Shown here: positions 1 to 40,963 of the stretch, piece after piece | Layout of the letters: each line of letters opens with the position of its first letter | Numbering within the stretch: the first letter of the stretch is position 1 | Assembly (NCBI GenBank): GCA_948433885.1 | Contig: CAOJEC010000007.1 | Coordinates: 1-40,963 of the forward strand | Direction: 5' to 3' | DNA: 40,963 nucleotides | DNA from: an uncultured bacterium | GTDB taxonomy: Bacteria; Bacillota_I; Bacilli_A; RF39; UBA660 | Program-made: the position numbers and the translations under genes | Notes under the pieces: model-generated | The model's input: the letters and a program-made list of their open reading frames with translations, nothing else | Told to the model about the DNA's origin: nothing | Databases searched by the model: none

Positions 1-97
1 TTATACCATATTTTTCGTTTACTCAAAATTTAGTATAAATTGCTAAACATTATACTACATAATGTTCACTTTTTACATGGTTTCTAATTTATGTTCT

Positions 98-126
98 TTG
101 ACACGAATCGATTCCTTTGATACAAT
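98..126 (+). promoter_or_regulatory. sigma-A promoter of the IMPACT/YigZ-domain gene
   Basis: A -35 box TTGACA (98-103), a 17-base spacer and a -10 box TACAAT (121-126) lie 20 bases before the first start codon, so the leader is short. This is near-consensus for the housekeeping sigma factor. Confidence 0.75.
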
Positions 127-145
127 TTATTAGAGGTGAATACAT

Positions 146-496
146 ATGACTCCGTTAAAAACATCACTTTTAGAAATCAAAAAATCCAAATTTATAGGTT
201 TACTTTATCACGTCGAAAGTGAAAAAGAAGTAGAAGACATCTTACGGGAATTGAAGTTGGTCCACAAGAAAGCTCGTCACATTCCCTATGCTTATAAAAT
301 AGGTGCTCGCGCCAAAAAGACGGACGACAAAGAACCATCGGGAACAGCAGGACTTCCAATTTGGAATGTTTTAGAACGTAATCAGTTAGATCAAACTCTG
401 ATCGTCGTCATCCGCTATTTTGGAGGCACAAAACTCGGTGCAGGCCCTCTTCTAAGAGCATACTCGAACGCAGCCAATGCCCTGTTGAAAGATTAG
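146..496 (+). CDS. IMPACT/YigZ (UPF0029) N-terminal domain protein, short form
   Basis: This 116-residue protein matches the N-terminal UPF0029/IMPACT domain of the YigZ/YvyE family. Seen: the early KKSKFIG segment, the central DDKEPSGTAG motif and the later RYFGGTKLGAG motif, all hallmarks of the domain. Family members are usually about 200 residues with a second ferredoxin-like domain; here the protein stops straight after the first domain. The function of bacterial members is unclear; they are related to eukaryotic IMPACT, a translation regulator. The start is supported by AGAGGTG just upstream and a consensus promoter. The gene converges on the next one and the two 3' ends overlap by four bases, so the short length looks fixed rather than a recent frameshift. 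Confidence 0.85.
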   Translation: MTPLKTSLLEIKKSKFIGLLYHVESEKEVEDILRELKLVHKKARHIPYAYKIGARAKKTDDKEPSGTAGLPIWNVLERNQLDQTLIVVIRYFGGTKLGAGPLLRAYSNAANALLKD

Positions 497-1122
497 TTCT
501 TTCTTTCCACGATATAATAAAGATTCTCATGATCTCTTACATAGTCTATTTTCCCGACTATTCCGTAGATGAATACCGCGATACCCTTTTTTAAAAACTT
601 CATCACCAATTCATCGGTCGCAACTATGTCCAAAATACAAATCATGTCGTAATCGTAATCCACTTCCGAATTCAAAACATAATTCAACACTCCACATTTC
701 AATTTGGGGTGTTTTTTCTTCAATCTTTTTATCAGTCCATTATCGAAACTCATGAAATAAGTTTTGTCGTCGACACGATCGAGAAAAGGTTCTAAATCCA
801 CTTCGGTCTTCAATTCTACGATCTTAAATAAGCCTGGAAAACTGGTCAAAACATCTTCGAAAAGTGGAATTTTGCTAGGCACATCCTTGGAACCGAAGTT
901 GTACTTTGACAATTCATCGTAAGTCAAATCTCTAACGAAACCATGCCCATTCGAGACACGATCTATCGAAGCATCGTGAACGACCACTAGCTTCCCATCC
1001 TTTGTCTTTCTGACATCGAACTCGATGCCAGAAAATTCATTATTGGCTGCATTTTTGAATGCTTCCATAGTATTTTCTTTAATAGATGAGGTTTTATAAC
1101 CCCTATGTGCAATTCTTTTCAT
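493..1122 (-). CDS. glycerophosphodiester phosphodiesterase family protein
   Basis: This 209-residue protein has the GDPD TIM-barrel signature: HRG at 6-8, ENT at 16-18, EFD at 34-36, TKDG and the general-acid HD at 49-50, then a later ELK. The family hydrolyses glycerophosphodiesters to glycerol 3-phosphate and an alcohol, recycling deacylated phospholipids or teichoic acid units. There is no signal peptide, so it is probably cytoplasmic. It is shorter than the usual 240-260 residues, with a trimmed C-terminal half. No clear ribosome binding site precedes the ATG. It lies 31 bases after the peptidase gene and may be co-transcribed with it. Substrate cannot be told from sequence. Confidence 0.85.
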   Translation of the reverse strand: MKRIAHRGYKTSSIKENTMEAFKNAANNEFSGIEFDVRKTKDGKLVVVHDASIDRVSNGHGFVRDLTYDELSKYNFGSKDVPSKIPLFEDVLTSFPGLFKIVELKTEVDLEPFLDRVDDKTYFMSFDNGLIKRLKKKHPKLKCGVLNYVLNSEVDYDYDMICILDIVATDELVMKFLKKGIAVFIYGIVGKIDYVRDHENLYYIVERKN

Positions 1123-1153
1123 ATATAATCATATGAAATACACACGAATTATT

Positions 1154-2260
1154 CTATCTTTTAGGTGTCATAATATAATTTTTATAATCTGACAAATGTT
1201 CGTTCGGCTCGATTCCTAAATCCAAAATCCTTCGATAATACTCTTCCATAGGCAATCGCCAATCTATTCTCATCAATTTTTTAAGCAAATATAATCCCTT
1301 GTCTTTGTCTTTTTTATAAGCATCTAGAAGTTCCAAAGCGATCACATATCCGACGACATAGATAAACATCGTAGAAATATTCATATTTAACATATCGGCA
1401 ATAGTCTTACCTTCACAGTATTTAGAATATTCCGAATTCAATCTGCCAATTATATTTTTAGCCTTTTGACTTCGAAGTTCCAACCAAAAATATAATATAC
1501 CATCTTCAATCAAAGCATTTCTTCCTTTTATTACAGTCATATTATAATACTGCTTTCTATAATCCAAAGTAGCATCCTCGAATTCTTTAAAACTTATCAA
1601 ATGTTCCATACAAAGAAGTTCAAAAAAGATGCTTACAATTTCTACAAAAAGATAATTATTCTCGTACATTTTCATATCGAAATTCGTAGAAAAATGTATA
1701 CTATGCCCATATTCGTGAACTAAATCGAAAATATCTTCTACTACGCCATATCTTTTCATACGAATGTATGTCTTTTTTCCATATGGTAAAAATATAGATT
1801 GTGGCGAAGGCGCAATTTCCATCAACCTATCCATACTCAATAATTTCTTTCTTCTCTTATAATTAGCTCTAAACAATGTGTAAATTTCCCTATCAGTACA
1901 ATCTTTATAAAATCCATTCACTATGTCTAAAAAATCAGAATCACTCAATCGGGGAACCGAAATATAACGGCGAGTTCTTTCTATCGGTCCACCTACTACG
2001 ATAGGACTAGCCAAATATATAAAATCTCTTATACTATCTGACATTTCATATTCTTCTTCCAATGCTCCCAAAATATCAATTTCATCCTGTTCATCATCGA
2101 ATATAAAATTCGCTATTATTTCTAAAGTTTCTTCGATCTGTTGTCTAGCCTCGCCTTTGGTACTTTCCTTCAAAACCAACAAACGATTGTATTGATCATT
2201 AAAGTGTTCAACATACCATCTATTTTCTCTGTTTACTCTATTTTTACCCAAGATTTTCAT
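1154..2260 (-). CDS. M3-like (oligoendopeptidase F-type) zinc metallopeptidase, short form
   Basis: The 368-residue protein carries the zinc-binding HEYGH motif at 182-186 followed about 20 residues later by a glutamate (E207, in FVEIVSIFFE) that fits the third zinc ligand of gluzincins of family M3. PepF-type enzymes are about 600 residues and digest short peptides in the cytosol; this one has a compact N-terminal part, so substrate range may differ. The alternation of helical segments after the active site fits the M3 fold. No signal peptide is seen. It is followed closely by the phosphodiesterase gene. A purine-rich GAAGGGGG sits almost against the start codon, closer than usual. Function as a peptidase is inferred from the motif; the exact subfamily is uncertain. 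Confidence 0.7.
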   Translation of the reverse strand: MKILGKNRVNRENRWYVEHFNDQYNRLLVLKESTKGEARQQIEETLEIIANFIFDDEQDEIDILGALEEEYEMSDSIRDFIYLASPIVVGGPIERTRRYISVPRLSDSDFLDIVNGFYKDCTDREIYTLFRANYKRRKKLLSMDRLMEIAPSPQSIFLPYGKKTYIRMKRYGVVEDIFDLVHEYGHSIHFSTNFDMKMYENNYLFVEIVSIFFELLCMEHLISFKEFEDATLDYRKQYYNMTVIKGRNALIEDGILYFWLELRSQKAKNIIGRLNSEYSKYCEGKTIADMLNMNISTMFIYVVGYVIALELLDAYKKDKDKGLYLLKKLMRIDWRLPMEEYYRRILDLGIEPNEHLSDYKNYIMTPKR

Positions 2261-2339
2261 CCCCCTTCTCTAAAAGATTAGTTGTTTAAATATTTTACAC
2301 GAAAAAAATAATATAATCGAGACCTTTTTCATATTACAA

Positions 2340-2376
2340 TAAAATAAAAATATATGAATTAGTGTCCATATATTAT
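2340..2376 (-). terminator. terminator of the TasA-like gene
   Basis: On the minus strand AATATATG and CATATATT form a stem around a ten-base loop and are followed by a T-rich run, 12 bases or more after the stop codon. Confidence 0.55.
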
Positions 2377-2387
2377 TTATATTTATA

Positions 2388-3902
2388 TTATGTTCGATAA
2401 GGATTTTCCATAGTACCATCACCAATTAAACTATTTGCATATTCTGAGTTAAGATTGATGACTGGTGTAACTCCACCGCTAGTATTAACTGAAGTATTGT
2501 ACAGAGCTCCATTTGGATAAAGAACAAAAGCATGAGAATTTTGACCACCAAAAGAATAAGGTGAGAAGGACCAATATACTATATTTGGATTATATAGATA
2601 ATAGCTATTATTTATAGTTCCAAACTTTCCCGACCCTGCCGCTACTATTTCATCGGCTGTTATCAATCCTACAGGATATGTTAATGCTCCGTTTCCTTTA
2701 TTCGTGTCATTCACCGTAAAAGCGTCGTTCTTCTCTGGACATTTGAATGTTGGAGTACTCGCTACATTATTCCATATTCTTGTTCTCGTAGTTGCCCCGT
2801 ATGTAGTTACATTCTTTCCATAGCCTAATCCTGTGTCGCCTGTATATCCTGATGCTTCTCTTCCCGGCGTAGTTCTATCACTACAAAAAAGTGTATCTGA
2901 TACTGCACTTCCATATCCAGCATCTTCTATATTCGTCTTGTACCATGCATCTACTACCTTCTTGATTGTAGAATCTTCTATATTTGTTTGGGCTTGTTCT
3001 TTACTTGTACTCGCAACAGTACCTGTAGGTCCATACATCCATCCTACATATTTCGCATCACTAGTAATACTACTAAATGCTTGCCCTACTTTGATAAACC
3101 TTTCTGCATTGTTCGCTCCGTTTGCATAAGCTTGTGTTCCATTATACATGATTCTCAAGGATCCGTCTCCATTGACCCTGATAATTCTCCAATAGAATCC
3201 TGCAAACTTGACGTAGTTATTCGTAACTGCCCCTCGATAGTAGTAACTTGTTCCATAGTCGTCTTCCATTTCGAATACGCCTTCATCGGTAGTCGCTGGT
3301 TCATCAAATTCGTTTTTAACCCCTTGAGAACTAGCTATAATGTCTTTTACTGTTTCTGAATTTATATCTTCTACTCTGAACTTCGTATTGAACGTAGCAT
3401 TTAAATCTGCATCTTGATTGACATCGATCAGATAATTTAAAGTTATTTCTAGTTCGTAATAATATGTTTTACCTACTGGTATAATTAAACTGCTTGCTAA
3501 GACTTTCTTAGAAATTTCTTCAGCTTGTGGTACATTAGTTTTGTTTACAACTTCAGTAAAAGTTCCATCTACTGTCTCACTATAGGAAAGAGTATAAGTT
3601 AAGCTTCCTTCGGTGTATGTATTGATCATTTCATCGAAGAACATCTTAACTCTAGCATCGGCTGTACCGGTATTTTCGATCGTGAACTTCTTTGTAACCG
3701 ATTCACCAAAATTAAGTTCAGCATTTAATCCTAAATCGTTATCACTGAATTTCACACTTACAGTTGCTGTATTCAAAGTCGCATCCATCGGAGTAACTTC
3801 TCCCATCGCGGTGAAATATGCGTATGATACACTTCCTACAATCGTAAGTACTGACGAGATCGCAATCAGTAAACATAACATTCTCTTCGTTCTCAAGTTC
3901 AT
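2388..3902 (-). CDS. large secreted TasA/camelysin-like protein with a C-terminal lectin-like domain
   Basis: The 504-residue product begins with a signal peptide of the SipW-dependent type: positive residues, a hydrophobic core and SYAYFT before the mature chain, as in TasA and CalY. Residues about 35-190 look like a beta-sandwich (TVSVKFSDND, TKKFTIENTGTADARVKMFF). The second half is rich in Tyr, Gly, Asn and Trp and ends WSFSPY ... PNGALY ... GGVTPVINL ... GDGTMENPYRT, a tail shared with the partial gene at the right end of the window and with the remnant near 17.8 kb. This C-terminal region resembles FGE/C-type-lectin-like display domains, an inference. No SipW peptidase gene is in the window. 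It has its own promoter, a roughly 100-base leader with a 9-bp closing stem, a GAGGAGG ribosome site and a terminator. Likely a surface or matrix protein; the ligand is unknown. Confidence 0.7.
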   Translation of the reverse strand: MNLRTKRMLCLLIAISSVLTIVGSVSYAYFTAMGEVTPMDATLNTATVSVKFSDNDLGLNAELNFGESVTKKFTIENTGTADARVKMFFDEMINTYTEGSLTYTLSYSETVDGTFTEVVNKTNVPQAEEISKKVLASSLIIPVGKTYYYELEITLNYLIDVNQDADLNATFNTKFRVEDINSETVKDIIASSQGVKNEFDEPATTDEGVFEMEDDYGTSYYYRGAVTNNYVKFAGFYWRIIRVNGDGSLRIMYNGTQAYANGANNAERFIKVGQAFSSITSDAKYVGWMYGPTGTVASTSKEQAQTNIEDSTIKKVVDAWYKTNIEDAGYGSAVSDTLFCSDRTTPGREASGYTGDTGLGYGKNVTTYGATTRTRIWNNVASTPTFKCPEKNDAFTVNDTNKGNGALTYPVGLITADEIVAAGSGKFGTINNSYYLYNPNIVYWSFSPYSFGGQNSHAFVLYPNGALYNTSVNTSGGVTPVINLNSEYANSLIGDGTMENPYRT

Positions 3903-3923
3903 AATTAAAGCCTCCTCTCATAT

Positions 3924-3996
3924 AGAATAGATTAACATGAATTACCCAAAAAATTTGTAGCAGAAATTATCACTATAGTTAGATTTTATCTATTCT
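3924..3996 (-). promoter_or_regulatory. structured 5' leader of the TasA-like gene
   Basis: Two perfectly complementary nine-base arms (3924-3932 and 3988-3996) enclose about 55 bases between the promoter and the ribosome binding site. The lower arm lies just before GAGGAGG, so the stem could affect access to it. No known riboswitch consensus was recognised. Confidence 0.4.
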
Positions 3997-4009
3997 CTAC
4001 TATGATTAC

Positions 4010-4038
4010 ATTATACAAGATATGTTTTATATAAGCAA
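4010..4038 (-). promoter_or_regulatory. promoter of the TasA-like gene
   Basis: On the minus strand TTGCTT, a 17-base spacer and TATAAT are found, just past the dgkA terminator. This gives the TasA-like gene independent transcription with a leader of about 100 bases. Confidence 0.65.
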
Positions 4039-4066
4039 GTGTTATGCAATCTCATCTATTCGAATG

Positions 4067-4093
4067 CAAAAAAAACATCGAATCATCTCGATG
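4067..4093 (-). terminator. terminator after dgkA
   Basis: On the minus strand ACATCGA and TCGATGT pair around a six-base loop and run into eight T residues, directly after the dgkA stop. Confidence 0.8.
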
Positions 4094-4095
4094 TA

Positions 4096-4494
4096 TCAAA
4101 GTCCAAACAACGCCAATATTTTAGGACCACATATTATTACAAAAATCGCCAATCCACAGAAAGTCATCACACAGGTTGCTGCACTGCAACAATCTTTTGC
4201 AATACGAGCTAACTCATTGTATTCCAAAGTGACCATATCGACGACAGCCTCGACAGCCGTATTGACGAGCTCGAAAGCGAGTACAACTGCCAAAGTGATT
4301 AGTATTATTCCCCATTGAGTAGGAGATATTTTTAAAAACAATCCGAGTGCTATACCTAAAACCGAAAATATTGCATGAAGCCACAAACTTTTTTCGTTTC
4401 TATAAGCATAGATCAATCCATCTATCGAATATTTCGTACTGTAAACGATCCTTTTGATACCAGTATATTTACTTTTATTTCGTGATACCTGCAT
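4096..4494 (-). CDS. dgkA: diacylglycerol/undecaprenol kinase
   Basis: A 132-residue membrane protein of the DgkA family. It shows the family segment FELVNTAVEAVVD (equivalent of the E..NTAIE catalytic motif) and AKDCCSAATCV (the conserved A.D..A.AV helix), with three hydrophobic helices following an N-terminal amphipathic region. Gram-positive members act mainly as undecaprenol kinases, returning the lipid carrier to the wall-synthesis cycle, so the substrate here is more likely undecaprenol than diacylglycerol. It overlaps the 3' end of ybeY by 20 bases and is the last gene of the yqfC operon, closed by a strong terminator. The ybeY-dgkA order is the same as in Bacillus. Confidence 0.9.
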   Translation of the reverse strand: MQVSRNKSKYTGIKRIVYSTKYSIDGLIYAYRNEKSLWLHAIFSVLGIALGLFLKISPTQWGIILITLAVVLAFELVNTAVEAVVDMVTLEYNELARIAKDCCSAATCVMTFCGLAIFVIICGPKILALFGL

Positions 4495-4915
4495 TCTCTA
4501 AAACCTCTTTCTGTAAGCCGAACATGACGGCTTCATCATCTTTGTTCATATGATCGTATCCGAGAAGATGAAGTAACCCGTGAATCGTCAAAAATGACAA
4601 TTCTCTTTTGACACTATGACCGTACTCAGTTGCCTGCTCGACCGCCTTGGGAATCGAAATGAATATATCTCCTAATGCTTCTATTTCTTGTTCAAAATTG
4701 TCTTCCGCATCGTTAAGCGCAAACGACAAGACATCGGTCGTTCTATCGACACCTCTATATTTTAAGTTCATCTCGTGCATTTTCTCATCTCCGATGAAGA
4801 TTATAGAAAATATTCCCTCGACGCCCAATTTATCTATAGCTAACCTCAAAAGATCATCCAAGTACGAATAATCTTCCTCATAACCGTATTCGTTCGTTAT
4901 ACTGTATTGTTCCAT
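4475..4915 (-). CDS. ybeY: endoribonuclease YbeY (rRNA maturation factor)
   Basis: The protein has the metal-binding signature HGLLHLLGYDH, in which the three histidines bind zinc, and the upstream family segment TDVLSF. YbeY is a single-strand endoribonuclease needed for 16S rRNA 3' processing and ribosome quality control. I place the start at the ATG at 4915, giving 146 residues, because it forms a TAATG overlap with the VanZ stop codon and has GGGGAG upstream. The longer reading from a TTG at 4942 is less likely. It overlaps dgkA downstream, which indicates translational coupling. Confidence 0.93.
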   Translation of the reverse strand: MEQYSITNEYGYEEDYSYLDDLLRLAIDKLGVEGIFSIIFIGDEKMHEMNLKYRGVDRTTDVLSFALNDAEDNFEQEIEALGDIFISIPKAVEQATEYGHSVKRELSFLTIHGLLHLLGYDHMNKDDEAVMFGLQKEVLENAGITK

Positions 4916-5529
4916 TAAATCTTGACTCCCCACAAATTGCAAACATAGACTATTATAAATATGATGAAAACTACTGTCAATATATTATAAACTATATCTC
5001 TTTGCAAAAACTTCGGAAGATGTCTTTTGATCGCCGATAGACCGATGAACAACAAGAATCCACAAATTCCGCCGACACAGTTCAAAAATATATCGTCGAC
5101 ATCAAAACTGCGTCCGATGAACATCTGAACTAACTCGATCGTTAAACTCGTTATGAACGTTATGAGAAGAGGTCGGTTTATCTTTTGAGAATTCAAATAG
5201 GCACTTATGAAAATTCCGAACGGTAAGAAAATCAAGATATTACCTACGACATTCCAATAGAAGTACTTACTACCGAATTCGTAACGCATGATTTCTTTGA
5301 AAGGGATGAAATTGTTGCCTATACTATGCACATCAGTATTTGTAACTAAACCGAAAAGCAACAAAATGTATATGACGAAAGCCAAAGAAAAGAATTCTTT
5401 ATAAAGCACGAAGCGTTCGCCCTTCTCCAAAATGTAGTTTATTCTGATTGTCGTCAAAACTACTACGAAGATCAACAACATCGGCCAAGCACTCATCACC
5501 AAATTGAAAGCCTCTCTTTGCAAACCCAT
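4915..5529 (-). CDS. VanZ family membrane protein
   Basis: The product has about five transmembrane helices and VanZ-family features: an FxPFKE segment after the second helix, GNILIFLPFGIF, then EL.Q...GR.FDVDD...N..GG..G. VanZ proteins give low-level teicoplanin resistance in enterococci, but most family members have no known role. The ATG at 5529 is preferred (204 residues) since AGGGAG lies seven bases before it; the ATG at 5547 overlaps yqfD but lacks a good site. The gene occupies the position held in Bacillus by phoH and pgpH, between yqfD and ybeY, and is coupled to ybeY through a TAATG overlap. Confidence 0.85.
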   Translation of the reverse strand: MGLQREAFNLVMSAWPMLLIFVVVLTTIRINYILEKGERFVLYKEFFSLAFVIYILLLFGLVTNTDVHSIGNNFIPFKEIMRYEFGSKYFYWNVVGNILIFLPFGIFISAYLNSQKINRPLLITFITSLTIELVQMFIGRSFDVDDIFLNCVGGICGFLLFIGLSAIKRHLPKFLQRDIVYNILTVVFIIFIIVYVCNLWGVKI

Positions 5530-5543
5530 TTTACCGCTCCCTT

Positions 5544-6689
5544 TCATTCTGCCTTTTCTTCGATCATTTCCTCCGGATCAACCTGTGCTTCCACACGGTT
5601 GCTTATGATTTCTTTCACCGAATAAAATACTTCAACACTAATTATACTATCATATGAGTCAGTTTGCAAAACATTTTCACTAAGTATTTCCGATTGAGAA
5701 TCTAGCTTTATCATGAGTTTTTCTCGAGCTTGTTTTAACGCTTCTTCTAAAGCCTCTTCTTCACTGTACTTCAAAGTTTCCTCTTCGTATTCTTCAACAG
5801 TTTCCTTATATAATGCAAATTTGCCAAGAGAAAAAATCTTTTTCTTCGAAACATCGTAATCATCAAAATGTATCTTGAATACTCGATTGTACGTCGAGCC
5901 GAACTCGAATCCTACGTTTCCTTTCTTCTTGCCAGTAAAATTCTTGTTCGTGTGTTCTATCGGAATAGAAATTGCCACCCTGTACCACGTATTACCGAAC
6001 ACCTCTCCGTCTCCACAAACGTACGACTTTGTCGCTTCGTTAAACGTTATTTTGCCGCTTATCAAGATACTGTCCTTTTTGACAAAATCGTTAGGAGCGA
6101 CGACCATTTGTCCCTTTTTAGCAACACCACTCAATACTATGGAATCTTTCGTACTTACAACATTACAATATTGAGGATCTTGGACCGGCTTGGTAATTAT
6201 ACGTTCTTCGACGCGTACTGTGTACTTCATTCCATCATCTACGATTTCCAACCACTCGATATTCTCGGGATAATCATCCTTTATCTTTTTCTTGATATCT
6301 TGCAATTCATCGAAGGATTTTTTGAAAGAAAAAGGTTTGATTCCATGATCGTAGAGTTCATCTTCGATGAGCACGCGTACATCTTTATTGGAGTGTATTA
6401 CTTCGACTTGAACGACGACTTTAGAAAACGCTACCATCAACACGATAGATAAAATAATCGAAAACAAAAAATGCGAGTTCATTTTGACAATTTTAAAAAA
6501 CTTTTTAATACCCTTATACGAGACGATTTCTATGATATCACTATCGAGTTTTTCCAAATCGGCAGAATATATAGTATAGATGTTTCCTTCTTCACTATAA
6601 GTTATATTCAATATGTCGATATCCCTTTTGCGTAGATAATTGATCGCGTATCTATCATAGCCTGGTAGACGTATCGAAACTTTATTCAT
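5544..6689 (-). CDS. yqfD: sporulation-associated membrane protein YqfD
   Basis: The 381-residue protein matches YqfD. The N-terminal 80 residues are soluble (YDRYAINYLRKRDIDI), a single transmembrane helix lies at about 75-95, and a long extracytoplasmic part follows with the VDDGMKYTVRVEERI region and a GxxxxG-like VLSGVAKKGQMV segment. The length is that of the family. YqfD is made in the mother cell during Bacillus sporulation, where its exact job is undefined. It directly follows yqfC with an eight-base overlap, the conserved pairing. The pair suggests that this lineage sporulates or descends from spore formers; other sporulation genes are not in the window. Confidence 0.9.
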   Translation of the reverse strand: MNKVSIRLPGYDRYAINYLRKRDIDILNITYSEEGNIYTIYSADLEKLDSDIIEIVSYKGIKKFFKIVKMNSHFLFSIILSIVLMVAFSKVVVQVEVIHSNKDVRVLIEDELYDHGIKPFSFKKSFDELQDIKKKIKDDYPENIEWLEIVDDGMKYTVRVEERIITKPVQDPQYCNVVSTKDSIVLSGVAKKGQMVVAPNDFVKKDSILISGKITFNEATKSYVCGDGEVFGNTWYRVAISIPIEHTNKNFTGKKKGNVGFEFGSTYNRVFKIHFDDYDVSKKKIFSLGKFALYKETVEEYEEETLKYSEEEALEEALKQAREKLMIKLDSQSEILSENVLQTDSYDSIISVEVFYSVKEIISNRVEAQVDPEEMIEEKAE

Positions 6690-6933
6690 TTTTCATAATC
6701 ACCTTCACCCCGATTACCGATCCTCTTATCAACAACTCCTCTTTGGTCATTTTGACGATTGTCATACCGCTTCCTTCGACGACCATCTTCCTATCCACCA
6801 AACTTACGACCATTTCCTTTTCATCAGAATATTCCAAATACTTGTAATTGAAAAAATACACTCTGTCGTCGTAAAGGCAGACTATATAATCTTTATCGAA
6901 AAGATAATTGACGATATTATTGCGTATGTTCAT
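6682..6933 (-). CDS. yqfC: YabP/YqfC family sporulation protein
   Basis: This 83-residue protein fits the YabP/YqfC family: a short beta-rich protein with VCLYDDRVYFFNYKYLEYSDE in the first half and MVVEGSGMTIVKMTKEELLIRG in the second, the latter resembling the family's LxIxGxxLxVxxLtkxxlxIxG pattern. YqfC is expressed during sporulation in Bacillus. It is the first gene of the cluster and its end overlaps the start of yqfD. A terminator of the upstream acidic-protein gene stands just before it, so the promoter should lie in or near 6940-6985; none with a clear consensus was found, consistent with a sporulation sigma factor. Confidence 0.85.
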   Translation of the reverse strand: MNIRNNIVNYLFDKDYIVCLYDDRVYFFNYKYLEYSDEKEMVVSLVDRKMVVEGSGMTIVKMTKEELLIRGSVIGVKVIMKNE

Positions 6934-6969
6934 ATACCCACCGATAAAGTATATGATTTTCAGTCAAAG

Positions 6970-6999
6970 AAAAAAACTCTTCTAGTTAAGAGTTTTTTG
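6970..6999 (-). terminator. terminator overlapping the stop of the acidic membrane-anchored protein gene
   Basis: On the minus strand AAAAACTCTT and AAGAGTTTTTTT form a strong stem that includes the stop codon, separating this gene from the yqfC operon. Confidence 0.8.
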
Positions 7000-8185
7000 G
7001 TATATCGAAAGATTCTCCTCTAAGTACATCTATTCCAGTGCCAATTGTCGCTGTATTCAATTTAGGTAAATCCAAGTCATCGTCGCTTTCGCTGACTATT
7101 CCATTAGGTTTTACTTCGAACATCTTAGTTAACTTGCTATCCAAGACGGGTATGTGCCGTATAATAGCTGTTCTACTGAAGTCTTCTACTTTGATATCAG
7201 GCAGCTCGGTTTCTTCGTAACCATAAATATCTTTCAAAGACTCTTCTTTTCTCTCCTCGACAACAGGTCGAACTTCTTCGATGATAGGCAATTCTACTAC
7301 CTTTTCTGCTGGTTGAATAATCGGTAGATCGATAGCTTTATTTTCCTCTTTTGGAGATTCAGCGGGCAAACTGAATTTGAAATTGCTCAAGAGTTTTTCT
7401 TCTAAATCAAAAATGTTAGTATCTTCATCATATAAAGAAGAATTGTCTTCCACCGGATTGACCGTCGATTCTATTATGTCCGGTACAGGCTCAGTAAGAC
7501 GATCTTCCATAGAGAAGACGATCGGTTCTTGCTCTATAGTACTAGTCGTATCGGCCGTATTTATAATAGATTCATTTGCTTCTTTAGGCTGTAAACTGAA
7601 TCCGACAGGATCGTTCGCTTCCTCGAAAGTTTCCATTGGTTGTATATCGAATCCGACATTTTCCATAGAAACACTAGAGTCGACCTCAGGTTTCATATCG
7701 AATCCTGTAGGTTTCGATTCATCTTGAAGTTGCACTACGTTCAATTCTCCAGTGACTTCTTTTATTTCCTCCAACGTTGGAGCTTCTATCTTGTAGTCTT
7801 CGAAAGATGGTACTGACTCAGTATGAGCCTTTGCCTCGATTTCAGGTATCGTGAATTCTTCGACATTTTCTGAAGGAACTTCCAAACTTACTGCGTTGTC
7901 AGTCACGACTGGTACTTCCACAGCTTCGGGAGTAGCTTCTATCTTGACTTCTTCATAAAGAGGTGCCATGGAATTGTTGTCATTTTCTTCCATAACTTTC
8001 AAATCGACCTGAGTCTTCAGCAATTCTTCTTCCTTATCTTTCATCGCTTCTTCTTTATCGGCTTTTTTACCTAATAACAAGACGATTATAAAGAGAATGA
8101 CCAATACTCCAATTGCCAAACAAAGCCCCAGCATAATCGGGTCATCCATTATAAATTGAAAGAAAGCACTGATTGTTTTGCTCAT
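6986..8185 (-). CDS. single-pass membrane protein with a long acidic, probably disordered tail
   Basis: I do not recognise this 399-residue protein. One transmembrane helix (about 17-39) is followed by a short basic-acidic coiled stretch (KADKEEAMKDKEEELLKT) and then about 330 residues very rich in Glu, Asp, Pro, Val and Ser, with few aromatic residues, so it is probably disordered. A short motif recurs three times: GFDMKP (161), GFDIQP (178) and GFSLQP (195). Such layouts occur in cytoplasmic-tail scaffolds of division or secretion machines, and the neighbourhood contains ftsQ, but that role is only a guess. It has its own promoter and terminator, so it is a single-gene unit. Confidence 0.7.
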   Translation of the reverse strand: MSKTISAFFQFIMDDPIMLGLCLAIGVLVILFIIVLLLGKKADKEEAMKDKEEELLKTQVDLKVMEENDNNSMAPLYEEVKIEATPEAVEVPVVTDNAVSLEVPSENVEEFTIPEIEAKAHTESVPSFEDYKIEAPTLEEIKEVTGELNVVQLQDESKPTGFDMKPEVDSSVSMENVGFDIQPMETFEEANDPVGFSLQPKEANESIINTADTTSTIEQEPIVFSMEDRLTEPVPDIIESTVNPVEDNSSLYDEDTNIFDLEEKLLSNFKFSLPAESPKEENKAIDLPIIQPAEKVVELPIIEEVRPVVEERKEESLKDIYGYEETELPDIKVEDFSRTAIIRHIPVLDSKLTKMFEVKPNGIVSESDDDLDLPKLNTATIGTGIDVLRGESFDIPKNS

Positions 8186-8224
8186 ATATTGACCACCTTT
8201 TTTTCTTCTCTTCTATCATAATAA

Positions 8225-8253
8225 ATTTTAACACACCTCTAAATTTAATGCAA
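8225..8253 (-). promoter_or_regulatory. promoter of the acidic membrane-anchored protein gene
   Basis: On the minus strand TTGCAT, a 17-base spacer and TAAAAT precede the gene by about 40 bases and follow the queH terminator. Confidence 0.5.
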
Positions 8254-8257
8254 GAAA

Positions 8258-8308
8258 AAACAGGTCCAAACACGAACAACCATTCGATCGAACGTTGGAC
8301 TTGTGCAT
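8258..8308 (-). terminator. terminator after queH
   Basis: On the minus strand AAGTCCAA and TTTGGACCT form the closing stem of a hairpin with a smaller TTCGATCGAA palindrome inside, followed by a run of T residues. Confidence 0.65.
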
Positions 8309-8335
8309 AAGTACTATCTTTTTCCCCAAAAAAGA

Positions 8336-8971
8336 CTACTTTTTTCTAGTTTTTTCTTTTTCCAATTCGCGAGCTTTCTTAGAATATACGCATCCACAGT
8401 AATCTTGTCTATACAAATCGTATTTCGAAGAAAGTTCTATACTTCTCTTGTAACCGTTTTGTTTTTTGAAATCGGCCACCAAGAACTTTACTTCATCGGT
8501 TTCAAAAGAAAGACCTATCTCATTGATCCAAGAAGATACCTTGTGAGGACTAACGGACAAAGTAGTACCGAAGTAATCGTATCCTAGCTCCTGTGCCTTC
8601 AAAAAAGTATAACGTATTCTATCTTCGTAACAAATGCGACATCTAGGACCTCTTTCTACATCGTTCTCGTGGCCTTCGACGATCGCCTTATAATGCTCGT
8701 TGTCGTAGTCTGCATCGATCATATTTAGAACATTGTCACTAGAAATAGCGTTCAAAAATTTTTTTTGCTCATTCTTTCTTTTCTCGTATTCTTCTATTGG
8801 CTCGATATTCGGATTGTAGTATAAAACTGTTATATCGAAGTACTCCTTGAGTCTCTCTATGACTGCACTTGAACAAGGAGCACAACAAGTATGAAGCATG
8901 AGTTTTGGAACTTTATCCAAAGAAGATATGATTTTTTGCATTTCCTTATCGTAATTCACATCATTCACCAT
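8336..8971 (-). CDS. queH: epoxyqueuosine reductase QueH
   Basis: The 211-residue protein is a QueH (former DUF208) enzyme, the non-cobalamin epoxyqueuosine reductase that completes queuosine in the tRNA wobble position. Seen: HTCCAPCSS with cysteines at 29, 30 and 33, the central RCRICYEDRIR with its CxxC pattern, TTLSVSPHK, and the C-terminal YCGC. These cysteines bind the iron-sulfur cluster and second metal site. I choose the ATG at 8971, whose ORF overlaps the end of the division gene by 11 bases; the longer reading begins inside that gene with an unrelated hydrophobic stretch. A VUT-type transporter at 16.8 kb might bring in a queuosine precursor. Confidence 0.92.
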   Translation of the reverse strand: MVNDVNYDKEMQKIISSLDKVPKLMLHTCCAPCSSAVIERLKEYFDITVLYYNPNIEPIEEYEKRKNEQKKFLNAISSDNVLNMIDADYDNEHYKAIVEGHENDVERGPRCRICYEDRIRYTFLKAQELGYDYFGTTLSVSPHKVSSWINEIGLSFETDEVKFLVADFKKQNGYKRSIELSSKYDLYRQDYCGCVYSKKARELEKEKTRKK

Positions 8972-9683
8972 ATTCCGTAAATATATAATTATCGTAATCG
9001 CAATCGAAATTGTAAACACCCAATTTATCTATACTGGCATATATCTTTTTGTAACGATTCAATATGGACATGTTTCTATTGTTGATTATGACCGTATTCC
9101 CGTCGTTCATATCCATGATGAAACGCTCTTTATCTATGTAAGTTCCATTTGCAGATGTTGTCGGACTATATTCGATCTCGCCGATAGAACGTATTATATC
9201 ACCATCTATGCCAGCAAGTCTATCGACAAATTCTGAAAATACATCTTCGGGCACAAAGTTGATCAAAGTAGGTAGACCGTACAAATTCGTTCCGTCGACA
9301 AAAGATTTATCACTCAAGACGATCGACGACTCACTCGAATAGAAGAAAAGCGGTATATTTTCTTCGACGACTATCTCGATTTGGAATCCGAGTCCCCTCT
9401 TGATTTTACAATTTTTTATCAAAGGATCACTCACGACATCTTCACACACTTTTTTAGATTTAAACCCGAAGTATTTGACACTTTCGTTGAATCCTGCATT
9501 TTTTATTATTTGAGCATCTTTCACATACTCATTTCCACTGACTTTGACAGTCTTGATCTCGACTTGCATCGCAGCTTGAAAGAGAAAGAAAAAACCCGCA
9601 CAAATAGACGCCAAAAAGAAGACACCTTGCCATCTGAGTCTTCTTTTCACGACCTTTTTAGTTTTTGTGCGTTTATTATCCAC
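8961..9683 (-). CDS. ftsQ: cell division protein FtsQ/DivIB
   Basis: A 240-residue bitopic protein: a basic cytoplasmic N-terminus (KRTKTKKVVKRRLRW), one transmembrane helix at about 20-40, then a POTRA-like domain beginning VEIKTVKVSGNEYVKDAQII, followed by a beta domain. This is the FtsQ/DivIB layout, the scaffold of the FtsQLB complex that links the Z ring to septal wall synthesis. Its position directly after murG, with start and stop overlapping by one base, supports the call, since murG and ftsQ/divIB are neighbours in dcw clusters. ftsZ, ftsA and the other mur genes are not here, so the cluster is dispersed. Confidence 0.87.
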   Translation of the reverse strand: MDNKRTKTKKVVKRRLRWQGVFFLASICAGFFFLFQAAMQVEIKTVKVSGNEYVKDAQIIKNAGFNESVKYFGFKSKKVCEDVVSDPLIKNCKIKRGLGFQIEIVVEENIPLFFYSSESSIVLSDKSFVDGTNLYGLPTLINFVPEDVFSEFVDRLAGIDGDIIRSIGEIEYSPTTSANGTYIDKERFIMDMNDGNTVIINNRNMSILNRYKKIYASIDKLGVYNFDCDYDNYIFTEYGE

Positions 9684-10756
9684 TAATCTATCATCCCTTT
9701 AATCGTTTCGTAGATGACCGTACTGCTGTCATTCTTTTGCATCTTAGAGAGATTCAATCTCATATTGATTTGTTTTTCTAAATTGTTCAATATATCATCG
9801 ATTTGATGTTTCAAAATGTTCGTCGTAAGAGCCGATTCTTCGATCATCACACTAGCCTTGTTATTCGCGACAGCCAAGGCATTGAAAAATTGATGATTAT
9901 TGGCTACGTACGGACTAGGAATCAAAATCGCTAATCTTTTAAGAGCAATTATCTCACTTATCGAACTAGCACCCGCTCTACTGATTATCAAATCGGCATC
10001 TTTCATCAGACCCGACAAATTTTCTATATAAGGCTCTACGAACACATTATGAGAAAATTTATTTTTCTTGAATTCCTCATAAGAATTTTTCCCTGTGACA
10101 TAGAGTACCTCGTAATCCTCGTCATCGATAGAATTCAAGAATTCTAACATCTTGTCGTTCACAGAAGTACTGCCTAAACTTCCTTGAACCATCAAGACGA
10201 ATTTTTTGTTTTCATGAAGTCCATACTTCGTCTTAGAAATCTTCGGTATGGCAAGTGCCCTTTCACTGCAAGGATTGCCTGTAAAGACCGTCTTCTTCTC
10301 GTCGAAGTAATGTATCGAATCTTCGAAACTTACACCTATTTTGTCGACCATTTTCGAAAGCATTCTGTTAGACTTTCCAGGAATCGAATTTTGCTCGTGA
10401 ATGAACGTCTTGATTCCCAAAGACTTCGCCGCCATGATGACGGGAAAAGTTACATATCCCCCCGCGCCGATCACGACATCCGGCGAAAATTCTTTCATGA
10501 GTTTTTTCATCTGACGTTCGCATTTCATGACCAAAAACAACACTTTCAAATCGTGCAAAATGTTTTTGGATAGGCCATACATCTCTATGCCGACATATTT
10601 TATTCCCAACTTCGGCACTATATCTTTTTCCATTCGAGTAGTCGTACCGACATAGATGAACTCACTTTTAGGTTCCATTTCTTTTATTTTGTCGATTATG
10701 GACAAGGCAGGATAAATATGTCCACCTGTCCCACCGGCCGTTATAATTACTTTCAT
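9683..10756 (-). CDS. murG: UDP-GlcNAc:lipid I N-acetylglucosamine transferase MurG
   Basis: This 357-residue enzyme makes lipid II from lipid I on the inner face of the membrane. Seen: the N-terminal TAGGTGGHIYPAL loop, IGAGGYVTFPV, FIHEQNSIPG, the VQGSLGS loop that starts the C-terminal Rossmann domain, and the UDP-GlcNAc site RAGASSISEI followed by PYVANNHQ. All key residues are present and length is normal. The start at 10756 is preceded at eight bases by GGGGAGA; an upstream in-frame start at 10774 lies inside that site. The gene is followed without a gap by ftsQ. Confidence 0.96.
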   Translation of the reverse strand: MKVIITAGGTGGHIYPALSIIDKIKEMEPKSEFIYVGTTTRMEKDIVPKLGIKYVGIEMYGLSKNILHDLKVLFLVMKCERQMKKLMKEFSPDVVIGAGGYVTFPVIMAAKSLGIKTFIHEQNSIPGKSNRMLSKMVDKIGVSFEDSIHYFDEKKTVFTGNPCSERALAIPKISKTKYGLHENKKFVLMVQGSLGSTSVNDKMLEFLNSIDDEDYEVLYVTGKNSYEEFKKNKFSHNVFVEPYIENLSGLMKDADLIISRAGASSISEIIALKRLAILIPSPYVANNHQFFNALAVANNKASVMIEESALTTNILKHQIDDILNNLEKQINMRLNLSKMQKNDSSTVIYETIKGMID

Positions 10757-10816
10757 AAAAATTTCTCCCCACACTAATTATATAATAAAATGTAGTAAAT
10801 TAGGAGAAAAGTATGA

Positions 10817-12046
10817 TCACTTTACAATGGAAAATGCTCTCAAAGCCAACTCTTCTCGATCAATTTCGTCATTTTGATACATATAACATAGTATGTCGCC
10901 TTCCCTGATATGGTCGCCGATGTGCTTGTTTATGACGACACCTACTCCATAATCGATCGCGTCGCCCTTCTTCATGCGACCTCCACCCAATTCCAAAGCC
11001 AGCTCTCCTATATCGGATGCGCTTATGTCTTTAAGAATTCCGTCGGTCTTAGATTTGACTGGCACCATTTTTTTAGCCAATTCGATCTTGTCGATGTTTC
11101 CACCTTGTACACGCACAAAATCCATAAATTTTTTGTATGCACTTCCGTCGTCCAATACTCTCTTTACTTCCTTTGTCGCCCTATCCAAATTTATGTTTTC
11201 GACTCTGCTGTAAAGGACACTTCCGAGTTCGACGACCAAATCTCTTAAGACTCCCGTCTTGCCTTTTAAAACATCCATCGCTTCTAACACTTCCAAAGCG
11301 TTCCCGACATTGTCCCCAAGAGGTCTACTCATGTTGGTAAGAATTGGAATGACCAATTTATTGTAGGCTTTACCTATATCGATCATCGTGTTCGCTAGTT
11401 CGACCGCTTCGCTCTTCGTCTTGATGAGTGCTCCACTTCCGACTTTTAAGTCGATGAGTATGTAATCTGCACCGACGACCAACTTCTTACTCATGATCGA
11501 TGAAGCGATCAAAGGAATCGAAGAAACTGTTCCGGTCACACTGCGAAGATTGTATATTTTTTTATCCAGTGGAGTGAACTCTTCAGTTTGTTCACATTCG
11601 GTAAATCCGACTTTGTTCAAGCATTCGATAAACTCATCTTTAGAAAGGTGAACTTTAAAACCTGGAATACTTTCCAACTTATCGATCGTCCCACCTGTGA
11701 TGCCGAGTCCTCGTCCGGAAAGTTTACCCATTTTGAGTCCCAAGGATGCCATCACCGGTCCCAATATTAGACTAGTCTTGTCACCTATTCCTCCTGTCGA
11801 GTGCTTGTCGACCATGACACCTTTGACCTTGTTCGTATCCATAGTAGATCCACTTGCGATGATCAAATCAGTCAAATTGAGAGTTTCTTCGAAAGTCATG
11901 CCGTTTATGGTGATCGCCATGAGCAAACTCGACATTTGATAATCCTCGACTGTCCCATCGTTGTATCCCATAAAAACTTCTTTGAGTTCACTTTTGGAAA
12001 GTTCCAAACCAACTCTCTTTTTTTCGATAATTTCTAATACACCCAT
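10817..12046 (-). CDS. pdp: pyrimidine-nucleoside phosphorylase
   Basis: The 409-residue protein is a family-3 nucleoside phosphorylase, of the thymidine/pyrimidine type. The signature KHSTGGIGDKTSLILGP provides the phosphate site, followed by MGKLSGRGLGITGGTIDKLE and later LKVGSGAL. It splits uridine and thymidine with phosphate to sugar 1-phosphate and base. It is slightly shorter than the usual 433 residues. The typical upstream neighbours of the salvage operon (deoC, cdd) are absent; instead it follows a membrane-protein gene by four bases and is 60 bases from murG. Choice between Pdp and DeoA is based on taxonomy and is not certain. Confidence 0.9.
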   Translation of the reverse strand: MGVLEIIEKKRVGLELSKSELKEVFMGYNDGTVEDYQMSSLLMAITINGMTFEETLNLTDLIIASGSTMDTNKVKGVMVDKHSTGGIGDKTSLILGPVMASLGLKMGKLSGRGLGITGGTIDKLESIPGFKVHLSKDEFIECLNKVGFTECEQTEEFTPLDKKIYNLRSVTGTVSSIPLIASSIMSKKLVVGADYILIDLKVGSGALIKTKSEAVELANTMIDIGKAYNKLVIPILTNMSRPLGDNVGNALEVLEAMDVLKGKTGVLRDLVVELGSVLYSRVENINLDRATKEVKRVLDDGSAYKKFMDFVRVQGGNIDKIELAKKMVPVKSKTDGILKDISASDIGELALELGGGRMKKGDAIDYGVGVVINKHIGDHIREGDILCYMYQNDEIDREELALRAFSIVK

Positions 12047-12050
12047 AATC

Positions 12051-12587
12051 CTACTCCTTCAAAAATTTCGTATCTTCGGATAAATAATCTAAAAAATCAC
12101 AAAGAAATTCCAAAAACCCATAACTTATATACAAGAGTGCCAACATGTATCCTATCATACTTATGCGGAAAAAAATGTTGATCGCGACCAATAGGCCTAT
12201 CATGACGACTACACTCGTCGAAGAAAGTTTTATAGTAAACAAATTAACTTTCTTGACATAGATTTTTTCTAATGAAATGATCTTTATAATCGCGACCATA
12301 AAAGTCCACAAAACCAAAGTCAACGATAAGACTATATTGATGTCGTAATCTCTCAAAAAGAAACCACTAAAAGCACAAACTCCCGCGGCAAAGAAAAGAC
12401 ATAATGACTCCGTAGACTTTTTACTTACAAAATATTCGATAAGTTCCAATCCGGCATAAATGCTCATCAAAGTATAGAAAACTACCGAAGCATTCAAAGA
12501 CGAAACATGTGGAAACACGTAGATTATGAAACCCAATGCGATCAAAACGATGTCAATGATCAACTGAACGAGATAATGTTTCTTCAC
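12051..12587 (-). CDS. multi-pass membrane protein, possibly HdeD/DUF308-like
   Basis: A 178-residue protein with about six hydrophobic helices in three pairs and short polar loops. The repeated two-helix layout, with segments such as FYTLMSIYAGLELIEYFVSKK and YMLALLYISYGFLEFLCD, recalls the HdeD/DUF308 family, but no diagnostic motif was found. It precedes the phosphorylase gene with a four-base gap, so they are probably co-transcribed. The function is unknown; transport of a nucleoside is not suggested by its small size. Confidence 0.6.
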   Translation of the reverse strand: MKKHYLVQLIIDIVLIALGFIIYVFPHVSSLNASVVFYTLMSIYAGLELIEYFVSKKSTESLCLFFAAGVCAFSGFFLRDYDINIVLSLTLVLWTFMVAIIKIISLEKIYVKKVNLFTIKLSSTSVVVMIGLLVAINIFFRISMIGYMLALLYISYGFLEFLCDFLDYLSEDTKFLKE

Positions 12588-12670
12588 TATGCCACCCCTA
12601 TTCTCTACTAAAATGATATAATTTTTTTAAATCGTTGTCAAATAAATCGGGATATTTCGGCATACTTTTC

Positions 12671-12698
12671 TTGTTTTTTACATAATGTGTGTTAAAAT
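12671..12698 (+). promoter_or_regulatory. possible promoter of the stomatin-like gene
   Basis: TTGTTT, a 16-base spacer and TAAAAT stand about 23 bases before the chosen ATG. The -35 box is weak, so the call is tentative. Confidence 0.4.
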
Positions 12699-12720
12699 AA
12701 TGAATGAAAGGAGTTATATT

Positions 12721-13506
12721 ATGGGTTATGCAATGATCATATTGATCGTCATCATTTTGGGAATCATCTTATGTTCTATCAAACAGGTCGAAGAATACGA
12801 AAGAGGAATACTCTTCACATTCGGTAAATTTTCTAGAATTTTGAATCCAGGATGGAACATAGTCTTACCGATTGTTCAAAGTTTTAAAAAAGTCGATGTT
12901 CGTACAATTGCAGTAGATGTACCTGAGCAAGACGCTATTACTAAAGATAACGTTTCGATCAGAATAAACGCTGTCATTTATTACAATATCTTCGATGCTT
13001 CTAAAGCAGTCTTGGCAGTTCAAAATTACTACTATGCAGTTGGCCAACTTGCTCAAACGACTATGCGAAATGTTGTCGGAGAAGTCACTTTGGACGAATT
13101 ATTGGCATCGCGTGAAAAGATAAGCGAAAAGATCTGCAAAATAATCGATGAAGCGACTGATCCTTGGGGAATCAAAGTAGAAAATGTCGAATTAAAAGAC
13201 ATCAGACTACCTGAAGAAATGCAAAGAGTGATCGCCAAAGTGGCCGAAGCTGAACGTGAGAAAGAAGCAGTTATCACAAAATCTATCGGTGAAATCGAAG
13301 CAAGTAGAAACTTGGCCGAAGCCGCTTCTACGATGGCTAGAACACCTGGAGCATTACATCTTAGAACTCTAGCAACTATAAACGATATTTCATCAGATCA
13401 ATCCAACACGATCATATTCGCTGTACCGATCGAAGTCCTTCAAGCCTTCGGAACAGGAAACATCAGCGGACAAGATATCGTAAATAAAATTACAAACAAA
13501 AAATAA
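12721..13506 (+). CDS. slipin/stomatin-like SPFH domain membrane protein
   Basis: The 261-residue protein begins with a single membrane segment (residues 2-20) followed by KQVEEYERGILFTFGKF and the SPFH/band-7 core: LNPGWNIVLPIVQSFKKVDVRT, VPEQDAITKDNVSIRINAVIYY, and a helical AEAEREKEAVI region near the end. Slipins form oligomers on the membrane and often act with an NfeD-like partner in membrane organisation or protein quality control; no NfeD gene is adjacent. The ATG at 12721 has AAAGGAG at the right distance, while the longer reading from 12685 does not. It is one of the few plus-strand genes and is a single-gene unit. Confidence 0.9.
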   Translation: MGYAMIILIVIILGIILCSIKQVEEYERGILFTFGKFSRILNPGWNIVLPIVQSFKKVDVRTIAVDVPEQDAITKDNVSIRINAVIYYNIFDASKAVLAVQNYYYAVGQLAQTTMRNVVGEVTLDELLASREKISEKICKIIDEATDPWGIKVENVELKDIRLPEEMQRVIAKVAEAEREKEAVITKSIGEIEASRNLAEAASTMARTPGALHLRTLATINDISSDQSNTIIFAVPIEVLQAFGTGNISGQDIVNKITNKK

Positions 13507-13530
13507 ACGAGTCTCCTCGTTTTTTTTAGT
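13506..13530 (+). terminator. terminator after the stomatin-like gene
   Basis: AACGAG and CTCGTT pair around a four-base loop and run into eight T residues immediately after the stop. Confidence 0.75.
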
Positions 13531-13566
13531 GGAATTGTAATTTAACTGTGCCGATCTTTTACGACC

Positions 13567-13596
13567 TATTAAAAAAGAGATACTACATCTCTTTAA
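13567..13596 (-). terminator. terminator overlapping the end of pgsA
   Basis: On the minus strand AAAGAGAT and ATCTCTTT close on a five-base loop followed by T residues; the stop codon is inside the hairpin. It ends the gpsB-rnpB-rodZ-pgsA unit. Confidence 0.75.
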
Positions 13597-14191
13597 ATAG
13601 TGCATCTTTATAATTGTAATAATATTGAACTCCCGAAACAACAGAAAGTATAGTAGCAATTATTATGAGAGCATCGGCCACTTGAATATTCAAGAATTCG
13701 AATGGCATATTGTATAATAACTTTAAAGATACTCCGCTCATCATACAAATAGTTTTGATTTTGCCAGCCATACTTGCACCGACTGCTTTACCGCCACTTT
13801 TGCCAGCTGCCATTTTGATCGAATCGACGAATGTGTCGCGCGTAATGATTATTACAGGAATGGCCATAGATATGAAACTATCAGCTGCCAAAACGATCAA
13901 TATTCCATTTACCAAAATCTTATCTGCAATCGCATCCATAACTTTTCCAAAATCGGTTACTAGGTTATACTTTCTTGCAATGTGTCCATCTAAGAAATCG
14001 GTTAGACTAGCAATTATGAATATGACTGCACAAATGATGTATTTTAAACTGACTTCTAATCTTCCCAATACTAGAAAAGTCGGCCATTCGATACCCACTT
14101 GATAAAATGGAAATATCATCATTATCAAGCACAATATAGATAGTATGATTCTCGTCACTGTAATTTTATTAGGTAAATTCATTTTCTTCAT
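13583..14191 (-). CDS. pgsA: CDP-diacylglycerol-glycerol-3-phosphate 3-phosphatidyltransferase
   Basis: The 202-residue membrane protein carries the CDP-alcohol phosphatidyltransferase signature as DFLDGHIARKYN...DFGKVMDAIADK, with all aspartates of the D..DG..AR........G...D...D motif. It begins NLPNKITVTRI, typical of PgsA, and makes phosphatidylglycerol phosphate, the committed step to phosphatidylglycerol. The ATG at 14191 is chosen because GAGGTG lies eight bases upstream; a GTG at 14200 would lie inside that site. It follows the rodZ-like gene by ten bases. The rodZ-pgsA pairing is common in Bacilli. Confidence 0.93.
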   Translation of the reverse strand: MKKMNLPNKITVTRIILSILCLIMMIFPFYQVGIEWPTFLVLGRLEVSLKYIICAVIFIIASLTDFLDGHIARKYNLVTDFGKVMDAIADKILVNGILIVLAADSFISMAIPVIIITRDTFVDSIKMAAGKSGGKAVGASMAGKIKTICMMSGVSLKLLYNMPFEFLNIQVADALIIIATILSVVSGVQYYYNYKDALFKEM

Positions 14192-14201
14192 TTCTAACAC
14201 C

Positions 14202-14657
14202 TCACGATACCTGTTTTATTGCCCATATGACTGTGACCGCGGACAATATTATTATGACTATGGCGATGATGATGTATTTCATCGCTTGCGATTGCTCTTT
14301 GGGTCTCAAATACGGACTTACCACTCTGATATCTCCGGTCTTCTCTTCTTCGAGCATTTGTCTTTCTTTCTCTTCGATCTTTTTACCTAAATCGTCGAGT
14401 GGAATCTTCGATGTGTATTCGAACATATACTCGTTGAAGTCGTCGATTACACGAGTAGGATCTAAGCCCAAATACTTAGCATAAATCTGCAAATATTCTT
14501 TCAGTTTGAAGATGTCTTTGAAACTACCTATCGATCCCGCCTCGATTTGTTCTAAGGCTTCGATAGGAATATTCGTATCCGAACTGGCTTCATCCAAATT
14601 GAGCCCTGCCGAATTACGTGCTTGTTTGAAATCGCTTCCTATTTCATTCAAGAGCAT
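14202..14657 (-). CDS. RodZ-like helix-turn-helix protein with C-terminal membrane anchor
   Basis: The 151-residue product has an N-terminal HTH domain of the RodZ type (IGSDFKQARNSAGLNLDEAS..TNIP...LEQIEAGS, about 5-65), a polar linker with an acidic helix (LGKKIEEKERQMLEEEK), and a transmembrane helix in the last 26 residues. RodZ links MreB filaments to the membrane and helps to set cell shape. The extracytoplasmic beta domain of full-length RodZ is missing, so only the cytoplasmic part and the anchor remain, as in several Firmicutes. The ATG at 14657 has AAAGGAAG five bases before it. The start lies only about 20 bases beyond the 3' end of RNase P RNA. Confidence 0.8.
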   Translation of the reverse strand: MLLNEIGSDFKQARNSAGLNLDEASSDTNIPIEALEQIEAGSIGSFKDIFKLKEYLQIYAKYLGLDPTRVIDDFNEYMFEYTSKIPLDDLGKKIEEKERQMLEEEKTGDIRVVSPYLRPKEQSQAMKYIIIAIVIIILSAVTVIWAIKQVS

Positions 14658-14677
14658 TTCACTTCCTTTAATTTTTA

Positions 14678-15040
14678 AATAATACTTAGTAAGCCTTGTT
14701 CTGTACCCGAAGGTGACAAACATTTATCTTTGAGGGACGAACCCTCAATCCCGAACGAAATTCTCATTATCTCATCCGAAACTCCCCTACCAAAATTTGG
14801 GTTTCTCACTTGCGGGGTTTACCACGTTCCACTCTCACCGTTTCCAGTGAGCCTCGTCTCTTTGGCACTTTTATACCTAATAGAACCACGAAAGGTTCCC
14901 TCGGAGCCGTTATGCACAAGAAGTGCATACCTAGGGTTATTTGTTCCCCTAGCACAATCATTACCAACCATCACAGGTTGAGTGAGCAAGGACTTTCCTC
15001 AAGTAGCCTACACTACCAGCGTTTGTCTTTCCGTACTATT
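14678..15040 (-). ncRNA. rnpB: RNase P RNA
   Basis: The minus strand contains the RNase P RNA core: the GAGGAAAGTCC box near the 5' end and GGTACAGAACAAGGCTTACT near the 3' end, which are the two halves of the P4 region. The termini AATAGTAC (15033-15040) and GTATTATT (14678-14685) pair as helix P1, which sets the ends and gives about 363 bases. It is the catalytic subunit that cuts the 5' leader off pre-tRNA. It lies between gpsB and a rodZ-like gene; the gpsB-rnpB order is also found in Bacillus. Confidence 0.95.
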
Positions 15041-15368
15041 CATTTTTTCCATAGACTATCTTTTCCAAATTTGATAGTCTTCTAAGCAAGTCGACATTGT
15101 TCGAAGAAAACTTTGAAGAACTATTCTCATTTAAAGCTTGAAGATCCGCCTTCAATGTCCTGTTTTCTGCTTTCAATCTGCCGTTATCCTCCCTGAGTTC
15201 GCAATTATCTTTTTCTAATCGTTTGACAAGTCGAATGAATTCGTTGTAATCTTCGATTATAATATCCAAATACTCGTCTACTTCTTTGGGCCTATAGCCT
15301 TTGGCATCGAATTTAAACTCCTTTTCCAAAATGTCCTTTGGCGAAAGATTTATTTCTACTTCGTACAT
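15036..15368 (-). CDS. gpsB: cell division/elongation regulator GpsB (DivIVA family)
   Basis: The 110-residue protein has the DivIVA-type N-terminal membrane-binding domain (LSPKDILEKEFKFDAKGYRPKEVDEYLDIIIEDY), a coiled coil at about 45-75 (RLEKDNCELREDNGRLKAENRTL) and a short C-terminal helical segment (NVDLLRRLSNLEKIVYG). This is the GpsB layout; GpsB shuttles penicillin-binding proteins between side wall and septum. The start at 15368 has AAGGGTG upstream. The stop codon lies inside the first helix of RNase P RNA, so the two genes overlap by five bases. Confidence 0.92.
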   Translation of the reverse strand: MYEVEINLSPKDILEKEFKFDAKGYRPKEVDEYLDIIIEDYNEFIRLVKRLEKDNCELREDNGRLKAENRTLKADLQALNENSSSKFSSNNVDLLRRLSNLEKIVYGKNE

Positions 15369-15393
15369 ACAATTCACCCTTCTTACACGTTAC

Positions 15394-15422
15394 ATTTTAA
15401 CGGCTTTTTCTCCTTTTGTCAA
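15394..15422 (-). promoter_or_regulatory. promoter of the gpsB-rnpB-rodZ-pgsA unit
   Basis: On the minus strand TTGACA, a 17-base spacer and TAAAAT stand 26 bases before the gpsB start and overlap the end of the GH25 gene by four bases. The boxes are near consensus. Confidence 0.75.
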
Positions 15423-16519
15423 GACGTCACCTTTATTAGATCTCCGTTTAATACATACACCATTCTGCCATTGTAATTTACTAGAGAATAATTATCCGAA
15501 ATGCCCGTTCTCGTCAAGACCGTTCCCCTCGGAATCGTGCCCAATTTATTTGGCATATCCGTAGTAGGACCTGTTCTCATAGTCGTCGTCCGAACTGTTT
15601 TTACTGTCTCTTCTACATTGTTAAAATAAAGTGAAGGAGGAGAAACGTATTTCGGATTTGGAACTATTTCATTTTCGGAATTGACATAAGTGAAATACGA
15701 AACATTCAAATCGACATTTCCTATTATCCCATCGACTCGTCCAGTGCTCGTGTATTGCCACATATTGTAATTACCTTTGTAGTTTGTTCTTTCGCCCCAA
15801 TGAGCCAACCAAATCAGTTTGCCTTCCAATTTTCCCGTATCGAGCATATAACTCAAGGCATCGTGATAAGAATAGACCATCGTCTCATAACCATACGATC
15901 CGACCGTCTCGGTGAATGTGAGAATATTATCTGTGATTGTCGAATAACTCACTCGCGACAATCTTCCTTCATCGAAAGATTCGATATCGTATACTACAGG
16001 ATATGACAAATTGTAGTCTTTGATGAGATTGACAGTAAATTCTGCTTCTTCCAAAGCTTCTTCTCGATTCTTAGCCGTGCCAAAAAAGTAAACGCCTACT
16101 CGCAACCCGGCCTTCGTCGCACCTTCTATATTTTGCCTAAATTGACCATCCTCGATCACTTCATTCCCGTGAGTTTGTCTAAAACCACATCTTATCATCG
16201 CGAAAGATATGCCAGTCGCACGTACTTTCTCCCAATCTATCCCGCCTTGCCACTCCGATACGTCGATACCATAAGACACTCCATAAGACAAAAATTGTTC
16301 GCTTATGTCCGATACTATCGAACTATCGAATGTCAAAGGTATCGTATTTGGGCCAAATTCGTATATGAGATCTACTCCATCGGATTTGACTTCCTTTTTA
16401 TAGAAAAGGAACAAATTGACACACAAAAAGGCTATTATAGAAAATACGATAGTCAAAAATGCGATTGTTGCTATACGGACATTTTTTGGATTAGAAAACC
16501 ATTTTTTCAAGAACTCCAT
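15419..16519 (-). CDS. membrane-anchored GH25 muramidase with C-terminal SH3-like domain
   Basis: The 366-residue protein has a transmembrane anchor (about 17-40), a GH25 catalytic barrel from about 83 to 280, and an SH3b-like domain from about 305 (TVRTTTMRTGPTTDMPNKLGTI). GH25 motifs: YGIDVSEWQGGIDW with the conserved Asp86, and PVVYDIES with Asp178 and Glu180 of the catalytic DxE. Such enzymes cut the MurNAc-GlcNAc bond in peptidoglycan. Being tethered on the outside, it most likely works in the cell's own wall remodelling rather than as a phage lysin. No phage genes are near. It overlaps the promoter of gpsB at its 3' end. Confidence 0.9.
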   Translation of the reverse strand: MEFLKKWFSNPKNVRIATIAFLTIVFSIIAFLCVNLFLFYKKEVKSDGVDLIYEFGPNTIPLTFDSSIVSDISEQFLSYGVSYGIDVSEWQGGIDWEKVRATGISFAMIRCGFRQTHGNEVIEDGQFRQNIEGATKAGLRVGVYFFGTAKNREEALEEAEFTVNLIKDYNLSYPVVYDIESFDEGRLSRVSYSTITDNILTFTETVGSYGYETMVYSYHDALSYMLDTGKLEGKLIWLAHWGERTNYKGNYNMWQYTSTGRVDGIIGNVDLNVSYFTYVNSENEIVPNPKYVSPPSLYFNNVEETVKTVRTTTMRTGPTTDMPNKLGTIPRGTVLTRTGISDNYSLVNYNGRMVYVLNGDLIKVTS

Positions 16520-16584
16520 ATTTCTATCACCTAGTCTAACTAGAAGATATTATAACAAATAATGTCTAAAACATAAAGTGAAAT

Positions 16585-16689
16585 CTATTTTTCCTCATCT
16601 TCGTTTTCCAAAGTCTCGATCAATAAAATTCTCTTGGCATAGTCGATATCCTCGATCATGTTTTCCAAATAAACATCTACTCTTGGCAT
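16585..16689 (-). CDS. small acidic protein, 34 residues
   Basis: A short reading frame begins with MPRVDVYLENMIED and ends in an acidic tail ENEDEEK. Its ATG (16689) is preceded by AGAAAGGAT at a normal distance. The composition suggests a single amphipathic, negatively charged helix. It lies between the GH25 gene and the divergent transporter gene. I do not recognise a family; conservation would be needed to be sure it is made. Confidence 0.5.
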   Translation of the reverse strand: MPRVDVYLENMIEDIDYAKRILLIETLENEDEEK

Positions 16690-16807
16690 ATTATCAATCC
16701 TTTCTGAGATTTATTTTTTCATAAACTAGACACTTTTTAAAGCCTTTCGACAATAAATCTCTTTTCTTTTTCGATAAAATACGTTATTATAAAGTTGGTG
16801 ATAATAA

Positions 16808-17524
16808 ATGAAGAATAATGTAGGGGTTTTATCTAGGCCGAGCACACGAAGTGCCAAGAAGCCAACTTTTCTAGTGTGTCTTTTGACATTGATGTTGATA
16901 GTAACTTTCATCTTCACTTTGAAGATGTACGAACCAGTCAAGAACATTTTGGTGACAGGTGGAATTTTTGTCTACCCGTTCACGTTTTTGATAATAGCGT
17001 ATATTGCTAAGTATTATAGTTTTAGTGAAGCAAAAAAAAGCGTCTTTATGAGTGCAGGTATGTTTGCCATTTTCTTCTTACTCATAATGTTATGTCTCAT
17101 TCCATCTGCTAACAATGCCACAGCAAGTTACAACTCCGTAGTTCAATATATCTTCGCGAACAATTTTTGGACGATAGGAAATACACAAATATTTTATCCT
17201 ACGATGGGTCAGTTTTGTGGAATATTGATCGCCTATATTTCTTCGCACTTGTTATATGCATCAATTTACAACGCAATTCATAGATATACTATCGATTATT
17301 TGGCAATGGGTCTAGGTGCTTTCATTGCAGCCATTGTCGATAGAGTAGTTTTTGTACCGATCTTACTATTGGAAAACTTACTAAACGGCAGCAACGAATT
17401 CGACTTCTTCATCAAATGTTTGACGAGCGAATTCATCGCTACGATCGTCTTCACTATGTTGGCCATTGCAGGTTACATTGCAATTTCATTGATCAAAGAA
17501 AGTAAAAATAAAAAGACTGTATAA
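16808..17524 (+). CDS. VUT-family transporter, possibly for a queuosine precursor
   Basis: The 238-residue protein has about six transmembrane helices. The segment GGIFVYPFTFLIIAYIAKYYSFSEAKKSVFMS matches the YhhQ/VUT pattern (G...YP.TF...D...E.YG...A...V), and SSHLLYASIYNAIHRYT and AFIAAIVDRVVFVPI correspond to later conserved helices. Characterised VUT members import queuosine precursors such as preQ0 and preQ1; the acidic residues of the first motif are replaced here, so the substrate is uncertain. Queuosine salvage is plausible as queH is 8 kb away. The GGTGATAATAAATG start is adequate and a terminator follows at once. Confidence 0.65.
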   Translation: MKNNVGVLSRPSTRSAKKPTFLVCLLTLMLIVTFIFTLKMYEPVKNILVTGGIFVYPFTFLIIAYIAKYYSFSEAKKSVFMSAGMFAIFFLLIMLCLIPSANNATASYNSVVQYIFANNFWTIGNTQIFYPTMGQFCGILIAYISSHLLYASIYNAIHRYTIDYLAMGLGAFIAAIVDRVVFVPILLLENLLNGSNEFDFFIKCLTSEFIATIVFTMLAIAGYIAISLIKESKNKKTV

Positions 17525-17557
17525 AAGTCATCGTCCGATCGGGGCGATGACTTTTTA
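17524..17557 (+). terminator. terminator after the VUT transporter gene
   Basis: AAGTCATCG and CGATGACTT pair exactly around an eleven-base loop and are followed by TTTTT. Confidence 0.85.
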
Positions 17558-17730
17558 ATTTCTAAAGAAAGCCTTTTAGCAGATGTCATACTACATACAC
17601 GCATCTGACGTACTTTCTATGTATTTGAGGTCGATGACCTACAGGAGTTAGATTTGTTACCTTATTCGTCGATATTTTCATTCGATGTTTCCTCTCATCA
17701 TAAGCATATGCCGATGACTCTCGGTGACAT
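17558..17730. other. intergenic sequence without recognised gene
   Basis: No reading frame of note is present. It holds a small GGTC-GAT-GACC palindrome and is the border between core sequence and the Asn-rich remnant next to it. Confidence 0.4.
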
Positions 17731-17879
17731 TAGTACAAACTAATCTTAACAGGTAGCTTGGTCGCGACGGCACCACCGTTGTTCACATTGTTGTTGTTGA
17801 GGTTGCCGTTGTTGTTCACAATGAATACATTAGCATTGTTATAGTTATAAGGCGAGAGCGACCAACTCGAAAAGTCACC
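17731..17879 (-). pseudogene. Asn-rich remnant of the C-terminal domain of the secreted-protein family; template-repeat-like
   Basis: On the minus strand a short open stretch reads GDFSSWSLSPYNYNNANVF, then a run rich in AAC codons (VNNNGNLNNNNVNNGG), then GAVATKLPVKISLY and a stop. It aligns with the end of the 2388-3902 protein (WSFSPY...FVLYPNGALY...GGVTPVINL). There is no ribosome binding site and a stop lies directly before the in-frame ATG. The AAC-dense block followed by a GC-rich GCCGTCGCGACC resembles template repeats of diversity-generating retroelements. It is not the cognate of the 2.5-kb region, since non-adenine positions differ too, and no reverse transcriptase is in the window. 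Either a decayed gene end or an orphan template. Confidence 0.5.
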
Positions 17880-18213
17880 ACACATTCATGCCAAATAACG
17901 ACACACTTAACAAGTACGCACATTATTCCAACCTAACCCCGCACTTATGATATTACATGAAAAAAGATTTTACAATAAAAGTTATATAATTTTTGACTAT
18001 CTTTTTATAATTTCTTAGATGTTATTATATCCTTTATTTTTAAGTATTTATGGCATTTTTATTTTAGAAGTATTCACATATATTTTTATAATTTCTTATA
18101 TTTTGGCTTTCAAAAGTAGTAAATTGGTAGTAAAATTCAGAAAATTTTTAAAGTATTCTTATAAAATATAAAAAAATACTATGTAATGTAATAGTATCAA
18201 AGTATAATCTTAT
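17880..18213. other. AT-rich non-coding stretch
   Basis: No gene is visible. The base composition is far richer in A and T than the flanks, and the tract contains the left copy of a 28-base direct repeat (18110-18137). It looks like foreign or decayed DNA. Confidence 0.45.
18110..18137. repeat. direct repeat flanking the transglutaminase-like gene, copy 1
   Basis: The sequence TCAAAAGTAGTAAATT followed by GGTAGTAAAATT recurs at 18992-19019 with two substitutions. Each copy itself contains GTAGTAA twice. The pair encloses about 0.85 kb with a single gene. Confidence 0.6.
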
Positions 18214-18282
18214 AGGCGAGACTAGTGGCATAGCCACTAAAGTCTTCGCCATAATAAGGTATAGTATTACCCTTATTATGTA
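18214..18282. other. two adjacent strong hairpins
   Basis: The first hairpin pairs GGCGA, GACT and AGTGGC with GCCACT, AGTC and TCGCC (about 18214-18252). The second pairs CATAATAAGG with CCTTATTATG around an eleven-base loop. They lie 55 or more bases past the end of the transglutaminase-like gene. No T run follows on either strand, so they are not ordinary terminators; a structured RNA or a cruciform-forming site is possible. Confidence 0.45.
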
Positions 18283-18335
18283 GCATGAAGCATGTAGCTT
18301 TATTTAAAATTAAAAGAATACTATATTATTTTTCT

Positions 18336-18914
18336 CTATTTGATATTTATAAATTCACTATTATTAATATGATTTCGCATTTCATAACCATTAATATGCT
18401 TTTTAGGTGCAGTGTATTTATATATTTGAATATTAGATGGATTATAATCAATCGGGATTAACTCATTAGTCACTGCACTTTTAATAAAATTGTGTTTAAA
18501 GTCTTCCAGTAATTTAGTAATATTATCATATTCATGTATACCACTATAAAAACAATTTTTACCATTAAACATAGGTTCAAACCAATAGACTTTATTTTTA
18601 TCGTAAAATACTAAAATAGTATGGCTAGGACAACCTTTATTATCATCATACGATAGATAATAAGTTTCATATTTTAAAGAAGTCATATTTTCAAAAAAAC
18701 ATCTAGATAACTCTGTCATATCCCAGCAAATTCCTATATGGCTTTTTAACAATTCGTTAGGTGATTGTAAACTATAAGATTGAGCATCATTAATTCCATA
18801 GTGTCTATTTCCATCTTTATCAATCCAACCATACTCAAACTTATTTTGCATATAAGTAAAAAATTTAGCAATATTTGTTAAATCATTTTCAGTAAAAATC
18901 TTTTTATAATCCAT
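18336..18914 (-). CDS. transglutaminase-like cysteine peptidase-fold protein
   Basis: The 192-residue protein shows a papain/transglutaminase-like triad pattern: GICWDMTELSR with Cys63 at a helix start, PSHTILVFY with His98, and VYWFEPMF with Glu113 after the next strand. No signal peptide or membrane segment is present, so it should be cytoplasmic. Substrate is unknown; proteins of this kind include proteases, deamidases and defence or toxin modules. Codon use is markedly AT-rich, the gene stands alone, and 28-base direct repeats lie on both sides, all pointing to horizontal acquisition. The ATG has GAGGGAT before it and a TATAAT promoter upstream. A second protein with the same pattern is at 32.2-33.0 kb. 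Confidence 0.6.
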   Translation of the reverse strand: MDYKKIFTENDLTNIAKFFTYMQNKFEYGWIDKDGNRHYGINDAQSYSLQSPNELLKSHIGICWDMTELSRCFFENMTSLKYETYYLSYDDNKGCPSHTILVFYDKNKVYWFEPMFNGKNCFYSGIHEYDNITKLLEDFKHNFIKSAVTNELIPIDYNPSNIQIYKYTAPKKHINGYEMRNHINNSEFINIK

Positions 18915-18931
18915 ATTAATCCCTCAATATA

Positions 18932-18960
18932 ATTATACTTTATTTATGTGAAGCGGTAAA
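18932..18960 (-). promoter_or_regulatory. promoter of the transglutaminase-like gene
   Basis: On the minus strand TTTACC, a 17-base spacer and TATAAT precede the start codon by about 18 bases. Confidence 0.6.
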
Positions 18961-18991
18961 TACCCATATTTTCAAAAATTTTTTTCTCTCT

Positions 18992-19019
18992 TCAAAAGTA
19001 GTAAATTAGTAGTAAGATT
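18992..19019. repeat. direct repeat flanking the transglutaminase-like gene, copy 2
   Basis: This is the partner of the repeat at 18110-18137, with 26 of 28 bases identical. It lies upstream of the promoter of the enclosed gene. Confidence 0.6.
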
Positions 19020-19103
19020 ACTTAATTTTTTTGTATATATCTCTTAAAATAAGGATTTTTAATTAAAAACTAAATTTTTTATTAAAAATCTTTTTTTATC
19101 GAA

Positions 19104-19571
19104 TCAATATTGTCTTTTGGCCCATCTACTTTTTTCGTCTTCTATTCTTAAATCCTCGTAGAAAAATTCTGCTCCATTACCTTGAAAAATATCTAGCATT
19201 TCTTCAAAATCATTGGATAGTTTATACTCTTTGATTTTGTCGATATCTACCCAAAATACTCGTCCTTCCTGAGTCGCTTCGATCAAAGTTCCTGTAAAAT
19301 CACAAGTCTTGAGTAAGAAAACTATATATCTTTCCTCTTTTTTATGATCGTACCTATCTTTGATACCACAAAATTGCAAATTCGAGACTGTCAAACCAGT
19401 TTCCTCTTGTACTTCTCTGATGGTCGAAGGTACGACTGCTTCGCCGAGTTCTAGTTTGCCACCCGGAAAAGTTATCCCGTCCCAATCATTTTTTGTTCTA
19501 TCTTGTACAAGTACTTTATTCGTCTTCTCATCGACGATCATACACATATTTGTCAATTTAACTTTTTCCAT
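19104..19571 (-). CDS. Nudix hydrolase (MutT-like)
   Basis: The 155-residue protein has a complete Nudix box at residues 38-60 (GKLELGEAVVPSTIREVQEE then TGL), whose glutamates bind the metal for pyrophosphate hydrolysis. The sequence around it (ITFPGGKLE and later EGRVFWVDIDKI) resembles Firmicutes MutT-type 8-oxo-dGTP pyrophosphatases, which clean oxidised nucleotides from the pool. Substrate cannot be fixed from sequence. The start has AAAGGA upstream, and a 8-bp hairpin lies between this gene and the AlkD-like gene. With that neighbour it would form a small DNA-damage pair. Confidence 0.85.
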   Translation of the reverse strand: MEKVKLTNMCMIVDEKTNKVLVQDRTKNDWDGITFPGGKLELGEAVVPSTIREVQEETGLTVSNLQFCGIKDRYDHKKEERYIVFLLKTCDFTGTLIEATQEGRVFWVDIDKIKEYKLSNDFEEMLDIFQGNGAEFFYEDLRIEDEKSRWAKRQY

Positions 19572-19576
19572 TTTAA

Positions 19577-19600
19577 TGATTCCTTTCTAAAATGAATTTT
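19577..19600 (-). other. short intergenic hairpin between the AlkD-like and Nudix genes
   Basis: AAAATGAA and TTCATTTT pair around ACAAAA just before the Nudix ribosome binding site. No T run of terminator strength follows; it may tune readthrough or translation. Confidence 0.4.
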
Positions 19601-19603
19601 GTT

Positions 19604-20320
19604 TCATTTTGAGATAAAATTCAATTCTAAAATTCTCTTTTTTTCTTCCGAGCTGATTTGATACGAATCTCGTACTTTTCTGATCGTATATTTGATGACA
19701 TGTTCATTGAACTTGTTCTCTTTTAAAAAGACGAAAGTTTCCTTTGGAAAAGAAACATAGAGAACACAAAGCAGCCACGCCAAGCCCATATTGGCATAAT
19801 ACGAATCACTTTCGAATCCTCTTATCGCATTGAAAATATCGTTTTTATATTCTTTATCGACAAAGTAGTTCAATAAGATGACGAACCCTACTCTATTTTC
19901 GAACTCTACTTCACTCTCGATCAGCTTTTTTGCTATTTCGAAAAATCTTCCTCGATCGCTTTTGATAACTTTAGAAGCCGAGATGAACGAATCGCACGAA
20001 GACCAATCGTCGATTGACGGGAGATATCTCCAAAAATATTCTTCATATTCACAAGGTGATGTGATATTGGCAATAACTTGACCTTTCAAAAATTTTATCT
20101 CGAATGTCTTTTCATCGTCTATTTCTAAAAAGTTTTTCCAATCACTCTTGTATATTTCTTTGGCAATCCTTTTAAGTGTCGGTACATTTACGCCGAGCAT
20201 TAAGAAATCGCCAGGAATGAGCCCCTTTGAAAAATTTTTGTATTTTTCATTTGCTAACCCCATTAGATATGTTTTCAAATCATCTATAGAATCCGGCCAA
20301 ATTGCATCTTTAAAATTCAT
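19604..20320 (-). CDS. AlkD-like DNA alkylation repair HEAT-repeat protein
   Basis: The 238-residue all-helical protein matches the AlkD family: an N-terminal PGDFLMLGVNVPTLKRIAKE segment, the central DDWSSCDSF (the conserved W.D.. region of AlkD helices), ENRVGFVILL and YYANMGLAWLLC. AlkD is a HEAT-like glycosylase that removes bulky N3/N7-alkyl purines without base flipping. Whether the catalytic Asp and Trp set is complete was not verified by alignment. The gene starts one base after the stop of the upstream unknown gene, so they are one transcript. Confidence 0.85.
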   Translation of the reverse strand: MNFKDAIWPDSIDDLKTYLMGLANEKYKNFSKGLIPGDFLMLGVNVPTLKRIAKEIYKSDWKNFLEIDDEKTFEIKFLKGQVIANITSPCEYEEYFWRYLPSIDDWSSCDSFISASKVIKSDRGRFFEIAKKLIESEVEFENRVGFVILLNYFVDKEYKNDIFNAIRGFESDSYYANMGLAWLLCVLYVSFPKETFVFLKENKFNEHVIKYTIRKVRDSYQISSEEKKRILELNFISK

Positions 20321-20321
20321 A

Positions 20322-21353
20322 CTAAATTGTATTTCCAGTGTTCAGAGACATTTCTTCGTTAGTTAGTCCAATTTTCATACTGACTTTTACTTCCCTCAAC
20401 ATAGAAGTTACGGTACCTCTATAATAGTTTTCCAGAGCATCCATCGCTTCCATCGCGACGTGTTTATCTCCTGTACTGAGTTCAGCACATCTCTTTTCCA
20501 AATCGTAAAGTGCATCCAAATTACCCAAAAAAGTATCGTATCCACCACTGTAATGCTCATCGATCACTCTTCGAAGTTCACTATCATCCTTCGTTACTTG
20601 CGCAGCAAAGATAATATCTTTCAACTTCAACATATCGGAAATGACACCGGCCGCTAAAACCGAAAGAGAATGATTTTGTAAATCGAATTTTTCATCGTAA
20701 CATTCGCGAGTAATAGCCAATTTATTGTAACCACTCAAGCCTTCTTCTAAACCGTATCCACGACATGCGACATTTTTTCTTTCTATCGATTCACCATTTT
20801 GAATGAGTTTATCGACACTGACACAAAAACCACGTCTCGTGACAAGAGTATCTCCTTCTATCGAATGAGCATTCAAGTGTGAGGTGATAGCGGTGGTAAA
20901 TTCTCTTGTCAATTCGGCTAAAAACGATACTCCGCCCGGCACATATTGCATATTGATAACAGCCAACTTTTTGACTACTGTTTTTCCTTGTTCGTCGCGT
21001 GCCAATTCGAAACCGTCGCTCGTTTTGATGATCATAGGTTCTGCCGCATAGGTTCCTTCGAGATTTCTAATATCTATCCCCGACGGATGTTTTACCACAT
21101 TAGAAAGTGTCATTCCTTCTCTATCTAATACATCTAAAACTGTCTCCCTGACTCCGCTCTTTTTATATTTATCGACTGATACGACTTTGGTAGTTCCGAT
21201 CACATCCAAGATGACACTTAGATACTCAGTACCCAATTGTTGTTCTAAATCTTGTGCAACCATCGCAATATCTTCTGCTAATTCTTCCGAATATCCAAAC
21301 TTTTTCATCAACTCTTCTTTAAATTCGGCCAACAACATACCATTTCCAAACAT
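20322..21353 (-). CDS. protein of unknown function, possible degenerate zincin fold
   Basis: I do not recognise this 343-residue protein. It has no signal peptide or membrane segment. The N-terminal 100 residues are mixed helix and strand. In the middle, FLAELTREFTTAITSHLNAH and, 50 residues on, GYGLEEGLSGY sit where zincins of the HEFxH...LNEG type have their active-site helix and third ligand, but both histidines are replaced (Arg and Thr). This gives a weak hint of an inactive metallopeptidase-like protein. The C-terminal 100 residues are helical. It is the first gene before the AlkD-like gene, with a GAGGAG ribosome site nine bases from the ATG. Confidence 0.65.
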   Translation of the reverse strand: MFGNGMLLAEFKEELMKKFGYSEELAEDIAMVAQDLEQQLGTEYLSVILDVIGTTKVVSVDKYKKSGVRETVLDVLDREGMTLSNVVKHPSGIDIRNLEGTYAAEPMIIKTSDGFELARDEQGKTVVKKLAVINMQYVPGGVSFLAELTREFTTAITSHLNAHSIEGDTLVTRRGFCVSVDKLIQNGESIERKNVACRGYGLEEGLSGYNKLAITRECYDEKFDLQNHSLSVLAAGVISDMLKLKDIIFAAQVTKDDSELRRVIDEHYSGGYDTFLGNLDALYDLEKRCAELSTGDKHVAMEAMDALENYYRGTVTSMLREVKVSMKIGLTNEEMSLNTGNTI

Positions 21354-21461
21354 AAACCTACGCTCCTCACATTTTAATCTCTATTATAGCAAAAAAGAAA
21401 AACCTTTAAAACCCCCAAATTGACATTTTTTAAAAGAATTCAATTTCAAAAGCAGATTGAG

Positions 21462-21492
21462 AAAAAAAAGACACTCCTTTCGAAATGTCTAT
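21462..21492 (-). terminator. terminator of the rpsB-tsf unit
   Basis: On the minus strand AGACA and TGTCT close a hairpin followed by eight T residues, next to the stop of the gene after tsf. Confidence 0.65.
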
Positions 21493-21998
21493 TCTTTTAG
21501 TTCACCGACACATTTTAATAATTCTTCAAATTCATTCTTGCGATCTTCATCTTCGAAATACTCGATTGGAGATCCTTCGAACTCCTCATCAAAGAGATCA
21601 TCTTTTTGTAATTCGACTAAAACGTCTCCTTCTCGCACGACAATGATGCATGGAACATTTTCGTCGGTCTCGAAATAGTATATTTCCTCAATACCGTGAT
21701 CTTTTATCACATCATATAGTGGCTTTGCCACCACTTGTGACCAAGAATCATCGGGATTTCCTCTGAAGAACACTCCACTTTCTTTCAGTAAAGCATTCAT
21801 CTTCTTTTCATCGATATATCGATAAAGATTTCCCTTCTCTACGTCTCGGTAACTACGATTGAATTTGACATCATCTGCTATTTTTGTCGCCTCTATCTTT
21901 TCGATTGCTTCCTTTACTCCAAAGTATAGAAAGACGAAAGCGACACATATCAAGATGACATCGACAGTTATTCTCAAAACTTTATTATCTTTGTTCAT
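21489..21998 (-). CDS. membrane-anchored protein with possible thioredoxin-like fold
   Basis: The 169-residue protein has an N-terminal transmembrane helix (about 8-28). The rest alternates strand and helix as in a thioredoxin fold: GVFFRGNPDDSWSQVVAKPLYDVIKD, then EEIYYFETDE, then PCIIVVREGDVLVELQK. The redox CxxC is absent (the position reads GNPDD), so it would not be an oxidoreductase. This fold call is inference from the order of secondary elements. It starts one base after tsf and shares its terminator, an unusual attachment to a translation operon. Function unknown. Confidence 0.65.
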   Translation of the reverse strand: MNKDNKVLRITVDVILICVAFVFLYFGVKEAIEKIEATKIADDVKFNRSYRDVEKGNLYRYIDEKKMNALLKESGVFFRGNPDDSWSQVVAKPLYDVIKDHGIEEIYYFETDENVPCIIVVREGDVLVELQKDDLFDEEFEGSPIEYFEDEDRKNEFEELLKCVGELKE

Positions 21999-21999
21999 T

Positions 22000-22872
22000 T
22001 TAGTTGTTGAGTTGACTCATTACTTCATCGGCAAAGTTTTCACTTCTATGTTCCATACCTTCGCCAACTTCGAAACGAACCATATCGGTTACGACGCCTC
22101 CGTTATTTTTGACATAAGTTTTGACATCGACATCTCCGTTTTTGATGAACGCTTGATCGACTAAGCAAATCTCTTTGAAAAATTTCTTCAATCTTCCTGC
22201 CACCATCTTTTCAGCTATGTCTTGAGGTTTTCCCTCTTCCATAGCTTGTTCGATCAAGAAGTTTTTCTCTTTTTCGACACGATCAGCAGGTACATTTTCT
22301 TCTGAAAGATATTCCGGCTTCATAGCAGCAGCTTGCATTGCAACATCTTTAGCAACTTCTTCGTTTGCACCTTTGACGACAGTCAATACGGCAATTTTTC
22401 CACCCATATGAAGATAAGATCCGAATGCTTCATCGTCGGCCTTTTCTCTCACTTCGATACGACGAAGAGAAAGTTTTTCTCCGATCGTAGCAGTTCTAGC
22501 GACGATGAGTTCTTCGACAGTTCCTTCTTCAGTTTGAGCTTTTAATGCTTCTTCCAAAGTCTTCGCATTACTTGTAAGAACAGCTTTTCCAATTGAATCG
22601 ACCATACTCTTGAAGTTTTCATTCTTGCTGACAAAGTCAGTTTCACTGTTGACTTCGATGATAGCAGCTTTGTTGCCATCGATGTAGACATTAGCAAGAC
22701 CTTCGGCAGCTATTCTATCAGCTTTTTTGGCAGCTTTAGCAACACCTTTATTTCTCAAATATTCTACAGCAGCCTCCATGTTTCCTTCAGTCTCGACTAG
22801 AGCTTTCTTACAATCCATCATTCCAGCTCCTGTCATATTTCTAAGTTCGTTAACAGCACTTGCAGTTACCAT
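22000..22872 (-). CDS. tsf: translation elongation factor Ts
   Basis: The 290-residue protein begins with the EF-Ts UBA-like domain and its signature LRNMTGAGMMDCKKALVE, followed by the core containing INVNSETDFV-like IEVNSETDFVSKNENF. EF-Ts exchanges GDP for GTP on EF-Tu. Length and motifs are normal for Firmicutes. It follows rpsB with a 34-base gap, the conserved order, and GGAGGAAT-type ribosome site lies before the ATG. Confidence 0.97.
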   Translation of the reverse strand: MVTASAVNELRNMTGAGMMDCKKALVETEGNMEAAVEYLRNKGVAKAAKKADRIAAEGLANVYIDGNKAAIIEVNSETDFVSKNENFKSMVDSIGKAVLTSNAKTLEEALKAQTEEGTVEELIVARTATIGEKLSLRRIEVREKADDEAFGSYLHMGGKIAVLTVVKGANEEVAKDVAMQAAAMKPEYLSEENVPADRVEKEKNFLIEQAMEEGKPQDIAEKMVAGRLKKFFKEICLVDQAFIKNGDVDVKTYVKNNGGVVTDMVRFEVGEGMEHRSENFADEVMSQLNN

Positions 22873-22906
22873 AATTATTCCTCCTAATAATTTTTCTTAA
22901 TATATT

Positions 22907-23809
22907 TTATTTATTCAATGCTTCGATCAATTCTTCTTTTTTCATCGAACTAGCACCACTTACTTCAGCTTCTTTTGCCATTTCGCGTAGTTCGGCTACA
23001 GTCTTTTTAGAAAGATCGCCATTCTCTTTGACTTCGGTGTTATTTTCCTTAGCATCTTCACGATGTGCTCTTCCTTGTCCACCTTCTTTACCTTCAGATT
23101 TTTCTTCAGTAATATAGTCGACTATAGGGAGATTTTTACCTTCACAAATAGCGTTGTTCATTACACCCAAGACAACTTTTACAGAACGTACTGCATCGTC
23201 ATTACCAGGTACAACGAAATCTACATCGTCAGGATCGCAGTTCGTATCTACCAAACCGAATACTGGAATGTTGAGCTTTCTTGCTTCTCTTATCGCATTG
23301 ATTTCCTTCTTAGGATCTACGATTATCATAGCATCTGGAAGTTTTTCCATGTCGCGAATACCGCATAAAACTTTGTTCAATTTTTCGTATTCTTTTTTGA
23401 TACCGATTACTTCTTTTTTAGGAAGCAAGTCGAAAGTACCATCTTCTTCCATCTTCTCGATTTCTGAAAGTCTTCTGACTCTCTTTCTGATAGTACGGAA
23501 GTTTGTCAAAGTACCACCTAGCCATCTCTCCGTAACATAGAAAGATTCACTTCTGATAGCTTCTTCTTTGGAAACTTCACTCGCCTGCTTCTTAGTGCCG
23601 ACGAATAAGAATTTTCCTCCATTTTCACTTATTTTTTTGAGTTCTTCGTATGCATTTTCCAAGCATGCGACAGTTTTTTCGAGGTCGATGATGTAAATAT
23701 CATCTCTCGCAGTAAAGATATATTCCTTCATTTTAGGATTCCATCTTTTAGTTTGATGTCCAAAATGAACACCTGCTTCTAATAAATTATTCATAGAAAC
23801 AACAGCCAT
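22907..23809 (-). CDS. rpsB: 30S ribosomal protein S2 with a C-terminal Rho_N/SAP-like extension
   Basis: The first 230 residues are a standard S2: [20 protein letters not shown] at the start, [31 protein letters not shown], and [12 protein letters not shown]. Usual length is about 230-260; this protein has 300. After a charged Gly/Glu/Lys linker, the last 36 residues ([20 protein letters not shown] then [12 protein letters not shown]) match the helix-extended-helix of Rho_N/SAP domains, which bind nucleic acid. The gene is led by a structured 5' region and a good promoter, with GAAGGAGG before the ATG. Confidence 0.95.
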
Positions 23810-23811
23810 AT

Positions 23812-23922
23812 TTTTTTTCCTCCTTCGTTATTACATCCCAATATTTCGTAATATGACAACCCTGGCTAAGGGTCACTGGCCACAAAAATTCATATTGGTG
23901 TCTATTTGGCTTTAAAGCCACC
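23812..23922 (-). promoter_or_regulatory. structured leader of rpsB-tsf
   Basis: The minus-strand leader can form GGCTTTAAAGCC, an ATATTGGTG/CACCAATAT stem around it if transcription starts early enough, an ACCCT/AGGGT hairpin, and ATTAC/GTAAT just before the ribosome binding site. This may be an autoregulatory leader bound by S2, but no known consensus was recognised. Confidence 0.45.
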
Positions 23923-23925
23923 AAT

Positions 23926-23954
23926 ATCATAACAAAAAAAACCTTTAAAAACAA
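23926..23954 (-). promoter_or_regulatory. promoter of rpsB-tsf
   Basis: On the minus strand TTGTTT, a 17-base spacer and TATGAT are found, giving a leader of about 110 bases. Confidence 0.65.
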
Positions 23955-24148
23955 GTCTTTCCGTACAAAAAAACGTTCGACAAATAACTAAAAAAATTTT
24001 TAAAAAGTCTCTTTTATCCGTACGTTTGTTCGTTTTTTCGTCCAGAATGAAAAAATAAATGAGAAAAATCGAAACTCGTCGGTAGAATAATAGTAGAGGG
24101 TCTAAAAAACTCTCTGTGAAAAATTAAATCAGAAAGGAGGTGTAAAAC

Positions 24149-25090
24149 TTGGCTGAATGTAAATATGTGTCCTCTGAATCTCTTCATCAGAACTCTCGCT
24201 TCTTGTACCTCAAAGATATTTACGCTACTAAAATCTTGAGCGACGAGCGAAATAGAGATTATCTACTGAAAGTGATATCTGCTGCGACTGGTCTCGACTT
24301 AGATCCCGACTCTTTCGATGTCGTCAGCACTAGATTGGGTCTTTCTAATGGCTTAGTCAACAACATCGCAGATATAGTCGTAAAAGATGATCATTCGTAC
24401 TACAATGTCGAGATCAACTACTCTCACAATCCGATTACCGATTTCAAGAACATGTGCTACATTTGTGAACTCTTCTTGAGACAACTCAAAAGTAAAACTC
24501 CCAAAGTATATTCCAAAATCAAAAAAGTATTGCAAATAAATATAAACGGCTACGATCGCTTTTCACAAGGTAAATTCATCTACACTTCTCACATAAGTGA
24601 AGATGCCCTACATCAAATTAGAAACGATTGTTTGAAAATAGTCGATATTAATCTAGATTTTTTGGCTGAAATGAATTACAATAATCTCGAGAAATATGAA
24701 AGTGACAGTTTGGAAAGATTGTTATACGTATTCGTATGCAACAACAAAGATGTCTTAGACAAAGTATACGTGGGTGATGAGATAATGGAAAAAGTGAAAG
24801 ACCAACTTTACGATTTAGATGAAAATTTGGATAACTACTTATTCTACGACAGAGAAGAGTACATGAAAGAATCCTTATACAGTACAGGATTAGTCGATGG
24901 TGAGGCCAAAGGTCGCGAAGAGGGTCGTGAAGAAGGTTTTGAACAAGGCGAACTAGTTGGACAGCGAAAAATCATCACACCAATGCTCGAGAAGATGACA
25001 ATCGAAGAAGTGAGCAAACTCACAAAATTGTCAATTGAAGAAATCAAAAAAATAGTCATTTCTTCGAAAGACGAAGAAGAACACTCCTGA
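24149..25090 (+). CDS. Rpn family / PD-(D/E)XK nuclease transposase-like protein
   Basis: The 313-residue protein fits the Rpn/PDDEXK_2 family. The nuclease core shows ADIVVKDDHSYYNVEINYS with Asp75, Glu88 and Asn90 of the D...ExN catalytic pattern, preceded by RFLYLKDIYATKIL and DRDYLLK-like segments. The C-terminus has the usual low-complexity EAKGREEGREEGFEQGE repeat and a helical tail. Rpn proteins are DNA endonucleases that promote RecA-independent recombination; newer work links some to phage defence. The lysine usual in ExK is replaced by Asn, which is common in this family. The start is TTG, backed by AGAAAGGAGGTG seven bases upstream. It is a single plus-strand gene between minus-strand units. 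Confidence 0.85.
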   Translation: MAECKYVSSESLHQNSRFLYLKDIYATKILSDERNRDYLLKVISAATGLDLDPDSFDVVSTRLGLSNGLVNNIADIVVKDDHSYYNVEINYSHNPITDFKNMCYICELFLRQLKSKTPKVYSKIKKVLQININGYDRFSQGKFIYTSHISEDALHQIRNDCLKIVDINLDFLAEMNYNNLEKYESDSLERLLYVFVCNNKDVLDKVYVGDEIMEKVKDQLYDLDENLDNYLFYDREEYMKESLYSTGLVDGEAKGREEGREEGFEQGELVGQRKIITPMLEKMTIEEVSKLTKLSIEEIKKIVISSKDEEEHS

Positions 25091-25106
25091 GCGTTTCTTC
25101 TTTTTA
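25070..25106 (+). terminator. terminator overlapping the end of the Rpn-family gene
   Basis: AAGAAGAAC and GTTTCTTCTT pair with one bulge around the stop codon region and lead into TTTTTATTTT. Confidence 0.55.
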
Positions 25107-25140
25107 TTTTATCAAAAAAGTCTTCGAGACATTCCCGAAA
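25104..25140 (-). terminator. terminator after the rhomboid gene
   Basis: On the minus strand AAAGTTTTCG and CGAAGACTTT pair and are followed by TTTTTT, facing the terminator of the Rpn-family gene. Confidence 0.6.
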
Positions 25141-25153
25141 ACTTTTATTAAAT

Positions 25154-26299
25154 TCATGCTAAAAATAACAAATAACTCAAAAAACCAAGAGAAATCAACG
25201 AACAAATGGTTCCATTGATCGTATCTTGCAAGGAAGAACGATTTTTGATACCTACGGCCATTGTCATAAATAACCCTCCGACTAGTCCACCTATATGTCC
25301 GGCATTATCGATGTTGGTAAACATGAATCCTACCATCAAATTCAAAACGATCAAAGGAATAATCTGAGTTTTCAAAGCATTATCCAAATAAAGTCTATAA
25401 TGATAACCGAAATAAAGAAGTGCTCCCATCAATCCGAATATTGCGCCACTCGCCCCTAAAGCCCAACCAAAAGGGCCGTTGACGAGACAAGAAAGTAAAT
25501 TTCCTAATATCATACTGAAGAAATATATTGCTAAAAATTTACTTTTACCTAAATATGACTCCAACTGTTCCCCTATGACATGCAAAGAATACATGTTCAT
25601 GATAAGATGAAATATATTCGCATGCATGAAGCCTGCTGTAATCAAACGATAAATACCACCATGCTGAACGTAAGTCTTGTTGAGTGCCAAGGCCGTGAAC
25701 AAATCGAACTTGCCAGTAATCGCTCCCACCGAAGATGCAATGAAGAGTAAAACGTTGAGAACGATCAAAAATTTGGTCACTAGTCCATCTTTTCTTTTGA
25801 ATATTCGCTCGTATTCTTCATTATCTTTGGCAGTTTTCTGATTTATGTCGTTCGTTATGTTGATGACAAACTCCAATCCATCTTTGGAATCGACAATTTT
25901 GTCTTTCAAGTCCGGAAACATTCCGTTCAATTCTTTATTTTTAGCCAAATTCTCATTTTCTTTTAAAAAGATACAATCTATATTCTTTCCGCCTTTATGA
26001 TCGACCATTATACCAGAATCCAAAAGTATGTTCAAAGTGTTCAAAGAAAAACTCAAAGTTCTTTTCTTGACTTGTTTAGCAATATTTTTTATTTTGAACA
26101 AATCGAAATCCAATTGTTCATTATTGTGAACGTGATTGCCATTTATACGAACTATTTTATAAGCTGCATCGGTATTTTCGAGCCAAATTTCATTGTGGGC
26201 ACCACGCACGACTATAGGCGTATAATTTTCTACAGTGATGAAATAATGTGCCAATTGCATCAAAAGTTGATCTTTTTTATCGACTTTCGCATTTTTCAT
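25154..26299 (-). CDS. rhomboid family intramembrane serine protease
   Basis: The 381-residue protein has a cytoplasmic N-terminal domain of about 180 residues and a rhomboid core of six to seven membrane helices. Motifs: GFMHANIFHLIMNMYSL in the helix 2 region, the catalytic serine in GASGAIFGLMG, and the catalytic histidine in NAGHIGGLVGG. This is the layout of Bacillus GluP (YqgP), which cleaves membrane substrates and takes part in membrane protein quality control. The TPR repeats of GluP are not obvious here. It has a consensus promoter and AGAGGAG before the ATG, and forms a single-gene unit. Confidence 0.92.
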   Translation of the reverse strand: MKNAKVDKKDQLLMQLAHYFITVENYTPIVVRGAHNEIWLENTDAAYKIVRINGNHVHNNEQLDFDLFKIKNIAKQVKKRTLSFSLNTLNILLDSGIMVDHKGGKNIDCIFLKENENLAKNKELNGMFPDLKDKIVDSKDGLEFVINITNDINQKTAKDNEEYERIFKRKDGLVTKFLIVLNVLLFIASSVGAITGKFDLFTALALNKTYVQHGGIYRLITAGFMHANIFHLIMNMYSLHVIGEQLESYLGKSKFLAIYFFSMILGNLLSCLVNGPFGWALGASGAIFGLMGALLYFGYHYRLYLDNALKTQIIPLIVLNLMVGFMFTNIDNAGHIGGLVGGLFMTMAVGIKNRSSLQDTINGTICSLISLGFLSYLLFLA

Positions 26300-26326
26300 T
26301 GCAACACTCCTCTTTCCGTAACATAT

Positions 26327-26355
26327 ATTTTATAATAATTTACCCTACTTGTAAA
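26327..26355 (-). promoter_or_regulatory. promoter of the rhomboid gene
   Basis: On the minus strand TTTACA, a 17-base spacer and TAAAAT precede the start codon by about 28 bases. Confidence 0.65.
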
Positions 26356-26379
26356 GCACTCCAAATTCGAAACATGTAA

Positions 26380-26415
26380 AGAAAAAAGAGAAAAACTCAA
26401 CTATTTCTCTTCTTC
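26380..26415 (-). terminator. terminator of the thrS-yceD-rpmF unit
   Basis: On the minus strand AGAGAAA and TTTTCTCT pair across the rpmF stop codon and lead into TTTTTT. Confidence 0.65.
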
Positions 26416-26598
26416 TTGTGTTTCAGCCATTGCGATAACTTCTTTGTTTTTATAATGACCACATTCAGTACAAACTCTATGTGGCTTCAATGAGGCACCA
26501 CAATTAGGACAAGTCGTCATTCCAGGTAAAGACTTTTTGAGATGTGTACGACGCATTCTCTTCTTCGTTTTACTTGTTCTTCTAAATGGAACTGCCAT
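26401..26598 (-). CDS. rpmF: 50S ribosomal protein L32
   Basis: The 65-residue protein starts [17 protein letters not shown], the usual L32 beginning, and has four cysteines (30, 33, 43, 46) in CPNC...CTEC, the zinc-binding form. A short acidic tail (ETQEEEK) extends past the usual end. It follows yceD by 20 bases, the conserved bacterial pairing, and shares its transcript with thrS upstream. GGAGGAAAG precedes the ATG. Confidence 0.97.
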
Positions 26599-26618
26599 AG
26601 TTCTTTCCTCCTTTTATC

Positions 26619-27029
26619 TTACTCAACATCGAGTACTTCCCAACCTTCGCCTTTGGTACTGATGAACTCATCATCCGAGTTGACCGCGCGAATGGGAATT
26701 TCCAGTAATATATTCTCCCATAATATTGGCAAAATATCAAGTGAATTTACGCTTTTTTTATAATTCTCCACCAAATTCGTCACAAAATCGTCGTATTTTA
26801 TATCCAACTGACAAGGAACATCCGAACAATTCACAGCACTTTCGAGAATTATAGTTCCTTTTAACTCGAAAGCAATTTCATAATCCGGAGTTCCATTGTC
26901 GATGATGTGACCTTTGCAAACTAAATTTTCGAATCCTTTTATATCTTCGTGTTCATATCCTTCGAAATTGGGCTCCCCTTCGAAGTCCACACGACCTTTG
27001 GTATTAAGTGCGATTAAATCGACCTCCAT
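26619..27029 (-). CDS. yceD: YceD/DUF177 family protein
   Basis: The 136-residue protein matches DUF177: the central strand pattern with GTIILESAVNCSDVPCQLDIKYDDF, where the family has a CxRCLxPv segment, here reduced to CSDVPC, and the acidic C-terminal LEIPIRAVNSDDEF. YceD homologues are found directly before rpmF in most bacteria and in plants act in 23S rRNA accumulation. The gene begins seven bases after thrS, so it belongs to the T-box-controlled transcript. Confidence 0.85.
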   Translation of the reverse strand: MEVDLIALNTKGRVDFEGEPNFEGYEHEDIKGFENLVCKGHIIDNGTPDYEIAFELKGTIILESAVNCSDVPCQLDIKYDDFVTNLVENYKKSVNSLDILPILWENILLEIPIRAVNSDDEFISTKGEGWEVLDVE

Positions 27030-27036
27030 GTGACAC

Positions 27037-28773
27037 CTACTTTCTCAAAAGTTCGACTAACTCTTCGAAAGATACAGTTGTCGTTTCTCTAGAACCAATT
27101 TGACGGTAACTGACTGTCGAATCGGCTACTTCTCCATCTCCCAAGATCAAAGTGACAGGAACTTTTCGTACTTGACTCTCTCTCATTCTATATGATAACT
27201 TTTCATTTCTATCGTCCAATTCTACTCTAAATCCTGCTTCCTCTAGACGCTTTTTAATTTTTTCACTGTATTTTAAATGATATTCGGGATTGACAGGAAT
27301 GATGTACACCTGCGTCGGAGCGAGCCAAATCGGCAAGACTCCTTTTGTTTCTTCCAATAAGAATGCTACAAATCTATCCAATGATCCCAAAATTGCCCTG
27401 TGAATGACGACAGGTCGTTCTTTTTTTCCTTCTTCATTTACATATTCCAATTCGAATCTCTCGGGCAATTGATAATCCAATTGAACTGTCGACAAAGTGA
27501 CGTCGTGCCCTATTGCACTTTTGACTTGTACGTCTATCTTCGGTCCATAGAAGGCTGCTTCCCCTTCTGCTTCGTAGTACTCTGCTCCACTTTTTTTCAA
27601 AATTTTTCGAAGAGCAGCTTCACTTTTCTCCCAAAGCTCGTCGTTGCCGAAGTATTTGTCGGTGTTGACGTCATCTCTCAAAGACAATCTGAATTTGTAG
27701 TTCTCAAAACCGAAATCTTTGTAAACATCGAGTATCAAATTGATGACACCTTCGATCTCACTTTCGATTTGATCGGGAGTACAAAATATATGAGAATCGT
27801 TTTGAGTAAACGCTCTCGTTCTCTCTATTCCACAACATGCACCACTAGCTTCGTATCTGAAGTCGTTCGCAATCTCGGCCAAACGAAGTGGTAAATCTCT
27901 ATAAGAATGCAAAAAATTTTTATATATCATCATATGATGAGGACAGTTCATCGGACGAAGTACATACGATTCATTGTCGAGTTCCATCTTAGGAAACATA
28001 TCTTCTTTATAATGATCCCAATGTCCACTCGTTTTGTACAAATCGACATTTCCCAAAGAAGGAGTCATGACATGTTTGTAACCGAGTTTCATTTCCTTTT
28101 CGGTAATATACTCTACCAAAGCATGTCTCACGATGAAACCATTAGGTAACCACATAGGAAGTCCTTTACCGACCAAATCGGCAAACATGAATATCCCCAA
28201 ATCTTTACCCAATTTGCGGTGATCTCTTTCTTTCGCTTCCTCTAGTTCGGCCAAATGTGCATCCAACTCTTCCTTCGTAGGAAAGCATACACCGTATATT
28301 CTTTGTAGAACTTTATTATTCGCGTCACCTTTCCAATAAGCACCACTGAACTTTATGAGTTTGAAGTTCTTGAGTTCTTTCGTAGAATTGACATGAGGTC
28401 CGCGGCAAAGATCGGTAAAGTCTCCTTGTGTATAGCAACTGATGACTCCTTCACTTTCGTCCATTCTAGAAATCAAATCCAATTTATATTCGTCATCTTC
28501 GAACATTTTCAATGCTTCTTCTTTGGAGATCTCCTTGCGAACGATATATTTATCGGCCTTGGCACACTTTTTCATTTCCGACTCGATCGCCTGTATATCC
28601 TCATCGGTAATCGACTTATCGCCCAAATCTATGTCGTAGTAAAAACCTTCTTCGACTACAGGTCCAACCCAAAATTTGGCTTGTGGATACAAGTGCTTCA
28701 CTGCCTGCGCGAGCAAATGTGCACAGCTGTGATTCAAAACGTTGAGTTCTTTTTCCTCTTTAAAATTTCTCAT
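27037..28773 (-). CDS. thrS: threonyl-tRNA synthetase lacking the TGS domain
   Basis: The 578-residue enzyme has the editing domain at its very start (HSCAHLLAQAVKHLYP and DLCRGPHV give the HxxxH and CxxxH metal/editing residues), then the class II catalytic core (MNCPHHMMIYKN with the zinc-binding Cys, FRYEASGACCGIERTRAFTQ as motif 2, and GSLDRFVAFLLEE as motif 3) and an anticodon-binding domain. Usual length is about 640; the N-terminal TGS domain of about 60 residues is missing. The start is firm: AGAGGAAA lies just before the ATG and the T-box terminator precedes it. It charges tRNA-Thr and is followed by yceD and rpmF. Confidence 0.96.
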   Translation of the reverse strand: MRNFKEEKELNVLNHSCAHLLAQAVKHLYPQAKFWVGPVVEEGFYYDIDLGDKSITDEDIQAIESEMKKCAKADKYIVRKEISKEEALKMFEDDEYKLDLISRMDESEGVISCYTQGDFTDLCRGPHVNSTKELKNFKLIKFSGAYWKGDANNKVLQRIYGVCFPTKEELDAHLAELEEAKERDHRKLGKDLGIFMFADLVGKGLPMWLPNGFIVRHALVEYITEKEMKLGYKHVMTPSLGNVDLYKTSGHWDHYKEDMFPKMELDNESYVLRPMNCPHHMMIYKNFLHSYRDLPLRLAEIANDFRYEASGACCGIERTRAFTQNDSHIFCTPDQIESEIEGVINLILDVYKDFGFENYKFRLSLRDDVNTDKYFGNDELWEKSEAALRKILKKSGAEYYEAEGEAAFYGPKIDVQVKSAIGHDVTLSTVQLDYQLPERFELEYVNEEGKKERPVVIHRAILGSLDRFVAFLLEETKGVLPIWLAPTQVYIIPVNPEYHLKYSEKIKKRLEEAGFRVELDDRNEKLSYRMRESQVRKVPVTLILGDGEVADSTVSYRQIGSRETTTVSFEELVELLRK

Positions 28774-28795
28774 ACTTTTCCTCTTTTCTAAAATT

Positions 28796-28998
28796 AAAAG
28801 GAATGGTCTCTAGGAGTGCATAAAAGCACGGTACCATCCCTATATTTCTCTCTAATACCCTGTAACGCGAGTAAAACGTAGCCTATTGGCTCTCTCCGAA
28901 AGTAGTAATCGCTCACCATTCAGTTCGACTTTTCACCATGTAGTCGAATCTCTTTTGTTTCTGAAACGATGTGAGAATCGTGTCTTTCATCAATAATT
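28796..28998 (-). promoter_or_regulatory. T-box riboswitch of thrS
   Basis: The minus-strand leader has the T-box sequence AGGGATGGTACCGTG (28827-28841), an AGAGATTCGACT...AGTCGAA apical stem carrying GGTGAAA, and a terminator whose arms GGGATGGT and ACCATTCC pair before TTTT. The likely specifier is ACT (threonine), read at 28904-28906 next to the GAAAG/CTTTC base of stem I. Uncharged tRNA-Thr would stabilise the antiterminator and allow thrS expression. Confidence 0.92.
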
Positions 28999-29007
28999 TA
29001 TATAGAA

Positions 29008-29036
29008 ATTCTATCATATTTCGAACGTTTTAGCAA
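29008..29036 (-). promoter_or_regulatory. promoter of the T-box/thrS operon
   Basis: On the minus strand TTGCTA, a 17-base spacer and TAGAAT stand just before the T-box leader. Confidence 0.65.
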
Positions 29037-29050
29037 TAGTTCATCGCGAA

Positions 29051-31588
29051 CTATTTTTTTAGTCTATTTTTGAGTTCGTAGAGAAGATCTAGGGCATCCT
29101 TAGGTCTCAGTGCATCCACGTCCAATTTTTCGACGATTTTCTCGACCTCACTAATGGATCTAGGAGTAAAATCGAAACTGATCTGATCGGATGGTTTCTC
29201 GCTTTTGACATTGCCATTTTGTTTCTCGTAACTTCTCAAAACATCTTCCGCTCTTCGAATCAAATCGTCGGGCATCCCCGCCAACTTTGCTACATGTATA
29301 CCATAACTTTTATCGACAGGACCATCTTCTACTTTGTGCAAAAAGTATACTTTTCCATCTTCTTCTTTTGCACTGACATGGACATTTTTGATCGTCGGAA
29401 TCTCTTCTGCCAACTCCGTCAATTCGTGATAGTGAGTCGAGAAAACCGTTTTGCATCTTATGTTGGCGTCGACGTACTCCAAAATAGATTTTGCCAAACT
29501 CATCCCATCGTAAGTAGCCGTTCCTCTTCCCAATTCGTCGAACAATATGAGACTCTTCTCGGTCGCATTTTGAATGGCATTGTTGGCTTCCTTCATCTCG
29601 ACCATGAATGTACTTTCTCCACTCACCAAATCGTCACTTGCACCTATACGCGTAAATATCTTGTCAAATACGGGAAGTTCAGCTTTTAAAGCGGGGACAA
29701 AAGATCCCATTTGAGCTAACACGACGATTATGGCTAATTCTCTCATATAAGTACTTTTACCACTCATATTTGGCCCTGTAATGAGCAAAGTAGTCGTATT
29801 CTCATCCATCACGACATCGTTTGGAACGTACTCTTTGTCGCTGACATATTCGACAACCGGATGTCTACCCGACACAATATTTACGAACTTGGAATCGTTC
29901 AACCTAGGACGCACGAGTTTCAGTTCTTCACTTGCCACGGATAATGCGACCAAAGCATCGATCTCACTTAGCATTCCTGCCATTCGAATTAGACCTTCAC
30001 ACCGTTCACGTACCGCATTGCGTACTTCTAAGAATAAGACATATTCCAACTCGATGATCTTCTCTTCAGCAGACAAGATCATGCTTTCTTTCTCTTTGAG
30101 TTCGGGACTGACGTATCGCTCGGCATTGACGAGTGTCTGCTTTCTGATCCATCCATACTCGTCTTTTATTTTGCTCTTGTTGGCATTTGTAACTTCGATG
30201 AAATAACCGAAGACCTTTGTATAGCCGACCTTCAAGTTGTTGATACCCGTCAACTCTCGAGCCTGTTCCTCGATCGAATTTATGAAATCCTTGCCACCTC
30301 GACGAATATCTTTGAGTTCATCTAGTTCACTGTTGTAGCCGTCTTTGATCAAAGATCCTTCCTTGATGCTTATAGGTGCTTCCTCATAAATCGAACGAGT
30401 TATCAAGTCGTACAATTCTTCAAAACAGTCTATCTCATAAGCAAATTCCAATTCGTGACAAAGTCTCTTTATATCAGGCAAGACTTTCAAAGAGTTAGCC
30501 AATTGCAACAAATCGCGCGCATTCGCATTACCAGCCGACACCTTTCCACACAATCTTTCTATGTCGTAGACCTCGTAAAGATAGTTTGCCAACTCGCTTC
30601 TTTGTAAAAAACAATCTCGGAGTCTGTCAATCTTGTCGTATCTTGCTTCGATCTTGTCTTTACTTCTAAGTGGTTTCAGCATCCACGATTTTAATCTTCG
30701 CGACCCCATAGCAGTCTTACATTTGTCTATCAACCAAATAAGAGAATTTTGTCTTTCTTTGAGCCTCAAAGTTTCGAACAATTCCAAATTTCTGATCGTG
30801 TGCACATCCATACTCAAGTACTCATCATCATCTAACACATTGACCTTTTTAAAGTGATCGATACTTTTTAATTCACGAACCGATAAATAATATAAAATGT
30901 GCTTCAATCCTGTAATTGTTTTGAGATCCAATCCTTCTACTTCGAAAGGAAGTTCTCCTTCGAAAAGCTCATCGAATACAGTTACATCTATACTGTACAT
31001 GTCTTTGAGGATGTGAATCAATTTATCTTCTACCGAACTGTTCACGACGATTTCTTTGAATCCGTTGTTCAAGACGACATTCAAAAGTCGCCCTTCTTCT
31101 TTATCGATCGTAACCGTGTTCAACTCTCCTGTAGAAATGTCGGCATATGCCACGACATAACTGAAAGGATATTCCAAAATACTTCCCAAATAGTTGAAAT
31201 CTTTATTATCCAAAAATTCCAAATCCGTGAGAGTTCCCTTACTTATTACTTCTATAACTTCTCTTTTGACCATTCCTTTAGATTCCTTAGAATCTTCCAT
31301 TTGTTCACAAATGGCCACCTTGAAACCTCTTTTGACGGCTTCTTGGATGTATCCTTTTATTGAATGATGTGGTGCACCACACATGGGAATTCTCTCCGAT
31401 AAACCAGCATTTTTTCCAGTCAAAGTGAGCCCCAATTCTCTACTTCCGATGAGTGCATCGTCGAAGAACATTTCATAAAAATCTCCCAATCGATAAAACA
31501 ACAATATACCCTCATAATTTTTCTTTATGTCGTAATATTGCTTCATCATCGGACTCAAATCTTCGTAGTTTACTTCGCTCATTTTCAT
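29051..31588 (-). CDS. mutS: DNA mismatch repair protein MutS
   Basis: The 845-residue protein has the N-terminal mismatch-binding domain with GDFYEMFFDDA, where the Phe-x-Glu pair contacts the mismatch, the connector, lever and clamp domains, and the ATPase with Walker A TGPNMSGKST near residue 604 followed by LFDELGRGTATYDG (Walker B) and FSTHYHEL. The far C-terminus carries the MutL/beta-clamp-interaction region. The start at 31588 is supported by GAGGT eight bases upstream; the longer frame from 31669 overlaps the terminator of the previous gene. The usual partner mutL is not next to it. Confidence 0.97.
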   Translation of the reverse strand: MKMSEVNYEDLSPMMKQYYDIKKNYEGILLFYRLGDFYEMFFDDALIGSRELGLTLTGKNAGLSERIPMCGAPHHSIKGYIQEAVKRGFKVAICEQMEDSKESKGMVKREVIEVISKGTLTDLEFLDNKDFNYLGSILEYPFSYVVAYADISTGELNTVTIDKEEGRLLNVVLNNGFKEIVVNSSVEDKLIHILKDMYSIDVTVFDELFEGELPFEVEGLDLKTITGLKHILYYLSVRELKSIDHFKKVNVLDDDEYLSMDVHTIRNLELFETLRLKERQNSLIWLIDKCKTAMGSRRLKSWMLKPLRSKDKIEARYDKIDRLRDCFLQRSELANYLYEVYDIERLCGKVSAGNANARDLLQLANSLKVLPDIKRLCHELEFAYEIDCFEELYDLITRSIYEEAPISIKEGSLIKDGYNSELDELKDIRRGGKDFINSIEEQARELTGINNLKVGYTKVFGYFIEVTNANKSKIKDEYGWIRKQTLVNAERYVSPELKEKESMILSAEEKIIELEYVLFLEVRNAVRERCEGLIRMAGMLSEIDALVALSVASEELKLVRPRLNDSKFVNIVSGRHPVVEYVSDKEYVPNDVVMDENTTTLLITGPNMSGKSTYMRELAIIVVLAQMGSFVPALKAELPVFDKIFTRIGASDDLVSGESTFMVEMKEANNAIQNATEKSLILFDELGRGTATYDGMSLAKSILEYVDANIRCKTVFSTHYHELTELAEEIPTIKNVHVSAKEEDGKVYFLHKVEDGPVDKSYGIHVAKLAGMPDDLIRRAEDVLRSYEKQNGNVKSEKPSDQISFDFTPRSISEVEKIVEKLDVDALRPKDALDLLYELKNRLKK

Positions 31589-31629
31589 AATATTTACCTC
31601 GTAGAGAGTATTATAATACAAAACTAATT

Positions 31630-31690
31630 TTAATAAAAGAAAAAAGTGACAGTCTCGCTCAATCGGCATTGAACTTCGCAGTCACTTTTC
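31630..31690 (-). terminator. terminator overlapping the end of the pseudopilin gene
   Basis: On the minus strand AAAAGTGAC and GTCACTTTTTT close a long hairpin that includes the last codons of the gene and the stop. Confidence 0.6.
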
Positions 31691-32069
31691 TCGTATTGGA
31701 ATTGATCATTATGGTAATCGTATAATCATCTAGAAATTTGCCATTTTGACGTGGATCGGTCACATACTTTGGCCCCTTCTCCTCATCTTTGGTGATGTAT
31801 TCGGGAACCAAATCCTTGACATACACAACTTTAGTATAATATTGCACCCCGTCTATTGTTTGTTTGATACCTCCATCGACTATACTGCGATAGTTATCCT
31901 GTCCGTATATGACAGCAGAATTTTCCATCAATTCGGTTTTAGTACGAAAAGTTTTCTCCTTTGCCGCACTCGAAGTGTTCAATAAACTAGGTGCGACGAG
32001 TGCGATGATGACTGCCAAAACGACGATTACCGCAATCAATTCTACCAAAGTAAAGCCTTTTTTATCCAT
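31659..32069 (-). CDS. type IV pilin/pseudopilin-like protein
   Basis: The 136-residue protein starts MDKKGFTLVELIAVIVVLAVIIALVAP, a class-3 prepilin signal: cleavage after Gly5, N-terminal Phe, Glu at +5 and a hydrophobic helix. A globular domain of about 95 residues follows with beta strands at the end. It resembles ComGC and type II secretion pseudopilins, but the prepilin peptidase, ATPase and other pilus genes are not nearby, so it may be an orphan subunit of a machine coded elsewhere. The ATG at 32069 is preferred over a TTG nine bases upstream. It has its own promoter and terminator. Confidence 0.8.
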   Translation of the reverse strand: MDKKGFTLVELIAVIVVLAVIIALVAPSLLNTSSAAKEKTFRTKTELMENSAVIYGQDNYRSIVDGGIKQTIDGVQYYTKVVYVKDLVPEYITKDEEKGPKYVTDPRQNGKFLDDYTITIMINSNTRKVTAKFNAD

Positions 32070-32094
32070 CTTGATCAACTCTATTCTACAAAGT

Positions 32095-32124
32095 ATTTTA
32101 CCATATCATCGAACGGTTTTTCAA
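32095..32124 (-). promoter_or_regulatory. promoter of the pseudopilin gene
   Basis: On the minus strand TTGAAA, an 18-base spacer and TAAAAT precede the gene by about 25 bases. Confidence 0.55.
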
Positions 32125-32144
32125 GTCTCGCGAGCTACTGTATA

Positions 32145-32166
32145 CAAAATAAAAGCAAATCCTTTA
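32145..32166. repeat. 22-base repeat shared with the tRNA-Asn terminator region, copy 1
   Basis: The bases CAAAATAAAAGCAAATCC and the following four are identical to 34521-34542, and AAAGAATT follows in both. Here it lies just past the end of the second transglutaminase-like gene, where it could form a weak minus-strand terminator (AATTCTTT/AAAGGATT before TTTTATTTT). Confidence 0.55.
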
Positions 32167-32208
32167 CAAAGAATTCGATCGATATTCGAAAGTGCAAAAA
32201 CAATAGTT

Positions 32209-32967
32209 CTAAAATGATTTGTCCAATGTAAAAGAGCCATATATCCTTTCATCACCAATGTCGTGCATATCTTTACGCATAACTTCAGCTAATGATCGAG
32301 GAGTACATTCAATACCTTTTATTATATTATTATGTTGTTCATCTGAAAGGGTATAAAGTCCCAAAGTATACATTCTCTCACCTAATTCATCTTCGATCAA
32401 AGTTGGATTTTGAACATCGTATAGTACATGTCTTGTTGGATAACTATCTTGCTCTTTATCGACTAAAATAAAAGCATGCGGTTCACTAGGAGTATTTCTC
32501 GTTCTCAAATTCGATAATATCATCGAAGGTCTATGGTCCACTTTCCCTTTTCTATATAAATTATCTAAAATTATATATGTAGCTATAGATTTTTCACTAC
32601 ATAAAGCCACGTTTTTACCTTTTAAACTAGATAACTTCGTTCCAATGGGTCTACCTTCATCATCTAAAATACAATATTCATCATAAACATTTACTCTATC
32701 GCTATTTGAAGTCGACGAATAAAAGTAATTTTTGACTATGTTATATATATTCAATAATAGCTCTATGAAATCACTTGGCCACTCATTACCTTCTATAATT
32801 AGAAGTATTTCGTCAATAAAATCTTTGTCCACAATAATAGTTCCATAATCAGCCAAAAAAGTATTTCTAAATATACATCCTTCTTGTATAGAACCGTCGA
32901 TAATTGTTGGAGTGCAATTTATATCCCTTTCGATAAAACTAATATCTTTTACAATTTCTTTTGACAT
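32209..32967 (-). CDS. transglutaminase-like protein, second copy of the type
   Basis: The 252-residue protein has a possible Cys-His-Asp triad: GKNVALCSEKSIA with Cys123, SEPHAFILVD with His164, and HVLYDVQNP with Asp184, in the order and spacing of transglutaminase-like folds. The first 110 residues are strand and helix of unknown role. There is no signal peptide. Although it shares the triad logic of the 18.3-kb protein, the sequences are otherwise different. AAAGGAG stands before the ATG at 32967, and TTGAAA-17-TATTAT (33002-33030) could be the promoter. Codon use is AT-rich and it borders the tRNA-Asn island, so recent acquisition is likely. Substrate unknown. Confidence 0.55.
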   Translation of the reverse strand: MSKEIVKDISFIERDINCTPTIIDGSIQEGCIFRNTFLADYGTIIVDKDFIDEILLIIEGNEWPSDFIELLLNIYNIVKNYFYSSTSNSDRVNVYDEYCILDDEGRPIGTKLSSLKGKNVALCSEKSIATYIILDNLYRKGKVDHRPSMILSNLRTRNTPSEPHAFILVDKEQDSYPTRHVLYDVQNPTLIEDELGERMYTLGLYTLSDEQHNNIIKGIECTPRSLAEVMRKDMHDIGDERIYGSFTLDKSF

Positions 32968-33059
32968 GCGAATTCTCCTTTTCAACTAATAAGTAACGAC
33001 AATAATATTTTATCATAAATTAAATTTCAATTAGCATATTTTTAATCACTAAACAATAA

Positions 33060-33160
33060 AATAGACTTTTTCCCAAGGATTTTACATAAGTGATACCTTA
33101 TAAGTATTTATCCTCGGTCCAAACAAATGAATTGAAGGAATAAAAAGAAGTTATATTGAA
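33060..33160 (+). pseudogene. decayed copy of the type I toxin promoter and leader
   Basis: ATAGACTTTT, CCTCGGTCCA, GAAGGA and AAAGAAGTTAT occur here in the same order as in the intact locus at 33901-34063, but the -10 box has decayed (CATAAG), the leader is shorter and no hydrophobic frame follows. It looks like an older copy of the same unit. Confidence 0.5.
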
Positions 33161-33358
33161 TCTATCCTTCACACACATTACACACATTTTATTAACAAAT
33201 TTAAATAACTGTCATGCAAAAATAGTTTTTCACTTTCAAAGTCTTTTAATTGCTTCTTTTAAGTAAATTATACATTTTAGATGCATTAAAAAAGATGTAA
33301 AACTCATCTTTACTAAACCCCGCCCATATTACTCGACTATGGAAAAAAGGAAAAATTG

Positions 33359-33404
33359 AAGGGGCTGATGCAAAATTATTTACTTAATTTTGCATCAGCC
33401 CCTT
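33359..33404. repeat. perfect 20-bp inverted repeat with a six-base loop
   Basis: AAGGGGCTGATGCAAAATTA and its exact complement flank TTTACT and a T run follows on the plus strand. No plus-strand gene ends here. GGGGCTG...CAAAA is reminiscent of ends of some insertion sequences, so two abutting ends or a MITE is possible; a terminator is the plain reading. Confidence 0.6.
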
Positions 33405-33521
33405 TTTTATATTATCAATTTTTATTCCTTAGTGATGATTTGATATTTTTTGTTTATTTTTATATACACTAAAAAACCTTTATAAAGCATTTTCTCTACA
33501 AAGGTTTTGCAATTCTTAATA

Positions 33522-33564
33522 GCGCCTGATGCGGGACTCGAACCTACGACCTAACGGTTAACAG
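33522..33564 (-). repeat. truncated copy of the tRNA-Asn 3' half; candidate attachment site
   Basis: These 43 bases match 34571-34613 of tRNA-Asn with one substitution (position 33546). The match runs from the anticodon loop to the discriminator base and then stops; the CCA is CTA here. A duplicate of a tRNA 3' half in the same orientation is the usual trace of integration by a tRNA-targeting integrase. Confidence 0.8.
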
Positions 33565-33647
33565 TCATTCAAAATGTCCCATTTTTCTATATAAAATGGT
33601 AAACTTGTTAGTGGTGCATTAGTTCCTAACGCTTTCATAAATGTAAT

Positions 33648-33818
33648 ATGAAATGCAAAAATTTAAAAATAAGAACTAAAAAAGGGATTAAATTCGGACA
33701 CTTTAAATTGAAAGATAAAGAAGTAAATTTATTTTATCATGAGTGTTCGTTTGAGGTTCAATTTAACGGAAAACCGTTAAATAAAAAAGCACTCTTCCAT
33801 CATCGGGAAAAAGCATAA
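33648..33818 (+). pseudogene. 56-residue fragment, phage-protein-like
   Basis: A frame starting MKCKNLKIRTKKGIKFGHFK and continuing through EVNLFYHECSFEVQFNGKPL stays open for 56 codons. Its lysine-rich, single-CxxC-half character recalls the N-terminal part of small phage zinc-finger proteins, but this is only an impression. There is no ribosome binding site before the ATG, so it is probably a broken gene. Confidence 0.35.
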
Positions 33819-33901
33819 ATCCACCAAGTCTACGAAGATACCTAAAAAGGTTAAGCTAACTATGGGAACGTGATAATCATTATTGTACCTTAAATAAAGA
33901 A

Positions 33902-33930
33902 TAGACTTTTCCACCGTTATTTTGTATAAT
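33902..33930 (+). promoter_or_regulatory. promoter of the candidate type I toxin
   Basis: TAGACT, a 17-base spacer and TATAAT give a predicted start near 33938 and a leader of about 110 bases before the toxin frame. Confidence 0.6.
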
Positions 33931-34046
33931 GTTTGTGAGATATCTAGTTGTTAGGTACTTTTATAAACCTCGGTCCATAATTTTATTCTAAAGCAATTTA
34001 TTATACTTTTATCGGAAAGGGGGCGGTCGTACGGAAGGAGAAAGAA

Positions 34047-34118
34047 TTGAAAGAAGTTATAACCTTTATGGTTATGTTATTTCTCATTCTGCTTGTAGTT
34101 GCTACTATTTTAGCGTAA
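34047..34118 (+). CDS. candidate type I toxin, 23-residue hydrophobic peptide
   Basis: A TTG-started frame of 23 codons, MKEVITFMVMLFLILL plus seven more residues ending TILA, is a single membrane helix after a short charged start. GGAAGGAG lies six bases upstream, a very strong site. The size and make-up match membrane toxins of type I systems such as TxpA, BsrG and Fst, where an antisense RNA controls the mRNA. The leader and tail of the predicted mRNA are complementary in two nested blocks: 33939-33947 with 34234-34242, and 33969-33986 with 34201-34215. Such 5'-3' pairing keeps translation off in hok and AapA mRNAs. Convergent terminators overlap in the tail. No family match was checked. 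Confidence 0.55.
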   Translation: MKEVITFMVMLFLILLVVATILA

Positions 34119-34156
34119 TTATAGACAGAATCTTTCATCTAGAAGCTGCATCCGTG

Positions 34157-34194
34157 AAAAAAAAGAGTAACCTATCATCTCTGATTAGGTACTC
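34157..34194 (-). terminator. minus-strand terminator of a candidate antitoxin RNA
   Basis: On the minus strand GAGT.ACCTA and TAGGT.ACTC arms form a stem with one bulge followed by eight T residues. A transcript ending here would be antisense to the toxin mRNA tail (34157-34245). Its promoter was not identified with confidence. Confidence 0.55.
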
Positions 34195-34216
34195 GAAACC
34201 ATAAAATGGACCGAGA

Positions 34217-34248
34217 GTATCTAGCAAGCAAAACTAGATATCTTTTTT
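34217..34248 (+). terminator. terminator of the candidate toxin mRNA
   Basis: TATCTAG (34218-34224) and CTAGATA (34234-34240) pair around a nine-base loop and are followed by TTTTTT. The right arm is also complementary to the mRNA 5' end, so the two pairings compete. Confidence 0.65.
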
Positions 34249-34520
34249 AGTCCAATAACAAATGAATATTGAAGATTAGAAAGCATTAAGCACTAAATGG
34301 TTATTCTCTACTCTTCAGTATTATTTTAAACTATCTAGCATAAATTTGCAATACCAAATTGCCCCCTGCTAATAGTTGAGACTATATTATATACATTTTT
34401 GTGCAAATGTCAAGTGTATAGTCCTTGTATATATTATGCTTGCTTATGCACAATAAACACGTAATATTGTACATTTTTGTATAAAATCGTTTCTCTTATG
34501 CACAGTTTTGTGCACTAGAC

Positions 34521-34558
34521 CAAAATAAAAGCAAATCCTTTATCTAAAGAATTTGCTT
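34521..34558 (-). terminator. terminator of tRNA-Asn (second copy of the 22-base repeat)
   Basis: On the minus strand AAGCAAAT.CTTT and AAAG.ATTTGCTT pair around AGAT and run into TTATTTTG. The left part repeats the sequence at 32145-32166. Confidence 0.7.
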
Positions 34559-34568
34559 AATATTCAAA

Positions 34569-34644
34569 TGGCGCCTGATGCGGGACTCGAACCTGCGACC
34601 TAACGGTTAACAGCCGTGCGCTCTACCGACTGAGCTAATCAGGC
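34569..34644 (-). tRNA. tRNA-Asn (anticodon GTT)
   Basis: The minus strand reads GCCTGAT...ATCAGGC as the acceptor stem, AGCTC..GAGC as the D arm, CTGTTAA as the anticodon loop with anticodon GTT (34609-34611), GGTTCGAGTCC as the T arm, discriminator G and an encoded CCA. All arms fold and the gene appears functional; its 3' half is duplicated at 33522. Confidence 0.97.
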
Positions 34645-34655
34645 ATTGCTTCTTA

Positions 34656-34685
34656 ATTATATAACTAAAACTGTCATATAGTCAA
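34656..34685 (-). promoter_or_regulatory. promoter of tRNA-Asn
   Basis: On the minus strand TTGACT, an 18-base spacer and TATAAT precede the tRNA by about 12 bases. Confidence 0.7.
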
Positions 34686-34722
34686 GAACTTTTTTGCATT
34701 CGATTGCCTATTAGTATTATAC

Positions 34723-35664
34723 TCACTTTTTCTTAGGACGATACACGAAATCGACAGTTCGAACAGACGGTGCCAAAGTTTTTTCGATATCTTCCTGTGC
34801 ATATATATAGAATTTATAATATTCTGAACTCGATCTAAACATCGAAGCATTATCTTCTACAAAATCCGAATAAATTTTATGTCTTCTCTTTTCATCCAAG
34901 GTGGCCACTATGGCTTTTATGTACGAGATGCACATCATACATTCGCCCTTTTTCTCAATTTGACCGTTCTTACAACTTTTTCTATTTTCTTGAAATAATT
35001 CGCATATTTCTTTCATCAAATAATCGTATCTGAGTAATCTATTGATTGTAATATTGCTCCGAGCAGGAAGTAGTGCTTGTCCCCCGCTGACCTTTGTATG
35101 ATAAGCTCCCCAAGCATTGATTTGAAAAGGTAAACAATCGTCAATATCTTCTAGTGATTGCATGTCATTTTCGATGACTGCTCTTTCTATACGAGGAGAA
35201 TCTATCAAAATTCTTCTAGAAAAACGTATCAAAGACTCACTCACATCTTCAAACATTGTACTACTGAGGAGTAAGGAATTATAAAATAATCCGATTTCCA
35301 AATCTATTTGATTGGCTCCAGTAAATTGATCCAATACCGTACTTTGTTCTTTAAGCTTATAGCGCAATCTCGAGATCAAACGAATGTAATGATATGTAGC
35401 GTCCGCCATGAAAGGATTTATGCCAAGTGGTAAGTAGCTCCTCAAATATGCTCCTATCTTATCCCTGATCGCATCCTCTATAGAATAAACTTTCGTTTGT
35501 GAAAGAGTTATACTACTTAGAAGCGCATCCTCCCTATCTAAAAGGCCCAACAATTTCTCTTTGGAGTATTCTTCAGTCCCAATTTTATCGTATTCTTCTC
35601 TGATTGCTTTTCCTAATTCGAAAAGACTAGTAACTATCTTCATATCTTTAGTATCGATTGCCAT
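34723..35664 (-). CDS. protein of unknown function, helical, with a C-terminal cysteine cluster
   Basis: I do not recognise this 313-residue protein. It is mostly helical with no signal peptide or membrane segment. Near residue 240 it has KSCKNGQIEKKGECMMCI, a CX(n)CxxC cluster that could hold a metal, followed by a helical tail ending in a basic RPKKK. The gene stands alone between tRNA-Asn and a lipoprotein gene with a good promoter, and AAAGGGGA lies before the ATG. Single cytoplasmic proteins beside a tRNA integration site are sometimes cargo, but its codon use is like that of the core genes. Confidence 0.65.
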   Translation of the reverse strand: MAIDTKDMKIVTSLFELGKAIREEYDKIGTEEYSKEKLLGLLDREDALLSSITLSQTKVYSIEDAIRDKIGAYLRSYLPLGINPFMADATYHYIRLISRLRYKLKEQSTVLDQFTGANQIDLEIGLFYNSLLLSSTMFEDVSESLIRFSRRILIDSPRIERAVIENDMQSLEDIDDCLPFQINAWGAYHTKVSGGQALLPARSNITINRLLRYDYLMKEICELFQENRKSCKNGQIEKKGECMMCISYIKAIVATLDEKRRHKIYSDFVEDNASMFRSSSEYYKFYIYAQEDIEKTLAPSVRTVDFVYRPKKK

Positions 35665-35692
35665 AATGAGTCCCCTTTCTCATTTGGCGCTT

Positions 35693-35721
35693 ATTCTACC
35701 ACCGATTTCCAAAAAAAACAA
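35693..35721 (-). promoter_or_regulatory. promoter of the 34.7-35.7 kb gene
   Basis: On the minus strand TTGTTT, a 17-base spacer and TAGAAT precede the start codon by about 29 bases. Confidence 0.5.
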
Positions 35722-35728
35722 GTAAAAA

Positions 35729-36283
35729 CTACGCAACTGTATCAGTTTCGTAGTCATATATGCCGTGGATCTTCTCCAAAGTATCGTTGTCTAATTGTTC
35801 TATAGTCCAAATTCCGTCTTTCATTATCAAATCGAATTCGATTGTATAAGTTATAGTCTCATCAAATTTTTGCATTTTATCGAGCTTATAATCGATATAT
35901 TTTTCACGATCGTAAGAACCATCAGTATAAAATTCGCTCGAATTGTCAGCCAAGTATTTACCCGCTTCTTTGCTGGCTTTGTACAGATCTTTGACCTCGA
36001 TAGAAGCTTCCACTTTCGCTTCATCGCCATCGATTTTTTCATCTTTGATATCGTATTTGATAGTAGAATATTCTTTCTTTATGATATCTTTGTATTTTTC
36101 TTTTTGAGAATCGGACAAATTTTGCTCTGCCATATATGATTCCAATTCATCCATTATATCCTTGTCGTTCTTGATGTAACGATTGAACATATCTTCTACT
36201 CTCTCACTGGGCGTAAAATTGCCAAAACAACCGACGAGTAAAAAAATAGCAGAAATGACAAACGCAATTCTAAACTTTTTCAT
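35729..36283 (-). CDS. putative lipoprotein of unknown function
   Basis: The 184-residue protein starts MKKFRIAFVISAIFLLVGCFG, a lipoprotein signal with lipobox LLVGC, so it should be lipid-anchored outside the membrane. The mature part has a helical segment (SERVEDMFNRYIKNDKDIMDEL) and a strand-rich C-terminal half with EAKVEASIEV and IWTIEQLD, the pattern of NTF2-like or DUF4878/DUF5105-type Firmicutes lipoproteins. That family call is tentative. The ATG at 36283 is chosen since it begins the signal; the frame opens earlier at 36334 without a good ribosome site. It is divergent from trpS. Confidence 0.75.
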   Translation of the reverse strand: MKKFRIAFVISAIFLLVGCFGNFTPSERVEDMFNRYIKNDKDIMDELESYMAEQNLSDSQKEKYKDIIKKEYSTIKYDIKDEKIDGDEAKVEASIEVKDLYKASKEAGKYLADNSSEFYTDGSYDREKYIDYKLDKMQKFDETITYTIEFDLIMKDGIWTIEQLDNDTLEKIHGIYDYETDTVA

Positions 36284-36366
36284 AGTATCACTCTTCTCAC
36301 CCTTATTATGTATTAATATGGCAAATTTATTCAAAAAGTGTTAAAATGAATTCGGGTGAAGAATTT

Positions 36367-37356
36367 ATGAAAAGATTAATATCAGGTGTTAAACCTACAG
36401 GAGAATTTACTTTAGGCAACTACATAGGTGCCATCAGACAATTCGTCGAAATGCAAAGCAATTACGAATCATTCGTCTTTGTCGCCGATTTGCACGCGTT
36501 GACCATTTACAACGATCCGACTGAATTGCACAATAGAATAAGAGAATTGGTAGGAATCTATTTGGCTTGCGGCCTAGATCCTAAATATACGACTCTCTTC
36601 ATTCAGTCTGAAAATTTGTATCACGCTAATCTTTCATGGGTTCTCGAATGTAACAGTTACATGGGAGAAATGTCTCGAATGACTCAATTCAAAGACAAAT
36701 CTAAAAACAAGGGCAACGATTCCATATCAGTTGGATTATTTACTTATCCGGATTTGATGGCTTCTGACATAATCTTATATGATGCCGATGTCGTCCCGGT
36801 AGGAATCGATCAAAAACAACACGTCGAACTGGCAAGAAATTTGGTAGAACGTTTCAATCACAAATATGGCGATACATTTAAAGTACCAGAACCTATCGTC
36901 CCCGAAGCTGGAGCAAAGATTTACGATTTGCAAAATCCTACAAAAAAGATGAGCAAATCCGATGAATCGGGTAAAGGATGCATAATGCTTCTCGAAAGTC
37001 CTGAAAGTGCCAAAAAGAAGATCATGTCTGCCGTGACCGATTCCGAAAACAAAATATACTACGATCCTGACAATAAACCAGGTATTTCCAATTTGCTAGT
37101 AATTTACTCTTCTTTAGAACGAGTATCTATAGAAGAAGTAGTCAAAAAGTTCGAAAACTCTAACTACGGAGAATTCAAACGTGAAGTAGCCGACTCAGTT
37201 GCCAATTTTCTTACGAATTTACAAGCAAAATATGAAGAAATCGTCTCTGGCGATCTTATTGACAAAACCTTGGATGAATCGAATGAAAAAGTTCGCAAAT
37301 TGGCAGAAGCAAAAGTAAAAGAAGTATTTAAAAAAATCGGCGTAGGCCGATACTAA
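36367..37356 (+). CDS. trpS: tryptophanyl-tRNA synthetase
   Basis: The 329-residue class I enzyme has the HIGH-like motif as PTGEFTLGNYIGA at about 10-22, VPVGIDQKQHVELARN in the tryptophan-binding part, and the signature KKMSKSDESG. It is the standard bacterial TrpRS of about 330 residues. The start at 36367 follows GGGTGAAG; the earlier ATG at 36346 overlaps the probable -10 box (TAAAAT, 36342-36347) and is unlikely. No T-box precedes it, in contrast to thrS. It ends at a terminator. Confidence 0.96.
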   Translation: MKRLISGVKPTGEFTLGNYIGAIRQFVEMQSNYESFVFVADLHALTIYNDPTELHNRIRELVGIYLACGLDPKYTTLFIQSENLYHANLSWVLECNSYMGEMSRMTQFKDKSKNKGNDSISVGLFTYPDLMASDIILYDADVVPVGIDQKQHVELARNLVERFNHKYGDTFKVPEPIVPEAGAKIYDLQNPTKKMSKSDESGKGCIMLLESPESAKKKIMSAVTDSENKIYYDPDNKPGISNLLVIYSSLERVSIEEVVKKFENSNYGEFKREVADSVANFLTNLQAKYEEIVSGDLIDKTLDESNEKVRKLAEAKVKEVFKKIGVGRY

Positions 37357-37380
37357 GAAAGACACTCGTCTTCTTTTTTA
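37354..37380 (+). terminator. terminator after trpS
   Basis: AAGA.AGAC and GTCTTCTT pair around a short ACTC loop and run into TTTTTT, directly at the stop codon. Confidence 0.75.
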
Positions 37381-37385
37381 TTGAG

Positions 37386-37646
37386 TCACTTTTCGTTTCT
37401 ATATTCTACGATATCTTCTATCTTACAATCGAGTTCGTTGCATAACTTCGCGATTATATCTAGATCCAATCTCGTTAAATCACCTTTGATCAATCGTTGC
37501 ATGCTGTTGAAATCGATCTCTTTCTTATTTTTAACTGAATTCTTTGTCACATTTTTCTCATCCAAAAGTGAATTCAACTTGAAAATATAATAACCATCCT
37601 GATACTTCACTTTGTAAGTTTTTTCTAACTTAGATTTAACTGCCAT
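37386..37646 (-). CDS. small XRE/HTH-type DNA-binding protein
   Basis: The 86-residue protein has a helix-turn-helix of the Cro/C1 type (HTH_26-like): LNSLLDEKNVTKNSVKNK, then FNSMQRLIKGDLTRLDLDII as the recognition region, and AKLCNELDCKIEDIVEY as the closing helices. The ending CNELDCKIEDIVEY is typical of YozG-like regulators. The first 25 residues form a basic extension. The ATG at 37646 has GGAGG nine bases before it. It follows dusB by 57 bases and may share its transcript; targets are unknown. Confidence 0.8.
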   Translation of the reverse strand: MAVKSKLEKTYKVKYQDGYYIFKLNSLLDEKNVTKNSVKNKKEIDFNSMQRLIKGDLTRLDLDIIAKLCNELDCKIEDIVEYRNEK

Positions 37647-37703
37647 ATTCAATAGCCTCCATAATCAAAATTCTAACATCATAGGGGCTTATAAAACAGT
37701 TGA

Positions 37704-38678
37704 TTAGGAGCAATCATCATAATAATTTTTTAGTATATCGAATATCTCTTGAGATGACTTGGAAGCACAAATTTTGTTCTTTATCTCGGCACTTTTAGGC
37801 ATACCTTTCAAATACCAAATGGCATGACTTCGTATCTCTAAAAGAGCTAACTTTTGAGGTTTATCTTCGAGCAACAGTTCGTAATGGCGTCTTATCATCT
37901 CTATCTTTTCTTTATTGCTAGGAACGGTCTCGATCGAGCCATTTTCCAAATATTCTTTTATTTGAGCAATGAGCCACGGATTTCCGAGAACTCCTCTTCC
38001 TATCATGATCGCGTCGCAATGCGTTTCATCTAGCATTTTTTTAGCTAGTTCGGGACTAGTCACATCTCCATTGCCGATTACAGGAATGGATACGGCTTCT
38101 TTGACTTGCTTTATTATGTTCCAATCGGCCGACCCTGAGTAACCTTGAGCTCGAGTCCTCGCATGAACTGCTATGGCCGAAGCTCCGGCTTTCTCACATA
38201 CTTTGGCCACTTCGACAGCATTTATATGCGCCTCATCCCAACCGCTTCGAATCTTGACAGTCACAGGTACATCTACAGCTTCGACAACGGCCGAGACTAT
38301 CTCGTAGATCTTCTTTGGATCTTTTAAAAGATGGCTACCCGCTTGAGCCCGAACGGCCACTTTAGGTACAGGGCACCCCATGTTGATGTCGATGATATCG
38401 GGATGCATGTATTCTTCAATTCTTTTAGCCGCTACGACAAACGACTCGACATCCGAACCGAATATTTGTTGAACAATCGGTCTTTCACAATCTTCCATTT
38501 TCAATAAATCGAAAGTTTTTTCATTCTCGTACGCGATAGCTTTGTCGCTGACCATCTCCGCATAGATGAGATCCGCACCCATCTCTTTTATGATTTTACG
38601 ATAGGCCGAATTGGATATGCCAGCCATAGGAGCCAAAACGACAGGACCTTTTATCTTTACATTGCCTATCTTCCACAT
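37704..38678 (-). CDS. dusB: tRNA-dihydrouridine synthase (DusB family)
   Basis: The 324-residue flavoprotein shows the Dus TIM-barrel pattern: [15 protein letters not shown] at the start, [10 protein letters not shown] with the conserved Cys102, [30 protein letters not shown] with the catalytic region, VIGNGDVTS and [12 protein letters not shown] for FMN phosphate binding. It reduces uridines of tRNA to dihydrouridine. After GCPVPK the usual VVKNGAGS is VAVRAQAGS, a small departure. It overlaps pduL by 13 bases, so translation is coupled. Confidence 0.93.
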
Positions 38679-39226
38679 AACTCTAACTCCACGATATCTC
38701 CATTTGCAAGATTGTATTCACTGGCTTCATCTTTGTCGATATGCAATTCGAAGAACCCATTTTGAGACACTTTCACATTCGAATAAAATTCATCCCCACT
38801 AGAAGTTGTAATTTTGACAATATCCCGTTCGTGCAACCCTAGTTCATCTTCTCTACCTGTCGGAACATGAACGTGCTTCTCGGCTCTAATCACCCCGTCG
38901 ACCGAACATTTACCTATGTCGGTCACAAGATTTACCGAAGGAGTATTATCCAAATCGCCACTTCTTCTAACCGGCAACTCTATACCGAGAAGTTCGGCAT
39001 CACTACCTAAAAGCTCAACTTGATTGCAATCACGAAAAGGCCCGACAATGCGGACATTTTTTATAGTTTTTTCACCATATTCTACATCGACCGTCTCATC
39101 GGACGCGAACTCTCCTATTTGATTGAGTGCTCTTTTGCACTTCAAATCTTTCTTGCCAAACAATACTTCGTATGTCCCTTTAGTCAAATGAACATGTCTA
39201 TTGCTGATTCCGACCGTTACTTTCAT
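38666..39226 (-). CDS. pduL: phosphate propanoyl/acetyltransferase PduL
   Basis: The 186-residue protein matches Pdu[12 protein letters not shown] at the start with the first metal histidines, the [21 protein letters not shown] segment (family GPxRxxTQVE), and AEKHVHVP in the second barrel. PduL moves an acyl group between phosphate and CoA, replacing Pta. It lacks the N-terminal encapsulation peptide of microcompartment forms and no pdu or eut genes are near, so it is likely the housekeeping phosphotransacetylase for acetate production. The start at 39226 has AAAGGCG before it and a strong promoter. Confidence 0.93.
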
Positions 39227-39250
39227 AAGCACAACGCCTTTCTATAGTAC

Positions 39251-39279
39251 ATTATACCAAAGTAATGGATCTTTGTAAA
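39251..39279 (-). promoter_or_regulatory. promoter of the pduL-dusB unit
   Basis: On the minus strand TTTACA, a 17-base spacer and TATAAT give a short leader to pduL. Confidence 0.7.
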
Positions 39280-39324
39280 ATCATATGTACAGTTGACATG
39301 AAGTCGACTAGGACTTTACTATAA

Positions 39325-39762
39325 TTATAAAAATTCTTTCATCTCTTCGACACGTCTTTCCATCATTTCACGATAGTCGACAGCAAACTCGAAAACCTCA
39401 TTGGTTATTTCTTTTTTATATTTCTTGAGTTTTTTTGTGACATCGATTATTCCCATATTGTAGCCTTGTATCAACATATCTGCAATATGTGTGTCACTGT
39501 TATCCTTGGCGAACTCCTGATTCGCACTCATCTTACTCATGATGACTTGAAATAGATTTCCTTGTCGTTTCTTCTTGTCAGTTTCTCCTAGTAATGCTTT
39601 ACACTTATATTCGAACTTTTTGTATTCTTCTAAAGATTCCAAAACTGAGCTTTTTATTTTGTTATCGGTCTTTTCTAATTGTTTTTCCAAAGTAGAAAGT
39701 GCTTCCAAGCCCGTATGAATGTTCTCGTCGATATATATCAACAATTCCTTTTCTCCTGTCAT
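39325..39762 (-). CDS. helical protein of unknown function, ferritin-like size
   Basis: The 145-residue protein appears to be four long helices without membrane segments or cysteine motifs. Helices: about 5-30, 35-60, 75-105 and 110-145, with charged heptad patterns. The layout resembles ferritin-like or DUF2383-type bundles, but the Glu/His metal ligands of such proteins are not clearly present. The gene lies between pduL and an anchored protein gene and no promoter stands out. I cannot assign a function. Confidence 0.6.
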   Translation of the reverse strand: MTGEKELLIYIDENIHTGLEALSTLEKQLEKTDNKIKSSVLESLEEYKKFEYKCKALLGETDKKKRQGNLFQVIMSKMSANQEFAKDNSDTHIADMLIQGYNMGIIDVTKKLKKYKKEITNEVFEFAVDYREMMERRVEEMKEFL

Positions 39763-39828
39763 ATAAAATCACCCTGTTTATAGTATGATCATCGAAAAAC
39801 TTAATTATACAAAAAAAGTTACTATTTC

Positions 39829-40353
39829 CTAGAAACTTCCTACAATTTTGAAAGAATATTCTACAGTGATCGCTCCGACGCGACTATAGATAGCAATATC
39901 CATCTCATCGCTCTCGTAAGCATCCAAATCTATCGATCTCAAGATCACTTCATAGGAGTCATCCATATTCATGACGACACCCATACTAGCCTTCTCACCG
40001 TCGACTAAAACGTTCAAATCTCCTATTTTATAAAACTCGTTCTTTCTGAGTTGCAAAACGACATTCATATTTTTTGAAGTTCTATTGGGATTTTTTATCA
40101 AAAGTGTCCCTCTACTCAAAAAACTTTGACCATCTAACTCGGGCATTCCTTCAGGATTTAGAGCATAAGCTGCTTGTATCTCGCGAGTATCGGTATTAGA
40201 CAAACTAGCTATTTCACTCGCTTCTGATAAATTGTTCATCGTAAAACTTCCATAACTTACTGCCATGAATGTGACAACCAAGATGATCTCAAAAATATAT
40301 TTAGCCATCATCTTGTAGATGAGACTTTTCCCTTCTTTTACTGTAGTGCCCAT
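39829..40353 (-). CDS. membrane-anchored extracytoplasmic protein of unknown function
   Basis: The 174-residue protein has a short cytoplasmic start (MGTTVKEGKSLIYKMMAK), one transmembrane helix at about 19-40 and an outer domain rich in beta strands (FLSRGTLLIKNPNRTSKNMN, VVLQLRKNEF, ITVEYSFKIVGSF). The strand-rich outer part with an NxN.T repair of TasA-like character is only a loose resemblance. The ATG at 40353 has GGGGGAG seven bases upstream; the TTG-started longer frame runs through that site. The promoter is one of the strongest in the window, so it is probably well expressed. Confidence 0.65.
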   Translation of the reverse strand: MGTTVKEGKSLIYKMMAKYIFEIILVVTFMAVSYGSFTMNNLSEASEIASLSNTDTREIQAAYALNPEGMPELDGQSFLSRGTLLIKNPNRTSKNMNVVLQLRKNEFYKIGDLNVLVDGEKASMGVVMNMDDSYEVILRSIDLDAYESDEMDIAIYSRVGAITVEYSFKIVGSF

Positions 40354-40381
40354 ACTAACGCTCCCCCTCAATTTGTGGCAT

Positions 40382-40409
40382 ATTATAGCATAAAAATGCC
40401 GAATGTCAA
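40382..40409 (-). promoter_or_regulatory. strong promoter of the 39.8-40.4 kb gene
   Basis: On the minus strand TTGACA, a 16-base spacer ending in ATGC and TATAAT form a full-consensus promoter with an extended -10 (TGC). Confidence 0.8.
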
Positions 40410-40763
40410 GAAAAACACACTTAAAATATATGCTCGTATGGTTAATCTATGATAATGTCTTTATAGTTAATCTTTGAAAACGTCTCAAAGAATCAGTAAC
40501 CACAAAGAAATAAAAACCAAATAAAACTTGGAATAGCTTATCAACTGGTAAGTATCATAAAGATGTTAAGATATTATGGAGTAATTAAAGGAAAACATAG
40601 AAGAAAGATGTCTATCTTTCAAGTGGGTTATACCCTATTTAAGTTAGCTAGAGACTCCTTAAGATATATTAGGATACCTTTCAATTTCGTATTAACTGAC
40701 GTGTAACTTATCAAAAATCTTATATTTTAAAAATGAGCCCTTAAATGGGTATTTTTGCATATA
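40410..40763 (+). pseudogene. possible transposase C-terminal remnant
   Basis: From about 40527 to 40706 the plus strand stays open and reads LGIAYQLVSIIKMLRYYGV, a basic KGKHRRK and then SIFQVGYTLFKLARDSLRYI before ending at a TAA. The basic and aromatic tail recalls the ends of IS transposases. There is no start codon with a ribosome site and the rest of the gene is missing. Family is not identifiable, and the call is tentative. The remainder of the interval shows nothing else. Confidence 0.35.
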
Positions 40764-40792
40764 AAAATGGGAGCAAAACTCCCATTTTATCT
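40764..40792. terminator. terminator-like hairpin near the right end
   Basis: AAAATGGGAG and CTCCCATTTT pair exactly around CAAAA. Short T runs occur on both sides, so it can serve the minus-strand gene entering from the right end. Confidence 0.6.
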
Positions 40793-40880
40793 AGCTTTCA
40801 GCCCCATAGTCATCAACTGGAGCCACGATTTTCTCTTATTTTTCCCTTTAATTACTGACTTTTACTAAAACTGTCCTGTC

Positions 40881-40963
40881 CTAAGTTTGATAAGGATCCG
40901 TCATAGTACCTGTTCCTCTCAAGGTCTTCACATAATTAGCACTTAGGTTTATGACAGGAGAGA
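40881..40963 (-). CDS. 3' end of a second gene of the large secreted-protein family (partial)
   Basis: Only the last 26 codons are in the window: SPVINLSANYVKTLRGTGTM followed by TDPYQT and stop. They align with the end of the 2388-3902 protein (TPVINLNSEYANSLIGDGTM followed by ENPYRT). The 5' part lies beyond the window, so the domain layout and signal peptide cannot be seen. The shared tail shows this lineage has several such proteins. Confidence 0.7.
   Translation of the reverse strand, partial: SPVINLSANYVKTLRGTGTMTDPYQT

Follow-up and report, generated by a model that had tools for sequence, protein, structure and literature searches.

A short adenine-rich element of an uncultured RF39 bacterium, very probably a free-standing template gene of a diversity-generating retroelement that acts in trans

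An adenine-rich element in a 40,963-nucleotide stretch of DNA (the window) is, judged by its sequence, a component of a diversity-generating retroelement (DGR): each DGR feature that could be tested conclusively was found. The window corresponds to contig C7 of genome G000, a MAG of 1,406,425 bases in 62 contigs (91.4% complete). We consider the element to be, very probably, a stand-alone template gene of a DGR that acts in trans. The comparisons presented here reveal templates, a reverse transcriptase (RT) with accessory genes, adenine-specific sequence transfer, a layout that is unlinked in the assembly, and a conserved RNA structure. A single RT appears to work for many templates and for many receptor genes.

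The minus strand of 17879-17731 reads WSLSPYNYNNANVFIVNNNGNLNNNNVNNGGAVATKLPVKISLY, which is encoded at 17864-17733, and holds, as the initial annotation had described, an asparagine-rich block dense in AAC and, we add, AAT, followed by a GC-rich end, GGTGGTGCCGTCGCG. The open frame over the element is only 51 aa long, and homology to receptor genes breaks off sharply at the GC-rich end; together, the short frame and the abrupt stop show that the element is not simply the end of a gene. The full functional element exceeds the span noted earlier and extends from a leader at ~17940 to a tail end at ~17607 (Table 1). Its template repeat (TR) core is supported by four more template copies in the genome and on adenine-specific derivatives in receptor genes. 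The placement of the promoter-like site agrees with a transcript that would start at the GGGG leader, and the terminator-like hairpin has a symmetric stem that could work on both strands, making it a possible end of the template transcript.

Table 1. Features of the template element and related features of the window
Feature	Position	Strand	Remarks
Receptor paralogue, 504 aa	2388..3902	-	Diverged terminal variable repeat; receptor profile E 2e-184
Terminator-like hairpin	17523..17555	.	Between tail and convergent gene 16808-17524; scan hit on + strand
Conserved structured 3' RNA tail, spacer-like	17607..17756	-	E 7e-25 with covariance model R1, built from this copy itself and 12 others
Terminal hairpin AGGT-CATCG-ACCT	17628..17640	-	4/4 pairs compensated
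Tail segment AATCTAACTCC	17644..17654	-	Pairs with 5' leader
Hairpin GTCAT/ATGAT inside tail	17697..17718	-	Best covarying internal helix; 7/9 pairs changed on both sides
TR core, 102 nt, 32 adenines	17763..17864	-	IMH-like GC-rich terminus GGTGGTGCCGTCGCG
5' leader GGGGTTAGGTT	17930..17940	-	One strand of 11-bp closing helix; 11/11 pairs with 17654-17644
Promoter-like site TTGTAA, 17 nt, TATCAT	17947..17975	-	Immediately 5' of leader; consensus scan 9/12 matches, a score by itself no better than shuffles

Five TRs of four types are present in the genome, one each on C7 (the window), C14, and C46 and two on C35. The four close copies of the window TR are 81-85% identical to it (E values of 1e-34 to 1e-41) and all sit in short frames; at this level of sequence similarity, chance is ruled out. 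A further ~20 diverged copies lie at the ends of long frames of ~440-910 aa. Templates and variable repeats have GGTGGTGCCGTCGCG in common, and beyond it templates read CTACCTGTTAAG and receptors read GTTATCAAC. DGRs are usually described as a single cassette with a single template, and template, RT, and target together form the usual layout, which we do not take as defining. That layout is seen for the two C35 templates, which, along with one receptor gene, adjoin the RT operon; as assembled, the other three templates (window, C14, and C46) lack it, being on contigs other than that of the RT and unlinked to it. The number and linkage of templates are uncertain because the genome is a MAG (91.4%, 62 contigs) in which contig ends often fall within receptor genes.

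No reverse transcriptase was found within the window, which bears out what the initial annotation had said. That annotation had also proposed looking through the whole genome for near-identical copies differing only at adenines and for a retroelement-type RT with an Avd-like gene; repeats that differ from the templates almost only at adenines are present, the two genes are found on C35, and all of them support the proposed resemblance to a DGR template. Searching the whole genome with RVT_1 gave two hits, on C16 and C35. The C35 protein (C35:9668-10819, 383 aa) is a DGR-type RT (RVT_1, 65.6 bits; PHROG reverse transcriptase, 6e-81). GSLSSQ and FMDD motifs are visible in its sequence, a variant that we take to be a mark of DGR RTs, and its best match among PDB sequences is 8ub7 (4e-27), known as the BPP-1 DGR RT complex. 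Directly upstream and overlapping the RT start is an Avd-like ORF of 118 aa, with matches to bAvd (1.2e-5; 26.2 bits, below the 40-bit cut-off) and to the PHROG Avd family (3e-5); its orthologue in the sister genome G008 scores 8.5e-7. A 114-aa protein, also upstream of the RT, matches MutS domain I (MutS_I, 1.8e-6, above its cut-off), and MutS-like proteins (MSL, PF01624) are a known DGR accessory (PMC10053308). The second RT (L001, C16:18032-18610) is retron-St85-like (NCBIfam, 2e-65) with no template nearby and was rejected as the partner of the templates. A retron identity for the templates was also set aside, none of the five being near this gene. The neighbors of the C16 RT are a membrane-protein gene and a gene with the look of a DHH phosphoesterase, and it is possibly a separate defense retron. 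In viral contigs, RT relatives were only ~25-40% identical, and a model of the RNA tail matched none of 20 scanned viral loci; a phage origin is not supported.

Adenine-specific change is evident in the receptor repeats under symmetric alignment scoring. In the best pair, the C17 receptor differs from a C35 TR at 16 of 29 adenines and at 0 of 79 other positions; the C9 receptor differs from a C35 TR at 12/29 adenines and 2/79 non-adenines, and a comparison of the C6 repeat with the C46 template gave 15/29 and 5/79, respectively. When well-matched repeats were pooled under a copying model that permits switches between templates, and that favors adenine changes by construction, 113 of 213 adenines had changed versus 24 of 537 non-adenines (odds ratio of 24, p = 6e-50). 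Because of this built-in bias, our argument rests on the symmetric counts and on template-versus-template controls, which had no adenine bias (e.g., 1/32 adenines versus 5/70 other positions). Within confidently assigned segments, adenine was replaced by G, T, and C 38, 25, and 11 times, respectively, and non-adenine changes numbered 6 in 381. About two-thirds of the receptors in G000, and 38 of 40 examined in the sister genome G007, have diverged too far from every template in the assemblies to reveal adenine bias. The repeat of the window's own receptor paralogue differs from the templates at 28 to 30 of ~80 non-adenine positions (~35%), and this gene was rejected as a target; the earlier claim that the 2.5-kb homologous domain is no target is upheld, and by this divergence the paralogue is no recent target of the templates in the assembly.

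All templates share a ~150-nt tail that begins with CTACCTGTTAAG. Across 13 templates of the genus, compensatory changes occur in 12 of 27 tail pairs, 97.7% of cells are paired, and covariation is 0.349, compared with 0.170 in shuffled alignments (reached in 0/500) and 0.03-0.09 in slid ones. The window tail alone has a minimum free energy not below that of shuffles (z of 0.34), and the structural case therefore rests on covariation. No real match to the tail was found in Rfam. By inspection, we spotted a second element of structure: a 5' leader (GGG plus 8 nt), located 137 to 197 nt ahead of the tail, pairs with the 11 nt that follow GGNAACA in the tail. All 11 pairs form in 16 of 20 elements and 10 in three more; the helix is absent from one, at G004 C40, possibly a copy that has decayed within a longer reading frame. 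In the window copy the helix takes a form of its own, GGGGTTAGGTT with AATCTAACTCC, in which copy-specific substitutions keep all 11 pairs. In a permutation test on the six distinct within-genus versions, the observed pairing was reached in 2 of 720 orders, and elements from other genera contribute further compensated versions. A covariance model of the tail only finds exactly the five TRs in G000, with the window TR scoring 147 bits in a range of 144 to 158 for the templates. Beyond its building set, the model found seven elements, one in each of four other genera of the family and three in DGR loci from named MAGs, and an Asn-rich template directly precedes every one of them. In the genomes of those four genera, a DGR RT follows on the same strand, with the tail ~0.5-1.5 kb upstream of it. 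The cis layout is therefore common among relatives, and dispersal of the templates looks like the derived state.

The sister genomes add independent pairs and alternative layouts. G008 carries four templates in tandem beside its RT on one contig; one of its repeats differs from TR_4 at 12/30 adenines and 0/71 non-adenines, and another differs from TR_1 at 13/35 and 0/75. In G007, a distance of 182 kb separates the sole TR (C2:219156) from the sole RT (C2:35606-36718) within one 234-kb contig, and a receptor on contig C1 differs from that template at 15/30 adenines and 0/77 non-adenines. As sequence evidence goes, G007 offers the best indication that a template may act far from its RT. Several stops interrupt the DGR RT of G006 (L134, G006:C96), although the template of that genome and its tail are well conserved.

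About 26 receptor genes in G000 bear variable repeats. The receptors have a common C-terminal domain of ~320 aa and varied N-terminal parts, in which hydrophobic or lipoprotein-like segments, recognized by eye, suggest a location on the cell surface. A receptor profile gave 33 hits in G000, made up of the five templates, ~26 receptors or fragments of receptors, and minor hits; the totals were 50 in G007, 35 in G008, and 32 in G006. Receptor number and linkage are under-assembled because many MAG contigs end inside receptor genes; the window itself stops, at its right end, within another receptor gene, cutting through the final 26 codons (40884-40961, minus strand). A first structure model of a receptor was discarded (pLDDT of 32). 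With a second AlphaFold model (pLDDT of 60, pTM of 0.71), Foldseek returned no significant match, and VIA-align placed two C-type lectin domains (Z of 3.4 and 3.2, too weak to assign the fold) under an IgA-peptidase chain (Z of 10). The receptor profile had no matches among PDB sequences. Two receptors, L041 (C19) and L013 (C9), are alike in their N-terminal part and over most of the domain but have differing second blocks upstream of the variable repeat (TGLSSDTGLGYGTNV... versus TGWFEDTGLGYGSNY...), as if by segmental gene conversion. Two others, L050 and L056 (C3 and C34), are frames of 879 to 912 aa in which modules of the NGGT...W..F type recur ahead of the variable domain, on its N-terminal side; by eye, these receptors resemble cell-surface repeat proteins. 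The C6 protein (L043, C6:10869-10994), a short target, has 206 aa, DUF6273, and no visible signal peptide, and it is possibly a cytoplasmic DGR target. Its repeat is a strongly adenine-specific mosaic of the C46 and C35 templates (15/30 adenines and 1/78 non-adenines changed).

The window template accounts for parts of two receptor repeats, neither over its full length. Columns 53-111 of the C19 receptor differ from the window TR at 11 of 20 adenines and at none of 32 non-adenines; the other three templates mismatch these columns at 9 to 12 non-adenine positions, and the window TR is the sole template in the assembly that matches the last half of this repeat, the first half of which follows the C46 template. 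The 5' part of the C34 receptor repeat also follows the window template, with 26 non-adenines matched and 7 of 10 adenines changed. Because both segments match its non-adenine positions, the window template has, as far as sequence can tell, served as a donor. These matches bear on an alternative that the initial annotation had kept as a fallback, in which the element would be a decayed receptor gene end or, in a related form, a retired template, a relic that the RT no longer reads. The 51-aa frame and the want of a complete receptor repeat from the window TR alone would fit such a reading, yet it is contradicted by the conserved tail, which scores like those of the other templates, by substitutions unique to this copy in leader and tail that preserve all 11 pairs, and by the adenine-mutated copy of its 3' half in the C19 receptor; we regard it as very unlikely. 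Still more improbable, to the point of being negligible, is that no retroelement is involved and that positive selection has acted on the ends of ordinary receptor paralogues. Many receptor pairs do differ at all base types, but four independent pairs have 12 to 16 adenine differences and 0 non-adenine differences in 71 to 79 sites, and non-coding copies with a conserved RNA tail lie beside a DGR RT.

That several templates contribute to one gene is less secure. Each mosaic repeat could instead come from one further template absent from the MAG, an explanation that we hold to be possible but doubt on balance. It gains from an assembly with 91.4% completeness and 62 contigs that breaks at repeats. 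Against it, the G008 repeat L227 is much better explained as a mosaic of TR_1 and TR_3 (log-likelihood gain of 30.7), two members of a four-template array on one contig, although G008 is itself an incomplete MAG; other G008 repeats match single templates without non-adenine changes. In addition, 5' cDNA integration in BPP-1 is homology dependent and may involve template switching (PMC3240598), and if the same is true here, mosaics by successive homing are to be expected.

From the stand-alone template reading, we infer transcription, docking, priming, homing, and current activity as follows. A promoter at ~17950 would produce a short non-coding RNA with a leader, an adenine-rich template, and a structured tail. 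The tail, closed on the leader by the 11-bp helix, would dock the Avd-RT complex encoded on C35 and, by analogy with the BPP-1 spacer (PMC12875486), start cDNA synthesis. The cDNA would be randomized opposite template adenines and would replace the homologous end of a receptor gene elsewhere in the genome, anchored at the common GC-rich end. Successive homing from different templates would yield the mosaic variable repeats. We see about an even chance that the system is a combinatorial trans-acting DGR, in which portable template genes with their own promoters and a shared RNA scaffold closed by a 5'-3' helix, whether scattered or arrayed, feed one RT complex. Given that length and fixed residues vary from template to template, successive homing from different ones would then shuffle the receptor framework as well as randomize single residues.

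The system is of a known kind. Like the DGR of Bordetella phage BPP-1 (mtd, avd, TR, brt), it has an RT with Avd upstream, an adenine-rich template with a GC-rich IMH end, a target gene whose 3' end carries the variable repeat, and, 3' of the template, a spacer with RNA structure (PMC12875486, PMC3240598). Unlike BPP-1, whose single cassette combines one template with one target, it has separate template genes, several per genome and unlinked to the RT in the assembly; its receptor targets are numerous and chromosomal, and its accessory genes include a MutS-like one. Treponema denticola, cyanobacteria, and Thiohalocapsa PB-PSB1 likewise have many variable proteins per genome, some far from the RT (PMC4891356, PMC7517822, PMC10907252). 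In those organisms the remote parts are target genes or there are several complete DGRs, whereas here the templates themselves are dispersed, with one RT for all. Remote targets are thus well known (PMC7517822, PMC4891356, PMC10907252), and multiple templates have precedents in the MetaCSST survey (PMC6642488): 271 of its 948 DGRs have several variable repeats, and 216 of those 271 have one TR, so that about one-fifth have more. The survey lists Stenotrophomonas SKA14 with two TRs and six variable repeats and gives a 91-pair example, Pseudomonas costantinii, with few adenine changes; in the passages covered, it mentions neither templates unlinked to the RT nor an RNA scaffold common to several templates (PMC6642488). 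A literature search for dispersed, unlinked, or trans-acting DGR templates, with subscription DGR surveys and structural papers outside its coverage, returned nothing matching, and a multi-template dispersed layout was not found described in the literature searched. The leader-tail helix was not found described in accessible literature either; the structural papers on BPP-1 RNA lie outside that coverage, and an equivalent pairing is possible there.

As free-standing RNA genes, templates would be open to duplication and movement, and surveys that seek templates near the RT only would miss such elements. The RNA requirements for recognition may be readable from natural variation, with the covarying tail and the leader-tail helix marking out a minimal template gene. 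The system also suggests a modular way of targeting DGR mutagenesis. The arrangement illustrates how one enzyme could be enough for a bacterium with a 1.4-Mb genome to vary 20 to 50 surface receptors.
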